NCBI GenBank assembly: GCA_017941035.1
Contig: JAGAXG010000019.1
Span: forward strand, 1-44,328
Origin: a bacterium
GTDB taxonomy: Bacteria; Cyanobacteriota; Vampirovibrionia; Gastranaerophilales; Gastranaerophilaceae
Reading direction: 5' to 3'
Length of the DNA: 44,328 bases
Shown here: positions 1 to 44,328 of the stretch, piece by piece
Position numbering within the stretch: position 1 is the first letter of the stretch
How the letters are laid out: each line of letters opens with the position of its first letter
Notes under the pieces: model-generated
Database searches by the model: none
What the model saw: the letters and a program-made list of their open reading frames with translations, nothing else
Told to the model about the DNA's origin: nothing
Made by a program: the position numbers and the translations under genes

Positions 1-1156
1 CAACATTCCCGCCACGATATCCGATACAATGTTTAGATAATAATTCTTTTATCTTTAAAAAATCTCTTTCAATCGGTTTTGTTTGTGCGTTATAAGGCAG
101 AGCAAAATGCACCTGAACATTTAATTCATCAAGCATTGATGTTGTTCTTGCTTTATTGGTGTCAATTTTTATAATTCGTCTGCCTCCGGCAAAATCTTTG
201 CAGCGATAATCTTTACCGTTATCAATAATTACATCTTCTGGTAGTCCATAAGCATCTGCCGCATAATAAAAAGTTTGAAAAATATGGTCAGAGTTTGGAT
301 TCCCGCTTTGTAACAACCAACCGAGCCACTTGCCTGATTTGTAGTCCCGCCAAGCAGTGACCCATGGGAATACAACATCCCCATCTTTTGTCATACAAGC
401 AATATCAATTTGTGCGTGGTCAGATACCCATACTTTGCCGCAGATGATATTTGAATAATCTCTTTCAATATAATTGCCGTATTTACGATTCCAAGCAGAA
501 TCACCATAACGAGCTAAATAAATGCTTTGTTTTGGTACTTCTTTTTCAAGTCGTCTTTTAAATGACATAAAACTTGGAAAAGTTAATTTATCCGCTCCAA
601 ATGTTCGCATAGCATAACCAAGCGTGGAATCCCAACAACTTTTTAATGATGGTGCACCTTCAACTAAATATAAATTTTTGAAATACTCAAAATAAGAATC
701 TGTAACAGTACTTTTGTTAGATTTAGCACCATATTTTGCTAATAAACCTGCAATACCATCATTTTTATATCGTCTTCGCATCCTAATTATTGAAGGATAT
801 GATGTTTTATATTCAGGATTTTCAGCATTCCATTTTGATATATATTCTTCAAGTTTTTCACCTTTTAAATTAATAGCTTCTTTTACAATATTTATATATT
901 TATCAGCTTGAATTTTTGCCCATGATGGTGCATTAGAATATTCCTCAGAAATATCTTGTTGTTCCTGATTATCAAAATTATTTATTGAGTTTGCATTTAT
1001 ATAATAATTTGTTTTTTTGCCGTCTTTGATAAGTTTATAAATAAATTCACCTTTTCGGCAACGATCTCTGAGTGTCTTTATCTTAATTGACAAAAGATTG
1101 CAACACTCCTCTTCCGAAACCCACTTTTGGCTATTATTTATATTTGTATCAATCAT
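1..1156 (-). CDS. Mu-family DDE transposase (second copy), C-terminus cut by window start
   Basis: Open reading frame on the minus strand starting at the ATG at 1156 and running off the window; about 385 residues are visible. The N-terminal part (residues 1-60) looks like a DNA-binding helix-turn-helix or MerR-like domain. The catalytic core shows the DDE pattern of the retroviral-integrase fold: VWVSDHAQID near residue 246, IIDNGKDYR near 312, and PYNAQTKPIERDF with the Glu near 363. These match Mu A/TniA-type transposases, which cut and join transposon ends. It is not a copy of the transposase at 3064-5064: the corresponding motifs differ (YQDNGKGF, PYNARAKVIERFF). The start overlaps the end of the upstream HTH gene by 8 nt, suggesting coupled translation. 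An ATPase partner would be expected to the left of the window. The family call is secure; whether it is active cannot be judged because the C-terminus is missing. Confidence 0.85.
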   Translation of the reverse strand, partial: MIDTNINNSQKWVSEEECCNLLSIKIKTLRDRCRKGEFIYKLIKDGKKTNYYINANSINNFDNQEQQDISEEYSNAPSWAKIQADKYINIVKEAINLKGEKLEEYISKWNAENPEYKTSYPSIIRMRRRYKNDGIAGLLAKYGAKSNKSTVTDSYFEYFKNLYLVEGAPSLKSCWDSTLGYAMRTFGADKLTFPSFMSFKRRLEKEVPKQSIYLARYGDSAWNRKYGNYIERDYSNIICGKVWVSDHAQIDIACMTKDGDVVFPWVTAWRDYKSGKWLGWLLQSGNPNSDHIFQTFYYAADAYGLPEDVIIDNGKDYRCKDFAGGRRIIKIDTNKARTTSMLDELNVQVHFALPYNAQTKPIERDFLKIKELLSKHCIGYRGGNV

Positions 1157-1367
1157 CAATGTATATGTAGTCCCTTACCCTTACACCCAACAGTTTTTCA
1201 AAAATAAAAATGTCAATTTCCGGTTTATTTATTTCTCCTGTCAGATGTCTGCTAACAACACTTTTTGATAGATGTAGAGCTTGTTGTATCTCTTTGATTT
1301 TAATGTGCTTAACGGCAACAATTTCTTGGATAAACATTAGCCTTCTGCAATAATCACAAATTTCCAT
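1149..1367 (-). CDS. Small HTH regulator of the second transposon cluster
   Basis: A 72-residue protein, mostly one helix-turn-helix: the segment IKIKEIQQALHLSKSVVSRH (residues 23-42) reads as helix, turn and recognition helix. It starts with a CxxC pair (CDYC) but has no second pair, so a zinc site is not supported. It lies directly upstream of and overlaps (8 nt) the second Mu-type transposase, the place where Mu-like elements and transposable phages often carry a Cro/Ner-like repressor. I infer that it controls transposase expression. The upstream non-coding stretch 1368-1698 would hold its promoter and operator. It could also be a Xis-like accessory protein. Gene reality is supported by its tight fit with the following gene. 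Confidence 0.65.
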   Translation of the reverse strand: MEICDYCRRLMFIQEIVAVKHIKIKEIQQALHLSKSVVSRHLTGEINKPEIDIFIFEKLLGVRVRDYIYIDD

Positions 1368-1698
1368 ATTTTACAATTCCTCTCTTGTATAGTTATTCGA
1401 CCTATAATTAAGCGGTAATGTTTTTTTAGATATTTAGAATTGCCTAGTTGACTAATCTTTTTTGCACAGCAGAACTAAACCCCCTATTAAGGGATATTAA
1501 TTCCTTCGGGTGCAAATATATCTATCTAATAATTTTATTATATTTTATCGACCGAATATTAAAAGAGCAGTTTGATGTAGAAACGGGAATTTTCCCACTG
1601 CTAAAACAGTAAAATCGTTTTTTAATTTTAATAAAAAATACAAATTTTCCACACGACTATTACATAAAAGGCTAATTTAAAAATTAGGGAAAAGTTTA
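1368..1698. other. 331-nt non-coding stretch between the two transposase clusters
   Basis: No convincing gene. It holds an inverted repeat TTTGCAC (1461-1467) / GTGCAAA (1510-1516) enclosing a CCC-TATTAA-GGG hairpin. It also holds the word GAGCAGTTTGAT (1565-1576) that recurs at the far side of the first transposon cluster, and a short GGGAA/TTCCC hairpin (1584-1595). It must contain the promoter of the HTH/transposase pair on the minus strand and may contain the left end of the first element (see the entry near 1548). Confidence 0.6.
1548..1600. repeat. Candidate left end of the first Mu/Tn7-like element
   Basis: GAGCAGTTTGAT at 1565-1576 followed by AACGG is an inverted, imperfect copy of the outermost site at the right side (minus strand 6013 to 6002, GAGCAGATTGAT then TAACGGATAG). 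Upstream, CCG-N2-TAT is seen on both sides. The five bases before 1548 (TTTTA, 1543-1547) equal the five bases after 6030 (TTTTA, 6031-6035), the duplication length made by Mu/Tn7-type transposases. In such AT-rich DNA a five-base match is weak evidence by itself, and the terminal TG/CA bases are not clean on the left side. Confidence 0.35.
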
Positions 1699-2388
1699 TT
1701 ACGCAATATTAAGCAAATTTTGTTTCAAATCTTGGTATAAATACGCATATTCTCTACATCTTCGCCATATTGATTCGGCTAATCTGTGGAACATATAATT
1801 TTCATTCATATTGTGGCTTTCAATTCGTGCAAGATAGCAATACATATTTTTAAATTCCCTAATCTCAGTCTTGGTAAAATTCTTTTCTAAACTCGCTCTC
1901 AAAAGTTTATCGCACACAAAAACCCGATCGTTATAAACATAAAAGAATGCATATTTTTCGTAAAACTTTCTGTACCTGCCTTGTTTTGGTTTATCAAAAA
2001 AGGATTTCAACAATAGTTTATATTGCCGTTCATAAATCATTTTCCTAAAAACTCCATAATAATTACACACGCAGTTGCTGTTTACACCTATAATTTCACA
2101 TAATTTTTGTGGCGGAATTTCTAAGCAAAAACCTTTTATTATAATATCTATCTCTTCAGGTGTTCTATATTCTGCCATTAATTTAAAGTTTTTATTTTCA
2201 ATATGTCCTCGCGCCGGCATTTTTTCTAAACAAACAATCTCGCCATTTTGCTCCTGAATAAAGCCTTCATTTTCAAGATATAAAAGTGCTGTTTTAATTA
2301 TATTCTCATCTGTTTCTAAAAATACAATTAGTTCATTAAGCGTGCATTTTTTCAATCTTCGGCAAAGCTTTAATACTTGGTCTTTCAT
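1699..2388 (-). CDS. HTH protein encoded after the transposition ATPase, unknown role
   Basis: A 229-residue protein, last gene of the first transposon cluster. Residues 1-60 look like a winged helix (helices, then an EGFIQEQNGEIVCL hairpin). Residues 85-130 contain a second helix-turn-helix (EEIDIIIKGFCLEIPPQKLC then IIGVNSNCVCNYYGVFRKM). The C-terminal 100 residues are basic and aromatic, with RYRKFYEKYAFFYVYNDRVF and FHRLAESIWRR. The start at 2388 has a good Shine-Dalgarno (AAAGGA, 8 nt spacing) and lies inside the ATPase gene, giving a 53-nt overlap. I do not recognise a family. By position it could be a target-selection or regulatory subunit (the slot of TniQ in Tn7-like systems) or a degenerate transposase-like DNA-binding protein. 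No TniQ zinc motifs are visible. Confidence 0.75.
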   Translation of the reverse strand: MKDQVLKLCRRLKKCTLNELIVFLETDENIIKTALLYLENEGFIQEQNGEIVCLEKMPARGHIENKNFKLMAEYRTPEEIDIIIKGFCLEIPPQKLCEIIGVNSNCVCNYYGVFRKMIYERQYKLLLKSFFDKPKQGRYRKFYEKYAFFYVYNDRVFVCDKLLRASLEKNFTKTEIREFKNMYCYLARIESHNMNENYMFHRLAESIWRRCREYAYLYQDLKQNLLNIA

Positions 2389-3067
2389 TAATTCGTCCTT
2401 TCAATATATCTTCAGTAATTTCACTTAAACAATTTGTCTCGGCTGTTTTTTCAAGTTCATCTATTGTCTGAACTATTTTTCTAAATTGATTTGTCCGAGT
2501 AGCAAGATATTTTATTGCATCAGATGTAAATGTTAAATCAGTCATTTCAGTTAATATTTCTTGAATATCGGATTCGTCATAATGCTCAAATTTAAGTTTT
2601 TTATAAATCCTGTCCTCAAAATGTTTATACCGAGCGATTTTTATATCTACATTTCCCATCCCCGATAATACAATAGGCGTAGCGGTTAAATCCTGAATAT
2701 CCCTCAATATTTCAATTGCGTTTCTACTGAATAAATAATCAACCTCGTCAACAATAATTATTTTTGGTTCTGTTTTTAATTGTTTTACAATTTCATCCAA
2801 ATTATCCTGCATACTGTGAAATGGTCTGATACTTAAATCGAGCAATATTTCTTTTAATAATCCGTTTTGAGTAATATCATTGTTTGCCCTTATATATATT
2901 GCATCATTTTTTGTTGCCCACCAAATAAGTGTCTGTGTTTTACCAAGTCCATGACTACCGTAAACAAGAGCAAGTTTTGGTATATTGGGTGGTAGTTTCT
3001 TTAGTCTGTCCATAAGTGAAACAAACTTTTTCACGTTTTTTGTTTTTACAAATGTTTTAGTGTTCAT
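2336..3067 (-). CDS. AAA+ ATPase of transposition (MuB/TniB/TnsC-like)
   Basis: A 243-residue AAA+ ATPase with Walker A GSHGLGKT (residues 37-44), Walker B IIIVDEVD (about 103-110) and a sensor segment VLSGMGN around 135. These proteins bind target DNA in an ATP-dependent way and deliver it to the DDE transposase. Its start overlaps the transposase stop by 4 nt (ATGA type), so the two are translationally coupled. Its 3' end overlaps the next HTH gene by 53 nt. Length and compactness fit MuB/TniB rather than the longer TnsC. The partner is the 666-aa transposase directly upstream on the same strand. The C-terminal 50 residues, rich in Glu and Lys, have no obvious domain. Confidence 0.88.
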   Translation of the reverse strand: MNTKTFVKTKNVKKFVSLMDRLKKLPPNIPKLALVYGSHGLGKTQTLIWWATKNDAIYIRANNDITQNGLLKEILLDLSIRPFHSMQDNLDEIVKQLKTEPKIIIVDEVDYLFSRNAIEILRDIQDLTATPIVLSGMGNVDIKIARYKHFEDRIYKKLKFEHYDESDIQEILTEMTDLTFTSDAIKYLATRTNQFRKIVQTIDELEKTAETNCLSEITEDILKGRINERPSIKALPKIEKMHA

Positions 3068-5064
3068 TCTTCACCTCCGTATAAATCATAATATTCGTCA
3101 CTTCTAATAAAATTGGTAAGCCACTTTCTATCTTCAGGATTGGTACAGCCATGAGCCATAAACCATTCGTATTTTTCATAATTTGAATTGAACATCGGCT
3201 TTTCCATTTGCTGTTCACGTTCGGTCAATTTGCGTTCAAGAGGAAGTTTTGGCTGTTCAAATTCCTCTATTTGATAAATCGGTTCAGGTTCAATATCCAA
3301 AACCTGAAGTTCCTCTTTAGGAAATGTTGCTTTTACTTTTTTAATCAATTTATTTTTAATTTGTTGCTGCTTTTTATATTGCTGTTTGTATTCTTCCATA
3401 TCTTTGACAGTTCCGAGAACACGAGCCATCGGATGCACTTTTTGAACTCTATGAGCAATACATAAAAATTCCCCTTTAGTTGAATAAACATATATTTTCG
3501 ATAAATCAAAAAGCGAGTAGCGGATATTTACTTTATCCCGAATACCAAGTATTGCCTCACTCCTGTAATGCATATTTAAGAATGTAATTCCATGTTTGTT
3601 TATTGTTCTTGACTCTGTCTTCATCATTAAATCATTTAATCTTTGAACAGGAATGTCCTGTTTTTGAACAGTATTTAACATATCTTTGATTGTCATATCT
3701 TTATTATTCGGACAGGGTTGGTTATTATGAAATTCAATCCAACTATTAATATATTTAGATGCTTCCGCTACTGTTGGAATATGATTACCGGTTAATTTTT
3801 TATGCCATTCTGCGTGTAAATGCTCTCCACGTTTTAGCCACGCAGGTTTTGTTTCAATACTTGTTCCGATATAACTTGGCATTCCCTTTTCAAGTTCCTC
3901 TTGAAATTCTAAAAAGAATCGCTCAATTACTTTTGCACGAGCATTATATGGTTTAGCAAAAACGGAGTGTATATTTAAATTTTGATACACTCCGTTAAAT
4001 TGTTCTTCCTCAAAATCTGTATTTTGGAAGAATTTTGCCTTAAAACCTTTGCCGTTATCCTGATACACAACTTTAGGAATAACTCCGAGATTTAATATGG
4101 CATTTCTCAAAGCAGATGCAATACATTGGGTTGATTCAGTCATCATAATTTCATATCCGACAAGTGCGGTTGATTTCCAATCTAAAAAACCAACGAGTGT
4201 TGCTCTCGTTGGCTTGCCTGTAAATGGATTAATAACTTGGAAATTAAGAACATGACCATCTGCCACAATTACATCCCCAACTTCAATTTTAGAAATATCT
4301 CTTTCAATATATGGTTCGACTTTATCGTGATATGCTTTCATTCCCTCTCGTCTTAAAACCCATTCAGCGTAATTATTTTTTCTGTAATTATCTGCAAATC
4401 TTTTAAAAGTTAAATCACAGGGGAAATGTTCATAACCTCGCTTTCTTAAAATTTCCTTTGTTAATTTAATTGCTTTACCATAATTATACTGACTTGGATG
4501 AAGTAATAATGTTAATAATATATATTTCATCTCATCATTTAAAATTGTGTTATATTCTCCCTGCTTTGTATATTTGTAATTCGGCTGTAAACATTCTGCA
4601 TTTTCGTGTTGTTCATATTTCCTCAACCAACGATGCAAAGTTCCAATTGAAATGCTTCCGATAAATCGATATGCTTTCGGCAGCAACAACCCTGAATTAT
4701 ATGCATCTAAGAAATCAGAATCAGCTTGTTTTTTAGTTTGATAATTTTTCCTGAATTTAATTAATGCTAAAACAATATTGATTCTAAAATTAGCAACCAT
4801 TTTTGCATTATCTGAAACGAATTGAGGCGGCTGATAATTTAACGGAACTATCGCTGTTGATTTCGTTTCATTTTTTCTTAAATTATCCTGTAGCTCAGGT
4901 TCTAAACTTGAAAACAATATTTCATAAGAAGTTCCGCCATTAACCTGAACCTCTCTTGAAATATATTTACTTTCAGGTTTATTCAATTCCAAACGAATTG
5001 ATCGGGTACTTTTTAAACCTTTTGCCTCTGCAATGTCTTTAATATTTATATATATATTATTCAT
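3064..5064 (-). CDS. Mu/TniA-type DDE transposase
   Basis: A 666-residue transposase, the full length of the MuA family. The N-terminal region (1-250) contains DNA-binding helices, including IGSISIGTLHRWLRKY near residues 135-150, which resembles the Mu-type HTH. The catalytic integrase-like core carries D269 (VIVADGH), D336 (VVYQDNGKGF) and E381 (AKVIERFF), the expected DDE spacing, so it looks intact. A Mu-transposase C-terminal beta-barrel region follows (about 480-560), and the tail is charged, the part that in MuA contacts the ATPase. It cuts and joins the element ends to target DNA. It overlaps the ATPase start by 4 nt. A terminator and a 20-nt repeat lie upstream, so it may be controlled separately from the acidic-protein gene before it. 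Confidence 0.93.
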   Translation of the reverse strand: MNNIYINIKDIAEAKGLKSTRSIRLELNKPESKYISREVQVNGGTSYEILFSSLEPELQDNLRKNETKSTAIVPLNYQPPQFVSDNAKMVANFRINIVLALIKFRKNYQTKKQADSDFLDAYNSGLLLPKAYRFIGSISIGTLHRWLRKYEQHENAECLQPNYKYTKQGEYNTILNDEMKYILLTLLLHPSQYNYGKAIKLTKEILRKRGYEHFPCDLTFKRFADNYRKNNYAEWVLRREGMKAYHDKVEPYIERDISKIEVGDVIVADGHVLNFQVINPFTGKPTRATLVGFLDWKSTALVGYEIMMTESTQCIASALRNAILNLGVIPKVVYQDNGKGFKAKFFQNTDFEEEQFNGVYQNLNIHSVFAKPYNARAKVIERFFLEFQEELEKGMPSYIGTSIETKPAWLKRGEHLHAEWHKKLTGNHIPTVAEASKYINSWIEFHNNQPCPNNKDMTIKDMLNTVQKQDIPVQRLNDLMMKTESRTINKHGITFLNMHYRSEAILGIRDKVNIRYSLFDLSKIYVYSTKGEFLCIAHRVQKVHPMARVLGTVKDMEEYKQQYKKQQQIKNKLIKKVKATFPKEELQVLDIEPEPIYQIEEFEQPKLPLERKLTEREQQMEKPMFNSNYEKYEWFMAHGCTNPEDRKWLTNFIRSDEYYDLYGGEE

Positions 5065-5118
5065 GGTACAAACACATTAACTCTGAAGTTCAAGGATTGG
5101 AACACGACTTCCGACCAT

Positions 5119-5138
5119 TGTGTCGGTTTTGTATCAAT
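5119..5138. repeat. 20-nt regulatory-type repeat, copy 1 (upstream of transposase)
   Basis: TGTGTCGGTTTTGTATCAAT. It matches 18 of 20 positions of the sequence at 5719-5738, exactly 600 nt away in the same orientation. Copy 1 precedes the transposase gene and copy 2 the acidic-protein gene, so a shared operator or upstream activating site of the element is likely. Read on the minus strand it contains TTGATA, which could serve as a -35 box, but no good -10 box follows at the right distance. Confidence 0.55.
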
Positions 5139-5171
5139 AAAAAACTCGGAGCTGATAATTCAACTCCGAGC
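5137..5171 (-). terminator. Rho-independent terminator after the acidic-protein gene
   Basis: On the minus strand CTCGGAG (5170-5164) pairs with CTCCGAG (5151-5145) across a 12-nt loop and is followed by TTTTTTATT. It lies just downstream of the 150-aa gene, separating its transcript from the transposase operon. Confidence 0.85.
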
Positions 5172-5193
5172 ATCCTCAATCTCTCTCCTAATT

Positions 5194-5646
5194 TTATGCA
5201 TTAACAGGTGTTGGAATATGCTGCCTGATTTCCGTATCGGCTATCATAAGGATTTCACTAAATTGTAGATGCACCTCACTTAAAGGTTGCTGCTCGTCAG
5301 ATGTATCGGTTAATCTGAATCCCTTATCGGCGCAGTCAATTATTTTTGTAAGTATGTCACCCGCCTTTTTTAATTCATCTGTTAAGGTTTCAAAATCAGT
5401 CAGTTTTTCAACTAGCGGCAAAAGTTCTGAATTTGTTAATTCATAAATACTTTTGAATAACGGATTTAATTTTTCATCATTTACAGTTTTTTTGCTTCCG
5501 TCATCAGAAACAGTAATTATCCTTTTGACTTCATCAATAATTTCATCATGTACAGAAGTGATTTCTGAATTTGTTTCCATAACCATTTCCTCCTTTTCAA
5601 CTTGTTCGACATTAATGTCAGAATTTGTAACTTGTTTGTTTTCCAT
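5194..5646 (-). CDS. Acidic 150-aa protein of the mobile element, unknown function
   Basis: A 150-residue, strongly acidic protein. The first 40 residues are Glu/Asp/Val-rich and probably disordered; the remainder is predicted helical (KLNPLFKSIYELTNSELLPL, then LTDFETLTDELKKAGDILTK). No cysteine pairs, enzymatic motif or DNA-binding helix is visible, and I do not recognise a family. The Shine-Dalgarno AGAGG precedes the start by 6 nt. It has its own terminator and a copy of the 20-nt repeat upstream, so it is expressed as a separate unit at the repeat-rich end of the element. Its acidity would fit a DNA-mimic or an inhibitor/chaperone of the transposase, but that is speculation. Confidence 0.65.
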   Translation of the reverse strand: MENKQVTNSDINVEQVEKEEMVMETNSEITSVHDEIIDEVKRIITVSDDGSKKTVNDEKLNPLFKSIYELTNSELLPLVEKLTDFETLTDELKKAGDILTKIIDCADKGFRLTDTSDEQQPLSEVHLQFSEILMIADTEIRQHIPTPVNA

Positions 5647-5718
5647 TTTTACCTCTACTTTCTGCCTGTTTTTTCAGGCAATCACAAGTTACCTCTTTAA
5701 AATTAAATTAGAAGTTTA

Positions 5719-5738
5719 TGTGTTGATTTTGTATCAAT
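5719..5738. repeat. 20-nt regulatory-type repeat, copy 2 (upstream of acidic protein)
   Basis: TGTGTTGATTTTGTATCAAT, 18 of 20 identical to 5119-5138 and in the same orientation. It lies 73 nt before the start of the 150-aa gene. A short hairpin (GCCTG/CAGGC, 5665-5683) sits between it and the start codon. Confidence 0.55.
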
Positions 5739-5799
5739 TCAAATTAATCAAATTTTCGGCAAAAATTATCCAACTTGCTCACACTTTCCTATTCCAAAA

Positions 5800-5998
5800 T
5801 AATCGTACTATCCGTAAATAATCAAACTTGTGTTACATTCAGTCAGGGAAAAGGTTAGAAACCAATAATCATACTATCCGTTAAAGAGCAGAAAACGAGC
5901 AAGTACGAGCAGTTTGATTATTGGTATATTAAAATACTTCCGACCGACAAAACCCAAACACACAGCCACTTTTCCAAAAATAATCATACTATCCGTTA
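5800..5998. repeat. Three direct copies of an 18-nt site (probable transposase-binding array)
   Basis: TAATCRTACTATCCGTWA occurs at 5800-5817, 5866-5883 and 5981-5998, each preceded by CCAA or CCA. Copies 1 and 3 are flanked by a related word (TAATCAAAC, TAATCAATC) so that their similarity extends to nearly 40 nt. Spacing is irregular (66 and 115 nt), unlike CRISPR. Arrays of about three 20-nt sites are typical of the long end of Tn7-like elements. The pattern is seen directly; the function is inferred. Confidence 0.65.
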
Positions 5999-6001
5999 GT
6001 A

Positions 6002-6030
6002 ATCAATCTGCTCGTTAGGATACACGGACA
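6002..6030. repeat. Candidate right terminus of the first Mu/Tn7-like element
   Basis: Read on the minus strand from 6030, the sequence begins TGTCCG, the TGT start expected for Mu/Tn7-type ends. It continues to GAGCAGATTGAT (6013-6002) and into the third 18-nt site. The bases after 6030 are TTTTA, equal to those before 1548. The alternative is an end nearer 6146, where the minus strand also begins TGTC and beyond which no more CTTCCGAMC words are found. Confidence 0.35.
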
Positions 6031-6154
6031 TTTTAACTCAACCGACTTCCGAACTCTTAAAATCGCTAGGATTTACTAAACTTGGCACTTTTGCCTACTA
6101 TATTTATTTACCTCTTCCGACCAAATGTCCTGTTATAAGGTAGACATGGTACTC

Positions 6155-6194
6155 AATAAGAAAAGCCCAAACTTTAATATTTACGGGCTTTTTA
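6155..6194 (-). terminator. Terminator of tRNA-Ser
   Basis: GGGCTTTTT (6185-6193) pairs with AAAAGCCC (6161-6168); on the minus strand the hairpin ends in TTTTCTTATT, 7 nt after the tRNA. The symmetric A/T flanks mean it could also stop transcription arriving from the plus strand. Confidence 0.8.
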
Positions 6195-6200
6195 AGATTA

Positions 6201-6286
6201 GGAGGAGGTGGGATTCGAACCCACGGTACGCTTGCACGTACGACAGTTTTCAAGACTGCTCCGATCAACCGCTCTGGCACTCCTCC
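6201..6286 (-). tRNA. tRNA-Ser (anticodon UGA)
   Basis: The cloverleaf is visible on the minus strand: acceptor GGAGGAG/CTCCTCC, anticodon stem CAGT/ACTG with loop CTTGAAA giving anticodon TGA, a long variable arm (CGTACG-TGCA-AGCGTACG region) as in class II tRNAs, and a T arm GTGGG-TTCGAAT-CCCAC. CCA is not encoded. The base after the acceptor stem (complement of 6200) is T, whereas serine tRNAs normally have G at position 73. A promoter and a terminator flank it. Mobile DNA lies directly downstream of its 3' end. Confidence 0.96.
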
Positions 6287-6312
6287 AAAACAATTTTTCT
6301 TCGTGTAAGATT

Positions 6313-6340
6313 ATTCTAACCCATAAATGTATATTGTCAA
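6313..6340 (-). promoter_or_regulatory. tRNA-Ser promoter, sharing its -35 with the divergent gene
   Basis: On the minus strand TTGACA (6340-6335), a 16-nt spacer, TAGAAT (6318-6313). The -35 sits in the symmetric word TTGTCAA (6334-6340), which read on the plus strand gives TTGTCA as the -35 of the ferredoxin-nitroreductase gene (-10 TAAAAT at 6355-6360, spacer 15). Confidence 0.7.
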
Positions 6341-6380
6341 GATTATTTTTATGTTAAAATCCAAAAAAAAGGAGTTTTAT

Positions 6381-7271
6381 ATGTGCAAGCTTAATTTTAT
6401 AGTTGATAATGAAAAATGCATCCACTGCGGACTTTGCATACAAGATTGTGAAGCTAAAATTATAGAATTTAATTCCGAAAAAATCCCACATATTTTAAAA
6501 GAAAACGAAAAACACTGCATAAAATGCCAGCATTGCCTTGCGATTTGTCCTAATGGGGCTATTTCAATTTTCAATAAAAATCCGCAAAATTCAATTGAAT
6601 GCAGTAACTTTCCGGATAGCAATCAACTTTTAAATCTCATTAAATCCAGAAGAAGTATTCGCAACTACAAAAGCGAAAACTTAAACCAAGAAACAATGGA
6701 AAAACTTAAATCCATGCTTAAATACCCGCCAACAGGATGCAACGATCACAGACTGCATATTTCAATTGTTGAAAACATTGAAGTTATGAACAAAATTCGC
6801 AACAGAGTTAATAACACTATTAAGAAACTTTTTCTTTCCAAAACACTAAATCCATTAACTAAAAAGTTCGATCGTTTCAAAAATTCTTTTATTAGCGGTG
6901 AAGATTTAATTTTTAGAAATGCTCCGCATATGATTGTTGTTTCAACCCCAATTGACGCTCCTTGTGCACCGGTTGATCCTGCAATATTACTAAGCTACTT
7001 TGAACTATACGCCCAAAGCCTTGGAGTAGGAACTTTATGGTGCGGATACGCAGAAATATGCTTCAAACTTATGCCAGAAATATGTGAAATACTAGAAATT
7101 CCTCAAGGATACAAAGTGGGATACGTAATGCTGTTTGGTCCAACAGACAGGACATACAAAAGATCTACTCAACCGGAGGAATACGAAATTACAACAGTTC
7201 AAGCCGATAAAGAAATTAGTCTTTCCACACTTGATAAAATAAAAAGATTGTTTTGGAATTCACTAAGATAA
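6381..7271 (+). CDS. Ferredoxin-nitroreductase fusion protein
   Basis: A 296-residue protein. Residues 1-80 form a bacterial-type 2[4Fe-4S] ferredoxin (CIHCGLCIQDC and CIKCQHCLAICP). The rest is an FMN-binding nitroreductase-fold domain, starting at SRRSIRNYK near residue 93, with GVGTLWCGYAE and GYVMLFG near the C-terminus. Members of this fused family probably pass electrons from ferredoxin to flavin; the substrate is unknown. The start at 6381 was chosen over the in-frame upstream codon at 6327 because AAAGGAG lies 6 nt before it and the upstream residues are not ferredoxin-like. Its stop is one base from the stop of the convergent gene at 7273. Family call is firm, physiological role open. 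Confidence 0.9.
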   Translation: MCKLNFIVDNEKCIHCGLCIQDCEAKIIEFNSEKIPHILKENEKHCIKCQHCLAICPNGAISIFNKNPQNSIECSNFPDSNQLLNLIKSRRSIRNYKSENLNQETMEKLKSMLKYPPTGCNDHRLHISIVENIEVMNKIRNRVNNTIKKLFLSKTLNPLTKKFDRFKNSFISGEDLIFRNAPHMIVVSTPIDAPCAPVDPAILLSYFELYAQSLGVGTLWCGYAEICFKLMPEICEILEIPQGYKVGYVMLFGPTDRTYKRSTQPEEYEITTVQADKEISLSTLDKIKRLFWNSLR

Positions 7272-7272
7272 A

Positions 7273-8589
7273 TTATTTATCAAAATTCATTTGAAGCCAA
7301 TTGAATCTATGATTTCCTACTAAATTTGTATTCAACGCGAGTTCTCTTGCTTCAGTATTATCTTCAAGACTAAATTCCGGATTGCAAATAACCTTAAATT
7401 TGTGGCTTTCACTTATCTTATCAAGTTCGAAAGTGTTATACCTTTCTGAAATTTTCTGAGAAATAACTTCAGATAAAGATGAAGAATGATGTTTTCTCAA
7501 TGCTTTATCTAAAGCGAAACCCAAAGGTCCGGTTACAATGAGTCCATTTGCACCTTCATTTTCTTTAATTACTGCGAATTTTGCCAGACTTGATGCATAT
7601 TTGTCAATTGCACTTCGCCTTGCATGTTTAAAATCTTTCGAAAAATCATCTGTTACCTTTATACTATTTTCATCGTAGAGCGTATATATAGGTTTTAAGA
7701 CTTTTTCACTTGCAGGATCAGAAGAATCTTTAGGAGCTAATTTTTTTAATGATAATAAAAGATTTTTTAATTTTTCACCTTTTGCACCTTTTGGAAGTAT
7801 AAAAATTTCTGAAGTAACAACTTGACCGACTCCACAATTTGCTATTTCAGGAACAATTTGTTTATTTATACCCATCGCATTACAAAAATTAGTTATTAAT
7901 TTAGATGCTGAAGCTCCTGCATTTGCTATTTTAACAAGTCCTTGCTCATCAGTAAAATAACTGCTACCTGTTGCATCAACAATTGCTGAAGTTTCGGATA
8001 CGGCACGAATATTAGAAATTCCGCATCCTCCGCCAGTTATAGCAACCGAATAATGATCTCCGGCATGAAGCATATTTTTTTCATTTAATTTATTTGCTAT
8101 TGCAAGACCACTTCCCATAGAATCTTGAAATAATCTTACATTACAATTTTTCGCAATTTTTACGCCTGCTTCTTTTAAAAATTTTGGCATTAAATTAAAA
8201 TCAATATCACTCATTCCAAGAGAATTTTGTCCGCGAATATTATCAGCATATAAAAGTTTGTTATTATAAACAGATCCGGGCATAAAAAATACAAGATCTT
8301 TTACTGTTTTGTCTTTTGGGTTGATTTTAAGCCCCTCTTGGTAGCATTGAGCCATTTTCCCAGCCAATTTTCTTAAAAAATCTTCAGCAGAAGAATAAAC
8401 TCTTTCACCTTGCGTATTTACAATATTTTTCATTTTATAAATTGTTTTATTACTCTTATTTGGAATAATAAGAGCTTTTAAAGAATTTTCGCCAACGCTT
8501 CCTCCTACATCGATTAAAAACCTGCTTGAAAACGAAGGATTATTTTTATATTGACCATTACTAAAACTTGAAACAGGACTTATCTGCAT
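7273..8589 (-). CDS. Divergent ROK/glucokinase-fold (ASKHA) protein
   Basis: A 438-residue protein. LIDVGGSVGE near residue 25 and VAITGGGCGISNI near 185 look like the two phosphate-binding loops of the sugar-kinase/Hsp70/actin fold, and GANGLIVTGPLGFALDKAL near 350 resembles the adenosine motif of ROK proteins. Zinc-binding ROK cysteines are not evident. A carbohydrate or amino-sugar kinase is plausible, but the substrate cannot be read. The start is the ATG at 8589, with GGGGGT 8 nt upstream, rather than the TTG at 8604. The N-terminal 25 residues (MQISPVSSFSNGQYKNNPSF) precede the fold and resemble the N-terminus of the 202-aa membrane protein at 28328, suggesting a shared lineage-specific signal. 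Confidence 0.7.
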   Translation of the reverse strand: MQISPVSSFSNGQYKNNPSFSSRFLIDVGGSVGENSLKALIIPNKSNKTIYKMKNIVNTQGERVYSSAEDFLRKLAGKMAQCYQEGLKINPKDKTVKDLVFFMPGSVYNNKLLYADNIRGQNSLGMSDIDFNLMPKFLKEAGVKIAKNCNVRLFQDSMGSGLAIANKLNEKNMLHAGDHYSVAITGGGCGISNIRAVSETSAIVDATGSSYFTDEQGLVKIANAGASASKLITNFCNAMGINKQIVPEIANCGVGQVVTSEIFILPKGAKGEKLKNLLLSLKKLAPKDSSDPASEKVLKPIYTLYDENSIKVTDDFSKDFKHARRSAIDKYASSLAKFAVIKENEGANGLIVTGPLGFALDKALRKHHSSSLSEVISQKISERYNTFELDKISESHKFKVICNPEFSLEDNTEARELALNTNLVGNHRFNWLQMNFDK

Positions 8590-8663
8590 ATATTTTACCC
8601 CCAATACATAAATAAATATAAAAGACTAAAACCCTGTAAAAATAATTTTTGCCATTATGATAA

Positions 8664-8710
8664 AAATAAAAAAAAGGAAGTGCTCCGGTAAATGAAAGGA
8701 GCCGGAGCAC
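8664..8710 (-). terminator. Terminator of the pilin-like gene
   Basis: A perfect 9-bp stem, GTGCTCCGG (8680-8688) with CCGGAGCAC (8702-8710), followed on the minus strand by CTTCCTTTTTTTTATTTTT. A second hairpin, ATCAAGTC (8725-8732) / GACTTGAT (8744-8751), lies between it and the stop codon and may stabilise the mRNA 3' end. Confidence 0.92.
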
Positions 8711-8771
8711 AATAATGTAAAGCATATCAAGTCCGATTCGGTAGACTTGATGTTATGTTATTAGTTTTTTG

Positions 8772-9593
8772 TTATTTTGACGTTGTCAAAACATATTTAG
8801 CTGCGTTAGTTGCAGGTTCAACAGTTGCATCGTGGAATACAACAGGATAAATATCTGTCATATGGTTAGCATCTGCACCTACTGTACAAGGTGATTCAGG
8901 ATTTAAAGTAGGAGCTGTAATTGTAGCTGAACCAGTACCGCAAGCTACTTCTTTGTTAGGTAATGTTGCACCGTTTACGTCGATAAAACCGATACAGCCA
9001 TTTAATGAACCTCCAGATTTCAATTGATTATTAGTTAGAGGTGTCCCAATAGCTAAAGTACAACCTTTTGCACCTGCAGGGAATGCTATTAATGATCCGT
9101 CTGCAAGACCATACATTATATATCCGGAAGGTGCTGAACCTTCTACTCCTTCGCTATTTGATGAAGTAGCTTCATCCCCAGATCCTGCCGCGGCAGTAGC
9201 TTTACCAACTGTATATGTCTTAACTAATGTATATGTTCCACTTTTGCTTGAAACTTTAGTTGCATCTGTCCCGTAATCTGTAGCACCTGCTAATGTTCCG
9301 TTTAAAATCGCGCAGAATGTCAATTTGCTATCAGGATTGTCCTCTGCCCCTGCAACTCCATTCTCTCCTGCTGCTGTACATGCTGCTGTAGTTGCTCCGT
9401 AATCAATGTCATACTGAGCTTGTGCCATCAAACCTGCTTGGTTCAATGTTGATAATGTTTTCTTAAACTGTGATCTGAATTTTGCTGAATTTGTGTTAGC
9501 AATCAATGTTGGAATAGTCATTGCTGCAACTACGCCGATGATACCCAAAGTAATCAATACTTCTGCCAAAGTAAAACCGAATTTTTTGTTCAT
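8772..9593 (-). CDS. Pilin-like protein with class III prepilin leader
   Basis: A 273-residue protein with the short positive leader MNKKFG followed by FTLAEVLITLGIIGVVAAMT: the cleavage/N-methylation site (G6/F7), Glu at mature position 5, and the hydrophobic helix of type IV pilins and type II secretion pseudopilins. The soluble domain is Ala/Gly/Thr-rich with six cysteines and contains GCIGFIDVNGATLPNK, a motif shared in part with two other pilin-like proteins in this window. It is exported, processed by a prepilin peptidase (not in the window) and assembled at the inner membrane. Start supported by AAAGGTGA 8 nt upstream. It has a consensus promoter overlapped by a repeated operator, and its own terminator, so it is monocistronic and regulated. 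Whether it is a pilus subunit or a pseudopilin cannot be decided. Confidence 0.9.
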   Translation of the reverse strand: MNKKFGFTLAEVLITLGIIGVVAAMTIPTLIANTNSAKFRSQFKKTLSTLNQAGLMAQAQYDIDYGATTAACTAAGENGVAGAEDNPDSKLTFCAILNGTLAGATDYGTDATKVSSKSGTYTLVKTYTVGKATAAAGSGDEATSSNSEGVEGSAPSGYIMYGLADGSLIAFPAGAKGCTLAIGTPLTNNQLKSGGSLNGCIGFIDVNGATLPNKEVACGTGSATITAPTLNPESPCTVGADANHMTDIYPVVFHDATVEPATNAAKYVLTTSK

Positions 9594-9691
9594 AATCTTT
9601 CACCTTTCTTTTTTTAAAGTAAATATAACTTCCCGCGTACATAAAAGAGATAATATCCTCAATTATTGTCCATGCAGTTACGTACATTTTT

Positions 9692-9720
9692 ATTATAACA
9701 TGTTTAACATTGATTGTCAA
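9692..9720 (-). promoter_or_regulatory. Consensus sigma-70 promoter of the pilin-like gene
   Basis: On the minus strand TTGACA (9720-9715), exactly 17 nt, then TATAAT (9697-9692): both hexamers are perfect consensus. Transcription would start near 9685, leaving a leader of about 90 nt. Read on the plus strand, the overlapping TTGTCA (9714-9719) could be the -35 of the divergent XRE gene, but no good -10 box follows for it. Confidence 0.88.
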
Positions 9721-9734
9721 CATGTTTAACATTG
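9697..9734. promoter_or_regulatory. Duplicated operator between pilin-like gene and XRE regulator
   Basis: AACATGTTTAACATTG occurs twice in direct orientation, at 9697-9712 and 9719-9734, 22 nt apart (two helical turns). Each copy contains the palindrome AACATGTT. Copy 1 fills most of the spacer of the pilin promoter and touches its -10; copy 2 abuts the -35. The adjacent XRE-family gene is the obvious candidate to bind here and block the pilin promoter and possibly its own. Confidence 0.75.
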
Positions 9735-9785
9735 TTAGTTTAAAAATTCAATGGGGATAATATAAATAAGGGATGGATATTATTG

Positions 9786-10112
9786 ATGAAAAGCCGTTTG
9801 CAAGAACAACTTGGTAAAAGAATTCAATATCTGAGAAAAATTAAGGGATACAGCCAAGAATTATTTGCCGAAAAAATTGATATTGCAACTAATACACTTA
9901 GCAGTATTGAACGAGGTAATGCGTTTATGACTGCAGTTACATTGGAAAATATTGCAAAAGAACTCAATGTTGAACCTAGAGAATTATTTACTTTTTCTGA
10001 AATTGATGATAATCAAAAAAAATATGAATACATTAAAAAAAGTCTTGAATTCATAAAAGATGATGAACTAAGACTTCAAATTCTTTATAATGTTACAAAA
10101 GGATTATACTAG
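9786..10112 (+). CDS. XRE-family transcriptional regulator
   Basis: A 108-residue protein. Residues 1-65 are a Cro/CI-type helix-turn-helix: LGKRIQYLRKIKGYSQELFA, then IDIATNTLSSIERG (recognition helix) and LENIAKELNVEPRELFTF. The C-terminal 40 residues are helical and probably dimerise. The ATG at 9786 follows the TTG at 9783 by one codon; GGGATGG upstream serves as ribosome site for either. It is divergent from the pilin-like gene across 192 nt carrying a duplicated operator, which suggests autoregulation and control of the pilin. Its stop lies 7 nt from the stop of the convergent TolC-like gene. Confidence 0.9.
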   Translation: MKSRLQEQLGKRIQYLRKIKGYSQELFAEKIDIATNTLSSIERGNAFMTAVTLENIAKELNVEPRELFTFSEIDDNQKKYEYIKKSLEFIKDDELRLQILYNVTKGLY

Positions 10113-10118
10113 AGCTTA

Positions 10119-11606
10119 TTATAAATCCTTATCTGATTCTTCAATAGGAGCTCCTATTACACGCTCTATTTCTGCTGCATTTATATTGTAATTTAAAAGG
10201 ACAGAGTAATAATCAAGCTGAGCATTTAAATATGTATTTTCAGAATCCTTAAACTCGATTGCGTCACCTAAACCAACTTGATAGCGTCTAAAAGCTTGGT
10301 ATTGTTGTTCTTTAGCCTGTTGAAGGGCGAGTTTTGCAACACGAATACTATCATAAGAATTCATTAAGCTTATATAAGCACTTTTAACACTCAAATATAA
10401 ATCCTGCTTTTCCTTTTCATAGTCCGCGACAGCTTTTGTATACGAAGCAGTTGCCTCATCGACTTGCTTTTTCAAAAGCATTAAATTTACTCCGGCATAT
10501 TCTAATTGAACGCCAACTTGATATCCGGAATCACTATTTATTTCACGTCCACCGTGTTGATACGACCCAAAAGCACTTAAATTAGGCGTAAAAGCCCTTT
10601 TTGATGCACGAATTGTTAACTCGGATGCTTCCATTCGTTTTTTTGCAGATAGCAACGAAGGTCTGGATTTCTGCGCTATATCAATTAAATCAGCAAAATT
10701 AACTTTATATTCTTTGTTATTTAATTCATCCGTCAATACAACTCCAGCAAGTTCAGGAACACCGACAGCATTTGCCAATTCTACTGCCGCAAGCTCAAGA
10801 GTATTTTTTGCTTTTATTAAATTTAATTGAGCTTTACCAAGATTGTATTCAGCAAAAGTTACATCTATTTTTGCTTTTTCACCTATATCGTAATAAGCTT
10901 TAGCTTGTTTTAGCTGTAATTCATAATCCTGAACCGTATTTTCATAAACTTTTTCTTGAAGTTTTGCAAATAAAAGATTATAATAAGCCACTTTGACATT
11001 ATATATAACAAGTTCAATACTTGTTTCTGCATCATATCTTGAAGATTCGTAATATTTTTGCGCATTATCAGCCATTGCTTTTGTTTTTCCAAAATCAAAC
11101 AATAACATGTCAGCAGATATATTTGGGACATAAAAAAGATTATATTTTTGCGGAATCATCTTAGACATAGCTCCCCCCATAGTCATTAGCATGTCGTTAC
11201 GAGAATAACTAACCCCTGCTCCTATAGTTGGAAAATAATTTGCCCAAGCCTGACCGACTCTTGATTTATAAATCTCTGAATTACTTATTACAGACATAAT
11301 TACAGGATTATGAATAATCGCTAGTTTTATACAATCTTTTAAAGAAACTTCATGGGGAATATTTACATTATCATCATAATTTATTTTACTATCAATTACT
11401 GAAAATTTTGACTCATACATCTTTTCAGCCTCTTCAGATGCTGATTTTCGTTTTTTTTCAGTAAGTTCTAGGGTCTTTAATACGCGTTTTTGATTAACTT
11501 TTTGAGTTTTTTCCGGTTTTATAGTTTTAACTTTTTCAATTTTTTTTGCCTCTGCAGTGAATCCAAAAACAAAAGCCGTTATTAACACAGCTAAAATCTT
11601 TTTCAT
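10119..11606 (-). CDS. TolC-family outer membrane efflux channel
   Basis: A 495-residue protein with a signal peptide ([20 protein letters not shown]), then a Lys-rich linker of about 60 residues, then an outer-membrane efflux domain starting at VSLKDCIKLAIIHNPVIMSV near residue 90. The two long-helix repeats (VRQAY-like segments YNVKVAYYNLLFAKLQEKVY and LYLSVKSAYISLMNSYDSIR) are typical of TolC/OprM proteins, which form a trimeric beta-barrel and periplasmic tunnel. It is the third partner of the tripartite pump: its start overlaps the RND gene stop by one nt (TAATG). The Lys-rich linker after the signal peptide is longer than usual in the family. Substrate unknown. Confidence 0.92.
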   Translation of the reverse strand: MKKILAVLITAFVFGFTAEAKKIEKVKTIKPEKTQKVNQKRVLKTLELTEKKRKSASEEAEKMYESKFSVIDSKINYDDNVNIPHEVSLKDCIKLAIIHNPVIMSVISNSEIYKSRVGQAWANYFPTIGAGVSYSRNDMLMTMGGAMSKMIPQKYNLFYVPNISADMLLFDFGKTKAMADNAQKYYESSRYDAETSIELVIYNVKVAYYNLLFAKLQEKVYENTVQDYELQLKQAKAYYDIGEKAKIDVTFAEYNLGKAQLNLIKAKNTLELAAVELANAVGVPELAGVVLTDELNNKEYKVNFADLIDIAQKSRPSLLSAKKRMEASELTIRASKRAFTPNLSAFGSYQHGGREINSDSGYQVGVQLEYAGVNLMLLKKQVDEATASYTKAVADYEKEKQDLYLSVKSAYISLMNSYDSIRVAKLALQQAKEQQYQAFRRYQVGLGDAIEFKDSENTYLNAQLDYYSVLLNYNINAAEIERVIGAPIEESDKDL

Positions 11607-14600
11607 TATTCCTCTATCTCCAAATCTTTTTCAGTAATTTCGTGTTTAGGAAATTTGTCAACATATTCTTGTACTATTACATAAAATGCAGGGGTTAATA
11701 CTGCACCCAAAGTCGCAGCAGCAACCATACCGCCAAACACAGTTGATCCAACTGATATTCTTGAATTTGCGCCAGCTCCGGATGCAAAAATCATTGGTAA
11801 TACCCCAATTATAAATGCAAGTTCTGTCATCATAATTGCTCTGAATCTTAATCTTGCGGCTTTAATAGCTGAATCCTTCACAGAAAGTCCATTTTCTTCA
11901 TGTTGCTGCTTTGCGAATTCAACAATCAAAATAGATTGCTTAGCTGCTAAACCAACCAATGTAATCATTCCGACCTGAGAATATATATCAAATGCTTGAT
12001 TTATCATCAACTGAAAAATCAAAGCTCCTAAGGCCGCAACAGGAGCTATTAATAATACCGCAAGCGGTATTGTATAACTCTCGTATAACGCAACCAAGAA
12101 TAAATATACAAATATCAATGCAAAAGCAACTATCATTAGCGTTTGGCCTGAAGCTTCTCTTTCTTGGGCAGAAGTTCCTGACCAATCAAAAGTCATATCT
12201 GAAGGTAATATCCTTTTTGCAACATTCTCCATAGCTTTCATAGCATCTCCAGAGCTTTTACCGGAAGCCTGCTGTCCTTGTATTTGAACAGATTTATAAA
12301 GATTATATCTTGATATTGAAGCTGTTCCTATAGTTTGTTTTAATTTTATCAATGACAATATAGGGACCTGGATTCCATTTTTGTTTGTAACATAAATACC
12401 TTCAAGATCAGTTGCTTTATTTCTGAATTTACTTTCTGCCTGTAATTCTACCTTAAACACTCGCCCATACTTGTTAAAATCATTCACATAATAAGTCCCG
12501 AGCATAGAACTTAATGTAGAATAAAGTTCTTGCAAATCAACATTCTGAGCCATTGCTTTTGCATAATCTATATCTAAAGTATACTGAGGAACATTTGCCT
12601 GAAATGTCGTATTTACACTGGATAACGCTTTATCTTGATTTGCAGCGGCAATAAGTTTTTTCACCCAAAGCTCCATTTCTTGCGGAGTATGATCTCCTTG
12701 AGAAAGCATTTGAAATTCAAAACCGCCCATCATACTCATTCCATTGATAGCAGGAGGTGAAAATGAAATAATTGAAGCCTCTTTTGTATTTGAAGCAATT
12801 GCCCTAACTTTTTTAAGAATTGCAATATGAGATAAATTCGTAGGTTTACCTTGTATTTTTCGTTTCAGCCATTTAATCGGGCCTATTTTTCTGTAATCAT
12901 AATCTTTTAATCTTACAATTACAAAGGATGTATTAGAAGCAGCAAATCCTCCAAAAACCGTAAGATTTTCTTTGTCAACACCGTCAATTTCACCTACTTG
13001 ACTTGCAAATTTAGTTGAAACAGCTTCCGTTCTTGACAAAGACGCTCCATCCGGTAATGTTATTTGTGCCAACAAAACCCCCTGATCTTCATCCGGAATA
13101 AAACCAGTAGAAGTTATTCCAAATACAAGCGCAATTAATAATACTATTCCAGTGTAAAAAGTTATTACCAACTTTTTGTTATATACAAATTTTTCAACAT
13201 ATTCCATATAAAAATCTTCAAGTTTGTCAAACATTTGATTAAATTTTACAACTATCCTCATCGTTTTTCTTCCAACACGCTTAAGAATATGTTTACAATG
13301 TGCAAAAATATCATTTTTATCTTTTTCACTACATTCATCCTGATTTTTCTTCCCTAAAAAATGAGAACACATAGCAGGAGAAAGAGTTAATGCACATATT
13401 GCAGAAATCGCAATAGATACAGCAATACATACCGCAAATTGTTTATACATAACACCGGTCATCCCTCCCATAAAAATTATAGGAACAAATACCGCCATTA
13501 AAACCATAGCCATAGCAACAAGAGACGGACCAACCTCTTTCATTGTGAGTTGAGTTGCAATAACAGCAGATTTACCTTCTTCCAGATGCCTATTAACATT
13601 TTCAATAACAACAATAGCATCGTCGACTACTACCCCAACCGCTAATACTAAAGCAAATAATGACAATAAATTAATTGACATATTTAAAGCTTTTAAAACA
13701 ACAAAAGTACCTATCAAGGATACAGGAATAGTTGCACAAGGGACTAATGTCGCCATTCCGTCTCCCAAAAATAAGAAAATGATAATTACGACAATTAAAC
13801 CTGTTAAAAGTATTGTAAATTCAACTTCTGACATAGACTCTTGAATATAATTAGCATCATCCTTAATCGTAGCAATCTCTAATCCGTTATTTAATCTTGA
13901 ATTGAGCTCATCAACTTTTTTATGAACTGCTTTAGACATGTTAATAATATTTGCATCCGGCTGTTGAGAAATAATAATTACTGCAGATGGTTTACCTCCG
14001 ACTAAACCCAAATTCTGATAAGTTTGAGAGCCTAATTCCACTCTTGCAATATCTTTAATTTTAACATTTGATCCATCAATATTTGAACGAATGATTATAT
14101 TCTCAAATTCTTTTACATCACGAAGTCTTCCTTGAGTTTTCAATGTAATTTGCAAAGCTTGTTCATCATCAGTAGGTCTTTGCCCTACTGCACCAGCAGT
14201 AACTTGAGTATTTTGAGCAATTATAGCAGATTTTACTTCTGATGTTGAGATATTTAAACCTGCCATTTTTTGAGGGTCAAGCCATATTCTCATAGAATAG
14301 TCACCGGCGCCATATACATCGACATCAGCAACCCCTTCTACACGTTTTAATTCATCTTTAATATATATAGAACCATAATTTGTCAAATCTAACTGAGACC
14401 AATTGCCACTTTTTGGAACAAGTGTCAAAATTAATGCTCCGGAACCAGCAGTTCTACTAACCGCAGTAACACCTGTCCTTTGTACTTCTTCTGGTAATTG
14501 AGATTGTACTTGTTGAATTCGATTTTGAACATTCATAAGGTTTATATTTTTATCTGTACCAACTTTAAAATACATAGTTAGCTGATACATTCCATCGTAA

Positions 14601-14869
14601 GAAGTAGAAGTCATATATGCAAGGTTTTCAACCCCGTTTAATTTCTGTTCAAGAACTGTAGCCACTGACGATTCAACAACCTCGGCACTTGCGCCCATAT
14701 AATTAGCATTTACTCTAATTTGAGGCGGTGTAACATCAGGATAACTTTCTTGTTTTAATCCGGACAGAGATATCAAACCCATTAAAACAATACAAATTGA
14801 TATTACAAGGGCAAACCTAGGTTTTTGAATAAAAAAATATAATTTTGCTTTTTCAAGTATTTTTTTCAT
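11606..14869 (-). CDS. RND-family (HAE1) efflux pump inner-membrane subunit
   Basis: A 1087-residue AcrB-type transporter with the expected two halves. The first transmembrane helix is at residues 17-36. TM4 carries [16 protein letters not shown] near residue 405, with the paired Asp that carry protons in AcrB-like pumps. Further helices are near 340-560 and 890-1070, with two large periplasmic loops. Proton-driven export of hydrophobic compounds through the partner channel is the family function. It lies between the membrane fusion protein and the TolC-like channel with one-nt overlaps on each side, so the three form one coupled unit. The basic cytoplasmic loop after TM6 (about 505-555) is somewhat extended. 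Substrate (drug, bile salt or lipid) cannot be read from sequence. Confidence 0.95.
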
Positions 14870-16041
14870 TATTTAAGATCTTTCTTCTGTTTCTTTTCAT
14901 AATCAGCTTTTGAAATAATTTTAACACTTTGTCTTTCAGTATTTATATCTTGAACACCAGCAACTACAACTTTATCAGTATATTTCAAACCGGATTCAAC
15001 GATCCAATTGTTATCTATTTCATCAGAAACTTTAATATCCTTTCTAACAACTTTATTATCTTTATCAACAACCCAAACATAGTAACCACTCATCGCATCA
15101 CCTTTTGTACATGCCTGAGGCACAGCCATATAATTAACCTTTTGAGATGAAACAAGTTTTACACGCATATAATCGCCAGGAACAAGCCATCCTTTTGGAT
15201 TTTCAAATGTTGCCCTCATCGGTATTGATCCGGAATTTTTATCAATTTGATTATCCACAAAATCTATAATTCCATCTTTTTCATACCATTTACCACCTTC
15301 GAATTGAACTTTTACTTTTACACCTTTAAATTCATCACTCACTTTTAGTAATTTCACAAAATCTGATGCTCTTAAGCTAAAAGTTACATATACAGGATCA
15401 ATACTTGAAACATTGACCAAAGGTCCTGATGTTAAAGTAACATAGTTACCTTCAGTAATTTTAATCTTTCCAATTCGTCCATCAATAGGCGATTTTATAG
15501 ATGTATAACTTAAATTGACTTTTGCCAGTTGTAATTTTTGTTTCGCGGAGTCTAACAATGCCTGATTTTGATTTCTTGAAGCTAAACTTTGATCAACATA
15601 AGAATGACTGACTAAATCCTCTTCAATTAGCGCATTTGCTCTGTTTAATTGCCGTTGAGAATTTAAAAGTAATGCACTGTATTGATTCACATTTGCCTGA
15701 GAGTTTCTAACCTCTAATTGATATTCTTGAGGATCTATTTGCAACAAAAGCTGACCTTTTTTAACGAAATCACCTTCATTAAAATATTTTTTCGTTAAAA
15801 AACCCGGAACTCTGGCCATTAAATCTACAGAATATTTTGCCTCTACACGTCCTGTTGATTCAGCTGAAATAAATGAATCCATCTTTATAGGATAATCTAC
15901 TACAACTTCTTTTGGCATACGCATCATCTGCTGCATTATAATTCCGGCAACAAATCCTGAAGCTTTATTATAAATTATAGGAACAATTATTATCAATAAA
16001 ACAAGTATAGCAAGACGTTTTCTTGTTAATTTAAATTTCAT
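14869..16041 (-). CDS. Periplasmic membrane fusion protein of the RND pump
   Basis: A 390-residue AcrA/MexA-type adaptor. An N-terminal membrane anchor ([20 protein letters not shown], residues 9-28) is not followed by a lipobox Cys, so it is anchored by the helix. The lipoyl half-motifs are at [20 protein letters not shown] (about 82-101) and [12 protein letters not shown]-like [20 protein letters not shown] (about 178-197), flanking a helical hairpin. The beta-barrel and membrane-proximal domains follow. It bridges the RND pump and the outer channel. Its gene follows the TPR gene by 20 nt and overlaps the RND gene by one nt. The C-terminal tail is Lys-rich. Confidence 0.93.
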
Positions 16042-16061
16042 AACTTCTCTCCAAAAATATT

Positions 16062-18932
16062 TTATTCATTTTCAATCTTTTTTTTAAAGATATTCTTTAA
16101 GCTAAATTTTTCTTTTACAGCATCTTTTTTAGCATTTTCAACGGCTTTTTGAGCAGTTTTCTGTGCTTTAAATTCCGCTTTAGCCTGAGCTCTTTCTGCT
16201 TTTAACTGTTTAGCTTTGGCTTTTGCTTCAGCTTTAATTTTTGCTCGTTCTTCTTTTTCAAGTTTTTTCGCAGCTTCAAGAGAAACTTCTGATTGAGCAT
16301 TTTCAACTTCTTTTTTGCCTTCAGAAATAATTTTTTGAGCTTCTTTATCTGCTTTAGCTTGAATTTTTGCCTGTATACGTTCTTCTTTAAGTTTTTGTTT
16401 TTCAGCTCTTGCTTTAGCCTTTAATTCTTCTTTTTTTGCTTTAGCTTCTGCTTTTGCTTTAGCTCTTTCGGCTTTTAATGCTTCTTTTTTAGCCTTTGCT
16501 TCTGCTTTTTTATTTGCAAGTTCTTCTTTTAAAGAATTCTCATCTGCTTTTAATTCTTCTGTTTTATCTTCGGAGATGATTTCTGTTTTGTTTTCTACAC
16601 TACTTCCCTCAGTTTGATTTTTAATTTCATTGTCAGATGATACATCAACTTTTGGACGAAGGGCAACTTTATCTTTGTCTAAATCCAAAACAACAACTTC
16701 ATCTTCAGGTGAAACTACAGGAGCTTCTTTTGTCTGCACCCCGAATTCGGCAGGATTTACATTTGCATGCTTTTCTGCCGGTTTATCATATTTTATTTCA
16801 ACATTAGGAGTTTCTTTTGTTTCTTTTGCAGAAATTTTTATATTACCTTTTTCCTCCTGCTGAATTATTTTTTCTTCTTCAATAATTTCTTTAACTTTTT
16901 GAGAATTATCTTTTTCAACGAGCGGAGATTCCTTATCTATATATACAAAAGGCTCTCCGGAGGCAATATTTGAAGGAGCTTTTATATGTTCTCCGTCAGG
17001 ATTTTGAGGGACAAATTCTTGTGATTTTACAGAAGTTTGCTCTATTGTTTTTTTAGCCTCTTTTTCAGCATTTACCATTGTTGGCAATTCATTTGAAGCA
17101 AGCATTTGAGCTAAAGAAGCCGTACCTATTGAAATTAACTCACTTTTATCAGGAGTTTGCTTCAATTCAGGTTTTAAAACGACCGGAACAGATTGCTTTA
17201 CTTCTTGAGGTACTTGTCCAGACAAAATGGACAAATCTTCTTGTGACAATTTAGAAGAATATTTTTTATAAGGATAATCTTTTATTGTAGCTAACTTATA
17301 ATCTGGATTTATATATTGAAAAGTCACCCCTAAATCTTCAAAAGTAGTTCTTATATAATCATATTGATTTTCAATATCATTAGAAGAAATAGTTATTCCT
17401 GAATTCAAAAGTTTTGGAAGAGAAGTTAAATAAAAATCTTCAAATTTTTTATAGTCATTTAAAGAAATATTTTCTCCTTTTAAAACTTTTTCATAAGGTT
17501 CGATAGCTTTTTTAGCATTAACCAATTGAACAATTACTGGATTTTTCATAGCTTTTTCATCATCCGAAGCAGAACCCTCGCCTTTTGAATGAGAAATTTC
17601 TGATTTTAAATAATAAGAATATGTTTCCAGTATCCTATCTTTTTCTGTTACTACCTTTATATCAGCATTATAAATATCTTCAATATTATTTTGAATTTTA
17701 TTTAAATCTTCTAATGCTTTATCTTTTTCTCCCATTTTATAATATGAAAGAGCACGAAGATAAAGAACTGAGTTATAATTTGAAACATGTTTTAATAATA
17801 AAGAAGAAGTTTCTTCAACAACTTTTTGATAAAGTCCTTTATTATATTGAGCAATAGATTTGTAATACTTGCTGTTATAATCATTAGGATTCAATTTTAA
17901 TGAACTGTTGAAATTTGAAATTGCAAGATCAATATTTCCCATTTGCAAATTATTCAACCCTATGTAAAAGTAATAAGTATAACAATTACTATTTAAAGAA
18001 AGAGCTTTGCTAAAATATTCAATTGATTTTTTAGCATCTGACTGAGAAAAGCTCGTTTCTGCTTTATCAAAATAAATTTGACCTAAACTGGCATAAGATT
18101 CAAAATCATAAGGATTTAAAGAAATTGCCTTTTCAAAAGAATGCTGAGCATCATTATATTTTTCAAGACCGGACAACGCAACCCCTGTAATATAATGTCC
18201 CAAATAATAATTCGGATATTCTGAGGTTACATTTTGAATTTTATATAATGCTTCATTAAAATTATCTTTAGCAATTTCATCAATTGCTCCGTACAAATAT
18301 TCATCAATCCCCGTAGGATTTAAAGGTTTTCCATATTTTTGAGGACAGTTTATTTGCGTAATTTCTACCTTTTTAGGTTGCGGTAGATAGATATGAGAAT
18401 TATATTTTACAGCATTTTCATAAGAAGAAGCATATGCAGAATTATTTTGCGCTTTCTGAGCATACATTAATCTCGCATAGAGATTTCCTAATTCAACATT
18501 TTGAAGTTGCTCATTTTTATCCGCACCAAGAACAATTGCACTAACATACTTTGTTCCTGTCATAAGCTTGTCACCTGAAGATTTTATATCAACAGCAGTT
18601 TGATAATCTTTTTCCGCAAGTGCATATTGTCTTAAAGCATAATATGCATCTCCGCGAAGCTTATATGGCTCATATTTATTTGATTTTGAACTAATATATA
18701 CTGACAAAAGATCAACCGCAGTTTTAAAATCTTTATTATCAATAGCCTGCTGAGCTTTTTCCAAAGTTTCCTTATTTGCCTTAATCTTAATACTTACACC
18801 ATCATCAAAAATTTGCTCTTCTCCAGAAAGCATAAGATTTACATTACCGGTTTCTTCACTATATACTGCATTACAAGTTCCAATAAACACAGATAGAACT
18901 AATAACCCAAATATTTTAATTTTATTATTCAT
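16062..18932 (-). CDS. Exported TPR protein with long Lys/Ala/Glu coiled-coil tail
   Basis: A 956-residue protein. The signal peptide ends near residue 25 (FIGTCNAVYS). Residues 50-130 and 215-430 hold tetratricopeptide repeats, for example YEPYKLRGDAYYALRQYALA and YLGHYITGVALSGLEKYNDA, followed by a helical region. Residues 600-740 are Pro/Glu/Lys-rich and low in structure. The last 200 residues are an almost uninterrupted charged helix built from AKAEAKAKKEALKAERAK-like units, similar in composition to the TolA stalk. It heads the operon of the tripartite pump (20 nt before the fusion protein) and has the operon promoter. It may act as a periplasm-spanning scaffold or assembly factor for the pump; that role is inferred only from position and architecture. 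I know no named family for the whole protein. Confidence 0.82.
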   Translation of the reverse strand: MNNKIKIFGLLVLSVFIGTCNAVYSEETGNVNLMLSGEEQIFDDGVSIKIKANKETLEKAQQAIDNKDFKTAVDLLSVYISSKSNKYEPYKLRGDAYYALRQYALAEKDYQTAVDIKSSGDKLMTGTKYVSAIVLGADKNEQLQNVELGNLYARLMYAQKAQNNSAYASSYENAVKYNSHIYLPQPKKVEITQINCPQKYGKPLNPTGIDEYLYGAIDEIAKDNFNEALYKIQNVTSEYPNYYLGHYITGVALSGLEKYNDAQHSFEKAISLNPYDFESYASLGQIYFDKAETSFSQSDAKKSIEYFSKALSLNSNCYTYYFYIGLNNLQMGNIDLAISNFNSSLKLNPNDYNSKYYKSIAQYNKGLYQKVVEETSSLLLKHVSNYNSVLYLRALSYYKMGEKDKALEDLNKIQNNIEDIYNADIKVVTEKDRILETYSYYLKSEISHSKGEGSASDDEKAMKNPVIVQLVNAKKAIEPYEKVLKGENISLNDYKKFEDFYLTSLPKLLNSGITISSNDIENQYDYIRTTFEDLGVTFQYINPDYKLATIKDYPYKKYSSKLSQEDLSILSGQVPQEVKQSVPVVLKPELKQTPDKSELISIGTASLAQMLASNELPTMVNAEKEAKKTIEQTSVKSQEFVPQNPDGEHIKAPSNIASGEPFVYIDKESPLVEKDNSQKVKEIIEEEKIIQQEEKGNIKISAKETKETPNVEIKYDKPAEKHANVNPAEFGVQTKEAPVVSPEDEVVVLDLDKDKVALRPKVDVSSDNEIKNQTEGSSVENKTEIISEDKTEELKADENSLKEELANKKAEAKAKKEALKAERAKAKAEAKAKKEELKAKARAEKQKLKEERIQAKIQAKADKEAQKIISEGKKEVENAQSEVSLEAAKKLEKEERAKIKAEAKAKAKQLKAERAQAKAEFKAQKTAQKAVENAKKDAVKEKFSLKNIFKKKIENE

Positions 18933-18963
18933 TTCGTCCCCTAATCAGTCTTTATCTAACAAA

Positions 18964-18992
18964 ATTATACAATAACCAACGCTATAACACAA
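18964..18992 (-). promoter_or_regulatory. Promoter of the TPR-efflux operon
   Basis: Minus strand TTGTGT (18992-18987), 17-nt spacer, TATAAT (18969-18964), about 32 nt before the start of the TPR gene. No other strong promoter is seen before the three efflux genes, so all four genes are probably co-transcribed. Confidence 0.7.
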
Positions 18993-19089
18993 CATTAATT
19001 TTTTTTATTTATAAAAAAGAAAAAAAAATTTTTTTCGTTTTATAATAAGTAGTGGCATGGTTTAAACTATATATAAGTTGAAGTGAATA

Positions 19090-19614
19090 ATGGTTAATTT
19101 AGCAAATACTATAAAAAATATACTTGTATCTGTCGGTAAAAATAACAAACCAACATATGCTGTTATGGCAGTTGCAACAGCCAACGGTATTTTTAAGCCT
19201 ATTTCTTCCTTAACTGATAAAAAAGAAAAGCCTGAAGCCAGAAAATATGCCGCCTTAAGAGAGTTTATAACAGAAGTTGTTGCTGTTCCTACATATTGGG
19301 CTTGTGGCGTTGGAGCAGGGAAAATAGGAGAAAAACTTTTTAAAGATAATCCGGAGAAAAAAAATATTGCCAAAACAAATATGATGTTTTTAGGAGTTTG
19401 TACAGCTGCGTTATTTGTAATTCCCGCAGTTTGTTCACTTGTATTAAAAGGATTAGATAAAATTGTCAAAAAAAATCCTAAGCAAAAGCTAACCGAAAAA
19501 GAAGAAATAATACCTGATACTACGAAATTTACGCAAAAGAATCTCACTCAATTTGGAAACATTTATTCTCAAAGGATTTACACATTTGCGAATAGAGGAG
19601 GATTAAAAATATGA
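19090..19614 (+). CDS. Small membrane protein, paralogue of the next gene
   Basis: A 174-residue protein. Two hydrophobic stretches (EVVAVPTYWACGVGAGKIGE, about 60-79, weak; and MMFLGVCTAALFVIPAVCSL, about 98-117) suggest membrane association; there is no classical signal peptide. The segment KYAALREFITEVV...KIGEKLFKDNP matches KYSSMKEFLYQIT...AIAKKLFKNEP in the next protein, so the two are diverged duplicates. The genes overlap by 4 nt (ATGA) and form an operon. A TATAAT box lies at 19041-19046. I do not recognise the family. Codon use is like the neighbours, so it appears native to the lineage. Confidence 0.72.
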   Translation: MVNLANTIKNILVSVGKNNKPTYAVMAVATANGIFKPISSLTDKKEKPEARKYAALREFITEVVAVPTYWACGVGAGKIGEKLFKDNPEKKNIAKTNMMFLGVCTAALFVIPAVCSLVLKGLDKIVKKNPKQKLTEKEEIIPDTTKFTQKNLTQFGNIYSQRIYTFANRGGLKI

Positions 19615-20183
19615 TAAGCTCAATTTTAACAAGTCCTGCTCTTTACAATATTACTCAAACAACTCAAGCTCAGGTCGGAATTGAAACAGGTTTGAAAGCT
19701 GTGGGCCGTCCGGGATTTATACTTTTGGACAACGATATTGATAAAAATACAAAAAAATATTCTTCAATGAAAGAATTTTTATATCAAATAACATGCCTTA
19801 CAGCGTCAATGGCTGTTGTTATTCCTGTTTTTAAGAAAGGTTCTTTTGCAATTGCTAAAAAACTATTTAAAAATGAACCTATATTCAATGCTTTTAAAAA
19901 TTCCGATGCTTTTAATGATTTTTATAAAATAAAAGAAAACAGGACAGAAAAATTAAGAGAAATTTATGGTGAATATGGGAAAAATTACAGTGATGAAGAA
20001 CTTACGCGTCATATAAACTTGGCAAAAGGTATGATCGAAACAACATCAATTGCAGGTTCTGTCCTTGCGCTATCTGTTCTTGCTCCGCTTATTTCAAGAC
20101 CATTTATAAGACCAATATTAAAAAAATTAAATCTTACAGATTCGCAAAAAACAGAACAAAATAAAATAAATATTAATGTATAA
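19611..20183 (+). CDS. Small membrane protein, paralogue of the previous gene
   Basis: A 190-residue protein with two hydrophobic segments (LYQITCLTASMAVVIPVFKK, about 56-75; and TTSIAGSVLALSVLAPLISR, about 143-162). It shares the KYSSMKEF and KKLFKNEP blocks with the preceding protein and overlaps it by 4 nt. The central region (KIKENRTEKLREIYGEYGKN) is charged and helical. No catalytic motif is seen. Its stop lies one base from the stop of uvrA on the other strand with no hairpin in between. Function unknown; the pair may form a heteromeric membrane complex, which is only inferred from duplication and coupling. Confidence 0.72.
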   Translation: MISSILTSPALYNITQTTQAQVGIETGLKAVGRPGFILLDNDIDKNTKKYSSMKEFLYQITCLTASMAVVIPVFKKGSFAIAKKLFKNEPIFNAFKNSDAFNDFYKIKENRTEKLREIYGEYGKNYSDEELTRHINLAKGMIETTSIAGSVLALSVLAPLISRPFIRPILKKLNLTDSQKTEQNKININV

Positions 20184-20184
20184 C

Positions 20185-23010
20185 CTATTTTAAATATTTT
20201 TTTAAATATTTTCCGGTATAAGATTCTTTGCACTTCATGATATCTTCAGGAGAACCTTGAGCAACAATTTTTCCGCCTTCAATACCACCTTCAGGTCCTA
20301 AATCTATAATATGATCTGCTATTTTAATTAAATCTAAATTATGCTCAATCATAAGAATGGTGTTTCCTTGATCTGCAAGCGCATGCAATATTTTTACAAG
20401 TTTATCCAAATCAGCCCAATGCAAACCTACAGATGGTTCATCCAGCAGGTAAAGAGTTTTGCCTGTTGAACGTTTGTTCAATTCTGAAGCAAGCTTTATT
20501 CTTTGTGCTTCTCCGCCTGATAATGTTGTAGCACTTTGTCCAAGCTTCATATAATCTAATCCGACATCATTTAAAGTCTGCAACTTACGTTTTATAGAAG
20601 GAATATTTTCAAAGAATTCCAAAGCCTCTTTTATACTCATATCCAAAACGTCAGAAATAGTTTTGCCTTTATATTTCACTTCCAATGTTTCGTGATTATA
20701 ACGTTTGCCTTTACAAACATCACATTTCACATAAACATCAGACAGAAAGTTCATTTCTATTTTTACAAGTCCATCCCCTTTGCAAGCTTCGCATCTTCCG
20801 CCTTTTACATTAAAACTAAAGCGCCCAGGCTTATATCCTCTGATTTTTGCTTCAGTAGTTCTTGAATAAACATCACGAATATGCGTGAACACATCTGTAT
20901 AAGTTGCGGGATTAGAACGCGGAGTTCTTCCTATTGGAGATTGATCTATATTAATTACTTTGTCAATATATTCAAATCCCAAAATATCATCAATTCCTTG
21001 TGGTTTCGGCTTATTTCGTCTTAATTTATGAATTGCAAACTGATACAACAAATCCTGCATTAAAGATGATTTCCCACTTCCTGAAACTCCGGTTAATACA
21101 ACAATTTTACCAAGCGGTATATCTACATCAATATTTTTTAAATTATTTAAGTGTGCATTTTTTATTTGAAGGGATTTCCCATTTCCTTCACGTAATTTTT
21201 TAGGTACAGGTATATATTTTTCTCCGCTCAAATATTTTCCGGTAATTGAATTTTTTGAATTAATAATATCTTCAACAGATCCTTTTGCTATAATTTTGCC
21301 ACCGGAAGCTCCTGCCTTTGGACCAATATCTACGATATAATCAGCACTTCTTATTGTATCTTCATCGTGTTCAACAACAATTAAAGTATTCCCAAGATTT
21401 CTTAATTTAAATAGCGTTTTTATAAGCATATCGTTATCACGTTGATGAAGCCCGATTGAAGGTTCATCAAGAACATATAAAACACCGCTCAAACCGCTTC
21501 CTATTTGAGAAGCAAGTCTGATACGCTGAGCTTCACCCCCTGATAATGTTCCTGCCATACGCGCCAAATTCAAATAATGCAATCCGACATCTATAAGAAA
21601 TTTTAACCTTGCACGAATTTCATCAAGAATTTGTTTAGCAATTTGTAATTGATGTTCATCTAAATCTAAATACAAATCCGTAATAAACTGAAATTCATCA
21701 TCAATAGACATTTGAGTAAATTCGTAAATATTTTTATCTTTAATTTTAACAGACAGAGGAAACTCTTTTAATCTTGCTCCATGACATTTTGGGCAAGGTT
21801 TTGCAACCATAAATGGTTCAATTTCATCACGCCAATAATCTGCACTTGCGTCATTATATCTTTTTTCAAGAAACGGAATAACTCCGACAAACGGCATAAT
21901 CCGAGTTTGATAACGACTTGTCCCAAAATCTTTAACCCTCATTTTTATAGGCTCTTTTGAGCCATAGAGAATAATATCACAATGTTCCTTAGAAAGTTTT
22001 TCCCAAGGAGAATCCATATCAATATCGTAAGCGGTACAAACCGATAAAAGCATATCCTTGTAATAAGTAGTTGCAGGTCTATCCCAAGCATATATAGCAT
22101 TTTGATTAATAGATTTTGTTCTGTCCGGAACAACCAAATCAGGATCAATTACGAAATCCGCTCCCAGACCGCCACACCTTTCACAAGCACCATATGGAGC
22201 ATTAAAAGAAAAAATTCTCGGGGTTAATTCTTCATAACTCAAATTGCAATGTGGACATGCCAGTTTTTCACTAAATATTATTTCATTTTCTCCGATAACA
22301 TCGACCAAAACAATGCCATCAGCTTTTTGTAAAGCTGTTTGAACACTGTCAGCAATTCGAGAAAATGAACTCTCTTTTACAACAATTCTATCTACTACAA
22401 CACTAATATCGTGTTTTTTTGTTTTTTCAAGTTCAATTTCATCTTCATCAAGACTATAAATTTGACCATCAACTTTTACCCTTACAAAACCTTCTTGAGA
22501 AAGTTCTCTGAATAATGACGAATATTCTCCTTTTTTCCCTCGAACAATAGGAGCTAAAATTTGAATTTTTGTACCTTCGCCCAGATGAATAATTTTATTA
22601 ACAATTTCGTCTAAAGATTGCGGTTTAATTTTCCTACCGCAATTCGGGCAGTGAGGGACACCAATACGCGCATACATAAGCCTTAAATAATCATATATTT
22701 CCGTAATAGTTCCTACTGTAGAACGAGGATTATTGCTTGTTGATTTTTGATCAATAGAAATTGAAGGGGACAACCCGTCAATATATTCAACGTCAGGCTT
22801 ATCCAACTGTCCCAAGAATTGTCTTGCATAAGTTGAAAGGCTTTCGACATAACGTCTTTGACCTTCTGCAAAAATTGTATCAAACGCCAAAGAACTCTTC
22901 CCTGACCCTGAAACACCCGTAAAGACGACAAGTTCATTCTTTGGAATTGTTAAAGAAACATTTTTTAAATTATGTTCCTTTGCACCTGAAATTTTTATAA
23001 CATCTGCCAT
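20185..23010 (-). CDS. uvrA: UvrABC excinuclease subunit A
   Basis: A 941-residue UvrA, the usual length. It has two ABC ATPase modules with Walker A GVSGSGKSSLAFDTIFAEG (about residue 32) and GVSGSGKSSLMQDLLYQF (about 640), ABC signatures LSGGEAQRIRLASQ and LSGGEAQRIKLASE, and zinc modules CPHCNLSYEEL with CERCGGLG and CEACKGDG with CDVCKGKRY. It finds DNA lesions and loads UvrB in nucleotide excision repair. The ATG at 23010 (MADVIKISGAKEHNLK) was preferred to the TTG at 23028 because family members begin just there. No uvrB or uvrC is in the window, which is common. It is convergent with the 190-aa gene. Confidence 0.98.
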   Translation of the reverse strand: MADVIKISGAKEHNLKNVSLTIPKNELVVFTGVSGSGKSSLAFDTIFAEGQRRYVESLSTYARQFLGQLDKPDVEYIDGLSPSISIDQKSTSNNPRSTVGTITEIYDYLRLMYARIGVPHCPNCGRKIKPQSLDEIVNKIIHLGEGTKIQILAPIVRGKKGEYSSLFRELSQEGFVRVKVDGQIYSLDEDEIELEKTKKHDISVVVDRIVVKESSFSRIADSVQTALQKADGIVLVDVIGENEIIFSEKLACPHCNLSYEELTPRIFSFNAPYGACERCGGLGADFVIDPDLVVPDRTKSINQNAIYAWDRPATTYYKDMLLSVCTAYDIDMDSPWEKLSKEHCDIILYGSKEPIKMRVKDFGTSRYQTRIMPFVGVIPFLEKRYNDASADYWRDEIEPFMVAKPCPKCHGARLKEFPLSVKIKDKNIYEFTQMSIDDEFQFITDLYLDLDEHQLQIAKQILDEIRARLKFLIDVGLHYLNLARMAGTLSGGEAQRIRLASQIGSGLSGVLYVLDEPSIGLHQRDNDMLIKTLFKLRNLGNTLIVVEHDEDTIRSADYIVDIGPKAGASGGKIIAKGSVEDIINSKNSITGKYLSGEKYIPVPKKLREGNGKSLQIKNAHLNNLKNIDVDIPLGKIVVLTGVSGSGKSSLMQDLLYQFAIHKLRRNKPKPQGIDDILGFEYIDKVINIDQSPIGRTPRSNPATYTDVFTHIRDVYSRTTEAKIRGYKPGRFSFNVKGGRCEACKGDGLVKIEMNFLSDVYVKCDVCKGKRYNHETLEVKYKGKTISDVLDMSIKEALEFFENIPSIKRKLQTLNDVGLDYMKLGQSATTLSGGEAQRIKLASELNKRSTGKTLYLLDEPSVGLHWADLDKLVKILHALADQGNTILMIEHNLDLIKIADHIIDLGPEGGIEGGKIVAQGSPEDIMKCKESYTGKYLKKYLK

Positions 23011-23045
23011 AATGATATTATTACCCAAAATATATATATTTCAAC

Positions 23046-23074
23046 TTTACAAAAGATAAAAAAAATGTTATAAT
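23046..23074 (+). promoter_or_regulatory. Promoter of the 216-aa gene
   Basis: TTTACA (23046-23051), 17-nt spacer, TATAAT (23069-23074). The start would be near 23081, giving a leader of about 55 nt that contains a hairpin over the ribosome-binding site. Confidence 0.75.
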
Positions 23075-23105
23075 ACTATTGCGCTTTATACCCCAATTTT
23101 AAGAT

Positions 23106-23129
23106 ATTATCCTTAAATGAAAGGATAAT
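23106..23129 (+). promoter_or_regulatory. Hairpin that covers the ribosome-binding site of the 216-aa gene
   Basis: ATTATCCTT (23106-23114) can pair perfectly over 9 bp with AAGGATAAT (23121-23129), leaving a 6-nt loop. The second arm contains the AAGGA Shine-Dalgarno for the ATG at 23136. Translation would need the hairpin to open, by temperature, a protein, or a ribosome arriving early. Confidence 0.6.
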
Positions 23130-23135
23130 TTGATT

Positions 23136-23786
23136 ATGGGAAAAACATCTAAATATCCCGCATATTCCAGCGGATCAGTTCAATTAAACGGAAGAACCGT
23201 TTCAACAGCACAAAAAGTCGGAAATGATGTAAGAACAAATTACAACATGGATAACGACGAAAAAGAAATTTTTAGCAATATAAAAAGCGGTATGAATAAT
23301 ACCCTCAAGAATTTTAACAACATTTCAGACTCTCAAAGAACACAATGGGGAGAGCAATTAAATGCCTTAAAAGCTCAAGGTATTGAACAACTTAATGATA
23401 TTTACAACCCGATGCAGGAAAACTTAAAAAATGATATTGCTTCGAGATTTGGAAATTTTGATAATTCTGTATTTATGGACAATTTGAATAATATTATGAA
23501 CAAAAAATCAAAAGCTATTGCCGATTTGAGTAATGATATTATGTCTGTACAAAATAATTTATACACTCAAGAATTGAATAACAGAATGAATACAATTTCA
23601 TTTTTAAGCGGTTTAAATACAGATTTAAATAACAACATGCTGAACTATATGAATGCTGCAAGCGCAAACGCTCGAGCAGGAAATACTTACAATGCTCAAG
23701 CTTATTCTGCATTAGGGAGAAATAATTTAAATAATTATATGAATCTTGCAGGTTCAGCACTTCGATTCGGTAGTCAATCATTTTAA
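23136..23786 (+). CDS. Asn-rich helical protein of unknown function
   Basis: A 216-residue protein without signal peptide or membrane segment. After a Ser/Tyr-rich N-terminus (KYPAYSSGSVQLNG) it is predicted to be almost all helix, very rich in Asn, with repeated NN-L/M spacing (NNTLKNFNNIS, ELNNRMNTISFL, DLNNNMLNYMNAASANA). The C-terminus ends in GSALRFGSQSF. This resembles filament-forming or secreted helical-bundle proteins in composition only; I do not recognise a family. The ATG at 23136 is preferred to the TTG at 23130. It is monocistronic, with its own promoter, an RBS-masking hairpin and a strong terminator, so it is probably regulated and may be abundant. Confidence 0.75.
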   Translation: MGKTSKYPAYSSGSVQLNGRTVSTAQKVGNDVRTNYNMDNDEKEIFSNIKSGMNNTLKNFNNISDSQRTQWGEQLNALKAQGIEQLNDIYNPMQENLKNDIASRFGNFDNSVFMDNLNNIMNKKSKAIADLSNDIMSVQNNLYTQELNNRMNTISFLSGLNTDLNNNMLNYMNAASANARAGNTYNAQAYSALGRNNLNNYMNLAGSALRFGSQSF

Positions 23787-23798
23787 TCAATTTTAAAA

Positions 23799-23836
23799 TA
23801 AAGCCTCTTATGTATATACATAGAGGCTTTATTTAT
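23799..23836 (+). terminator. Terminator of the 216-aa gene
   Basis: AAAGCCTCT pairs with AGAGGCTTT (23822-23830) around TATGTATATACAT, itself self-complementary, followed by ATTTAT. It begins about 13 nt after the stop codon. Confidence 0.85.
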
Positions 23837-23935
23837 AAGAACGTAAACTTTTGTAAAGAAAAAATTAAATTAGTGCAATTATCTAATAAATATATACTTT
23901 ATATATACAAGAAGTAAAAATAAGAGGACGAGCTT

Positions 23936-25255
23936 ATGGGTATCTACGGATTAGGTAACGCATTTAATTTAAGATTCAGACCGCGCGCCCAAATGGGTTT
24001 TAGAAGCGGCGGCTGTTGCAGAGGACCAATCTTTACAGGCGGGAACTCATACTCCTCTACAACTAATATAACAATAAAAAATGGTCCTAGTGGATTTTGG
24101 GGCTTTATGACAGGTTTATTCGGCGGACTCTTCGGCGGAGGAATGGGCATGATGGGAATGAGCCCATATGGAATGCTTAATCAGATGCAAAGTCCAAAAA
24201 CTCAAGGAAATGATGATAAAGATGCTAAAACAAAAGAGTTAGAAAAACAGATTGAAGAAGCAAATAAAAAAAATAAAGAATTGGAAGCTGAGATAGAGAA
24301 ACTCAAACAGAAACCGACAACAGAAAATCAACGGGCATCAAGCTCGGTACAATCAGAACATGAAACACCACAAGGAGTCAGAGATGGATACACTGCGGCG
24401 AAAGCAACAGATATTAAAAATGGAGAAGAATTAACTGTTCAAGATGAAATTGGTAATACACAAAAAATTTCAGGTAACATTGAAGTAAGTAACGATAAAG
24501 CCGACGGTGATTTTCCAAAAACTATTACAATAAAATCAAATGCATCAGGTAATTCATACACATATACTTTTGAAGGATTAACTTCAAGCGGACAAGCTTT
24601 ATATAAATCTACGTCAGCTAAACAACAGGTATATGTTGCAGAATTTAAAGACGGTAAACTTCTATTAAACCAAAGAGAAGGAGTTGCAGAAACAGACCAG
24701 ACAGGAACCGCTGATATAACAACACAAAGTGCTAACGCAAGTGGCGAAAGCGACAGTGCCAAGGGAGTTAAACAAAACAAATCAAATAACACATCTACAG
24801 TTGACAAATCAAAAACTAAAGACGGCAAAGCCAGCTTAAACTCTATGGAAGAAGAAAATGCCGCAAAAAAACTTGGAGGAAGAAGAACATACGGCAAAGG
24901 TGTATACTACGACGAAAACAAAAAAATGCACTTCAGACTTGAAAAACAAAAAGATGGTTCATATAAAAGAGTAGATATGCCAAACGTAACACAAGTAAAC
25001 AAAGACGGTTCTTGGAATGTTAAAAAAGCAGACGGAACAACAGAAACGAGAGAAGTTGTAAAAGGAAGCGGTAAACAAACAGTAAAGCTAAGTAAAAACG
25101 GTCATAGACAATATTCTGTAACTGTTAATGGTAAAACATTTACGGCAAATGCCTCCGGCGTAAGATTTTCAGATCAAGTAGATGCAAAAAATGCTAAAGA
25201 AAAACTTCAAGAGCAATTAAGAGCACAAGGATACACAAATATAACTATTGAATAA
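23936..25255 (+). CDS. Gly/Met-rich, coiled-coil, multi-segment protein of unknown function
   Basis: A 439-residue protein in clear segments. Residues 1-50 are basic with GGCCRG. Residues 50-85 form a Gly/Phe/Met stretch (FWGFMTGLFGGLFGGGMGMM) that could insert in a membrane or act as low-complexity glue. Residues 95-130 are a Lys/Glu coiled coil. Residues 150-250 are rich in Thr/Ser and look beta-stranded (KTITIKSNASGNSYTYTFEG). A disordered Ser/Thr/Lys linker follows, and the last 120 residues contain strand-like repeats around DGSYKRV, DGSWNVKKADGTTETREV and QYSVTVNGKTFTANASG. No signal peptide is evident. I do not recognise the family. GAGGA precedes the start by 7 nt; a terminator follows. 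Confidence 0.75.
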   Translation: MGIYGLGNAFNLRFRPRAQMGFRSGGCCRGPIFTGGNSYSSTTNITIKNGPSGFWGFMTGLFGGLFGGGMGMMGMSPYGMLNQMQSPKTQGNDDKDAKTKELEKQIEEANKKNKELEAEIEKLKQKPTTENQRASSSVQSEHETPQGVRDGYTAAKATDIKNGEELTVQDEIGNTQKISGNIEVSNDKADGDFPKTITIKSNASGNSYTYTFEGLTSSGQALYKSTSAKQQVYVAEFKDGKLLLNQREGVAETDQTGTADITTQSANASGESDSAKGVKQNKSNNTSTVDKSKTKDGKASLNSMEEENAAKKLGGRRTYGKGVYYDENKKMHFRLEKQKDGSYKRVDMPNVTQVNKDGSWNVKKADGTTETREVVKGSGKQTVKLSKNGHRQYSVTVNGKTFTANASGVRFSDQVDAKNAKEKLQEQLRAQGYTNITIE

Positions 25256-25281
25256 CGATTAAAATCATAACAAACATTTTT

Positions 25282-25317
25282 ACACCTTTTAACCGAAAAG
25301 TTAAAGGGTGTATTTTT
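25282..25317 (+). terminator. Terminator of the 439-aa gene
   Basis: ACACCTTTTAAC (25282-25293) pairs with GTTAAAGGGTGT (25300-25311) with one G-U pair, followed by ATTTTTAT. It begins 27 nt after the stop codon. Confidence 0.85.
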
Positions 25318-25352
25318 ATATGCCGATAGAAAGAAAACGAAAGGGGAAAATT

Positions 25353-25517
25353 ATGGCAAAGATTATTGAAGGACAAAGAAGAATTATACAACTTTCAGTT
25401 GAAGATGTTTTTAACATTATTCGAGAATATCAGCAGTTAACGTACAAATGCTGTTGTTACGAACATAAAAGAGAAGTCTTGCAAAAGAATATACTATATT
25501 TGCCGGAAGATATTTAA
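25353..25517 (+). CDS. 54-aa protein of unknown function
   Basis: A 54-residue protein beginning MAKIIEGQRRIIQLSVEDVF, with a short YKCCCYEH cluster of three cysteines that might bind metal. The start at 25353 is supported by AAAGGGG 6-8 nt upstream; the in-frame codon at 25308 lies within the preceding terminator and is unlikely. It sits between the 439-aa gene and obg with no visible promoter of its own, so expression may depend on readthrough. No family recognised. The ribosome site is the main reason to accept it. Confidence 0.55.
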   Translation: MAKIIEGQRRIIQLSVEDVFNIIREYQQLTYKCCCYEHKREVLQKNILYLPEDI

Positions 25518-25600
25518 TATGTAAAATAATATAATAAGTTTATTCTCGGACTTCAGTTATATTGATACAATTCCATTTTTTTATAAAACAAATTACTATA

Positions 25601-25625
25601 CGAACTTAACGCCTTAACGACTTTT
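25601..25625. repeat. Inverted repeat, left arm (flanks obg and the zinc-ribbon gene)
   Basis: CTTAACGCCTTAACGACTTTT at 25605-25625 is in inverted orientation to 27174-27186 (AAAAGTCGTTAAG), a 13-nt perfect match; ACGAACT and AGTTCGT extend the similarity on the inner or outer side. Internally it is a tandem of CTTAACG. The two arms enclose about 1.55 kb. Confidence 0.5.
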
Positions 25626-25632
25626 CTACAAT

Positions 25633-25660
25633 TTGTCAAGTCTTATGTTTGTATTAGAAT
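25633..25660 (+). promoter_or_regulatory. obg promoter with -10 six nt before the start codon
   Basis: TTGTCA (25633-25638), a 16-nt spacer, TAGAAT (25655-25660), then AATTTT and the ATG at 25667. Transcription would begin at or within a base or two of the ATG, and no Shine-Dalgarno is present, so the mRNA is predicted to be leaderless. Confidence 0.6.
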
Positions 25661-25666
25661 AATTTT

Positions 25667-26944
25667 ATGCAATTTATGGACAAGGCAAAAATTAAAATAT
25701 CTTCAGGTAAAGGCGGAAACGGCGTTGTTGCGTGGCGGCGTGAAAAATTTGTTGATAAAGGCGGGCCTGCAGGCGGTGACGGAGGAAACGGCGGAAGCGT
25801 TTACATTATTGCCGATGAAGGGTTATCTACTCTTATGGATTTCAATTACAAAACGGTTTTCAAGGCAGATAACGGAGAAAACGGATTCAAAAAGTCTATG
25901 CACGGAAAAAGTGCAAAAGATTTGTACATAAAAGTTCCTACAGGAACAATCATCAAAGACCTTAAAACCGGGAACATAATTGCAGATTTGACCGAGCACG
26001 GGCAAAAAGCTCTTGTTGCAAAAGGCGGACGAGGAGGACGAGGTAATATACATTTTTGTACTCCGCAAAATAGAGCACCTCAATACTGCGAACCCGGAGA
26101 ACCAGGAATTGAAAGAAATCTTCAATTAGAACTCAAATTAATCGCAGATGTAGGACTTTTAGGAATGCCGAATGCGGGAAAATCCACTTTTATAAGCCGT
26201 GTTTCGTCAGCAAAACCTAAAATTGCAGACTATCCGTTCACAACAATTATTCCAAACCTTGGAGTTGTACGGAAACGCAATGGAGACGGCTATGTAATAG
26301 CAGATATTCCTGGACTCATTGAAGGAGCTTCTGAGGGGGTAGGATTGGGTCACGATTTTCTTCGACATGTTGAGCGTTGTAGATTTTTACTTCATATTGT
26401 CGATGGAACAACTGAAAACCCACGAAAAAATTTCGATATTATTAACTCTGAACTTGAAAAATATTCTCAAAAACTTTCAAATCTTCATCAAATAATAGCT
26501 ATCAACAAGATTGACGCTATTCTCGACGAAGAACTTGAAAAAATTAAAGAACAATTTAAAGGTCTTGATTTATTTTTTATTTCTGCTGTAACAGGACAAG
26601 GACTTGAAAAATTAAAAAATGAAATTGAAAATAAAGTAGATACAATCCCGAAACCAGAAGCAGACTATATTGTAGAAGAAGATTTGGATGCAACAAATAA
26701 TGATGACAATTATTGGGAAGTTCGCAAAATTGCAAAAGATGCATATATAGTAGAAGGCGGAAAAATTATAAGAATTTCTCAGGTTATAAATTCGCGTAAT
26801 ACAGAACAAGTCATCAGACTTCAAAATACTATGAAAGCTATGGGAATTATGGACGAATTAAAGCATCTCGGAGTTCAAAACGGCGACACTGTTATTGTCG
26901 GAAAGCTTGAACTCGAATATTGGGATGAAGAAATGTATAAATAG
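25667..26944 (+). CDS. obg: GTPase Obg/CgtA
   Basis: A 425-residue Obg GTPase. Residues 1-160 are the glycine-rich Obg fold (GKGGNGVVAWRREKFVDKGG, GGDGGNGGSVY). The G domain follows with G1 GMPNAGKST (about 168), G3 DIPGL (about 215), G4 NKID (about 285) and G5 ISAVTGQG. The C-terminal OCT domain runs from about residue 345 (WEVRKIAKDAYIVEGGKIIR). Obg binds the large ribosomal subunit and couples GTP levels to ribosome maturation and cell-cycle events. The start MQFMDKAKI matches the family N-terminus; the Met three codons later is an alternative. No Shine-Dalgarno is visible and the promoter abuts the ATG. rpmA/rplU, often nearby, are absent. Confidence 0.97.
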   Translation: MQFMDKAKIKISSGKGGNGVVAWRREKFVDKGGPAGGDGGNGGSVYIIADEGLSTLMDFNYKTVFKADNGENGFKKSMHGKSAKDLYIKVPTGTIIKDLKTGNIIADLTEHGQKALVAKGGRGGRGNIHFCTPQNRAPQYCEPGEPGIERNLQLELKLIADVGLLGMPNAGKSTFISRVSSAKPKIADYPFTTIIPNLGVVRKRNGDGYVIADIPGLIEGASEGVGLGHDFLRHVERCRFLLHIVDGTTENPRKNFDIINSELEKYSQKLSNLHQIIAINKIDAILDEELEKIKEQFKGLDLFFISAVTGQGLEKLKNEIENKVDTIPKPEADYIVEEDLDATNNDDNYWEVRKIAKDAYIVEGGKIIRISQVINSRNTEQVIRLQNTMKAMGIMDELKHLGVQNGDTVIVGKLELEYWDEEMYK

Positions 26945-27001
26945 AAAAATGATGACTTTAAGCATATTTTGTGCTATTATTCATACAAGGAGGGATCTAT
27001 A

Positions 27002-27169
27002 ATGGCGAGATTAATCAGACCAACAATGGCAATAAGATGTGTGCAATCAGGATGCAAATGTTTATTTGAAGTTGCACAAGTTGAAAATGGAAAACAACAA
27101 GAGGTTGTTTGTCCAAACTGCGGAGAACACTACGTTTATCCGATATACGACGACAATGAAGAAAAATAG
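27002..27169 (+). CDS. 55-aa zinc-ribbon protein
   Basis: A 55-residue protein with two cysteine pairs, CVQSGCKC and CPNC, spaced like a zinc ribbon (strands VVCPNCGEHYVYPIY). Such small ribbons bind nucleic acid or protein partners. The start at 27002 has a strong Shine-Dalgarno (AAGGAGG, 9 nt); the ORF can be extended to 26969 but the extra residues are not needed. It follows obg by 57 nt and may share its transcript. No named family assigned. Confidence 0.8.
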   Translation: MARLIRPTMAIRCVQSGCKCLFEVAQVENGKQQEVVCPNCGEHYVYPIYDDNEEK

Positions 27170-27173
27170 GATT

Positions 27174-27207
27174 AAAAGTCGTTAAGTAGTTAAAACGTAA
27201 AGTTCGT
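27174..27207. repeat. Inverted repeat, right arm
   Basis: AAAAGTCGTTAAG (27174-27186) followed by TAGTTAAAACGTAAAGTTCGT; the first 13 nt are the exact reverse complement of part of 25601-25625. The rest of the 120-nt gap to 27290 shows no gene. Confidence 0.5.
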
Positions 27208-27289
27208 TTTGAGATTTAGTTTATTTGTGTAGTTTTCTTACTTGACTATAGCTAAATAACACAAAGAACTTATCGGCTCTACAAAAGAT

Positions 27290-28222
27290 ATGTTCAACAA
27301 CACAGACAAACGATACAACCAATTTAGTGCATATTTAAAAAATAAATTTGGAGCTAAAGTTTACAAAATTACAATCGATGCGGGATTTTCCTGCCCGAAT
27401 AGGGATGGGACAATTTCAACTGGCGGTTGTATTTTTTGTGACGATGCCGGGAGTTTTTCTCAAGCACATTCTAATCTCTTATCAATAGAACAACAAATTG
27501 AACAAGGAGTAAAAACATTATCAGAAAGGTTTAAAGCTGAAAAGTTTATGTCATATTTTCAGGCTTTTTCAAATACTTATAAACCCGTTAATGAATTGGA
27601 AAAAATTTATTACGCATCATTAAATCATCCCGATGTCGTTGGAATTTCTATAGGAACAAGACCTGATTGCGTAGATGACAATAAATTGAATCTGATTTCG
27701 GATATTTCGAAAGACTATTACACTTGGATCGAATATGGTTTGCAGTCAAGCCATGACAAAACTTTAAAAAAAATAAATCGCGGACATGATTACGATTGTT
27801 TCTTACGAACATATGAAAAAACAAAAGAAAAAGGAATTAATGTCTGTGTTCATATAATTTTTGGGCTTTGGGAAAATCGTGAAGAAATTTTAGAAACAGC
27901 ACAAAAACTTGCGAATCTAAAAATTGATGGAATAAAAATTCACATGTTATGTGCACTTAAAGGGACAAAACTCGCACAAATGTACGAAAATAAAGAAATT
28001 GATTTTATGAGTGAGGATGAATATATAAATTTGGTTTGTGATTTTTTGGAAATTTTACCTGCTAAAACAACAATACACAGACTCGCAGGAAACGGTTTTA
28101 GAAAAACACTAATTGCTCCACGCTGGTTAGGAGCAAAGCTTGACTGTTTAAATAAAATAGATAGAGAATTTTTAAGGAGAAATTCATTCCAAGGCAGGGT
28201 TTACAAATCTCAAAATATGTGA
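27290..28222 (+). CDS. Radical SAM protein, YhcC/TIGR01212-like
   Basis: A 310-residue radical SAM enzyme. The N-terminal motif SCPNRDGTISTGGCIFC (about residues 33-49) supplies three cysteines in the C-x11-C-x2-C arrangement of this subfamily, instead of the usual Cx3Cx2C. Further family blocks are GISIGTRPDCV (about 119), WIEYGLQS (about 147) and VCVHIIFGLW (about 188), the last resembling Elp3-type proteins. Members are widespread and of uncertain substrate; tRNA or other modification is suspected but unproven. No clear Shine-Dalgarno before the ATG. Neighbours give no functional hint. Confidence 0.88.
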   Translation: MFNNTDKRYNQFSAYLKNKFGAKVYKITIDAGFSCPNRDGTISTGGCIFCDDAGSFSQAHSNLLSIEQQIEQGVKTLSERFKAEKFMSYFQAFSNTYKPVNELEKIYYASLNHPDVVGISIGTRPDCVDDNKLNLISDISKDYYTWIEYGLQSSHDKTLKKINRGHDYDCFLRTYEKTKEKGINVCVHIIFGLWENREEILETAQKLANLKIDGIKIHMLCALKGTKLAQMYENKEIDFMSEDEYINLVCDFLEILPAKTTIHRLAGNGFRKTLIAPRWLGAKLDCLNKIDREFLRRNSFQGRVYKSQNM

Positions 28223-28327
28223 AATAATATATGTGAATATTTCATGTAACAATTTGTTAAAATATTAGCAAAAAAGTTTTTTTCTAAGCATTAAAGCAAA
28301 TGCAAAAAGATAGTGTGGAGAAACAAT

Positions 28328-28936
28328 ATGTTAGCAATTCAACCGGTTTCAGTAAGCAGCAATTACAAAAATCCAGCATTTAAACAATCATGGACAAAAC
28401 AAGATGTTGAAGATGAAATAGGATTTATACGCGGACAAGTAAATGAAATAAATGAATTTATTGACGATAATGTTGTTCCTGAAAAAATAAAAAAACCTTT
28501 TAAATTCTTCCGAGTAATTGCAAATGCAGCTATAGACGGGTTAGCTGTATTTGGTTCGGCAATTATGCTCTCAGCTTTTGTAAAAAAATCTTATGGAAGA
28601 ATTGTTTCAAGCAAAGTTGTTACAAATAAAATCAATCCTATGATGAAAAAAGGATCTCAAGCAATTAATGAAAATCTTGATAAAGCTATTGATAAATTAA
28701 CAAAAACAGATTTGTACAAAAAAATTATTAAAACAAAAATAGGAAAAGAAATTATTGGAGATACTGCAGTATTAACAGTAAAAGCCGAAAATGCAACAAA
28801 GAAAATTAATATTGACGGTAATAAAATAACTCAATACGGTGCTGGTGTACTTGGAGTTGGAGCAGGCATAACAGGAGCATACGAAGCAACAATTGAGCCT
28901 GAAGAACAATATAGCGAATATGAAGAGGTTGTATAA
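28328..28936 (+). CDS. Small membrane protein with recurrent N-terminal motif
   Basis: A 202-residue protein. The N-terminus MLAIQPVSVSSNYKNPAFKQ resembles that of the kinase-fold protein at 8589 (I-x-PVS, YKN, P-x-F). One clear hydrophobic segment is at AAIDGLAVFGSAIMLSAFVK (about 65-84) and a Gly/Ala stretch at QYGAGVLGVGAGITGAYEAT (about 169-188); the tail is acidic. The start at 28328 follows GGAG by 9 nt; the GTG at 28313 is less likely. It overlaps the next gene by one nt (TAATG), so the two are coupled. No family recognised; a membrane-associated pair is likely. Confidence 0.72.
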   Translation: MLAIQPVSVSSNYKNPAFKQSWTKQDVEDEIGFIRGQVNEINEFIDDNVVPEKIKKPFKFFRVIANAAIDGLAVFGSAIMLSAFVKKSYGRIVSSKVVTNKINPMMKKGSQAINENLDKAIDKLTKTDLYKKIIKTKIGKEIIGDTAVLTVKAENATKKINIDGNKITQYGAGVLGVGAGITGAYEATIEPEEQYSEYEEVV

Positions 28937-29406
28937 TGACTAAATTGATCCCTTTAAATTATGGACAATATATTAATGCAACACCTGAACAAAAAGCAAG
29001 ACACCAAGAAAAAGCACAAGAAGTTGCAGCTGGAACAGGTGTAGCAGGAGCTGCTTCTTATCAAGCTAAAAGATATGCGACTAAGCAAACACTAAACGGC
29101 ATGTTTACAAAAGTAACTGAAGCATCAAAAATTGCTCATCAGAATACAAAAGTTGCTTCAGGATTATGGGGCAAATTCAAATATGATATTGGAAGATTTT
29201 CTACAAGTATAATGAATCAAGTTGCAAAATTTGAAAATATGAAAATAATAGGACCTATCATAAAGAGTCCTATTATGAAAGGAACAGCTAATTGCTTCGG
29301 AATAGGAATGGCATTCTTTGCTTTAGTTACAGGTCTTGATAAAGCCTACAGAAACGGAAAATTTGCGGTACTTGATTTAAAAGAAAAAATGGGACTTGTT
29401 GCTTAA
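28936..29406 (+). CDS. Small membrane-associated protein, partner of the previous gene
   Basis: A 156-residue protein. A Gly/Ala-rich stretch (EVAAGTGVAGAASYQAKRYA, about 29-48) and a hydrophobic helix near the C-terminus (GTANCFGIGMAFFALVTGLD, about 116-135) suggest membrane contact; the remainder is basic and helical. No signal peptide and no enzymatic motif. It starts within the stop codon of the previous gene and is followed by a terminator, so the two form a bicistronic unit resembling in layout the pair at 19090-20183. Function unknown. Confidence 0.7.
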   Translation: MTKLIPLNYGQYINATPEQKARHQEKAQEVAAGTGVAGAASYQAKRYATKQTLNGMFTKVTEASKIAHQNTKVASGLWGKFKYDIGRFSTSIMNQVAKFENMKIIGPIIKSPIMKGTANCFGIGMAFFALVTGLDKAYRNGKFAVLDLKEKMGLVA

Positions 29407-29426
29407 TATAAGATTGAAATAAATAA

Positions 29427-29463
29427 AAAGTCGTGCTAAGTTAAACTTATGCACGATTTTTTT
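29427..29463 (+). terminator. Terminator overlapping the start of folP
   Basis: TCGTGC (29431-29436) pairs with GCACGA (29451-29456), extended inside by TAAGT/ACTTA, and is followed by seven T. The ATG at 29449 lies in the downstream arm, so the first folP codons are part of the terminator. Confidence 0.8.
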
Positions 29464-30582
29464 ATTAAAAAACTTTCTAAAACAAATATAGAAAATGAAC
29501 TTTTAGATATAGGTTTTGATAAATCATATATTCATAGAGCCAAAAACAAATTTGAATATTTAAATCTGAAAATATATAATTTAACCTGCGCTCAAGCAAA
29601 TATCATTAAACAAACTGCTCTTACCGTAGGAGCAGATTGCGCTACAAATCGTGATGTTATAACAGGTAATATTGATCTGTCAAATGCAATTTTAGGCGGG
29701 AGTATTTCACAACTTTACAAAATAGCTCAAAAACTACAATTACAACCATTTCAATTAAAAAATTTAGGAAACGAAATAGAAAAAATAATTTTTTATCCAA
29801 TTAACAAAAAAACAAAAATTATCGGAATTCTTAATATAACTCAAAATTCTTTTTCAGATGGCGGAAAATATTTCAATTTTGAAAATGCTGTTGAACATTT
29901 ACATGAATTGATAGAAGATGGAGCAGACATCATAGATATTGGAGCAGAATCTACAAAACCGGGATCAGAAGAAATTAATGCAGATAAACAACTTGAAAAA
30001 TTAATTCCGATTTTAAAATATATAAAAGGGGAAAATATTCAAATTCCAATCAGTATTGACACTCGTAATGCAGACGTAGCACAGGAATGTATTAAGTATG
30101 GAGCAAATATTATAAATGATGTTTCAGGATTAGATTTTGATCCTAAAATGATTGATGTTTTAGCCAAAAATCCAGAAGTTACAGTTATCATACAACATTC
30201 AAAAGGAACACCTGATATCATGCAGGACAATCCTCAATACATAAATCTTATGGATGAAATATTTAAAAATTTAAAAGAAAAAATCGAAAAAGCAAATGCC
30301 AAAGGGATTTATAACATTATTATTGACCCAGGAATTGGATTTGGAAAGACAAAGGAACAAAATTTTGAAATAATAAGGCGGTGGAAAGAATTTCAAACAT
30401 TAGGCCATAAAATTTTGATAGGATTATCCAGAAAAAGTCTTATTGATTCGTCAAAAGAAGAAAAAGATTTATATACTTTAGCTTTAAACAGTATACTTAT
30501 TAACCAAGGAATAGATTACATAAGAGTACACAATGTTAAAATACATAAACAACTATTAAATATAATAAAGGCGAATCAATAA
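29449..30582 (+). CDS. folP: Dihydropteroate synthase with N-terminal extension
   Basis: A 377-residue protein. The C-terminal 265 residues are dihydropteroate synthase, which joins p-aminobenzoate and hydroxymethyl-dihydropterin pyrophosphate: GILNITQNSFSDGG (about 126), DIGAESTKPGS (about 164), ISIDTRNADVA (about 202), INDVSG (about 224), IIDPGIGFGKT (about 280) and GLSRKS (about 324). The usual TPDSFSDGG is NITQNSFSDGG here, with Asp changed to Asn. About 115 residues precede the domain, as in some clostridial and archaeal forms; their role is unknown. The start is uncertain: the ATG at 29449 has no Shine-Dalgarno and lies within a terminator hairpin, and no better Met follows before the extension is lost. 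Confidence 0.9.
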   Translation: MHDFFIKKLSKTNIENELLDIGFDKSYIHRAKNKFEYLNLKIYNLTCAQANIIKQTALTVGADCATNRDVITGNIDLSNAILGGSISQLYKIAQKLQLQPFQLKNLGNEIEKIIFYPINKKTKIIGILNITQNSFSDGGKYFNFENAVEHLHELIEDGADIIDIGAESTKPGSEEINADKQLEKLIPILKYIKGENIQIPISIDTRNADVAQECIKYGANIINDVSGLDFDPKMIDVLAKNPEVTVIIQHSKGTPDIMQDNPQYINLMDEIFKNLKEKIEKANAKGIYNIIIDPGIGFGKTKEQNFEIIRRWKEFQTLGHKILIGLSRKSLIDSSKEEKDLYTLALNSILINQGIDYIRVHNVKIHKQLLNIIKANQ

Positions 30583-30599
30583 AAAGATTCGCCTTTTTC
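30567..30599 (+). terminator. Terminator of folP, probably bidirectional
   Basis: AAAGGCGAATC (30568-30578) pairs with GATTCGCCTTT (30586-30596), then TT. The folP stop codon (30580-30582) is in the loop. On the minus strand the hairpin ends in TTTATTATATTT and could serve the convergent gene at 30622. Confidence 0.85.
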
Positions 30600-30621
30600 A
30601 TTTTATATTACGAGTTCAAAA

Positions 30622-32634
30622 TTATAATGATGTTGCAGAACCATCTAACAAGTAATCATAGTGTCTTATATCGTCATAATTGTTAGGATACTCGATAACT
30701 GGTTCTTCTTGAGGTTGAGGAGGCGCAGGTTGCTGCATAACAGGCTGAGCCTTTGTAGATCTTTTTGCTAACAAACGATCTAAATCAGGTTCTAACGTCA
30801 ATTCAAAATGGAATCTCCCCATATGTCTGTGGCGCTCGTATTGGTTATTAATTAGAGGGAAGCCCCAGTACAATCTTGCACTTAAGTCCCCAGGTAACTG
30901 AACACGAAGTCCCATACCGACAGAAGCTAAGAAATAGCTGCCAGAATGACCATGATAAACGTCTTCACCTACCCAAGGGAATACCCCTGCAGTATCAGCA
31001 AATACAGCACCTTTTAAATAATTACCAATAAAGTTATGAGTTTTGCCATCTTTTGTTGTAATAGTTCTAGGTAATAAAGGGAACATCAACTCACCGCTGA
31101 TATAATAACCGTTTTTACCAATTAATACACCTTCAGAATAACCTCTAACAGTTGCCAAACCACCTGTCTGGAATAAATCCAAATAAGGGATATGTTTACT
31201 GTTAGGAATTATTTGATAGTTTGATCTCAATTGACCGATAAATCCATGTGAAAAATCATGCAATCTCAACAAACCACCGGAATATTTGAAATAACTTGAT
31301 TCACTATCAAAAATAGGAAATGCCATTGTTGCCATTTGGTTAAGGTACCAAATACCGTATTTTGTATCCTTTCTAATATTAAATCCGGCATCAAGACTTG
31401 TAACCTGATCTGTATCCTTAAATGGAGAACTCATACCCATAGATTCAATAGCTTTATCAAGTTTTGACCAAGTACGTGCACGTTTGTAATTCAAAGCAGC
31501 GAAAGTCTTAAATTCAAAATCCGATTTTCTTACAATCGGTTGATCGTAATACAAGCTATATATATAAGTATTACTCTTTAAACCTAAACTATTAAGTAAT
31601 GGAGTACCATCTTTGATTCTATGTGCAAAACTTGACGAGAAAGAAAATCCAATTCTACCGTCTTTTTTGTTAATAGGTATACTGTAATCAAAGAATGGGC
31701 TAATTGTTCCTTTTGAGAAGTATGTACCTAAAGACATTTGGTCTCTTTGATGAAATAATGAATCAATAACAATAGCAGGACCACCTCTTAAAGATCCGGT
31801 AGATCTTTTACCTGCATTATCCATCATACCTATTATGTGAAGCGGGAATGTTTCAGCCGCTGTTAATTCAATATCAGTTGTACCAGGCTGTTGACCGGCT
31901 TTTAAATTAGCTGATAAGTTGACACCATCGTGATATCTGTTGAAATCTAACACATCTTTTTCTAAATCAACAATATCAAATAATTGTCCTGATTTTTCAG
32001 GCATACGTTTTAAAATATAATTATCAGTAGTGTATCTGTTATTTTCTACTGTAATATTACCAATTTTTGACTCAATAAGTTCAATTTTAATATTACCGTT
32101 TGCTACAGTCTGCTCAGGAAGATATGCTCGAGCGGTAACATAACCTTTTTCAGCATATAATTTGTTTAAATCGTTAATTGCATTCTGAATATCAGACATA
32201 AATACGTTTTTCCCAACGTATTGACCAATAACACTATTTATTTCATCTCTTGTCAAAATTTCAGAAGGAGAAACTTCAATAGAGTTTACATACACTCCTT
32301 TTGAACCTATCTCATCAATTGTAGCCTTCATATAATTATCATTTGGAGTTGCATAATTTTTAACAGGAGAACCTTCTGTTCCATATTTTCTGTCTTGATA
32401 TTTTGAATAATCCATATCCCTCATACGACTATTTCTTTCGTATCGCATAAGATCAGAATCATGAGTTGAAGCACTACCTGCTTCATTCCTAATTTGAACA
32501 ACTGTGCTATTATATCCCGGACCAATAGGAACAGGAAGATCTGCAGCAGAAGCTCCACAAATTGATAAAGAGCAACAAGCAGACAATGCTGCAATTGCGC
32601 TTAATAATTTTTTACTGTTTTCTGTCTTTCTCAT
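30622..32634 (-). CDS. TpsB/ShlB-type two-partner secretion transporter
   Basis: A 670-residue outer-membrane protein. A signal peptide (KKLLSAIAALSACCSLSICG, cut near GASAA) is followed by an 80-residue linker. A POTRA domain at about 110-200 contains YVGKNVFMSDIQNAINDLNK and YAEKGYVTARAYLPEQTV. A 16-strand barrel typical of FhaC/ShlB follows, with the conserved VRGY of loop L6 in TGGLATVRGYSEG near residue 500. Such proteins move a TpsA exoprotein across the outer membrane. The C-terminus carries an unusual Pro/Gln tail (MQQPAPPQPQEEP) after the barrel's DLDRLL, ending in SATSL. The ATG at 32634 (AAGGTGA, 8-nt spacing) is preferred to the GTG at 32646. No TpsA gene is in the window. An Omp85-type assembly role is the alternative. 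Confidence 0.85.
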   Translation of the reverse strand: MRKTENSKKLLSAIAALSACCSLSICGASAADLPVPIGPGYNSTVVQIRNEAGSASTHDSDLMRYERNSRMRDMDYSKYQDRKYGTEGSPVKNYATPNDNYMKATIDEIGSKGVYVNSIEVSPSEILTRDEINSVIGQYVGKNVFMSDIQNAINDLNKLYAEKGYVTARAYLPEQTVANGNIKIELIESKIGNITVENNRYTTDNYILKRMPEKSGQLFDIVDLEKDVLDFNRYHDGVNLSANLKAGQQPGTTDIELTAAETFPLHIIGMMDNAGKRSTGSLRGGPAIVIDSLFHQRDQMSLGTYFSKGTISPFFDYSIPINKKDGRIGFSFSSSFAHRIKDGTPLLNSLGLKSNTYIYSLYYDQPIVRKSDFEFKTFAALNYKRARTWSKLDKAIESMGMSSPFKDTDQVTSLDAGFNIRKDTKYGIWYLNQMATMAFPIFDSESSYFKYSGGLLRLHDFSHGFIGQLRSNYQIIPNSKHIPYLDLFQTGGLATVRGYSEGVLIGKNGYYISGELMFPLLPRTITTKDGKTHNFIGNYLKGAVFADTAGVFPWVGEDVYHGHSGSYFLASVGMGLRVQLPGDLSARLYWGFPLINNQYERHRHMGRFHFELTLEPDLDRLLAKRSTKAQPVMQQPAPPQPQEEPVIEYPNNYDDIRHYDYLLDGSATSL

Positions 32635-32900
32635 TAGTCTATTCACCTTTTATTTATAATATATATCTAGTTGTATATCTTCGAGTATATTGTCTAACGA
32701 TAAAATTCAAATATAAACATTAATTCGATAATTATTACAACATTTTTACAAAAACCTGTAAAAATATAATTTGCCACAACACCATTATATAAAATTTAAA
32801 TATTTGTGTAAAGATGTAACAAAAAAAATAAATCGAACGGATGAGACTTTTATAAAAAAAAGTTTGTGATAATATAATAACAGTAAAAAGGAGAAAATTT

Positions 32901-33338
32901 ATGAAAAAATTATTAGGGTTATTGATTGTAACAATTTTGAGTGTCAACACAGTTATGGCTGAAGAATTTAAAGTTGCGGTTGTTGATGTACCACAGGTAG
33001 TAAATGCATCTGCACAAGTTCAAGCATTGAAAAAAGATCAACAGGCAAAAGCTCAAGAAATTGTTAAATTTATCGAAAAAGCTAGAAAAGATGTAGCAGC
33101 TATTTCAGACGCAAAGAAAAAACAAACAGCAGAAGAAAAATTTAATAAAGAATTAGTTGCTAAAAAAGAAAAAATGGACAAAGACTATGCAAATAAATTG
33201 AAAGCAATTGATGAATCTATATCTGCTCAAATTACAGCAAAAGCAAAAGAAAAAGGATACAACGTAGTTTTAAGCAAGGGAATTGTTCTCTACGGTGGAG
33301 ATGATTTAACTGCTGAAATGGTTAAAGTTATTAAGTAA
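32901..33338 (+). CDS. Skp/OmpH-family periplasmic chaperone
   Basis: A 145-residue protein with signal peptide (MKKLLGLLIVTILSVNTVMA) and the Skp fold: a short strand EFKVAVVDVPQVVNASAQVQ, a long Lys-rich helical hairpin (residues 45-115) and a C-terminal strand (YNVVLSKGIVLYGGDDLT). Skp trimers hold unfolded outer-membrane proteins in the periplasm. It is divergent from the TpsB-type gene, whose barrel would be a natural client. Start supported by AAAAGGAG 7 nt upstream, and a TATAAT box at 32873-32878. A perfect terminator follows. Confidence 0.9.
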   Translation: MKKLLGLLIVTILSVNTVMAEEFKVAVVDVPQVVNASAQVQALKKDQQAKAQEIVKFIEKARKDVAAISDAKKKQTAEEKFNKELVAKKEKMDKDYANKLKAIDESISAQITAKAKEKGYNVVLSKGIVLYGGDDLTAEMVKVIK

Positions 33339-33375
33339 AGATATAAACTTTAATTATAACTTTGAAGATTAATAA

Positions 33376-33412
33376 AAGACTGGCTGGTTTATTTAAACCA
33401 GCCAGTTTTCAT
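33376..33412. terminator. Bidirectional terminator between skp-like gene and hydA
   Basis: ACTGGCTGGTTT (33379-33390) pairs perfectly with AAACCAGCCAGT (33395-33406), with TTTT on the plus side and CTTTTATT on the minus side, so it can end both convergent transcripts. Confidence 0.9.
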
Positions 33413-35182
33413 TTAAATATCTCTATATGATCCATTATATTTATTTCTATACGTAGTATGCAAAAGTTCGTGTGCTTTATGTGATCCAGGATGTTCAAAA
33501 TCATCTTGATATAGTTTTTGAATAGACGGATTCATATGAGATTTACGGATTGGAAGCTCTGTATCTTCTTTATAAAGTCCGCAAGCACGTTTGCCTTTAA
33601 TAGACGAATCATTATGGCTGTTTGGTTGTCCGCCACCATTTATACAACCTCCAGGACATGCCATTACTTCAAGCATTTGGAAGTTTGCAGTTCCGTTTTT
33701 GATTTCCTGAAGAGCTTTTTCCGCTTCTTTCAAAGTCGAAACTACTCTTACAACTACTTTTGTTCCCTTGATATCGAGTTCAACCGTTTTTGAACGATTC
33801 GAAGTTCCTCTCATTTCTTTTATATCAACATCTTTAAGTTCTTCACCGGTTGCATATTCATAAGCAGTACGAACAGCTGCTTCTGCTACACCGCCAGAAG
33901 CTCCGAAGATTGTTCCCGCACCGGAATATTCACCAAATGGAGAATCATTTCCTTCAGGCTGAAGTGATTTAAAATCAATTCCTGCACCTTTTATCATTGC
34001 TCCAAGTTCTTTAGTAGTAAGGACTATATCTGTATCAGGTCTGCCGTTTGTATAAAGTTGTTCTCTTTTACATTCGTATTTTTTAGCCGTACAAGGCATA
34101 ATTGCAACAATTGTAAGATTTTCTCTTGCAACATTATAATATTTTGGCATCAAATCAATTAATGTTGATGACATCATACTCATTGGAGATTTGCATGATG
34201 ATAAATGATGAAGCATATCAGGGTGCATCATCTCTAAATATTTTACCCAAGCAGGACAGCATGAAGTGAATATAGGAAGATTTTGACCTGATTTTAATCT
34301 TTCCAAAAATTCGGTTGCTTCTTCTGTAATTGTTAAATCAGCAGAGAAGTTTGTATCAAATACGTAATTAAAACCTAATCTTCTCAATGCCGCATTCATT
34401 AAACCTATAGTGTTTTCTCCGGGTTCAAGCCCAAACATCTCACCTAATGCTACACGAACAGATGGAGCCATTTGAACAACAACTGTTTTTTCAGGGTTAT
34501 GAATTTCGTTCCATACACTATCAACTTCATTTTTGATAGACAAAGCACCTGTTGGGCAAACTGCAACGCATTGACCACAGTTTACACAATCAACCTGTCC
34601 GATTGGTTTTCCTGCCATTGGTTCTACAACAGTTTTAGAACCTCTGTTTGCAAATCCTAAGACTGAATGTCCCTGAAATTCTGAGCAGGCTCTTACGCAA
34701 GCACCACAAAGAATACATTTATTCGGATCTCGAACAAATGACGGACTTGAGTCATCAATCGGCAAGTAATCTTTTTCTGCTTTGTCAGGAAAACGAATTT
34801 CCCTGATGTTATATTCTTCTGAATATTTTTGAAGTTCACAATCACCGGATTTATCACAAGTAAGACATTTTCTGTCGTGATTTGCGAGTAATAATTCAAG
34901 AACTGTTTTTCTTATTCTTCTTACTTTTTCAGTATTTAAATATATCTTAATTCCGGCTTCCGGCGGCATTGTGCAGGATGAGTTGATTATTTTTCTCCCG
35001 TTTGGATATTCAACTTCAACAACACACATTCTGCAAGCTCCAAAAGATGTTAAATCAGGACGATAACAAAATGTTGGAACATTCATACCGGCTTTTCTGA
35101 TGACTTCCAAAAGGTTAGGTTCGTCTGTAAATTCGACCTCTTTACCTTCTATTATTAATGTTTTTTTATTTTCTTCTGTCAT
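33413..35182 (-). CDS. hydA: [FeFe] hydrogenase catalytic subunit
   Basis: A 589-residue group A [FeFe] hydrogenase. Order of domains: a [2Fe-2S] domain (C39, C50, C53, C70), a His-Cys3 [4Fe-4S] site (HDRKCLTCDKSGDCELQ, about 102-118), a 2[4Fe-4S] ferredoxin domain (CILCGACVRAC and CVNCGQCVAVCP, about 156-209), and the H-cluster domain with all three signatures: TSCCPAW (about 306), MPCTAKKYE (about 362) and MACPGGCINGGGQP (about 507-520). It reversibly reduces protons to H2. With the NuoF- and NuoE-like genes before it on the strand it forms a trimeric NAD(H)/ferredoxin-linked enzyme of the electron-bifurcating type. Maturases HydE, HydF and HydG are not in the window. AAAGG lies 7 nt before the start. 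Confidence 0.96.
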   Translation of the reverse strand: MTEENKKTLIIEGKEVEFTDEPNLLEVIRKAGMNVPTFCYRPDLTSFGACRMCVVEVEYPNGRKIINSSCTMPPEAGIKIYLNTEKVRRIRKTVLELLLANHDRKCLTCDKSGDCELQKYSEEYNIREIRFPDKAEKDYLPIDDSSPSFVRDPNKCILCGACVRACSEFQGHSVLGFANRGSKTVVEPMAGKPIGQVDCVNCGQCVAVCPTGALSIKNEVDSVWNEIHNPEKTVVVQMAPSVRVALGEMFGLEPGENTIGLMNAALRRLGFNYVFDTNFSADLTITEEATEFLERLKSGQNLPIFTSCCPAWVKYLEMMHPDMLHHLSSCKSPMSMMSSTLIDLMPKYYNVARENLTIVAIMPCTAKKYECKREQLYTNGRPDTDIVLTTKELGAMIKGAGIDFKSLQPEGNDSPFGEYSGAGTIFGASGGVAEAAVRTAYEYATGEELKDVDIKEMRGTSNRSKTVELDIKGTKVVVRVVSTLKEAEKALQEIKNGTANFQMLEVMACPGGCINGGGQPNSHNDSSIKGKRACGLYKEDTELPIRKSHMNPSIQKLYQDDFEHPGSHKAHELLHTTYRNKYNGSYRDI

Positions 35183-35241
35183 TTTTTTCCTTTCTAAAGC
35201 AATAAGACTTATTGCCTTAATGCCCTATCACTTAATGCCTT
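35183..35241. other. Short palindromic spacer between hydB and hydA
   Basis: The 59-nt gap holds the near-palindrome GCAATAAGACTTATTGC (35199-35215) followed by two TTAATGCC words (35217 and 35232). No T-run follows on the minus strand, so it is more likely an mRNA processing or stability hairpin than a terminator. Confidence 0.45.
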
Positions 35242-37095
35242 TTATTCAAGAACAATCGCCTTGAACGGACAATTTTTCAGGCACGCTTCACACTTGATAC
35301 ACTTAGACTGATCAATGTGATGCGGCTGGCGAACTTCACCTGAAATTGCTTCGACCGGGCAATTTCTTGCACATTTTGTACAACCCTTACAAAGATCTTC
35401 CTGAATAACAATCTTTTTCATTGCTGTACAAACTCCTGCAGGACATTTATGATCCTTTATATGTGCAATATATTCATCTCTGAAATATTTTAAAGTTGAA
35501 AGAACAGGGTTTGGAGCTGTTTTACCCAAACCACATAAAGAACCGTCTTTAATAGTCTGAGCTATTTCTTCCAATAAATCCAAATCTTTCATTGTCGCTT
35601 TTCCTGCAACAATCTTTTGCAGAATTTTTAACATATTCTTTGTGCCTTCTCTGCAAGGTACACATTTACCGCAAGATTCATTTTGTGTAAAGTTCATGAA
35701 AAATCTTGCAACTTCAACGATACATGTATCTTCTGCCATTACAACAAGACCGCCTGAGCCGACCATTGCACCGGCTTTTATTAAGTTATCGTAATCCATT
35801 GGGATATCAAGATGTTCTTCTGTTAAACATCCACCTGAAGGACCACCGATTTGTACGGCTTTAAACTTCTTACCGTTACGGATACCGCCACCTATATCAA
35901 ATACGATTTCTCTTAAAGTTGTACCCATAGGAACTTCAATTAAACCAGTGTTATTAACTTCACCTGTAAGTGCGAAAGTTTTTGTTCCTTTAGATTTTTC
36001 AGTACCCATTGAACTGAACCAGTCAGCACCTTTAAGTATAATTACAGGAACATTTGCCAATGTTTCAACATTGTTAATTAATGTTGGTCTGCCAAATAAA
36101 CCCTTATTCGCAGGGAATGGAGGTTTTGGACGAGGCATTCCTCTTTCACCTTCAATAGATGCAATAAGTGCTGTTTCTTCACCGCAAACGAAAGCTCCTG
36201 CACCTTCTTTAATATGGATTGTGAAATTAAATCCCGAACCCATAATGTTTTCACCTAAGAAGTTTCTGCTTTCAGCATCTGCTATAGCTTTTCTTAAACG
36301 TTTGATTGCAAGAGGATATTCTGCACGAACATAAATATATGCTTCATCTGCACCAACCGCAAAACCTGCTATTGCCATACCTTCTAATAATTTATGCGGA
36401 TCACCTTCCATAACGGATCTATCCATGAATGCACCAGGATCACCTTCGTCACCGTTACATACTACATAGGATTTCCCGCCCTTGTTAGCTGCGGTAAATT
36501 TCCATTTCATACCTGTAGGGAAACCTCCGCCTCCTCTTCCTCTTAATCCTGATTTTACTATCTCATCAATAACACCGTCAGGATTGCCTTCGGATAGAAC
36601 CTTGGCCAATGCTTCATAACCTCTTACAGCTATTGCTTCGTCTATATTTTCCGCATTGATTTCCCCGCAATTTGCAAGAGCTGTTCTTGTTTGTTTTGCG
36701 TAGAAATTAATATCTTCACTTTTACGAATTTTTTCATTCGTATGAGGATCTGTGTACAAAAGTCTTTCTACAACCTGATTGTTCTTTAATGCTTCATAAA
36801 TTTCTTCAACATCATCAAGTCTTACTTTTACATAAGTCAAATCTAAATCAGGGAACACAACTAATACCCCCTGCTCACAGAAACCGTGGCAACCTGTCGG
36901 AACAATTGTAACCTTGTCATAATCTGACATTACAGAAACATCAGCACCTAACTCCTTGAATTTTTCGATAATTTGCAATGAACCGTTTGCAACGCATCCT
37001 GTTCCTGCACATACAAGGACTCTAAAGCCTTGTTTTTTAATTTCTTCCTGAGCTTTTGCCTGTTCATTTTTTATATCAATACTTAATTTTGCCAT
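35242..37095 (-). CDS. hydB: NuoF-like flavoprotein subunit of the hydrogenase
   Basis: A 617-residue protein. Residues 20-120 are a thioredoxin-like [2Fe-2S] domain (CAGTGC, then CHGFC). The NuoF core has the NADH and FMN loops GRGGGGFPTGMKWKF (about 190) and NGDEGDPGAFMDR (about 214), plus the [4Fe-4S] motif SCGKCVPCREG (about 479). The C-terminus adds a 2[4Fe-4S] ferredoxin (CKGCTKCARNCP and CIKCEACLKNCP). This layout is that of HydB/HndC in bifurcating hydrogenases, where the flavin splits electrons between NAD and ferredoxin. It begins 4 nt after the NuoE-like gene and precedes hydA by 59 nt in the same operon. Confidence 0.95.
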   Translation of the reverse strand: MAKLSIDIKNEQAKAQEEIKKQGFRVLVCAGTGCVANGSLQIIEKFKELGADVSVMSDYDKVTIVPTGCHGFCEQGVLVVFPDLDLTYVKVRLDDVEEIYEALKNNQVVERLLYTDPHTNEKIRKSEDINFYAKQTRTALANCGEINAENIDEAIAVRGYEALAKVLSEGNPDGVIDEIVKSGLRGRGGGGFPTGMKWKFTAANKGGKSYVVCNGDEGDPGAFMDRSVMEGDPHKLLEGMAIAGFAVGADEAYIYVRAEYPLAIKRLRKAIADAESRNFLGENIMGSGFNFTIHIKEGAGAFVCGEETALIASIEGERGMPRPKPPFPANKGLFGRPTLINNVETLANVPVIILKGADWFSSMGTEKSKGTKTFALTGEVNNTGLIEVPMGTTLREIVFDIGGGIRNGKKFKAVQIGGPSGGCLTEEHLDIPMDYDNLIKAGAMVGSGGLVVMAEDTCIVEVARFFMNFTQNESCGKCVPCREGTKNMLKILQKIVAGKATMKDLDLLEEIAQTIKDGSLCGLGKTAPNPVLSTLKYFRDEYIAHIKDHKCPAGVCTAMKKIVIQEDLCKGCTKCARNCPVEAISGEVRQPHHIDQSKCIKCEACLKNCPFKAIVLE

Positions 37096-37099
37096 ATCA

Positions 37100-37600
37100 T
37101 TAACCTCTTTCCTGTTTTAAAAGAGTGTCTAAAACTATTTTAACTGCATCTGATGTCATTTGCGGATAAACTTTTCCATTTATGACACAAACAGGTGCCA
37201 AACCACATGCGCCTAGACAGCTTACTGTCTCTAACGAAAACAATCCGTCAGGAGTAGTCATTTTGCCCTCTTCAAGTTTTAAATGAGCCTTAATAGCATT
37301 CAAAACAGGCATTGATCCTCTAACGTGACATGCTGTGCCATCGCATACTTTAATTTCATATTTTCCTTTAGGATCCAAAGAAAACTGGGCATAAAATGTA
37401 GCAACTCCATATACCGTTGCAGGAGATAATCCCTCTATCTTTGTTCCAATGTAAATTAATGCATCTTCAGGTAAATATTTATATTCTTCCTGAACTTTTT
37501 GTAAAATCGCAATCAAATGAGACTTGTCACCACCGCAAGCGTCGATAATCGAGTCTAATTTTTTTGTGTCGATTCTTCGAGAATTTTCTTGCATCGCCAT
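37100..37600 (-). CDS. hydC: NuoE-like [2Fe-2S] subunit of the hydrogenase
   Basis: A 166-residue thioredoxin-like ferredoxin. The N-terminal helices (ILQKVQEEYKYLPEDALIYI) and the four cluster cysteines in VCDGTACHVRG (about 85-95) and SCLGACGLAPVC (about 126-137) define NuoE/HndA/HydC. It relays electrons next to the flavin subunit. It is the first gene of the hydC-hydB-hydA operon; TAGGAG precedes the start by 8 nt. The 190-nt upstream region has an AT-rich promoter zone, but no clear Rex palindrome was found. Confidence 0.94.
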   Translation of the reverse strand: MAMQENSRRIDTKKLDSIIDACGGDKSHLIAILQKVQEEYKYLPEDALIYIGTKIEGLSPATVYGVATFYAQFSLDPKGKYEIKVCDGTACHVRGSMPVLNAIKAHLKLEEGKMTTPDGLFSLETVSCLGACGLAPVCVINGKVYPQMTSDAVKIVLDTLLKQERG

Positions 37601-37717
37601 TCCCGTAACTCCTATATATAATTATGTATTAACCCACAACATTGCTGAAAGCAATATTTACTAAAACTTTAGCACAAAAAAAATATAAAAATCAAGTACA
37701 GTAAATACATTTTGTTT

Positions 37718-37762
37718 AAAATAAAATCAAAGGTCATCCATTAGAACAACCTTTGATTATTA
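37718..37762 (-). terminator. Terminator of the second pilin-like gene
   Basis: AATCAAAGGT (37725-37734) pairs with ACCTTTGATT (37749-37758) across a 14-nt loop; on the minus strand TTATTTTAAA follows. It separates the pilin-like gene from the hydrogenase operon promoter region. Confidence 0.75.
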
Positions 37763-37792
37763 TGTTTATAAATTTTATTTATAATAATTCTA

Positions 37793-38968
37793 TTACTTGT
37801 CGCCTACGCAAAGTACTTGCATGCCACTATCATCACGATTAGTCATTTCGCAATATACAGTCTTTGGTCCCATCCCTGCGCTTGGTTGGTTATACACATC
37901 AGGTCCTTCTTCTTGTAAAAATAAATAAGCGTAACCATTACTTAGTGCTGATATCCCGTAATTAGATAGTACAGCAATTAAAGTATCTTTATTTACACTA
38001 ACATTTTGCCAATCTTCACTAGCGCAAGATAAATTTACACCATAAATTTCTTTTGCAAGTTGATCAAAAGCAGACGCATCCATAACTTTTGAAACTCCAC
38101 CACATGCTCTTACGGCTCCAGCCCAGTAATCTTCATTTGTTGCACATTTACTTTTATTATTCCCATATCCATCATCTGCCATTTTTTTGCATTCTTCAAT
38201 TGTTGCAGGTTTATATGCGTTCGGTGGTGCCATTAAACATTTACCATTAGATAGTTCAAACAAACAAGGCATTGAAGTTGATTCTGCAAGTGAACTCGTT
38301 CCGTTAAAACCAATGACATCATCAAGACGTTTTATATTACTGCTTATTCTATTAGGACCTCTAAATCCGTTTACATCTATAAAACCCTTTACACAAGAAT
38401 AAGTCGGCGCTGAAGTTTGATTACTATTCCCTTTTGTTGCAACAACATCAGGATCGCTTACTGGACAATTCTTGTTCCAAGACAACAACATTGGAGTTCC
38501 GGTTCCTAATACTATACCAGCTACATCAGTATAATCATCTTTATTTAATCCGAGGTTTTCTCCGCTTGTTATCTTTGTTATATCTACAGTATCATCTCCA
38601 ACATGAACTTCGTTAGGAAAACAGTTTTTCATATCTTCGCCTGAATGACAAATTGTCACTATCTTTAGATGTTTTGATAGCGCCTGTGCAAATTCATAAC
38701 TCGGGGTGTCTGAATTGTAATATGGACCGATGCCGTTATCTATATTTAATAGATCTGTACCAGTTGAGAATTTACGAGTAAAAACCTCTACTTGATGGTT
38801 CTTTATCTTGTTATTAATCGTAGTCAATAGTGATGGCAAAGTCATTGCCGCAACAATCCCGATTATACTTAATGTAATTAATACCTCTGCTAAAGTGAAA
38901 CCGTTTTTCTGTTTGGAAAGAAAACCGGCTAACCCCCCGAAATTAGCTCTGCGTCTGCATTTTAGTAT
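37793..38968 (-). CDS. Second pilin-like protein; start codon unusual (ATA or lost ATG)
   Basis: About 391 residues. The frame runs without stop through FGGLAGFLSKQKNGFTLAEV and ITLSIIGIVAAMTLPSLL, a class III prepilin leader and helix, then a Cys-rich soluble domain. An ATG at 38845 exists in frame but lies inside the hydrophobic helix, so it is not the true start. No ATG, GTG or TTG is in frame upstream. The Shine-Dalgarno GGAG (38980-38977) sits exactly 8 nt before an ATA codon at 38968, giving (M)LKCRRRANFGGLAG. The ATG at 38960 is out of frame by one base. So the start is ATA, or the gene is damaged or mis-sequenced here. The soluble part contains FIDVNGFRGPNR, shared in form with the other pilin-like proteins. 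galE ends 49 nt upstream. Confidence 0.75.
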   Translation of the reverse strand: MLKCRRRANFGGLAGFLSKQKNGFTLAEVLITLSIIGIVAAMTLPSLLTTINNKIKNHQVEVFTRKFSTGTDLLNIDNGIGPYYNSDTPSYEFAQALSKHLKIVTICHSGEDMKNCFPNEVHVGDDTVDITKITSGENLGLNKDDYTDVAGIVLGTGTPMLLSWNKNCPVSDPDVVATKGNSNQTSAPTYSCVKGFIDVNGFRGPNRISSNIKRLDDVIGFNGTSSLAESTSMPCLFELSNGKCLMAPPNAYKPATIEECKKMADDGYGNNKSKCATNEDYWAGAVRACGGVSKVMDASAFDQLAKEIYGVNLSCASEDWQNVSVNKDTLIAVLSNYGISALSNGYAYLFLQEEGPDVYNQPSAGMGPKTVYCEMTNRDDSGMQVLCVGDK

Positions 38969-39017
38969 TGTTATATCTCCTTTTATTCCGTTAATTCCTC
39001 TGTATTCTTATTATAAA

Positions 39018-40022
39018 CTATGTTTTGAATTTTCGCAATAGATTGTTTTCCCATTCATAAGCGGTTTTAATACTATGTTCTAATGATTTTTCAGAATTCC
39101 AGCCTAAAATTTCTTTAGCTTTACCATTATCAGCAACCAATATTGCAGGATCTCCATCCCTGCGAGGGCACATTTCAATATTAATTTTTTTATCAATTGC
39201 TTTTTCACAAAGACTAAATACTTCTTTAATAGAATTTCCTGTTTTAGTTCCTAAATTAAAATAATCCGTTTTATTATTTTCAAAAATATAATTAAGAGCT
39301 TTTATATGTGCATCTATCAAATCTTCAATATTTATATAATCTCTAACACAAGTTCCGTCTTTTGTATCATAGTCACTGCCAAATAATTTAAAGACTTTAC
39401 TTTCATCAAGTGCTGATTTTAAAACATTCGGAATTAAATGTGTTTCAGGTTCATGCCACTCACCTACAACACCTTCTGACGAAGCTCCTGCAACATTAAA
39501 ATAGCGAAGTCTTATACTTTTTAAACCATATGCTTTATCGTAATCATCCAGGATTTTTTCTATAAAAAACTTAGTATTTCCATAAGGATTTACAGGATTT
39601 TGTACATGATTTTCGTCTATTGGAACATAGTTAGGTTCACCATATGTCGCTGCTGTCGAAGAAAAAACAATTCGCTTTACATTTTTTTGAAGCATTGCTT
39701 CAAGTAAATTCAATGTTCCATAAACATTATTAAAATAATACTTTTGAGGATCTTTTACACTTTCTCCTACTTGAGAAAAAGCAGCAAAATGAATAACAGC
39801 AGAGATATCTCCCTCTTTAAAGACATTCTTCAAATCTTCTTTATTTTGCAAATCTCCTTTAACAAAAATCAAATCCCCATATTTTTTTAAAGTATCCAAT
39901 GTTTCAATATGGCCGGTAGAAAGATTATCAAATACGACAACTTTGACTCCGTCTTTTAATAATCGTAAAACACAATGACTTCCTATATATCCTGCTCCAC
40001 CTGTTACAAGTATTTTATTCAT
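39018..40022 (-). CDS. galE: UDP-glucose 4-epimerase
   Basis: A 334-residue short-chain dehydrogenase/reductase. NAD-binding TGGAGYIGSHC is at residues 6-16, the catalytic Ser is in FSSTAATYG (about 123) and the Tyr-Lys pair in YGNTKFFIEK (about 148-157); VRDYI and the C-terminal RRDGDPAILVAD are typical of GalE. It interconverts UDP-glucose and UDP-galactose for surface sugars. The start at 40022 (MNKILVTGG, GAGG 8 nt upstream) replaces a longer frame that would run into the tRNA. It begins 13 nt after the terminator of tRNA-Leu and has no separate promoter in view, so it may depend on readthrough from the tRNA. Confidence 0.95.
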   Translation of the reverse strand: MNKILVTGGAGYIGSHCVLRLLKDGVKVVVFDNLSTGHIETLDTLKKYGDLIFVKGDLQNKEDLKNVFKEGDISAVIHFAAFSQVGESVKDPQKYYFNNVYGTLNLLEAMLQKNVKRIVFSSTAATYGEPNYVPIDENHVQNPVNPYGNTKFFIEKILDDYDKAYGLKSIRLRYFNVAGASSEGVVGEWHEPETHLIPNVLKSALDESKVFKLFGSDYDTKDGTCVRDYINIEDLIDAHIKALNYIFENNKTDYFNLGTKTGNSIKEVFSLCEKAIDKKINIEMCPRRDGDPAILVADNGKAKEILGWNSEKSLEHSIKTAYEWENNLLRKFKT

Positions 40023-40034
40023 TAATATCCTCAC

Positions 40035-40062
40035 AAAAAAAGCCCCTTTTACAGGGCTTTTT
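40035..40062 (-). terminator. Hairpin between tRNA-Leu and galE
   Basis: GGGCTTTTT (40054-40062) pairs with the AAAAAGCCC arm at 40036-40045; the minus-strand product ends in a run of seven T. It lies 5 nt after the tRNA and 13 nt before galE, so leaky termination could set galE expression. Confidence 0.8.
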
Positions 40063-40066
40063 AAAC

Positions 40067-40145
40067 TGGGCATGAAGAGACTCGAACTCCCACGCTTTCG
40101 CACTAGTTCCTAAGACTAGCGTGTCTACCATTCCACCACATGCCC
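40067..40145 (-). tRNA. tRNA-Leu (anticodon UAG)
   Basis: Minus strand: acceptor GGGCATG/CATGCCC with discriminator A (complement of 40067), anticodon stem CTAGT/ACTAG with loop CTTAGGA giving anticodon TAG, a short variable arm GCGAAAGC, and T arm GGGAG-TTCGAGT-CTCTT with two G-U pairs. CCA is not encoded. Confidence 0.95.
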
Positions 40146-40173
40146 TCGACATAATTGATGAAATAACAAATTC

Positions 40174-40224
40174 AGACTACAATACTTGAAATAAATTGTC
40201 AAGAATTAAATTTTGTGAAATAAT
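40174..40224. promoter_or_regulatory. Divergent promoters sharing one -35 (tRNA-Leu and the 114-aa gene)
   Basis: Minus strand: TTGACA (40202-40197), 17 nt, TAGTCT (40179-40174) for tRNA-Leu. Plus strand: TTGTCA (40196-40201), 17 nt, AATAAT (40219-40224) for the gene at 40231. The two -35 boxes are the two readings of TTGTCAA (40196-40202). The plus -10 ends 6 nt before the ATG. Confidence 0.65.
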
Positions 40225-40230
40225 AATTTT

Positions 40231-40575
40231 ATGAAAAGTTTTATTATTACAAAGTGGATTGAACCATACAGACTTTTAGAATCTATAAAAAAATATTATT
40301 CATTTAAAGACTTTACTTTTGACGGATTAAATAAATTAGATCAAAAAGATAAATTTTTCAAAGAATTAATCAATACAAAATATTCAATTGGTTTATACAT
40401 GAAAAACGTGAATAAATTTTATCTTTTTAACCGTAATGAAAATTTTGATATTATAAAAGAATTAATCGAAGATTTTAATTTTACCGAAAACGATTTTATT
40501 TTAACAGATGACATTGAAAAACCTTTTAATATGGTAGACATAGGCAAAGCAGAAGCAGGAATTATTATTCCTTAA
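40231..40575 (+). CDS. 114-aa protein of unknown function
   Basis: A 114-residue protein, Lys/Phe/Asn-rich and mixed alpha/beta in appearance (FIITKWIEPYRLLESIKKYY, YMKNVNKFYLFNRNENFDII). No signal peptide, membrane helix or known motif. There is no Shine-Dalgarno: the ATG follows a probable -10 box by 6 nt, as for obg, so the mRNA is predicted leaderless. It lies between tRNA-Leu (divergent) and the CHAP gene (68 nt downstream). Unrecognised family; the promoter resemblance to obg is the best sign that it is real. Confidence 0.6.
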   Translation: MKSFIITKWIEPYRLLESIKKYYSFKDFTFDGLNKLDQKDKFFKELINTKYSIGLYMKNVNKFYLFNRNENFDIIKELIEDFNFTENDFILTDDIEKPFNMVDIGKAEAGIIIP

Positions 40576-40643
40576 CAAAAAGGCAATTTTTCTTTTGAAA
40601 AATACTTTATATAAACATAGGGGAAATTCAGGAGAAAATTTAA

Positions 40644-41411
40644 TTGTATAATTGGTTATTTACACCTATTACATATCATACTAATGTTAATGCAATAACA
40701 TTTCCATATTTTATGAATCTTGCCAACAGCAATTTTGTTATGCCTTTTTATTCTTTTGGTGTTGGACAGCAACAACAATTTTTAAATTTTCAGAATCCTT
40801 TCTTGTTTAATATGCAAGGATTTGTACCACAAGTTAATTATCCTTTTCTAAACTTTAAAAGTAATAACAACACAAAATCTCAAAATACAACATCGTTAAG
40901 TAATAATAATCAAATACAAAAAAAACCAAAAGCAGATATCTCAGCAGAATTTTTAACTGTAGCGAACAAATATTCTAAATGCAAAGAATCAGACGGTTCT
41001 CATCTTAAATTCTGCATAAACGACGGATGCACTAAAAAAAATTCCGGAGAATGGTGCACTGATTTTGTCACATACGTAGCAAAAGAAAGTTTTAGAAATA
41101 AAGGACTTTATCCACCTATATGGTTCGGAAGCCACGACGTAGAACAATTAAAACTTCAATCCATTGCAAACAATAAATTTATTTCAACAACAAACAAAAA
41201 CAACAAAAAAGATTTTATTGCGAATCATATTAAACCTGGAGATATAATGATTTTAAACGAAAACGGAGCATCTCATTGCGGGTTTGTTACTGAAGTCAAT
41301 AAAGACGGAAGCTTCAAAACAATAGAAGGAAATCGTTACGACAAAGTTGATACAGCTAGTTACGACGCAAATGAAAATAGCTTGAGCGGGTTTATACGTC
41401 TAAGTATTTAA
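40644..41411 (+). CDS. CHAP-domain peptidoglycan hydrolase
   Basis: A 255-residue protein. Residues 1-85 are rich in Phe, Asn, Gln and Tyr (FGVGQQQQFLNFQNPFLFNM) with no recognisable signal peptide. A Lys/Asn linker follows, then a CHAP (NlpC/P60-like) domain with catalytic Cys in GEWCTDFVTYVA (about 136), His in ASHCGFVTEV (about 212) and the third residue in TIEGNRYD (about 229). These domains cleave cell-wall peptides as amidases or endopeptidases. The start is a TTG at 40644 with GGAG 9 nt upstream. Its end overlaps the coaE end on the other strand by 12 nt. How it reaches the wall without a signal peptide is open; a phage-type or toxin-type lysin is the alternative. Confidence 0.85.
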   Translation: MYNWLFTPITYHTNVNAITFPYFMNLANSNFVMPFYSFGVGQQQQFLNFQNPFLFNMQGFVPQVNYPFLNFKSNNNTKSQNTTSLSNNNQIQKKPKADISAEFLTVANKYSKCKESDGSHLKFCINDGCTKKNSGEWCTDFVTYVAKESFRNKGLYPPIWFGSHDVEQLKLQSIANNKFISTTNKNNKKDFIANHIKPGDIMILNENGASHCGFVTEVNKDGSFKTIEGNRYDKVDTASYDANENSLSGFIRLSI

Positions 41412-41957
41412 ATATTTAAGTATTTGAAGTTTTAAATCTTCTAATCCGGAATTATTATAAATTACTACATCAGATTTCTTAATTTTTTCATCCTGAGACA
41501 TTTGACTATTCATACGAATTTTAGCATATTCTTCACTATACCCGTTTCTGGAAATTAATCTTTTTAAACGTAATTCATCATCTGAATAAATAAATATTAT
41601 TTTATCAAACAAATCTTCCATACCGGCTTCAAATAACAGCGGGATGGCAACAAAAACATATTTTTCTTTATTATTCTTTGTAAAAAATTTTTCTATTTCT
41701 TTCCGAATCAACGGGTGCAGAATATCTTCGAGTTTGTTTTTTAATTCTTCATTTGAAAAAACTAATTTCCCCAGTTTAGAACGAGAAATCTCTCCGTCTT
41801 TAAATACGTCATAATTTTTAAAAGTATTCTTTGCATGAAACAATAAATCGTGAGCAGAATCATCAGTATCTAAAACTTTATAATTTAAAGATTTTAGAAT
41901 CTTCTCAACTTCAGATTTACCGCTTGCTATATTTCCGCAAATTGCAATTTTAATCAT
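41400..41957 (-). CDS. coaE: Dephospho-CoA kinase
   Basis: A 185-residue P-loop kinase: GNIASGKS (residues 8-15), the TDDSAHDLL segment that binds dephospho-CoA (about 31), and IPLLFEAGM (about 105) are typical of CoaE, which makes the last step of coenzyme A synthesis. It starts inside the 3' end of the pseudouridine synthase gene (8-nt overlap) and ends 12 nt inside the convergent CHAP gene. It is slightly shorter than the usual 195-205 residues, with a trimmed C-terminus. Confidence 0.94.
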   Translation of the reverse strand: MIKIAICGNIASGKSEVEKILKSLNYKVLDTDDSAHDLLFHAKNTFKNYDVFKDGEISRSKLGKLVFSNEELKNKLEDILHPLIRKEIEKFFTKNNKEKYVFVAIPLLFEAGMEDLFDKIIFIYSDDELRLKRLISRNGYSEEYAKIRMNSQMSQDEKIKKSDVVIYNNSGLEDLKLQILKYLNT

Positions 41958-42687
41958 TTTTTTTTGCCAAATTACTTAAAAAATTTCTCAATTCTTTTAT
42001 TTGCTGAGGTTTGATAGGTTTAAATTCGCCTCGTTTTAGCCCAAAAAGAGTCAAGTTTGCATGCTGAACACGCTTTAATGATAAAACATTATATCCCAAG
42101 AATTCAAACATCCTTCTGATTTGTCTGTTTAAGCCCTGAAATAAAAGAATTTCCATTGTTGTAGAAGTATTATCCGCTTCTAAAACTTCTACTTGAGCAT
42201 AAGCTTTTTTGCCATCTTCAAACTCTATGCCTTTTGCCATTGCATCAATATCGTTTTGAGTAATCTTTGCATTAACAACAACCCTATACAATTTTGGAAC
42301 ACGAACAGACGGGTGAGTAAGTTCATTTATTAAATCACCATCATTAGTGAGAATTAATAAGCCTGTAGATTCTCTATCTAAACGCCCAACAGGTTTTAAG
42401 CCATGCAAACTTTCAGGAAGAATATCATAGATCGTTTTTCGCCCTTTTTCATCTTCTGATGTTGTTATATAACCTGCAGGTTTATAAAATCTGTAATATA
42501 GATGCTTAACAGGATGAATGAGTTTTCCATTTACAAAAACTTTATCCTTCTGCTGAACTGAAAAACCAAGCTCAGTTATTTTTTTTCCATTAACCATAAC
42601 AACACCTGATTCAATAAGTTCATCGGCTTTTCTTCTTGAACATAATCCTGAAGATGCAATATATTTATTTAGTCTGGTTGAAGGCAT
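41950..42687 (-). CDS. RsuA/RluB-family rRNA pseudouridine synthase
   Basis: A 245-residue protein with an N-terminal S4 RNA-binding domain (RLNKYIASSGLCSRRKADEL, residues 5-24) and a pseudouridine synthase domain: the catalytic Asp in PVGRLDRESTGLLILTNDG (about 97-115) and LNRQIRRMFEFLGY (about 187). Members modify 16S or 23S rRNA; RluB is the best guess by length and motifs, but RluE/RsuA cannot be excluded. It overlaps ybgC by 19 nt and coaE by 8 nt, so the three genes form one operon. AAAGGAG lies 6 nt before the start. Confidence 0.92.
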   Translation of the reverse strand: MPSTRLNKYIASSGLCSRRKADELIESGVVMVNGKKITELGFSVQQKDKVFVNGKLIHPVKHLYYRFYKPAGYITTSEDEKGRKTIYDILPESLHGLKPVGRLDRESTGLLILTNDGDLINELTHPSVRVPKLYRVVVNAKITQNDIDAMAKGIEFEDGKKAYAQVEVLEADNTSTTMEILLFQGLNRQIRRMFEFLGYNVLSLKRVQHANLTLFGLKRGEFKPIKPQQIKELRNFLSNLAKKND

Positions 42688-43094
42688 TTTATCTCCTTTT
42701 CAAAAGCACTTGCTAAAGGTTCAGGTATTCGTCTGTACAATTTTGCATCTTTATGAACAGCAACAATTACAACATCCGCAGTTACGAATACTTGATCTGT
42801 TGCCTTTGATCTAATTACTTGTTTAAATGTAGCTGTTAACCCTCTGTATTCAGAAACTTCTGTTTCTACAATAACAATATCTTCTAATTTTGCAGAAGAT
42901 TTGTATTTGATATTAATAGATGAAACTGGAAGCAAAATATCCATTTTTTCAAGATCTTTTAAACCTAAGCCTAAAAGTTTTGAACAAAAATCAACTCTGC
43001 CCATTTCCATCCATCGTAAATAAGCCCCATGCCAAACTACCGCATAATTATCAGTATCCGAAAAATAAACTTTTTGTTCAAATATATGTTTCAT
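42669..43094 (-). CDS. YbgC-family acyl-CoA thioesterase
   Basis: A 141-residue hotdog-fold protein. VYFSDTDNYAVVWHGAYLRWMEMGR (split here as YFSDTDNYAVVWHGAYLRWM and EMGR, residues 10-33) has the catalytic Asp and the His-Gly pair of 4-hydroxybenzoyl-CoA thioesterase-type enzymes. YbgC proteins hydrolyse acyl-CoA or acyl-ACP and in many Gram-negatives sit beside envelope genes. Here it heads an operon with the rRNA pseudouridine synthase and coaE. It is divergent from rex with only 47 nt between, so both promoters overlap in that gap. Confidence 0.9.
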   Translation of the reverse strand: MKHIFEQKVYFSDTDNYAVVWHGAYLRWMEMGRVDFCSKLLGLGLKDLEKMDILLPVSSINIKYKSSAKLEDIVIVETEVSEYRGLTATFKQVIRSKATDQVFVTADVVIVAVHKDAKLYRRIPEPLASAFEKEIKCLQPD

Positions 43095-43128
43095 AACAAA
43101 TTTATTATATCATTAATATTATTTTATG

Positions 43129-43134
43129 TATAAT
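43129..43134 (+). promoter_or_regulatory. -10 box of rex, seven nt before the ATG
   Basis: TATAAT at 43129-43134; the ATG is at 43142. Initiation would fall on or next to the ATG. No Shine-Dalgarno is present and no clear -35 is seen, so a leaderless mRNA is likely. Confidence 0.55.
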
Positions 43135-43141
43135 TAAGACT

Positions 43142-43759
43142 ATGGAGCAAAAGATTTCCGACAAAGTTATAAATAGATTAACGCTTTATCACTGCATATT
43201 GCAGGATTTTATAAATCAAGGCAGTGAATATATTTCAAGTAAACAAATTGCATCTTTACTAAGAATTGACGATTCGCAAGTTAGAAAAGACATTAATATC
43301 CTGAACAATTCAGGTAAAACCCGTGTCGGATACAATGTTAAAGAACTAAAAAAATCTATAGAAAAAACTCTTGGATTTTCTGTTACAAAACGAGCATATA
43401 TAATTGGAGCAGGCAATTTGGGAACCGCACTTGCAAATTACGATAATTTCAGCAATTACGGGCTTAATATTGTAAGTCTTTTTGACAATGATGAAAACAA
43501 AATCGGAAAAGAAATAAATAATAAAAAAATTCTTGATATTAAAGAACTTCCACAATATGTATGGCAGCACTATGTTGATATTGCGATATTAACAATTCCT
43601 GCGAAATATGCACAGAAAACTGCAGATTTTTTAGTTAAAACAGGGATAAAATATATATGGAATTTTACCCCTGCCGTACTTGAAGTTCCGGATGATGTTC
43701 AGGTTTGGAACGAAAATCTTATGGGGAACTTTTTACAATTCACTTATGGTATAAAGTGA
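43142..43759 (+). CDS. rex: Redox-sensing transcriptional repressor Rex
   Basis: A 205-residue Rex protein. The N-terminal winged helix (SKQIASLLRIDDSQVRKDIN, about 37-56) binds DNA; the Rossmann domain with YIIGAGNLGTAL (about 86) and LFDNDENKIGKEI (about 112) binds NADH/NAD+. A C-terminal swapped helix (NFTPAVLEVPDD...NLMGNFLQF) makes the dimer. High NADH releases it from DNA, inducing fermentative and hydrogen genes. It lies 5.5 kb from the hydrogenase operon, a likely target, and is divergent from ybgC. No canonical Rex operator was found upstream of hydC by eye. Confidence 0.95.
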   Translation: MEQKISDKVINRLTLYHCILQDFINQGSEYISSKQIASLLRIDDSQVRKDINILNNSGKTRVGYNVKELKKSIEKTLGFSVTKRAYIIGAGNLGTALANYDNFSNYGLNIVSLFDNDENKIGKEINNKKILDIKELPQYVWQHYVDIAILTIPAKYAQKTADFLVKTGIKYIWNFTPAVLEVPDDVQVWNENLMGNFLQFTYGIK

Positions 43760-43836
43760 TTTATATCCATAATCCCCGAAAGAAGGTTGAGCTGTTCTGG
43801 AATCAAAATAATGATAAAGAGCCTGTGTTTCAGTTT

Positions 43837-44328
43837 TTAACTGGCAGAACATCTGCAACCTATATTAGTTCTAGAACTTTCGTATTTTTGACGCTGTTGA
43901 CCGCCTAAAGTCGCACTTGCATAATCACAACTATTTCCTTTAATCATTGTAGCTTTTGATGAAGTATCACTACCATCATCAACCCATGTCCACCAACCTG
44001 TGTCTATAGAATTTTCACATGCATATTTAGCCTCATCTATAGTCATAATATGAGCCCCTGAAGAACTGCAAAAACTTGAACAACTACTATAACTGCGAGT
44101 TCCAGAATGCAAATATACTTTATCACCTGCCATTTGACAAGTCACTCCGCTTATATTACTAAAATCATTACATGAAATCGAAGGTATTATCGTAGCATTA
44201 GCCAAAGGAAGTACATCTTTATTAAATTTATTAGGTTTTCTTGTTCCGCTTCTGTCATATATACCGTCTAAACAGGCATATGGCACAGATTTTAAAGCCT
44301 TATCAGGATCTACAAGCATTCTGCCAGA
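43837..44328 (-). CDS. Pilin-like or related Cys-rich protein, 5' end beyond the window
   Basis: About 163 residues are visible; the frame is open to the window edge, so the N-terminus, and any prepilin leader, is missing. The visible part is rich in Cys and Ser (SYSSCSSFCSSSGAHI, IGCRCSAS). The segment YACLDGIYDRSGTRKPNK resembles FIDVNGFRGPNR and FIDVNGATLPNK of the two pilin-like proteins in this window, so I class it tentatively with them. It is convergent with rex with 77 nt between; that gap has no strong hairpin apart from CAGTT/AACTG at 43831-43843. Confidence 0.6.
   Translation of the reverse strand, partial: SGRMLVDPDKALKSVPYACLDGIYDRSGTRKPNKFNKDVLPLANATIIPSISCNDFSNISGVTCQMAGDKVYLHSGTRSYSSCSSFCSSSGAHIMTIDEAKYACENSIDTGWWTWVDDGSDTSSKATMIKGNSCDYASATLGGQQRQKYESSRTNIGCRCSAS

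Follow-up and report, generated by a model that had tools for sequence, protein, structure and literature searches.

A duplicated operator between a pilin gene and a divergent XRE regulator in Gastranaerophilales: a probable two-operator switch with exchangeable cargo

What controls a pilin gene whose promoter is of perfect consensus and yet is overlapped by two identical repeats? Gastranaerophilales are gut bacteria that are common but have hardly been cultured, and the locus lies on a complete contig of 44,328 nucleotides (hereafter the window) from a 1.80-Mb genome of Candidatus Gastranaerophilales. The gene (8772–9593, minus strand) encodes a prepilin-like protein of 273 residues, in which the N-terminal methylation motif of type IV prepilins or pseudopilins was recognised by PF07963 (N_methyl; 27.1 bits against a cut-off of 21.2) and TIGR02532 (22.3 against 16.3), and which is preceded by a ribosome-binding-site-like AAAGGTG (9601–9607, minus strand). 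Divergent from it, an XRE (Cro/C1-type) regulator of 108 residues is encoded at 9786–10112 on the plus strand. Besides the pilin gene, the neighbourhood comprises a gene for an outer-membrane efflux protein (OEP) and a large open reading frame (ORF) resembling transporters; none of the flanking genes examined was seen to be a restriction or modification gene of the kind that accompanies a C protein. Downstream of the pilin gene and on the same strand is an ORF of 443 residues (7273–8604) having no Pfam or NCBIfam match. The named relatives of the XRE gene come from gut and rumen metagenome-assembled genomes.

The regulator, the pilin promoter and the duplicated palindrome

From domain matches, a structure model and the alignment of homologues, the regulator consists of a helix-turn-helix domain (residues 1–70) and a two-helix C-terminal part. 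The domain matches are above the cut-offs of the HTH_3/HTH_19 type (PF12844, 40.4 against 30.2 bits; PF01381, 38.2 against 23 bits), and beyond the helix-turn-helix and the C-terminal helices no sensor domain was recognised by the domain search. ATG at 9786 is a more likely start codon than TTG at 9783, because homologues begin at the former. The structure model (pLDDT 87) was compared with solved folds over residues 2–74, so the C-terminal helices barely enter the comparison; the closest fold was that of C.AhdI (Z 13.8 over 66 residues, rmsd 0.9), with further resemblance to SinR, ImmR and P22 c2. By sequence, the best matches among solved structures were to SinR of Bacillus subtilis. The names Wmk and RstR were rejected, both scoring far below cut-off. 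A phage origin was likewise rejected, a viral-contig scan giving no relative and phage records one weak match covering less than 80% of the protein, as was a plasmid origin, none of 61 matches in plasmid records covering 80% of it.

On the minus strand, the pilin promoter consists of TTGACA (9720–9715), a 17-nt spacer and TATAAT (9697–9692), agreeing with the consensus at 12 of 12 positions, and TG before the −10 makes it an extended −10. The 1.8-Mb genome has four perfect TTGACA-N17-TATAAT arrangements in all. The 16-nt word AACATGTTTAACATTG is present in two exact copies, at 9697–9712 and 9719–9734, with starts 22 nt apart, and the whole 22-nt unit is duplicated (100/86%). A preliminary description of this DNA had reported the perfect promoter, the paired direct repeats over it and the divergent XRE gene, and each was found as described. 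The word is the sole 16-mer exactly repeated within 100 nt in the window, and none was seen in 20 Markov samples; the repeats are thus not attributable to chance. Each was found to contain a perfect 11-bp palindrome, ATGTTTAACAT (ATGTT-T-AACAT, with one central base), which the preliminary description had overlooked and which has the form usual for sites bound by XRE dimers. The palindrome at 9700–9710, hereafter O_prox, fills the −35/−10 spacer at about −20 of the predicted pilin start site. The other, at 9722–9732, hereafter O_dist, lies just upstream of the −35, which is thereby flanked by the two operators. The centre of O_dist is at about −42 from the predicted pilin start site, near 9685, and about −41 from the predicted start site, near 9768, of the regulator gene. 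The latter is served by a weak −35-like TTGTTA (9732–9737, plus strand) and a −10 of GATAAT (9756–9761, plus strand), 29 bp from the O_dist centre.

Inheritance of the operators, promoter geometry and exchange of cargo

Within its own genome the operator was found to have no further use. The exact palindrome ATGTTWAACAT has three sites, two at the locus and one inside a coding ORF (contig C28, position 5595), and the 16-nt word, which the preliminary description had proposed to seek at other promoters, is present at none of them in this genome. At one mismatch or fewer, 133 matches to the palindrome were counted against 132 for its reversed control, so that nothing points to a regulon. The idea of one in this genome was therefore rejected, and the operator appears to be private, serving no other promoter of the genome.

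Among relatives, the operator was observed to travel with the regulator. In 46 genomes of the genus, the operator pair at up to two mismatches was found only in four (G000, which holds the present locus, G001, G009 and G026), always between an XRE gene of one clade (class I) and a pilin gene; a fifth such locus, in G005, has three mismatches. The survey was extended to 383 genomes of the family using a fuller pattern, in which the two operators enclose the −35 in reverse complement, and allowing up to three mismatches. This pattern occurs in 20 genomes of 9 of the 41 genera, once in each genome, against one match for the reversed control, and each of the 20 matches is followed directly downstream by an XRE gene of the one clade. 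In the reverse direction, a profile search gave 24 XRE proteins at 160 bits or more, followed by a drop to 148.7 and then to 142 and below. Twenty of the 24 come from the same genomes as the paired pattern, and the remaining four (G005, G179, G182 and G194) have a degenerate pair. Across 382 genomes of the class the pattern was matched 15 times, always within the family, the other 106 genomes giving no match. The 16-nt word thus appears to belong to the regulator and not to the pilin. This co-inheritance in 20 of 20 cases, together with the operator filling the −35/−10 spacer, supports the earlier view that the promoter is strong, carries blocking sites and is linked to the divergent XRE. A class-I XRE, a pilin and the repeat, exact or degenerate, are found together in seven other genomes (G001, G005, G009, G026, G194, G260 and G272), so that relatives sharing the gene pair do share the repeat.

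The layout of promoters and operators was compared over 24 class-I loci. The cargo −35 matches the consensus at all six positions in 17 loci and the −10 in 19, with both perfect in 14. On the regulator side, the −35 is poor (2–4 of 6 positions), and the −10 lies 29–31 bp from the O_dist centre in all 18 dereplicated loci, against 2.7 expected from shuffled sequences. This spacing places O_dist at about −42 of both predicted start sites and O_prox at about −20 of the cargo start. O_dist has on average 0.4 mismatches and O_prox 1.0, a difference that arises partly by construction, since the best-matching site was taken as the anchor, which favours O_dist. O_prox has decayed to 3–4 mismatches in three of the 24 loci, and the cargo −35 retains only 2–3 of 6 positions in three of the 24; repression through O_prox therefore cannot be universal. 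In the 24 loci, neither a third, OR3-like operator over the regulator promoter nor any operator between its −35 and −10 was found, the best sites on that side of O_dist being scattered in position and mismatched at 2–5 of 11 bases. In addition, GTTAG follows O_dist (9734–9738 in the window) in many loci with pilin or secreted cargo, and ATGCA takes its place in four RTX-like loci.

The genes controlled are diverse. Of the 24 class-I loci, eight have a pilin as cargo, five a protein of 1232–1507 residues, three a PDZ protein or its start, two a 146-residue protein with a signal-like start, and five a small protein of 88–102 residues; one is unclear. The cargo thus need not be a pilin, and the switch would be wider in scope than the preliminary description had assumed. 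RTX repeats in the 1232–1507-residue proteins are above the Pfam cut-off in three, weak in one and unmatched in one. These five loci (L102–L106) are from rumen and other gut species, and have a nearly consensus promoter with a 16-nt spacer. The small proteins are encoded by the first genes of their cargo operons (L211, L212 and L214–L216), two of them were tested and have no Pfam match, and they could be either antagonists of the XRE or ordinary cargo.

Seven loci from two genera (L206, L207 and L212–L216) occupy one chromosomal site, with the order queF, XRE gene, sodium:dicarboxylate symporter gene; the gene families were checked in one of these loci, and the other six were assigned by matching N-terminal sequence. 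The cargo at this site, encoded between queF and the XRE gene, is a pilin in G194, the 146-residue protein in G281 and G088, a 102-residue protein in G178, an 89-residue protein in G057, and an 88-residue protein followed by one of 164–165 residues in G246 and G182. At the queF site, therefore, the cargo appears to have been swapped while regulator, operators and symporter stayed in place. Synteny was used here because the tree of 28 XRE proteins has too many open forks for cargo changes to be counted; in a grouped test the pilin and RTX rows each separated on one branch, and 14 rows were left ungrouped. In G179, G132 and G005 (L211, L218 and L221), the XRE gene has genes for phage-type integrases at a distance of 1.2–2.4 kb, and some copies of the switch are therefore likely to be mobile or carried on integrated elements.

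A probable mechanism and its alternatives

The promoters, the operators with their spacing, their co-inheritance with the regulator and the exchange of cargo can be read directly from the DNA. They are probably best explained by a compact two-operator switch, in which the XRE protein represses the pilin gene and sustains its own weak promoter, and which forms a portable unit for varied cargo. XRE dimers are predicted to occupy both 11-bp palindromes, which are separated by two helical turns and face the same side of the DNA. The dimer at O_prox, within the −35/−10 spacer and aided by the dimer at O_dist, would exclude RNA polymerase from the pilin promoter. The same occupancy would favour the weak regulator promoter, either because the protein at O_dist, about −42, touches polymerase directly, or because polymerase competing from the overlapping pilin promoter is removed, or for both reasons. 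With the pilin promoter blocked and the regulator promoter favoured, the off state would sustain itself; the pilin would normally be off, and loss or antagonism of the XRE would lead to its full expression. The XRE gene, the operators and both promoters would then constitute the portable unit, attached elsewhere to different, often exported, cargo. These steps differ in strength. Repression of the pilin by the XRE is strongly implied by geometry, conservation and co-inheritance, and self-activation of the regulator is suggested by geometry; binding by the XRE, its cooperativity and the nature of any inducer are inferences.

Could the XRE simply repress in both directions? Its dimers would then shut the pilin promoter and, more weakly, their own, giving negative autoregulation without memory. 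Many XRE regulators autorepress, and the presumed XRE −35 begins at 9732, the very position at which O_dist ends, so the geometry also fits plain autorepression. The fixed distance of the regulator −10 from O_dist, combined with a poor −35, is however the pattern expected if a bound protein helps polymerase, and the spacer between regulator −35 and −10 is free of operators; repression of both promoters is accordingly a possible but unlikely account. A further reading takes the XRE as a controller-type protein, which at low level would activate the pilin promoter from O_dist and at high level shut it through O_prox, like C proteins. The fold of C.AhdI is the closest, C.BclI and C.Esp1396I are among the best 50 fold matches, and O_dist also lies at about −42 of the predicted pilin start site. 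C proteins, however, activate weak promoters. The pilin promoter, being already of perfect consensus with an extended −10, needs no activator, and 14 of the 24 homologous loci are equally perfect, making this reading improbable.

The preliminary description had suggested a tightly switched or phase-like pilin. Its first part is supported by the strong promoter with blocking sites, and its second found little support. Variation at the DNA level, through an invertible promoter or a slipping repeat, might be sought in a 17-nt inverted repeat (88%) spanning 9494–9722 or in recombination between the two 22-nt units. One arm of this repeat, the best found, lies within pilin codons (9494–9510) and the other over O_prox and the −35 (9706–9722), so that inversion would break the pilin gene. 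As no recombinase gene adjoins, the promoter has no slippery tract and both operators are kept across genera, phase variation of this kind is very improbable. That the operator is a property of the pilin family, with the XRE an incidental neighbour, can hardly be credited: the seven other class-I loci with pilin cargo would agree with it, but no pilin was recognised beside the operator in 16 of the 24 class-I loci, and of 30 homologous pilin loci, two of them with less than 100 nt of upstream sequence, only the present one has the palindrome, 15 others having a divergent XRE of another lineage.

The proposed two-operator switch has parallels in known systems. In phage lambda, the strong promoter has one of the operators OR1 and OR2 between its −35 and −10 and the second upstream of the −35; relative to the weak divergent promoter of the regulator, this second operator is at about −42. 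The present layout matches that of OR1/OR2 with PR and PRM, having an operator spacing of 22 bp (about two helical turns), O_prox within the strong promoter and O_dist at about −42 of the predicted start sites. CI bound at OR1/OR2 represses PR and activates PRM (PMC3708714). Unlike in lambda, the switch is chromosomal, no third operator was found, the regulator of 108 residues has no CI cleavage domain, and the cargo is a pilin or another, often exported, protein instead of a lytic operon. RcoLS20 of the B. subtilis plasmid pLS20 is an Xre-type regulator acting at overlapping divergent promoters, where it represses a strong cargo promoter and its own weak promoter depends on it (PMC4207663). 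The present locus shares the regulator type and the divergent overlapping promoters, strong for the cargo and weak for the regulator, the latter being predictions here. The pLS20 system differs in relying on two operators with tetramers and looping, and in controlling a conjugation operon (PMC4207663); here only an adjacent pair of sites can be seen, with control predicted for one gene or a few. C proteins such as C.AhdI and C.PvuII are small XRE proteins exerting feedback on their own gene (PMC3695507). They provide the closest solved fold, and differ in that the present locus has no restriction or modification gene, a strong divergent cargo promoter and a C-terminal two-helix extension. SinR, of 111 residues, likewise has a helix-turn-helix followed by C-terminal helices. 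It represses surface (matrix) genes, has many targets and is accompanied by the adjoining gene of its antagonist SinI. The operator here, unlike those of SinR, appears private, and no SinI-like gene was identified at the locus.

Other pilins and other XRE lineages

Is the switch one of many? The 30 homologous pilin loci are the best of each genome, from the first 30 genomes of the genus having one. Sixteen, including the present locus, have a divergent XRE within 900 nt, or 17 if a paralogue in the same genome (L110) is added; two had less than 100 nt upstream in which the palindrome could be sought. By their recognition regions, the 15 other XREs form two lineages (ten with METTN[L/F]CKLENG and five with GIDPKN/GIDQKN) and have other intergenic words. 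Two XRE lineages other than class I are designated METTNLCKLENG and GIDPKNISRIE. The genome of the window has 47 prepilins and 30 HTH_3 matches above cut-off, and four of the 47 (on contigs C10, C46, C30 and C27) have a divergent XRE, against about 0.2 expected by chance. Three of these pairs, with other intergenic words, are at C46:6800–7422, C30:58696–59070 and C27:6303–6783; the C46 pilin is 88% identical to that of the window.

From the profile-search list, which is longer, the best 30 XRE proteins and 40 others were fetched. For a wider view, 95 distinct XRE proteins, 72 of them outside the class-I clade, were left from 96 loci after merging identical ones. The strict two-palindrome layout, with other half-sites (AGATT/ATATT), was found for four of the 72 sister-class XREs, against 0.29 expected, and by eye many others are divergent from pilin-like, secreted or glycosyltransferase-like genes. 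That only four of the 72 show it nevertheless tells against the two-operator account. These data support, and do not prove, a family of private switches.

A bolder reading is that these genomes contain a repertoire of lambda-OR-type switches that are mutually orthogonal and can be exchanged, every one with a recognition helix and an operator of its own and serving a single surface gene among dozens of paralogues. As each switch would be self-sustaining, individual pilins or adhesins could be held on or off heritably without a change in DNA, and switches and cargoes would be shuffled independently by genome exchange. This reading is, on present data, rather doubtful. Should the proposed two-operator switch work in the way described, it would show how a surface repertoire can be regulated one gene at a time, through exchange of a regulator–operator unit in place of global regulation or promoter inversion. 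It would also supply a naturally occurring collection of small orthogonal repressors whose operators are known. A literature search found nothing in print on how Gastranaerophilales control their many pilins, and no fitting paper was among the results listed for an XRE–pilin switch. The number of pilins can be considerable: the 2.2-Mb genome G005 has 57 matches to the window pilin at an E-value of 1e-25 or better, an unusually large repertoire.
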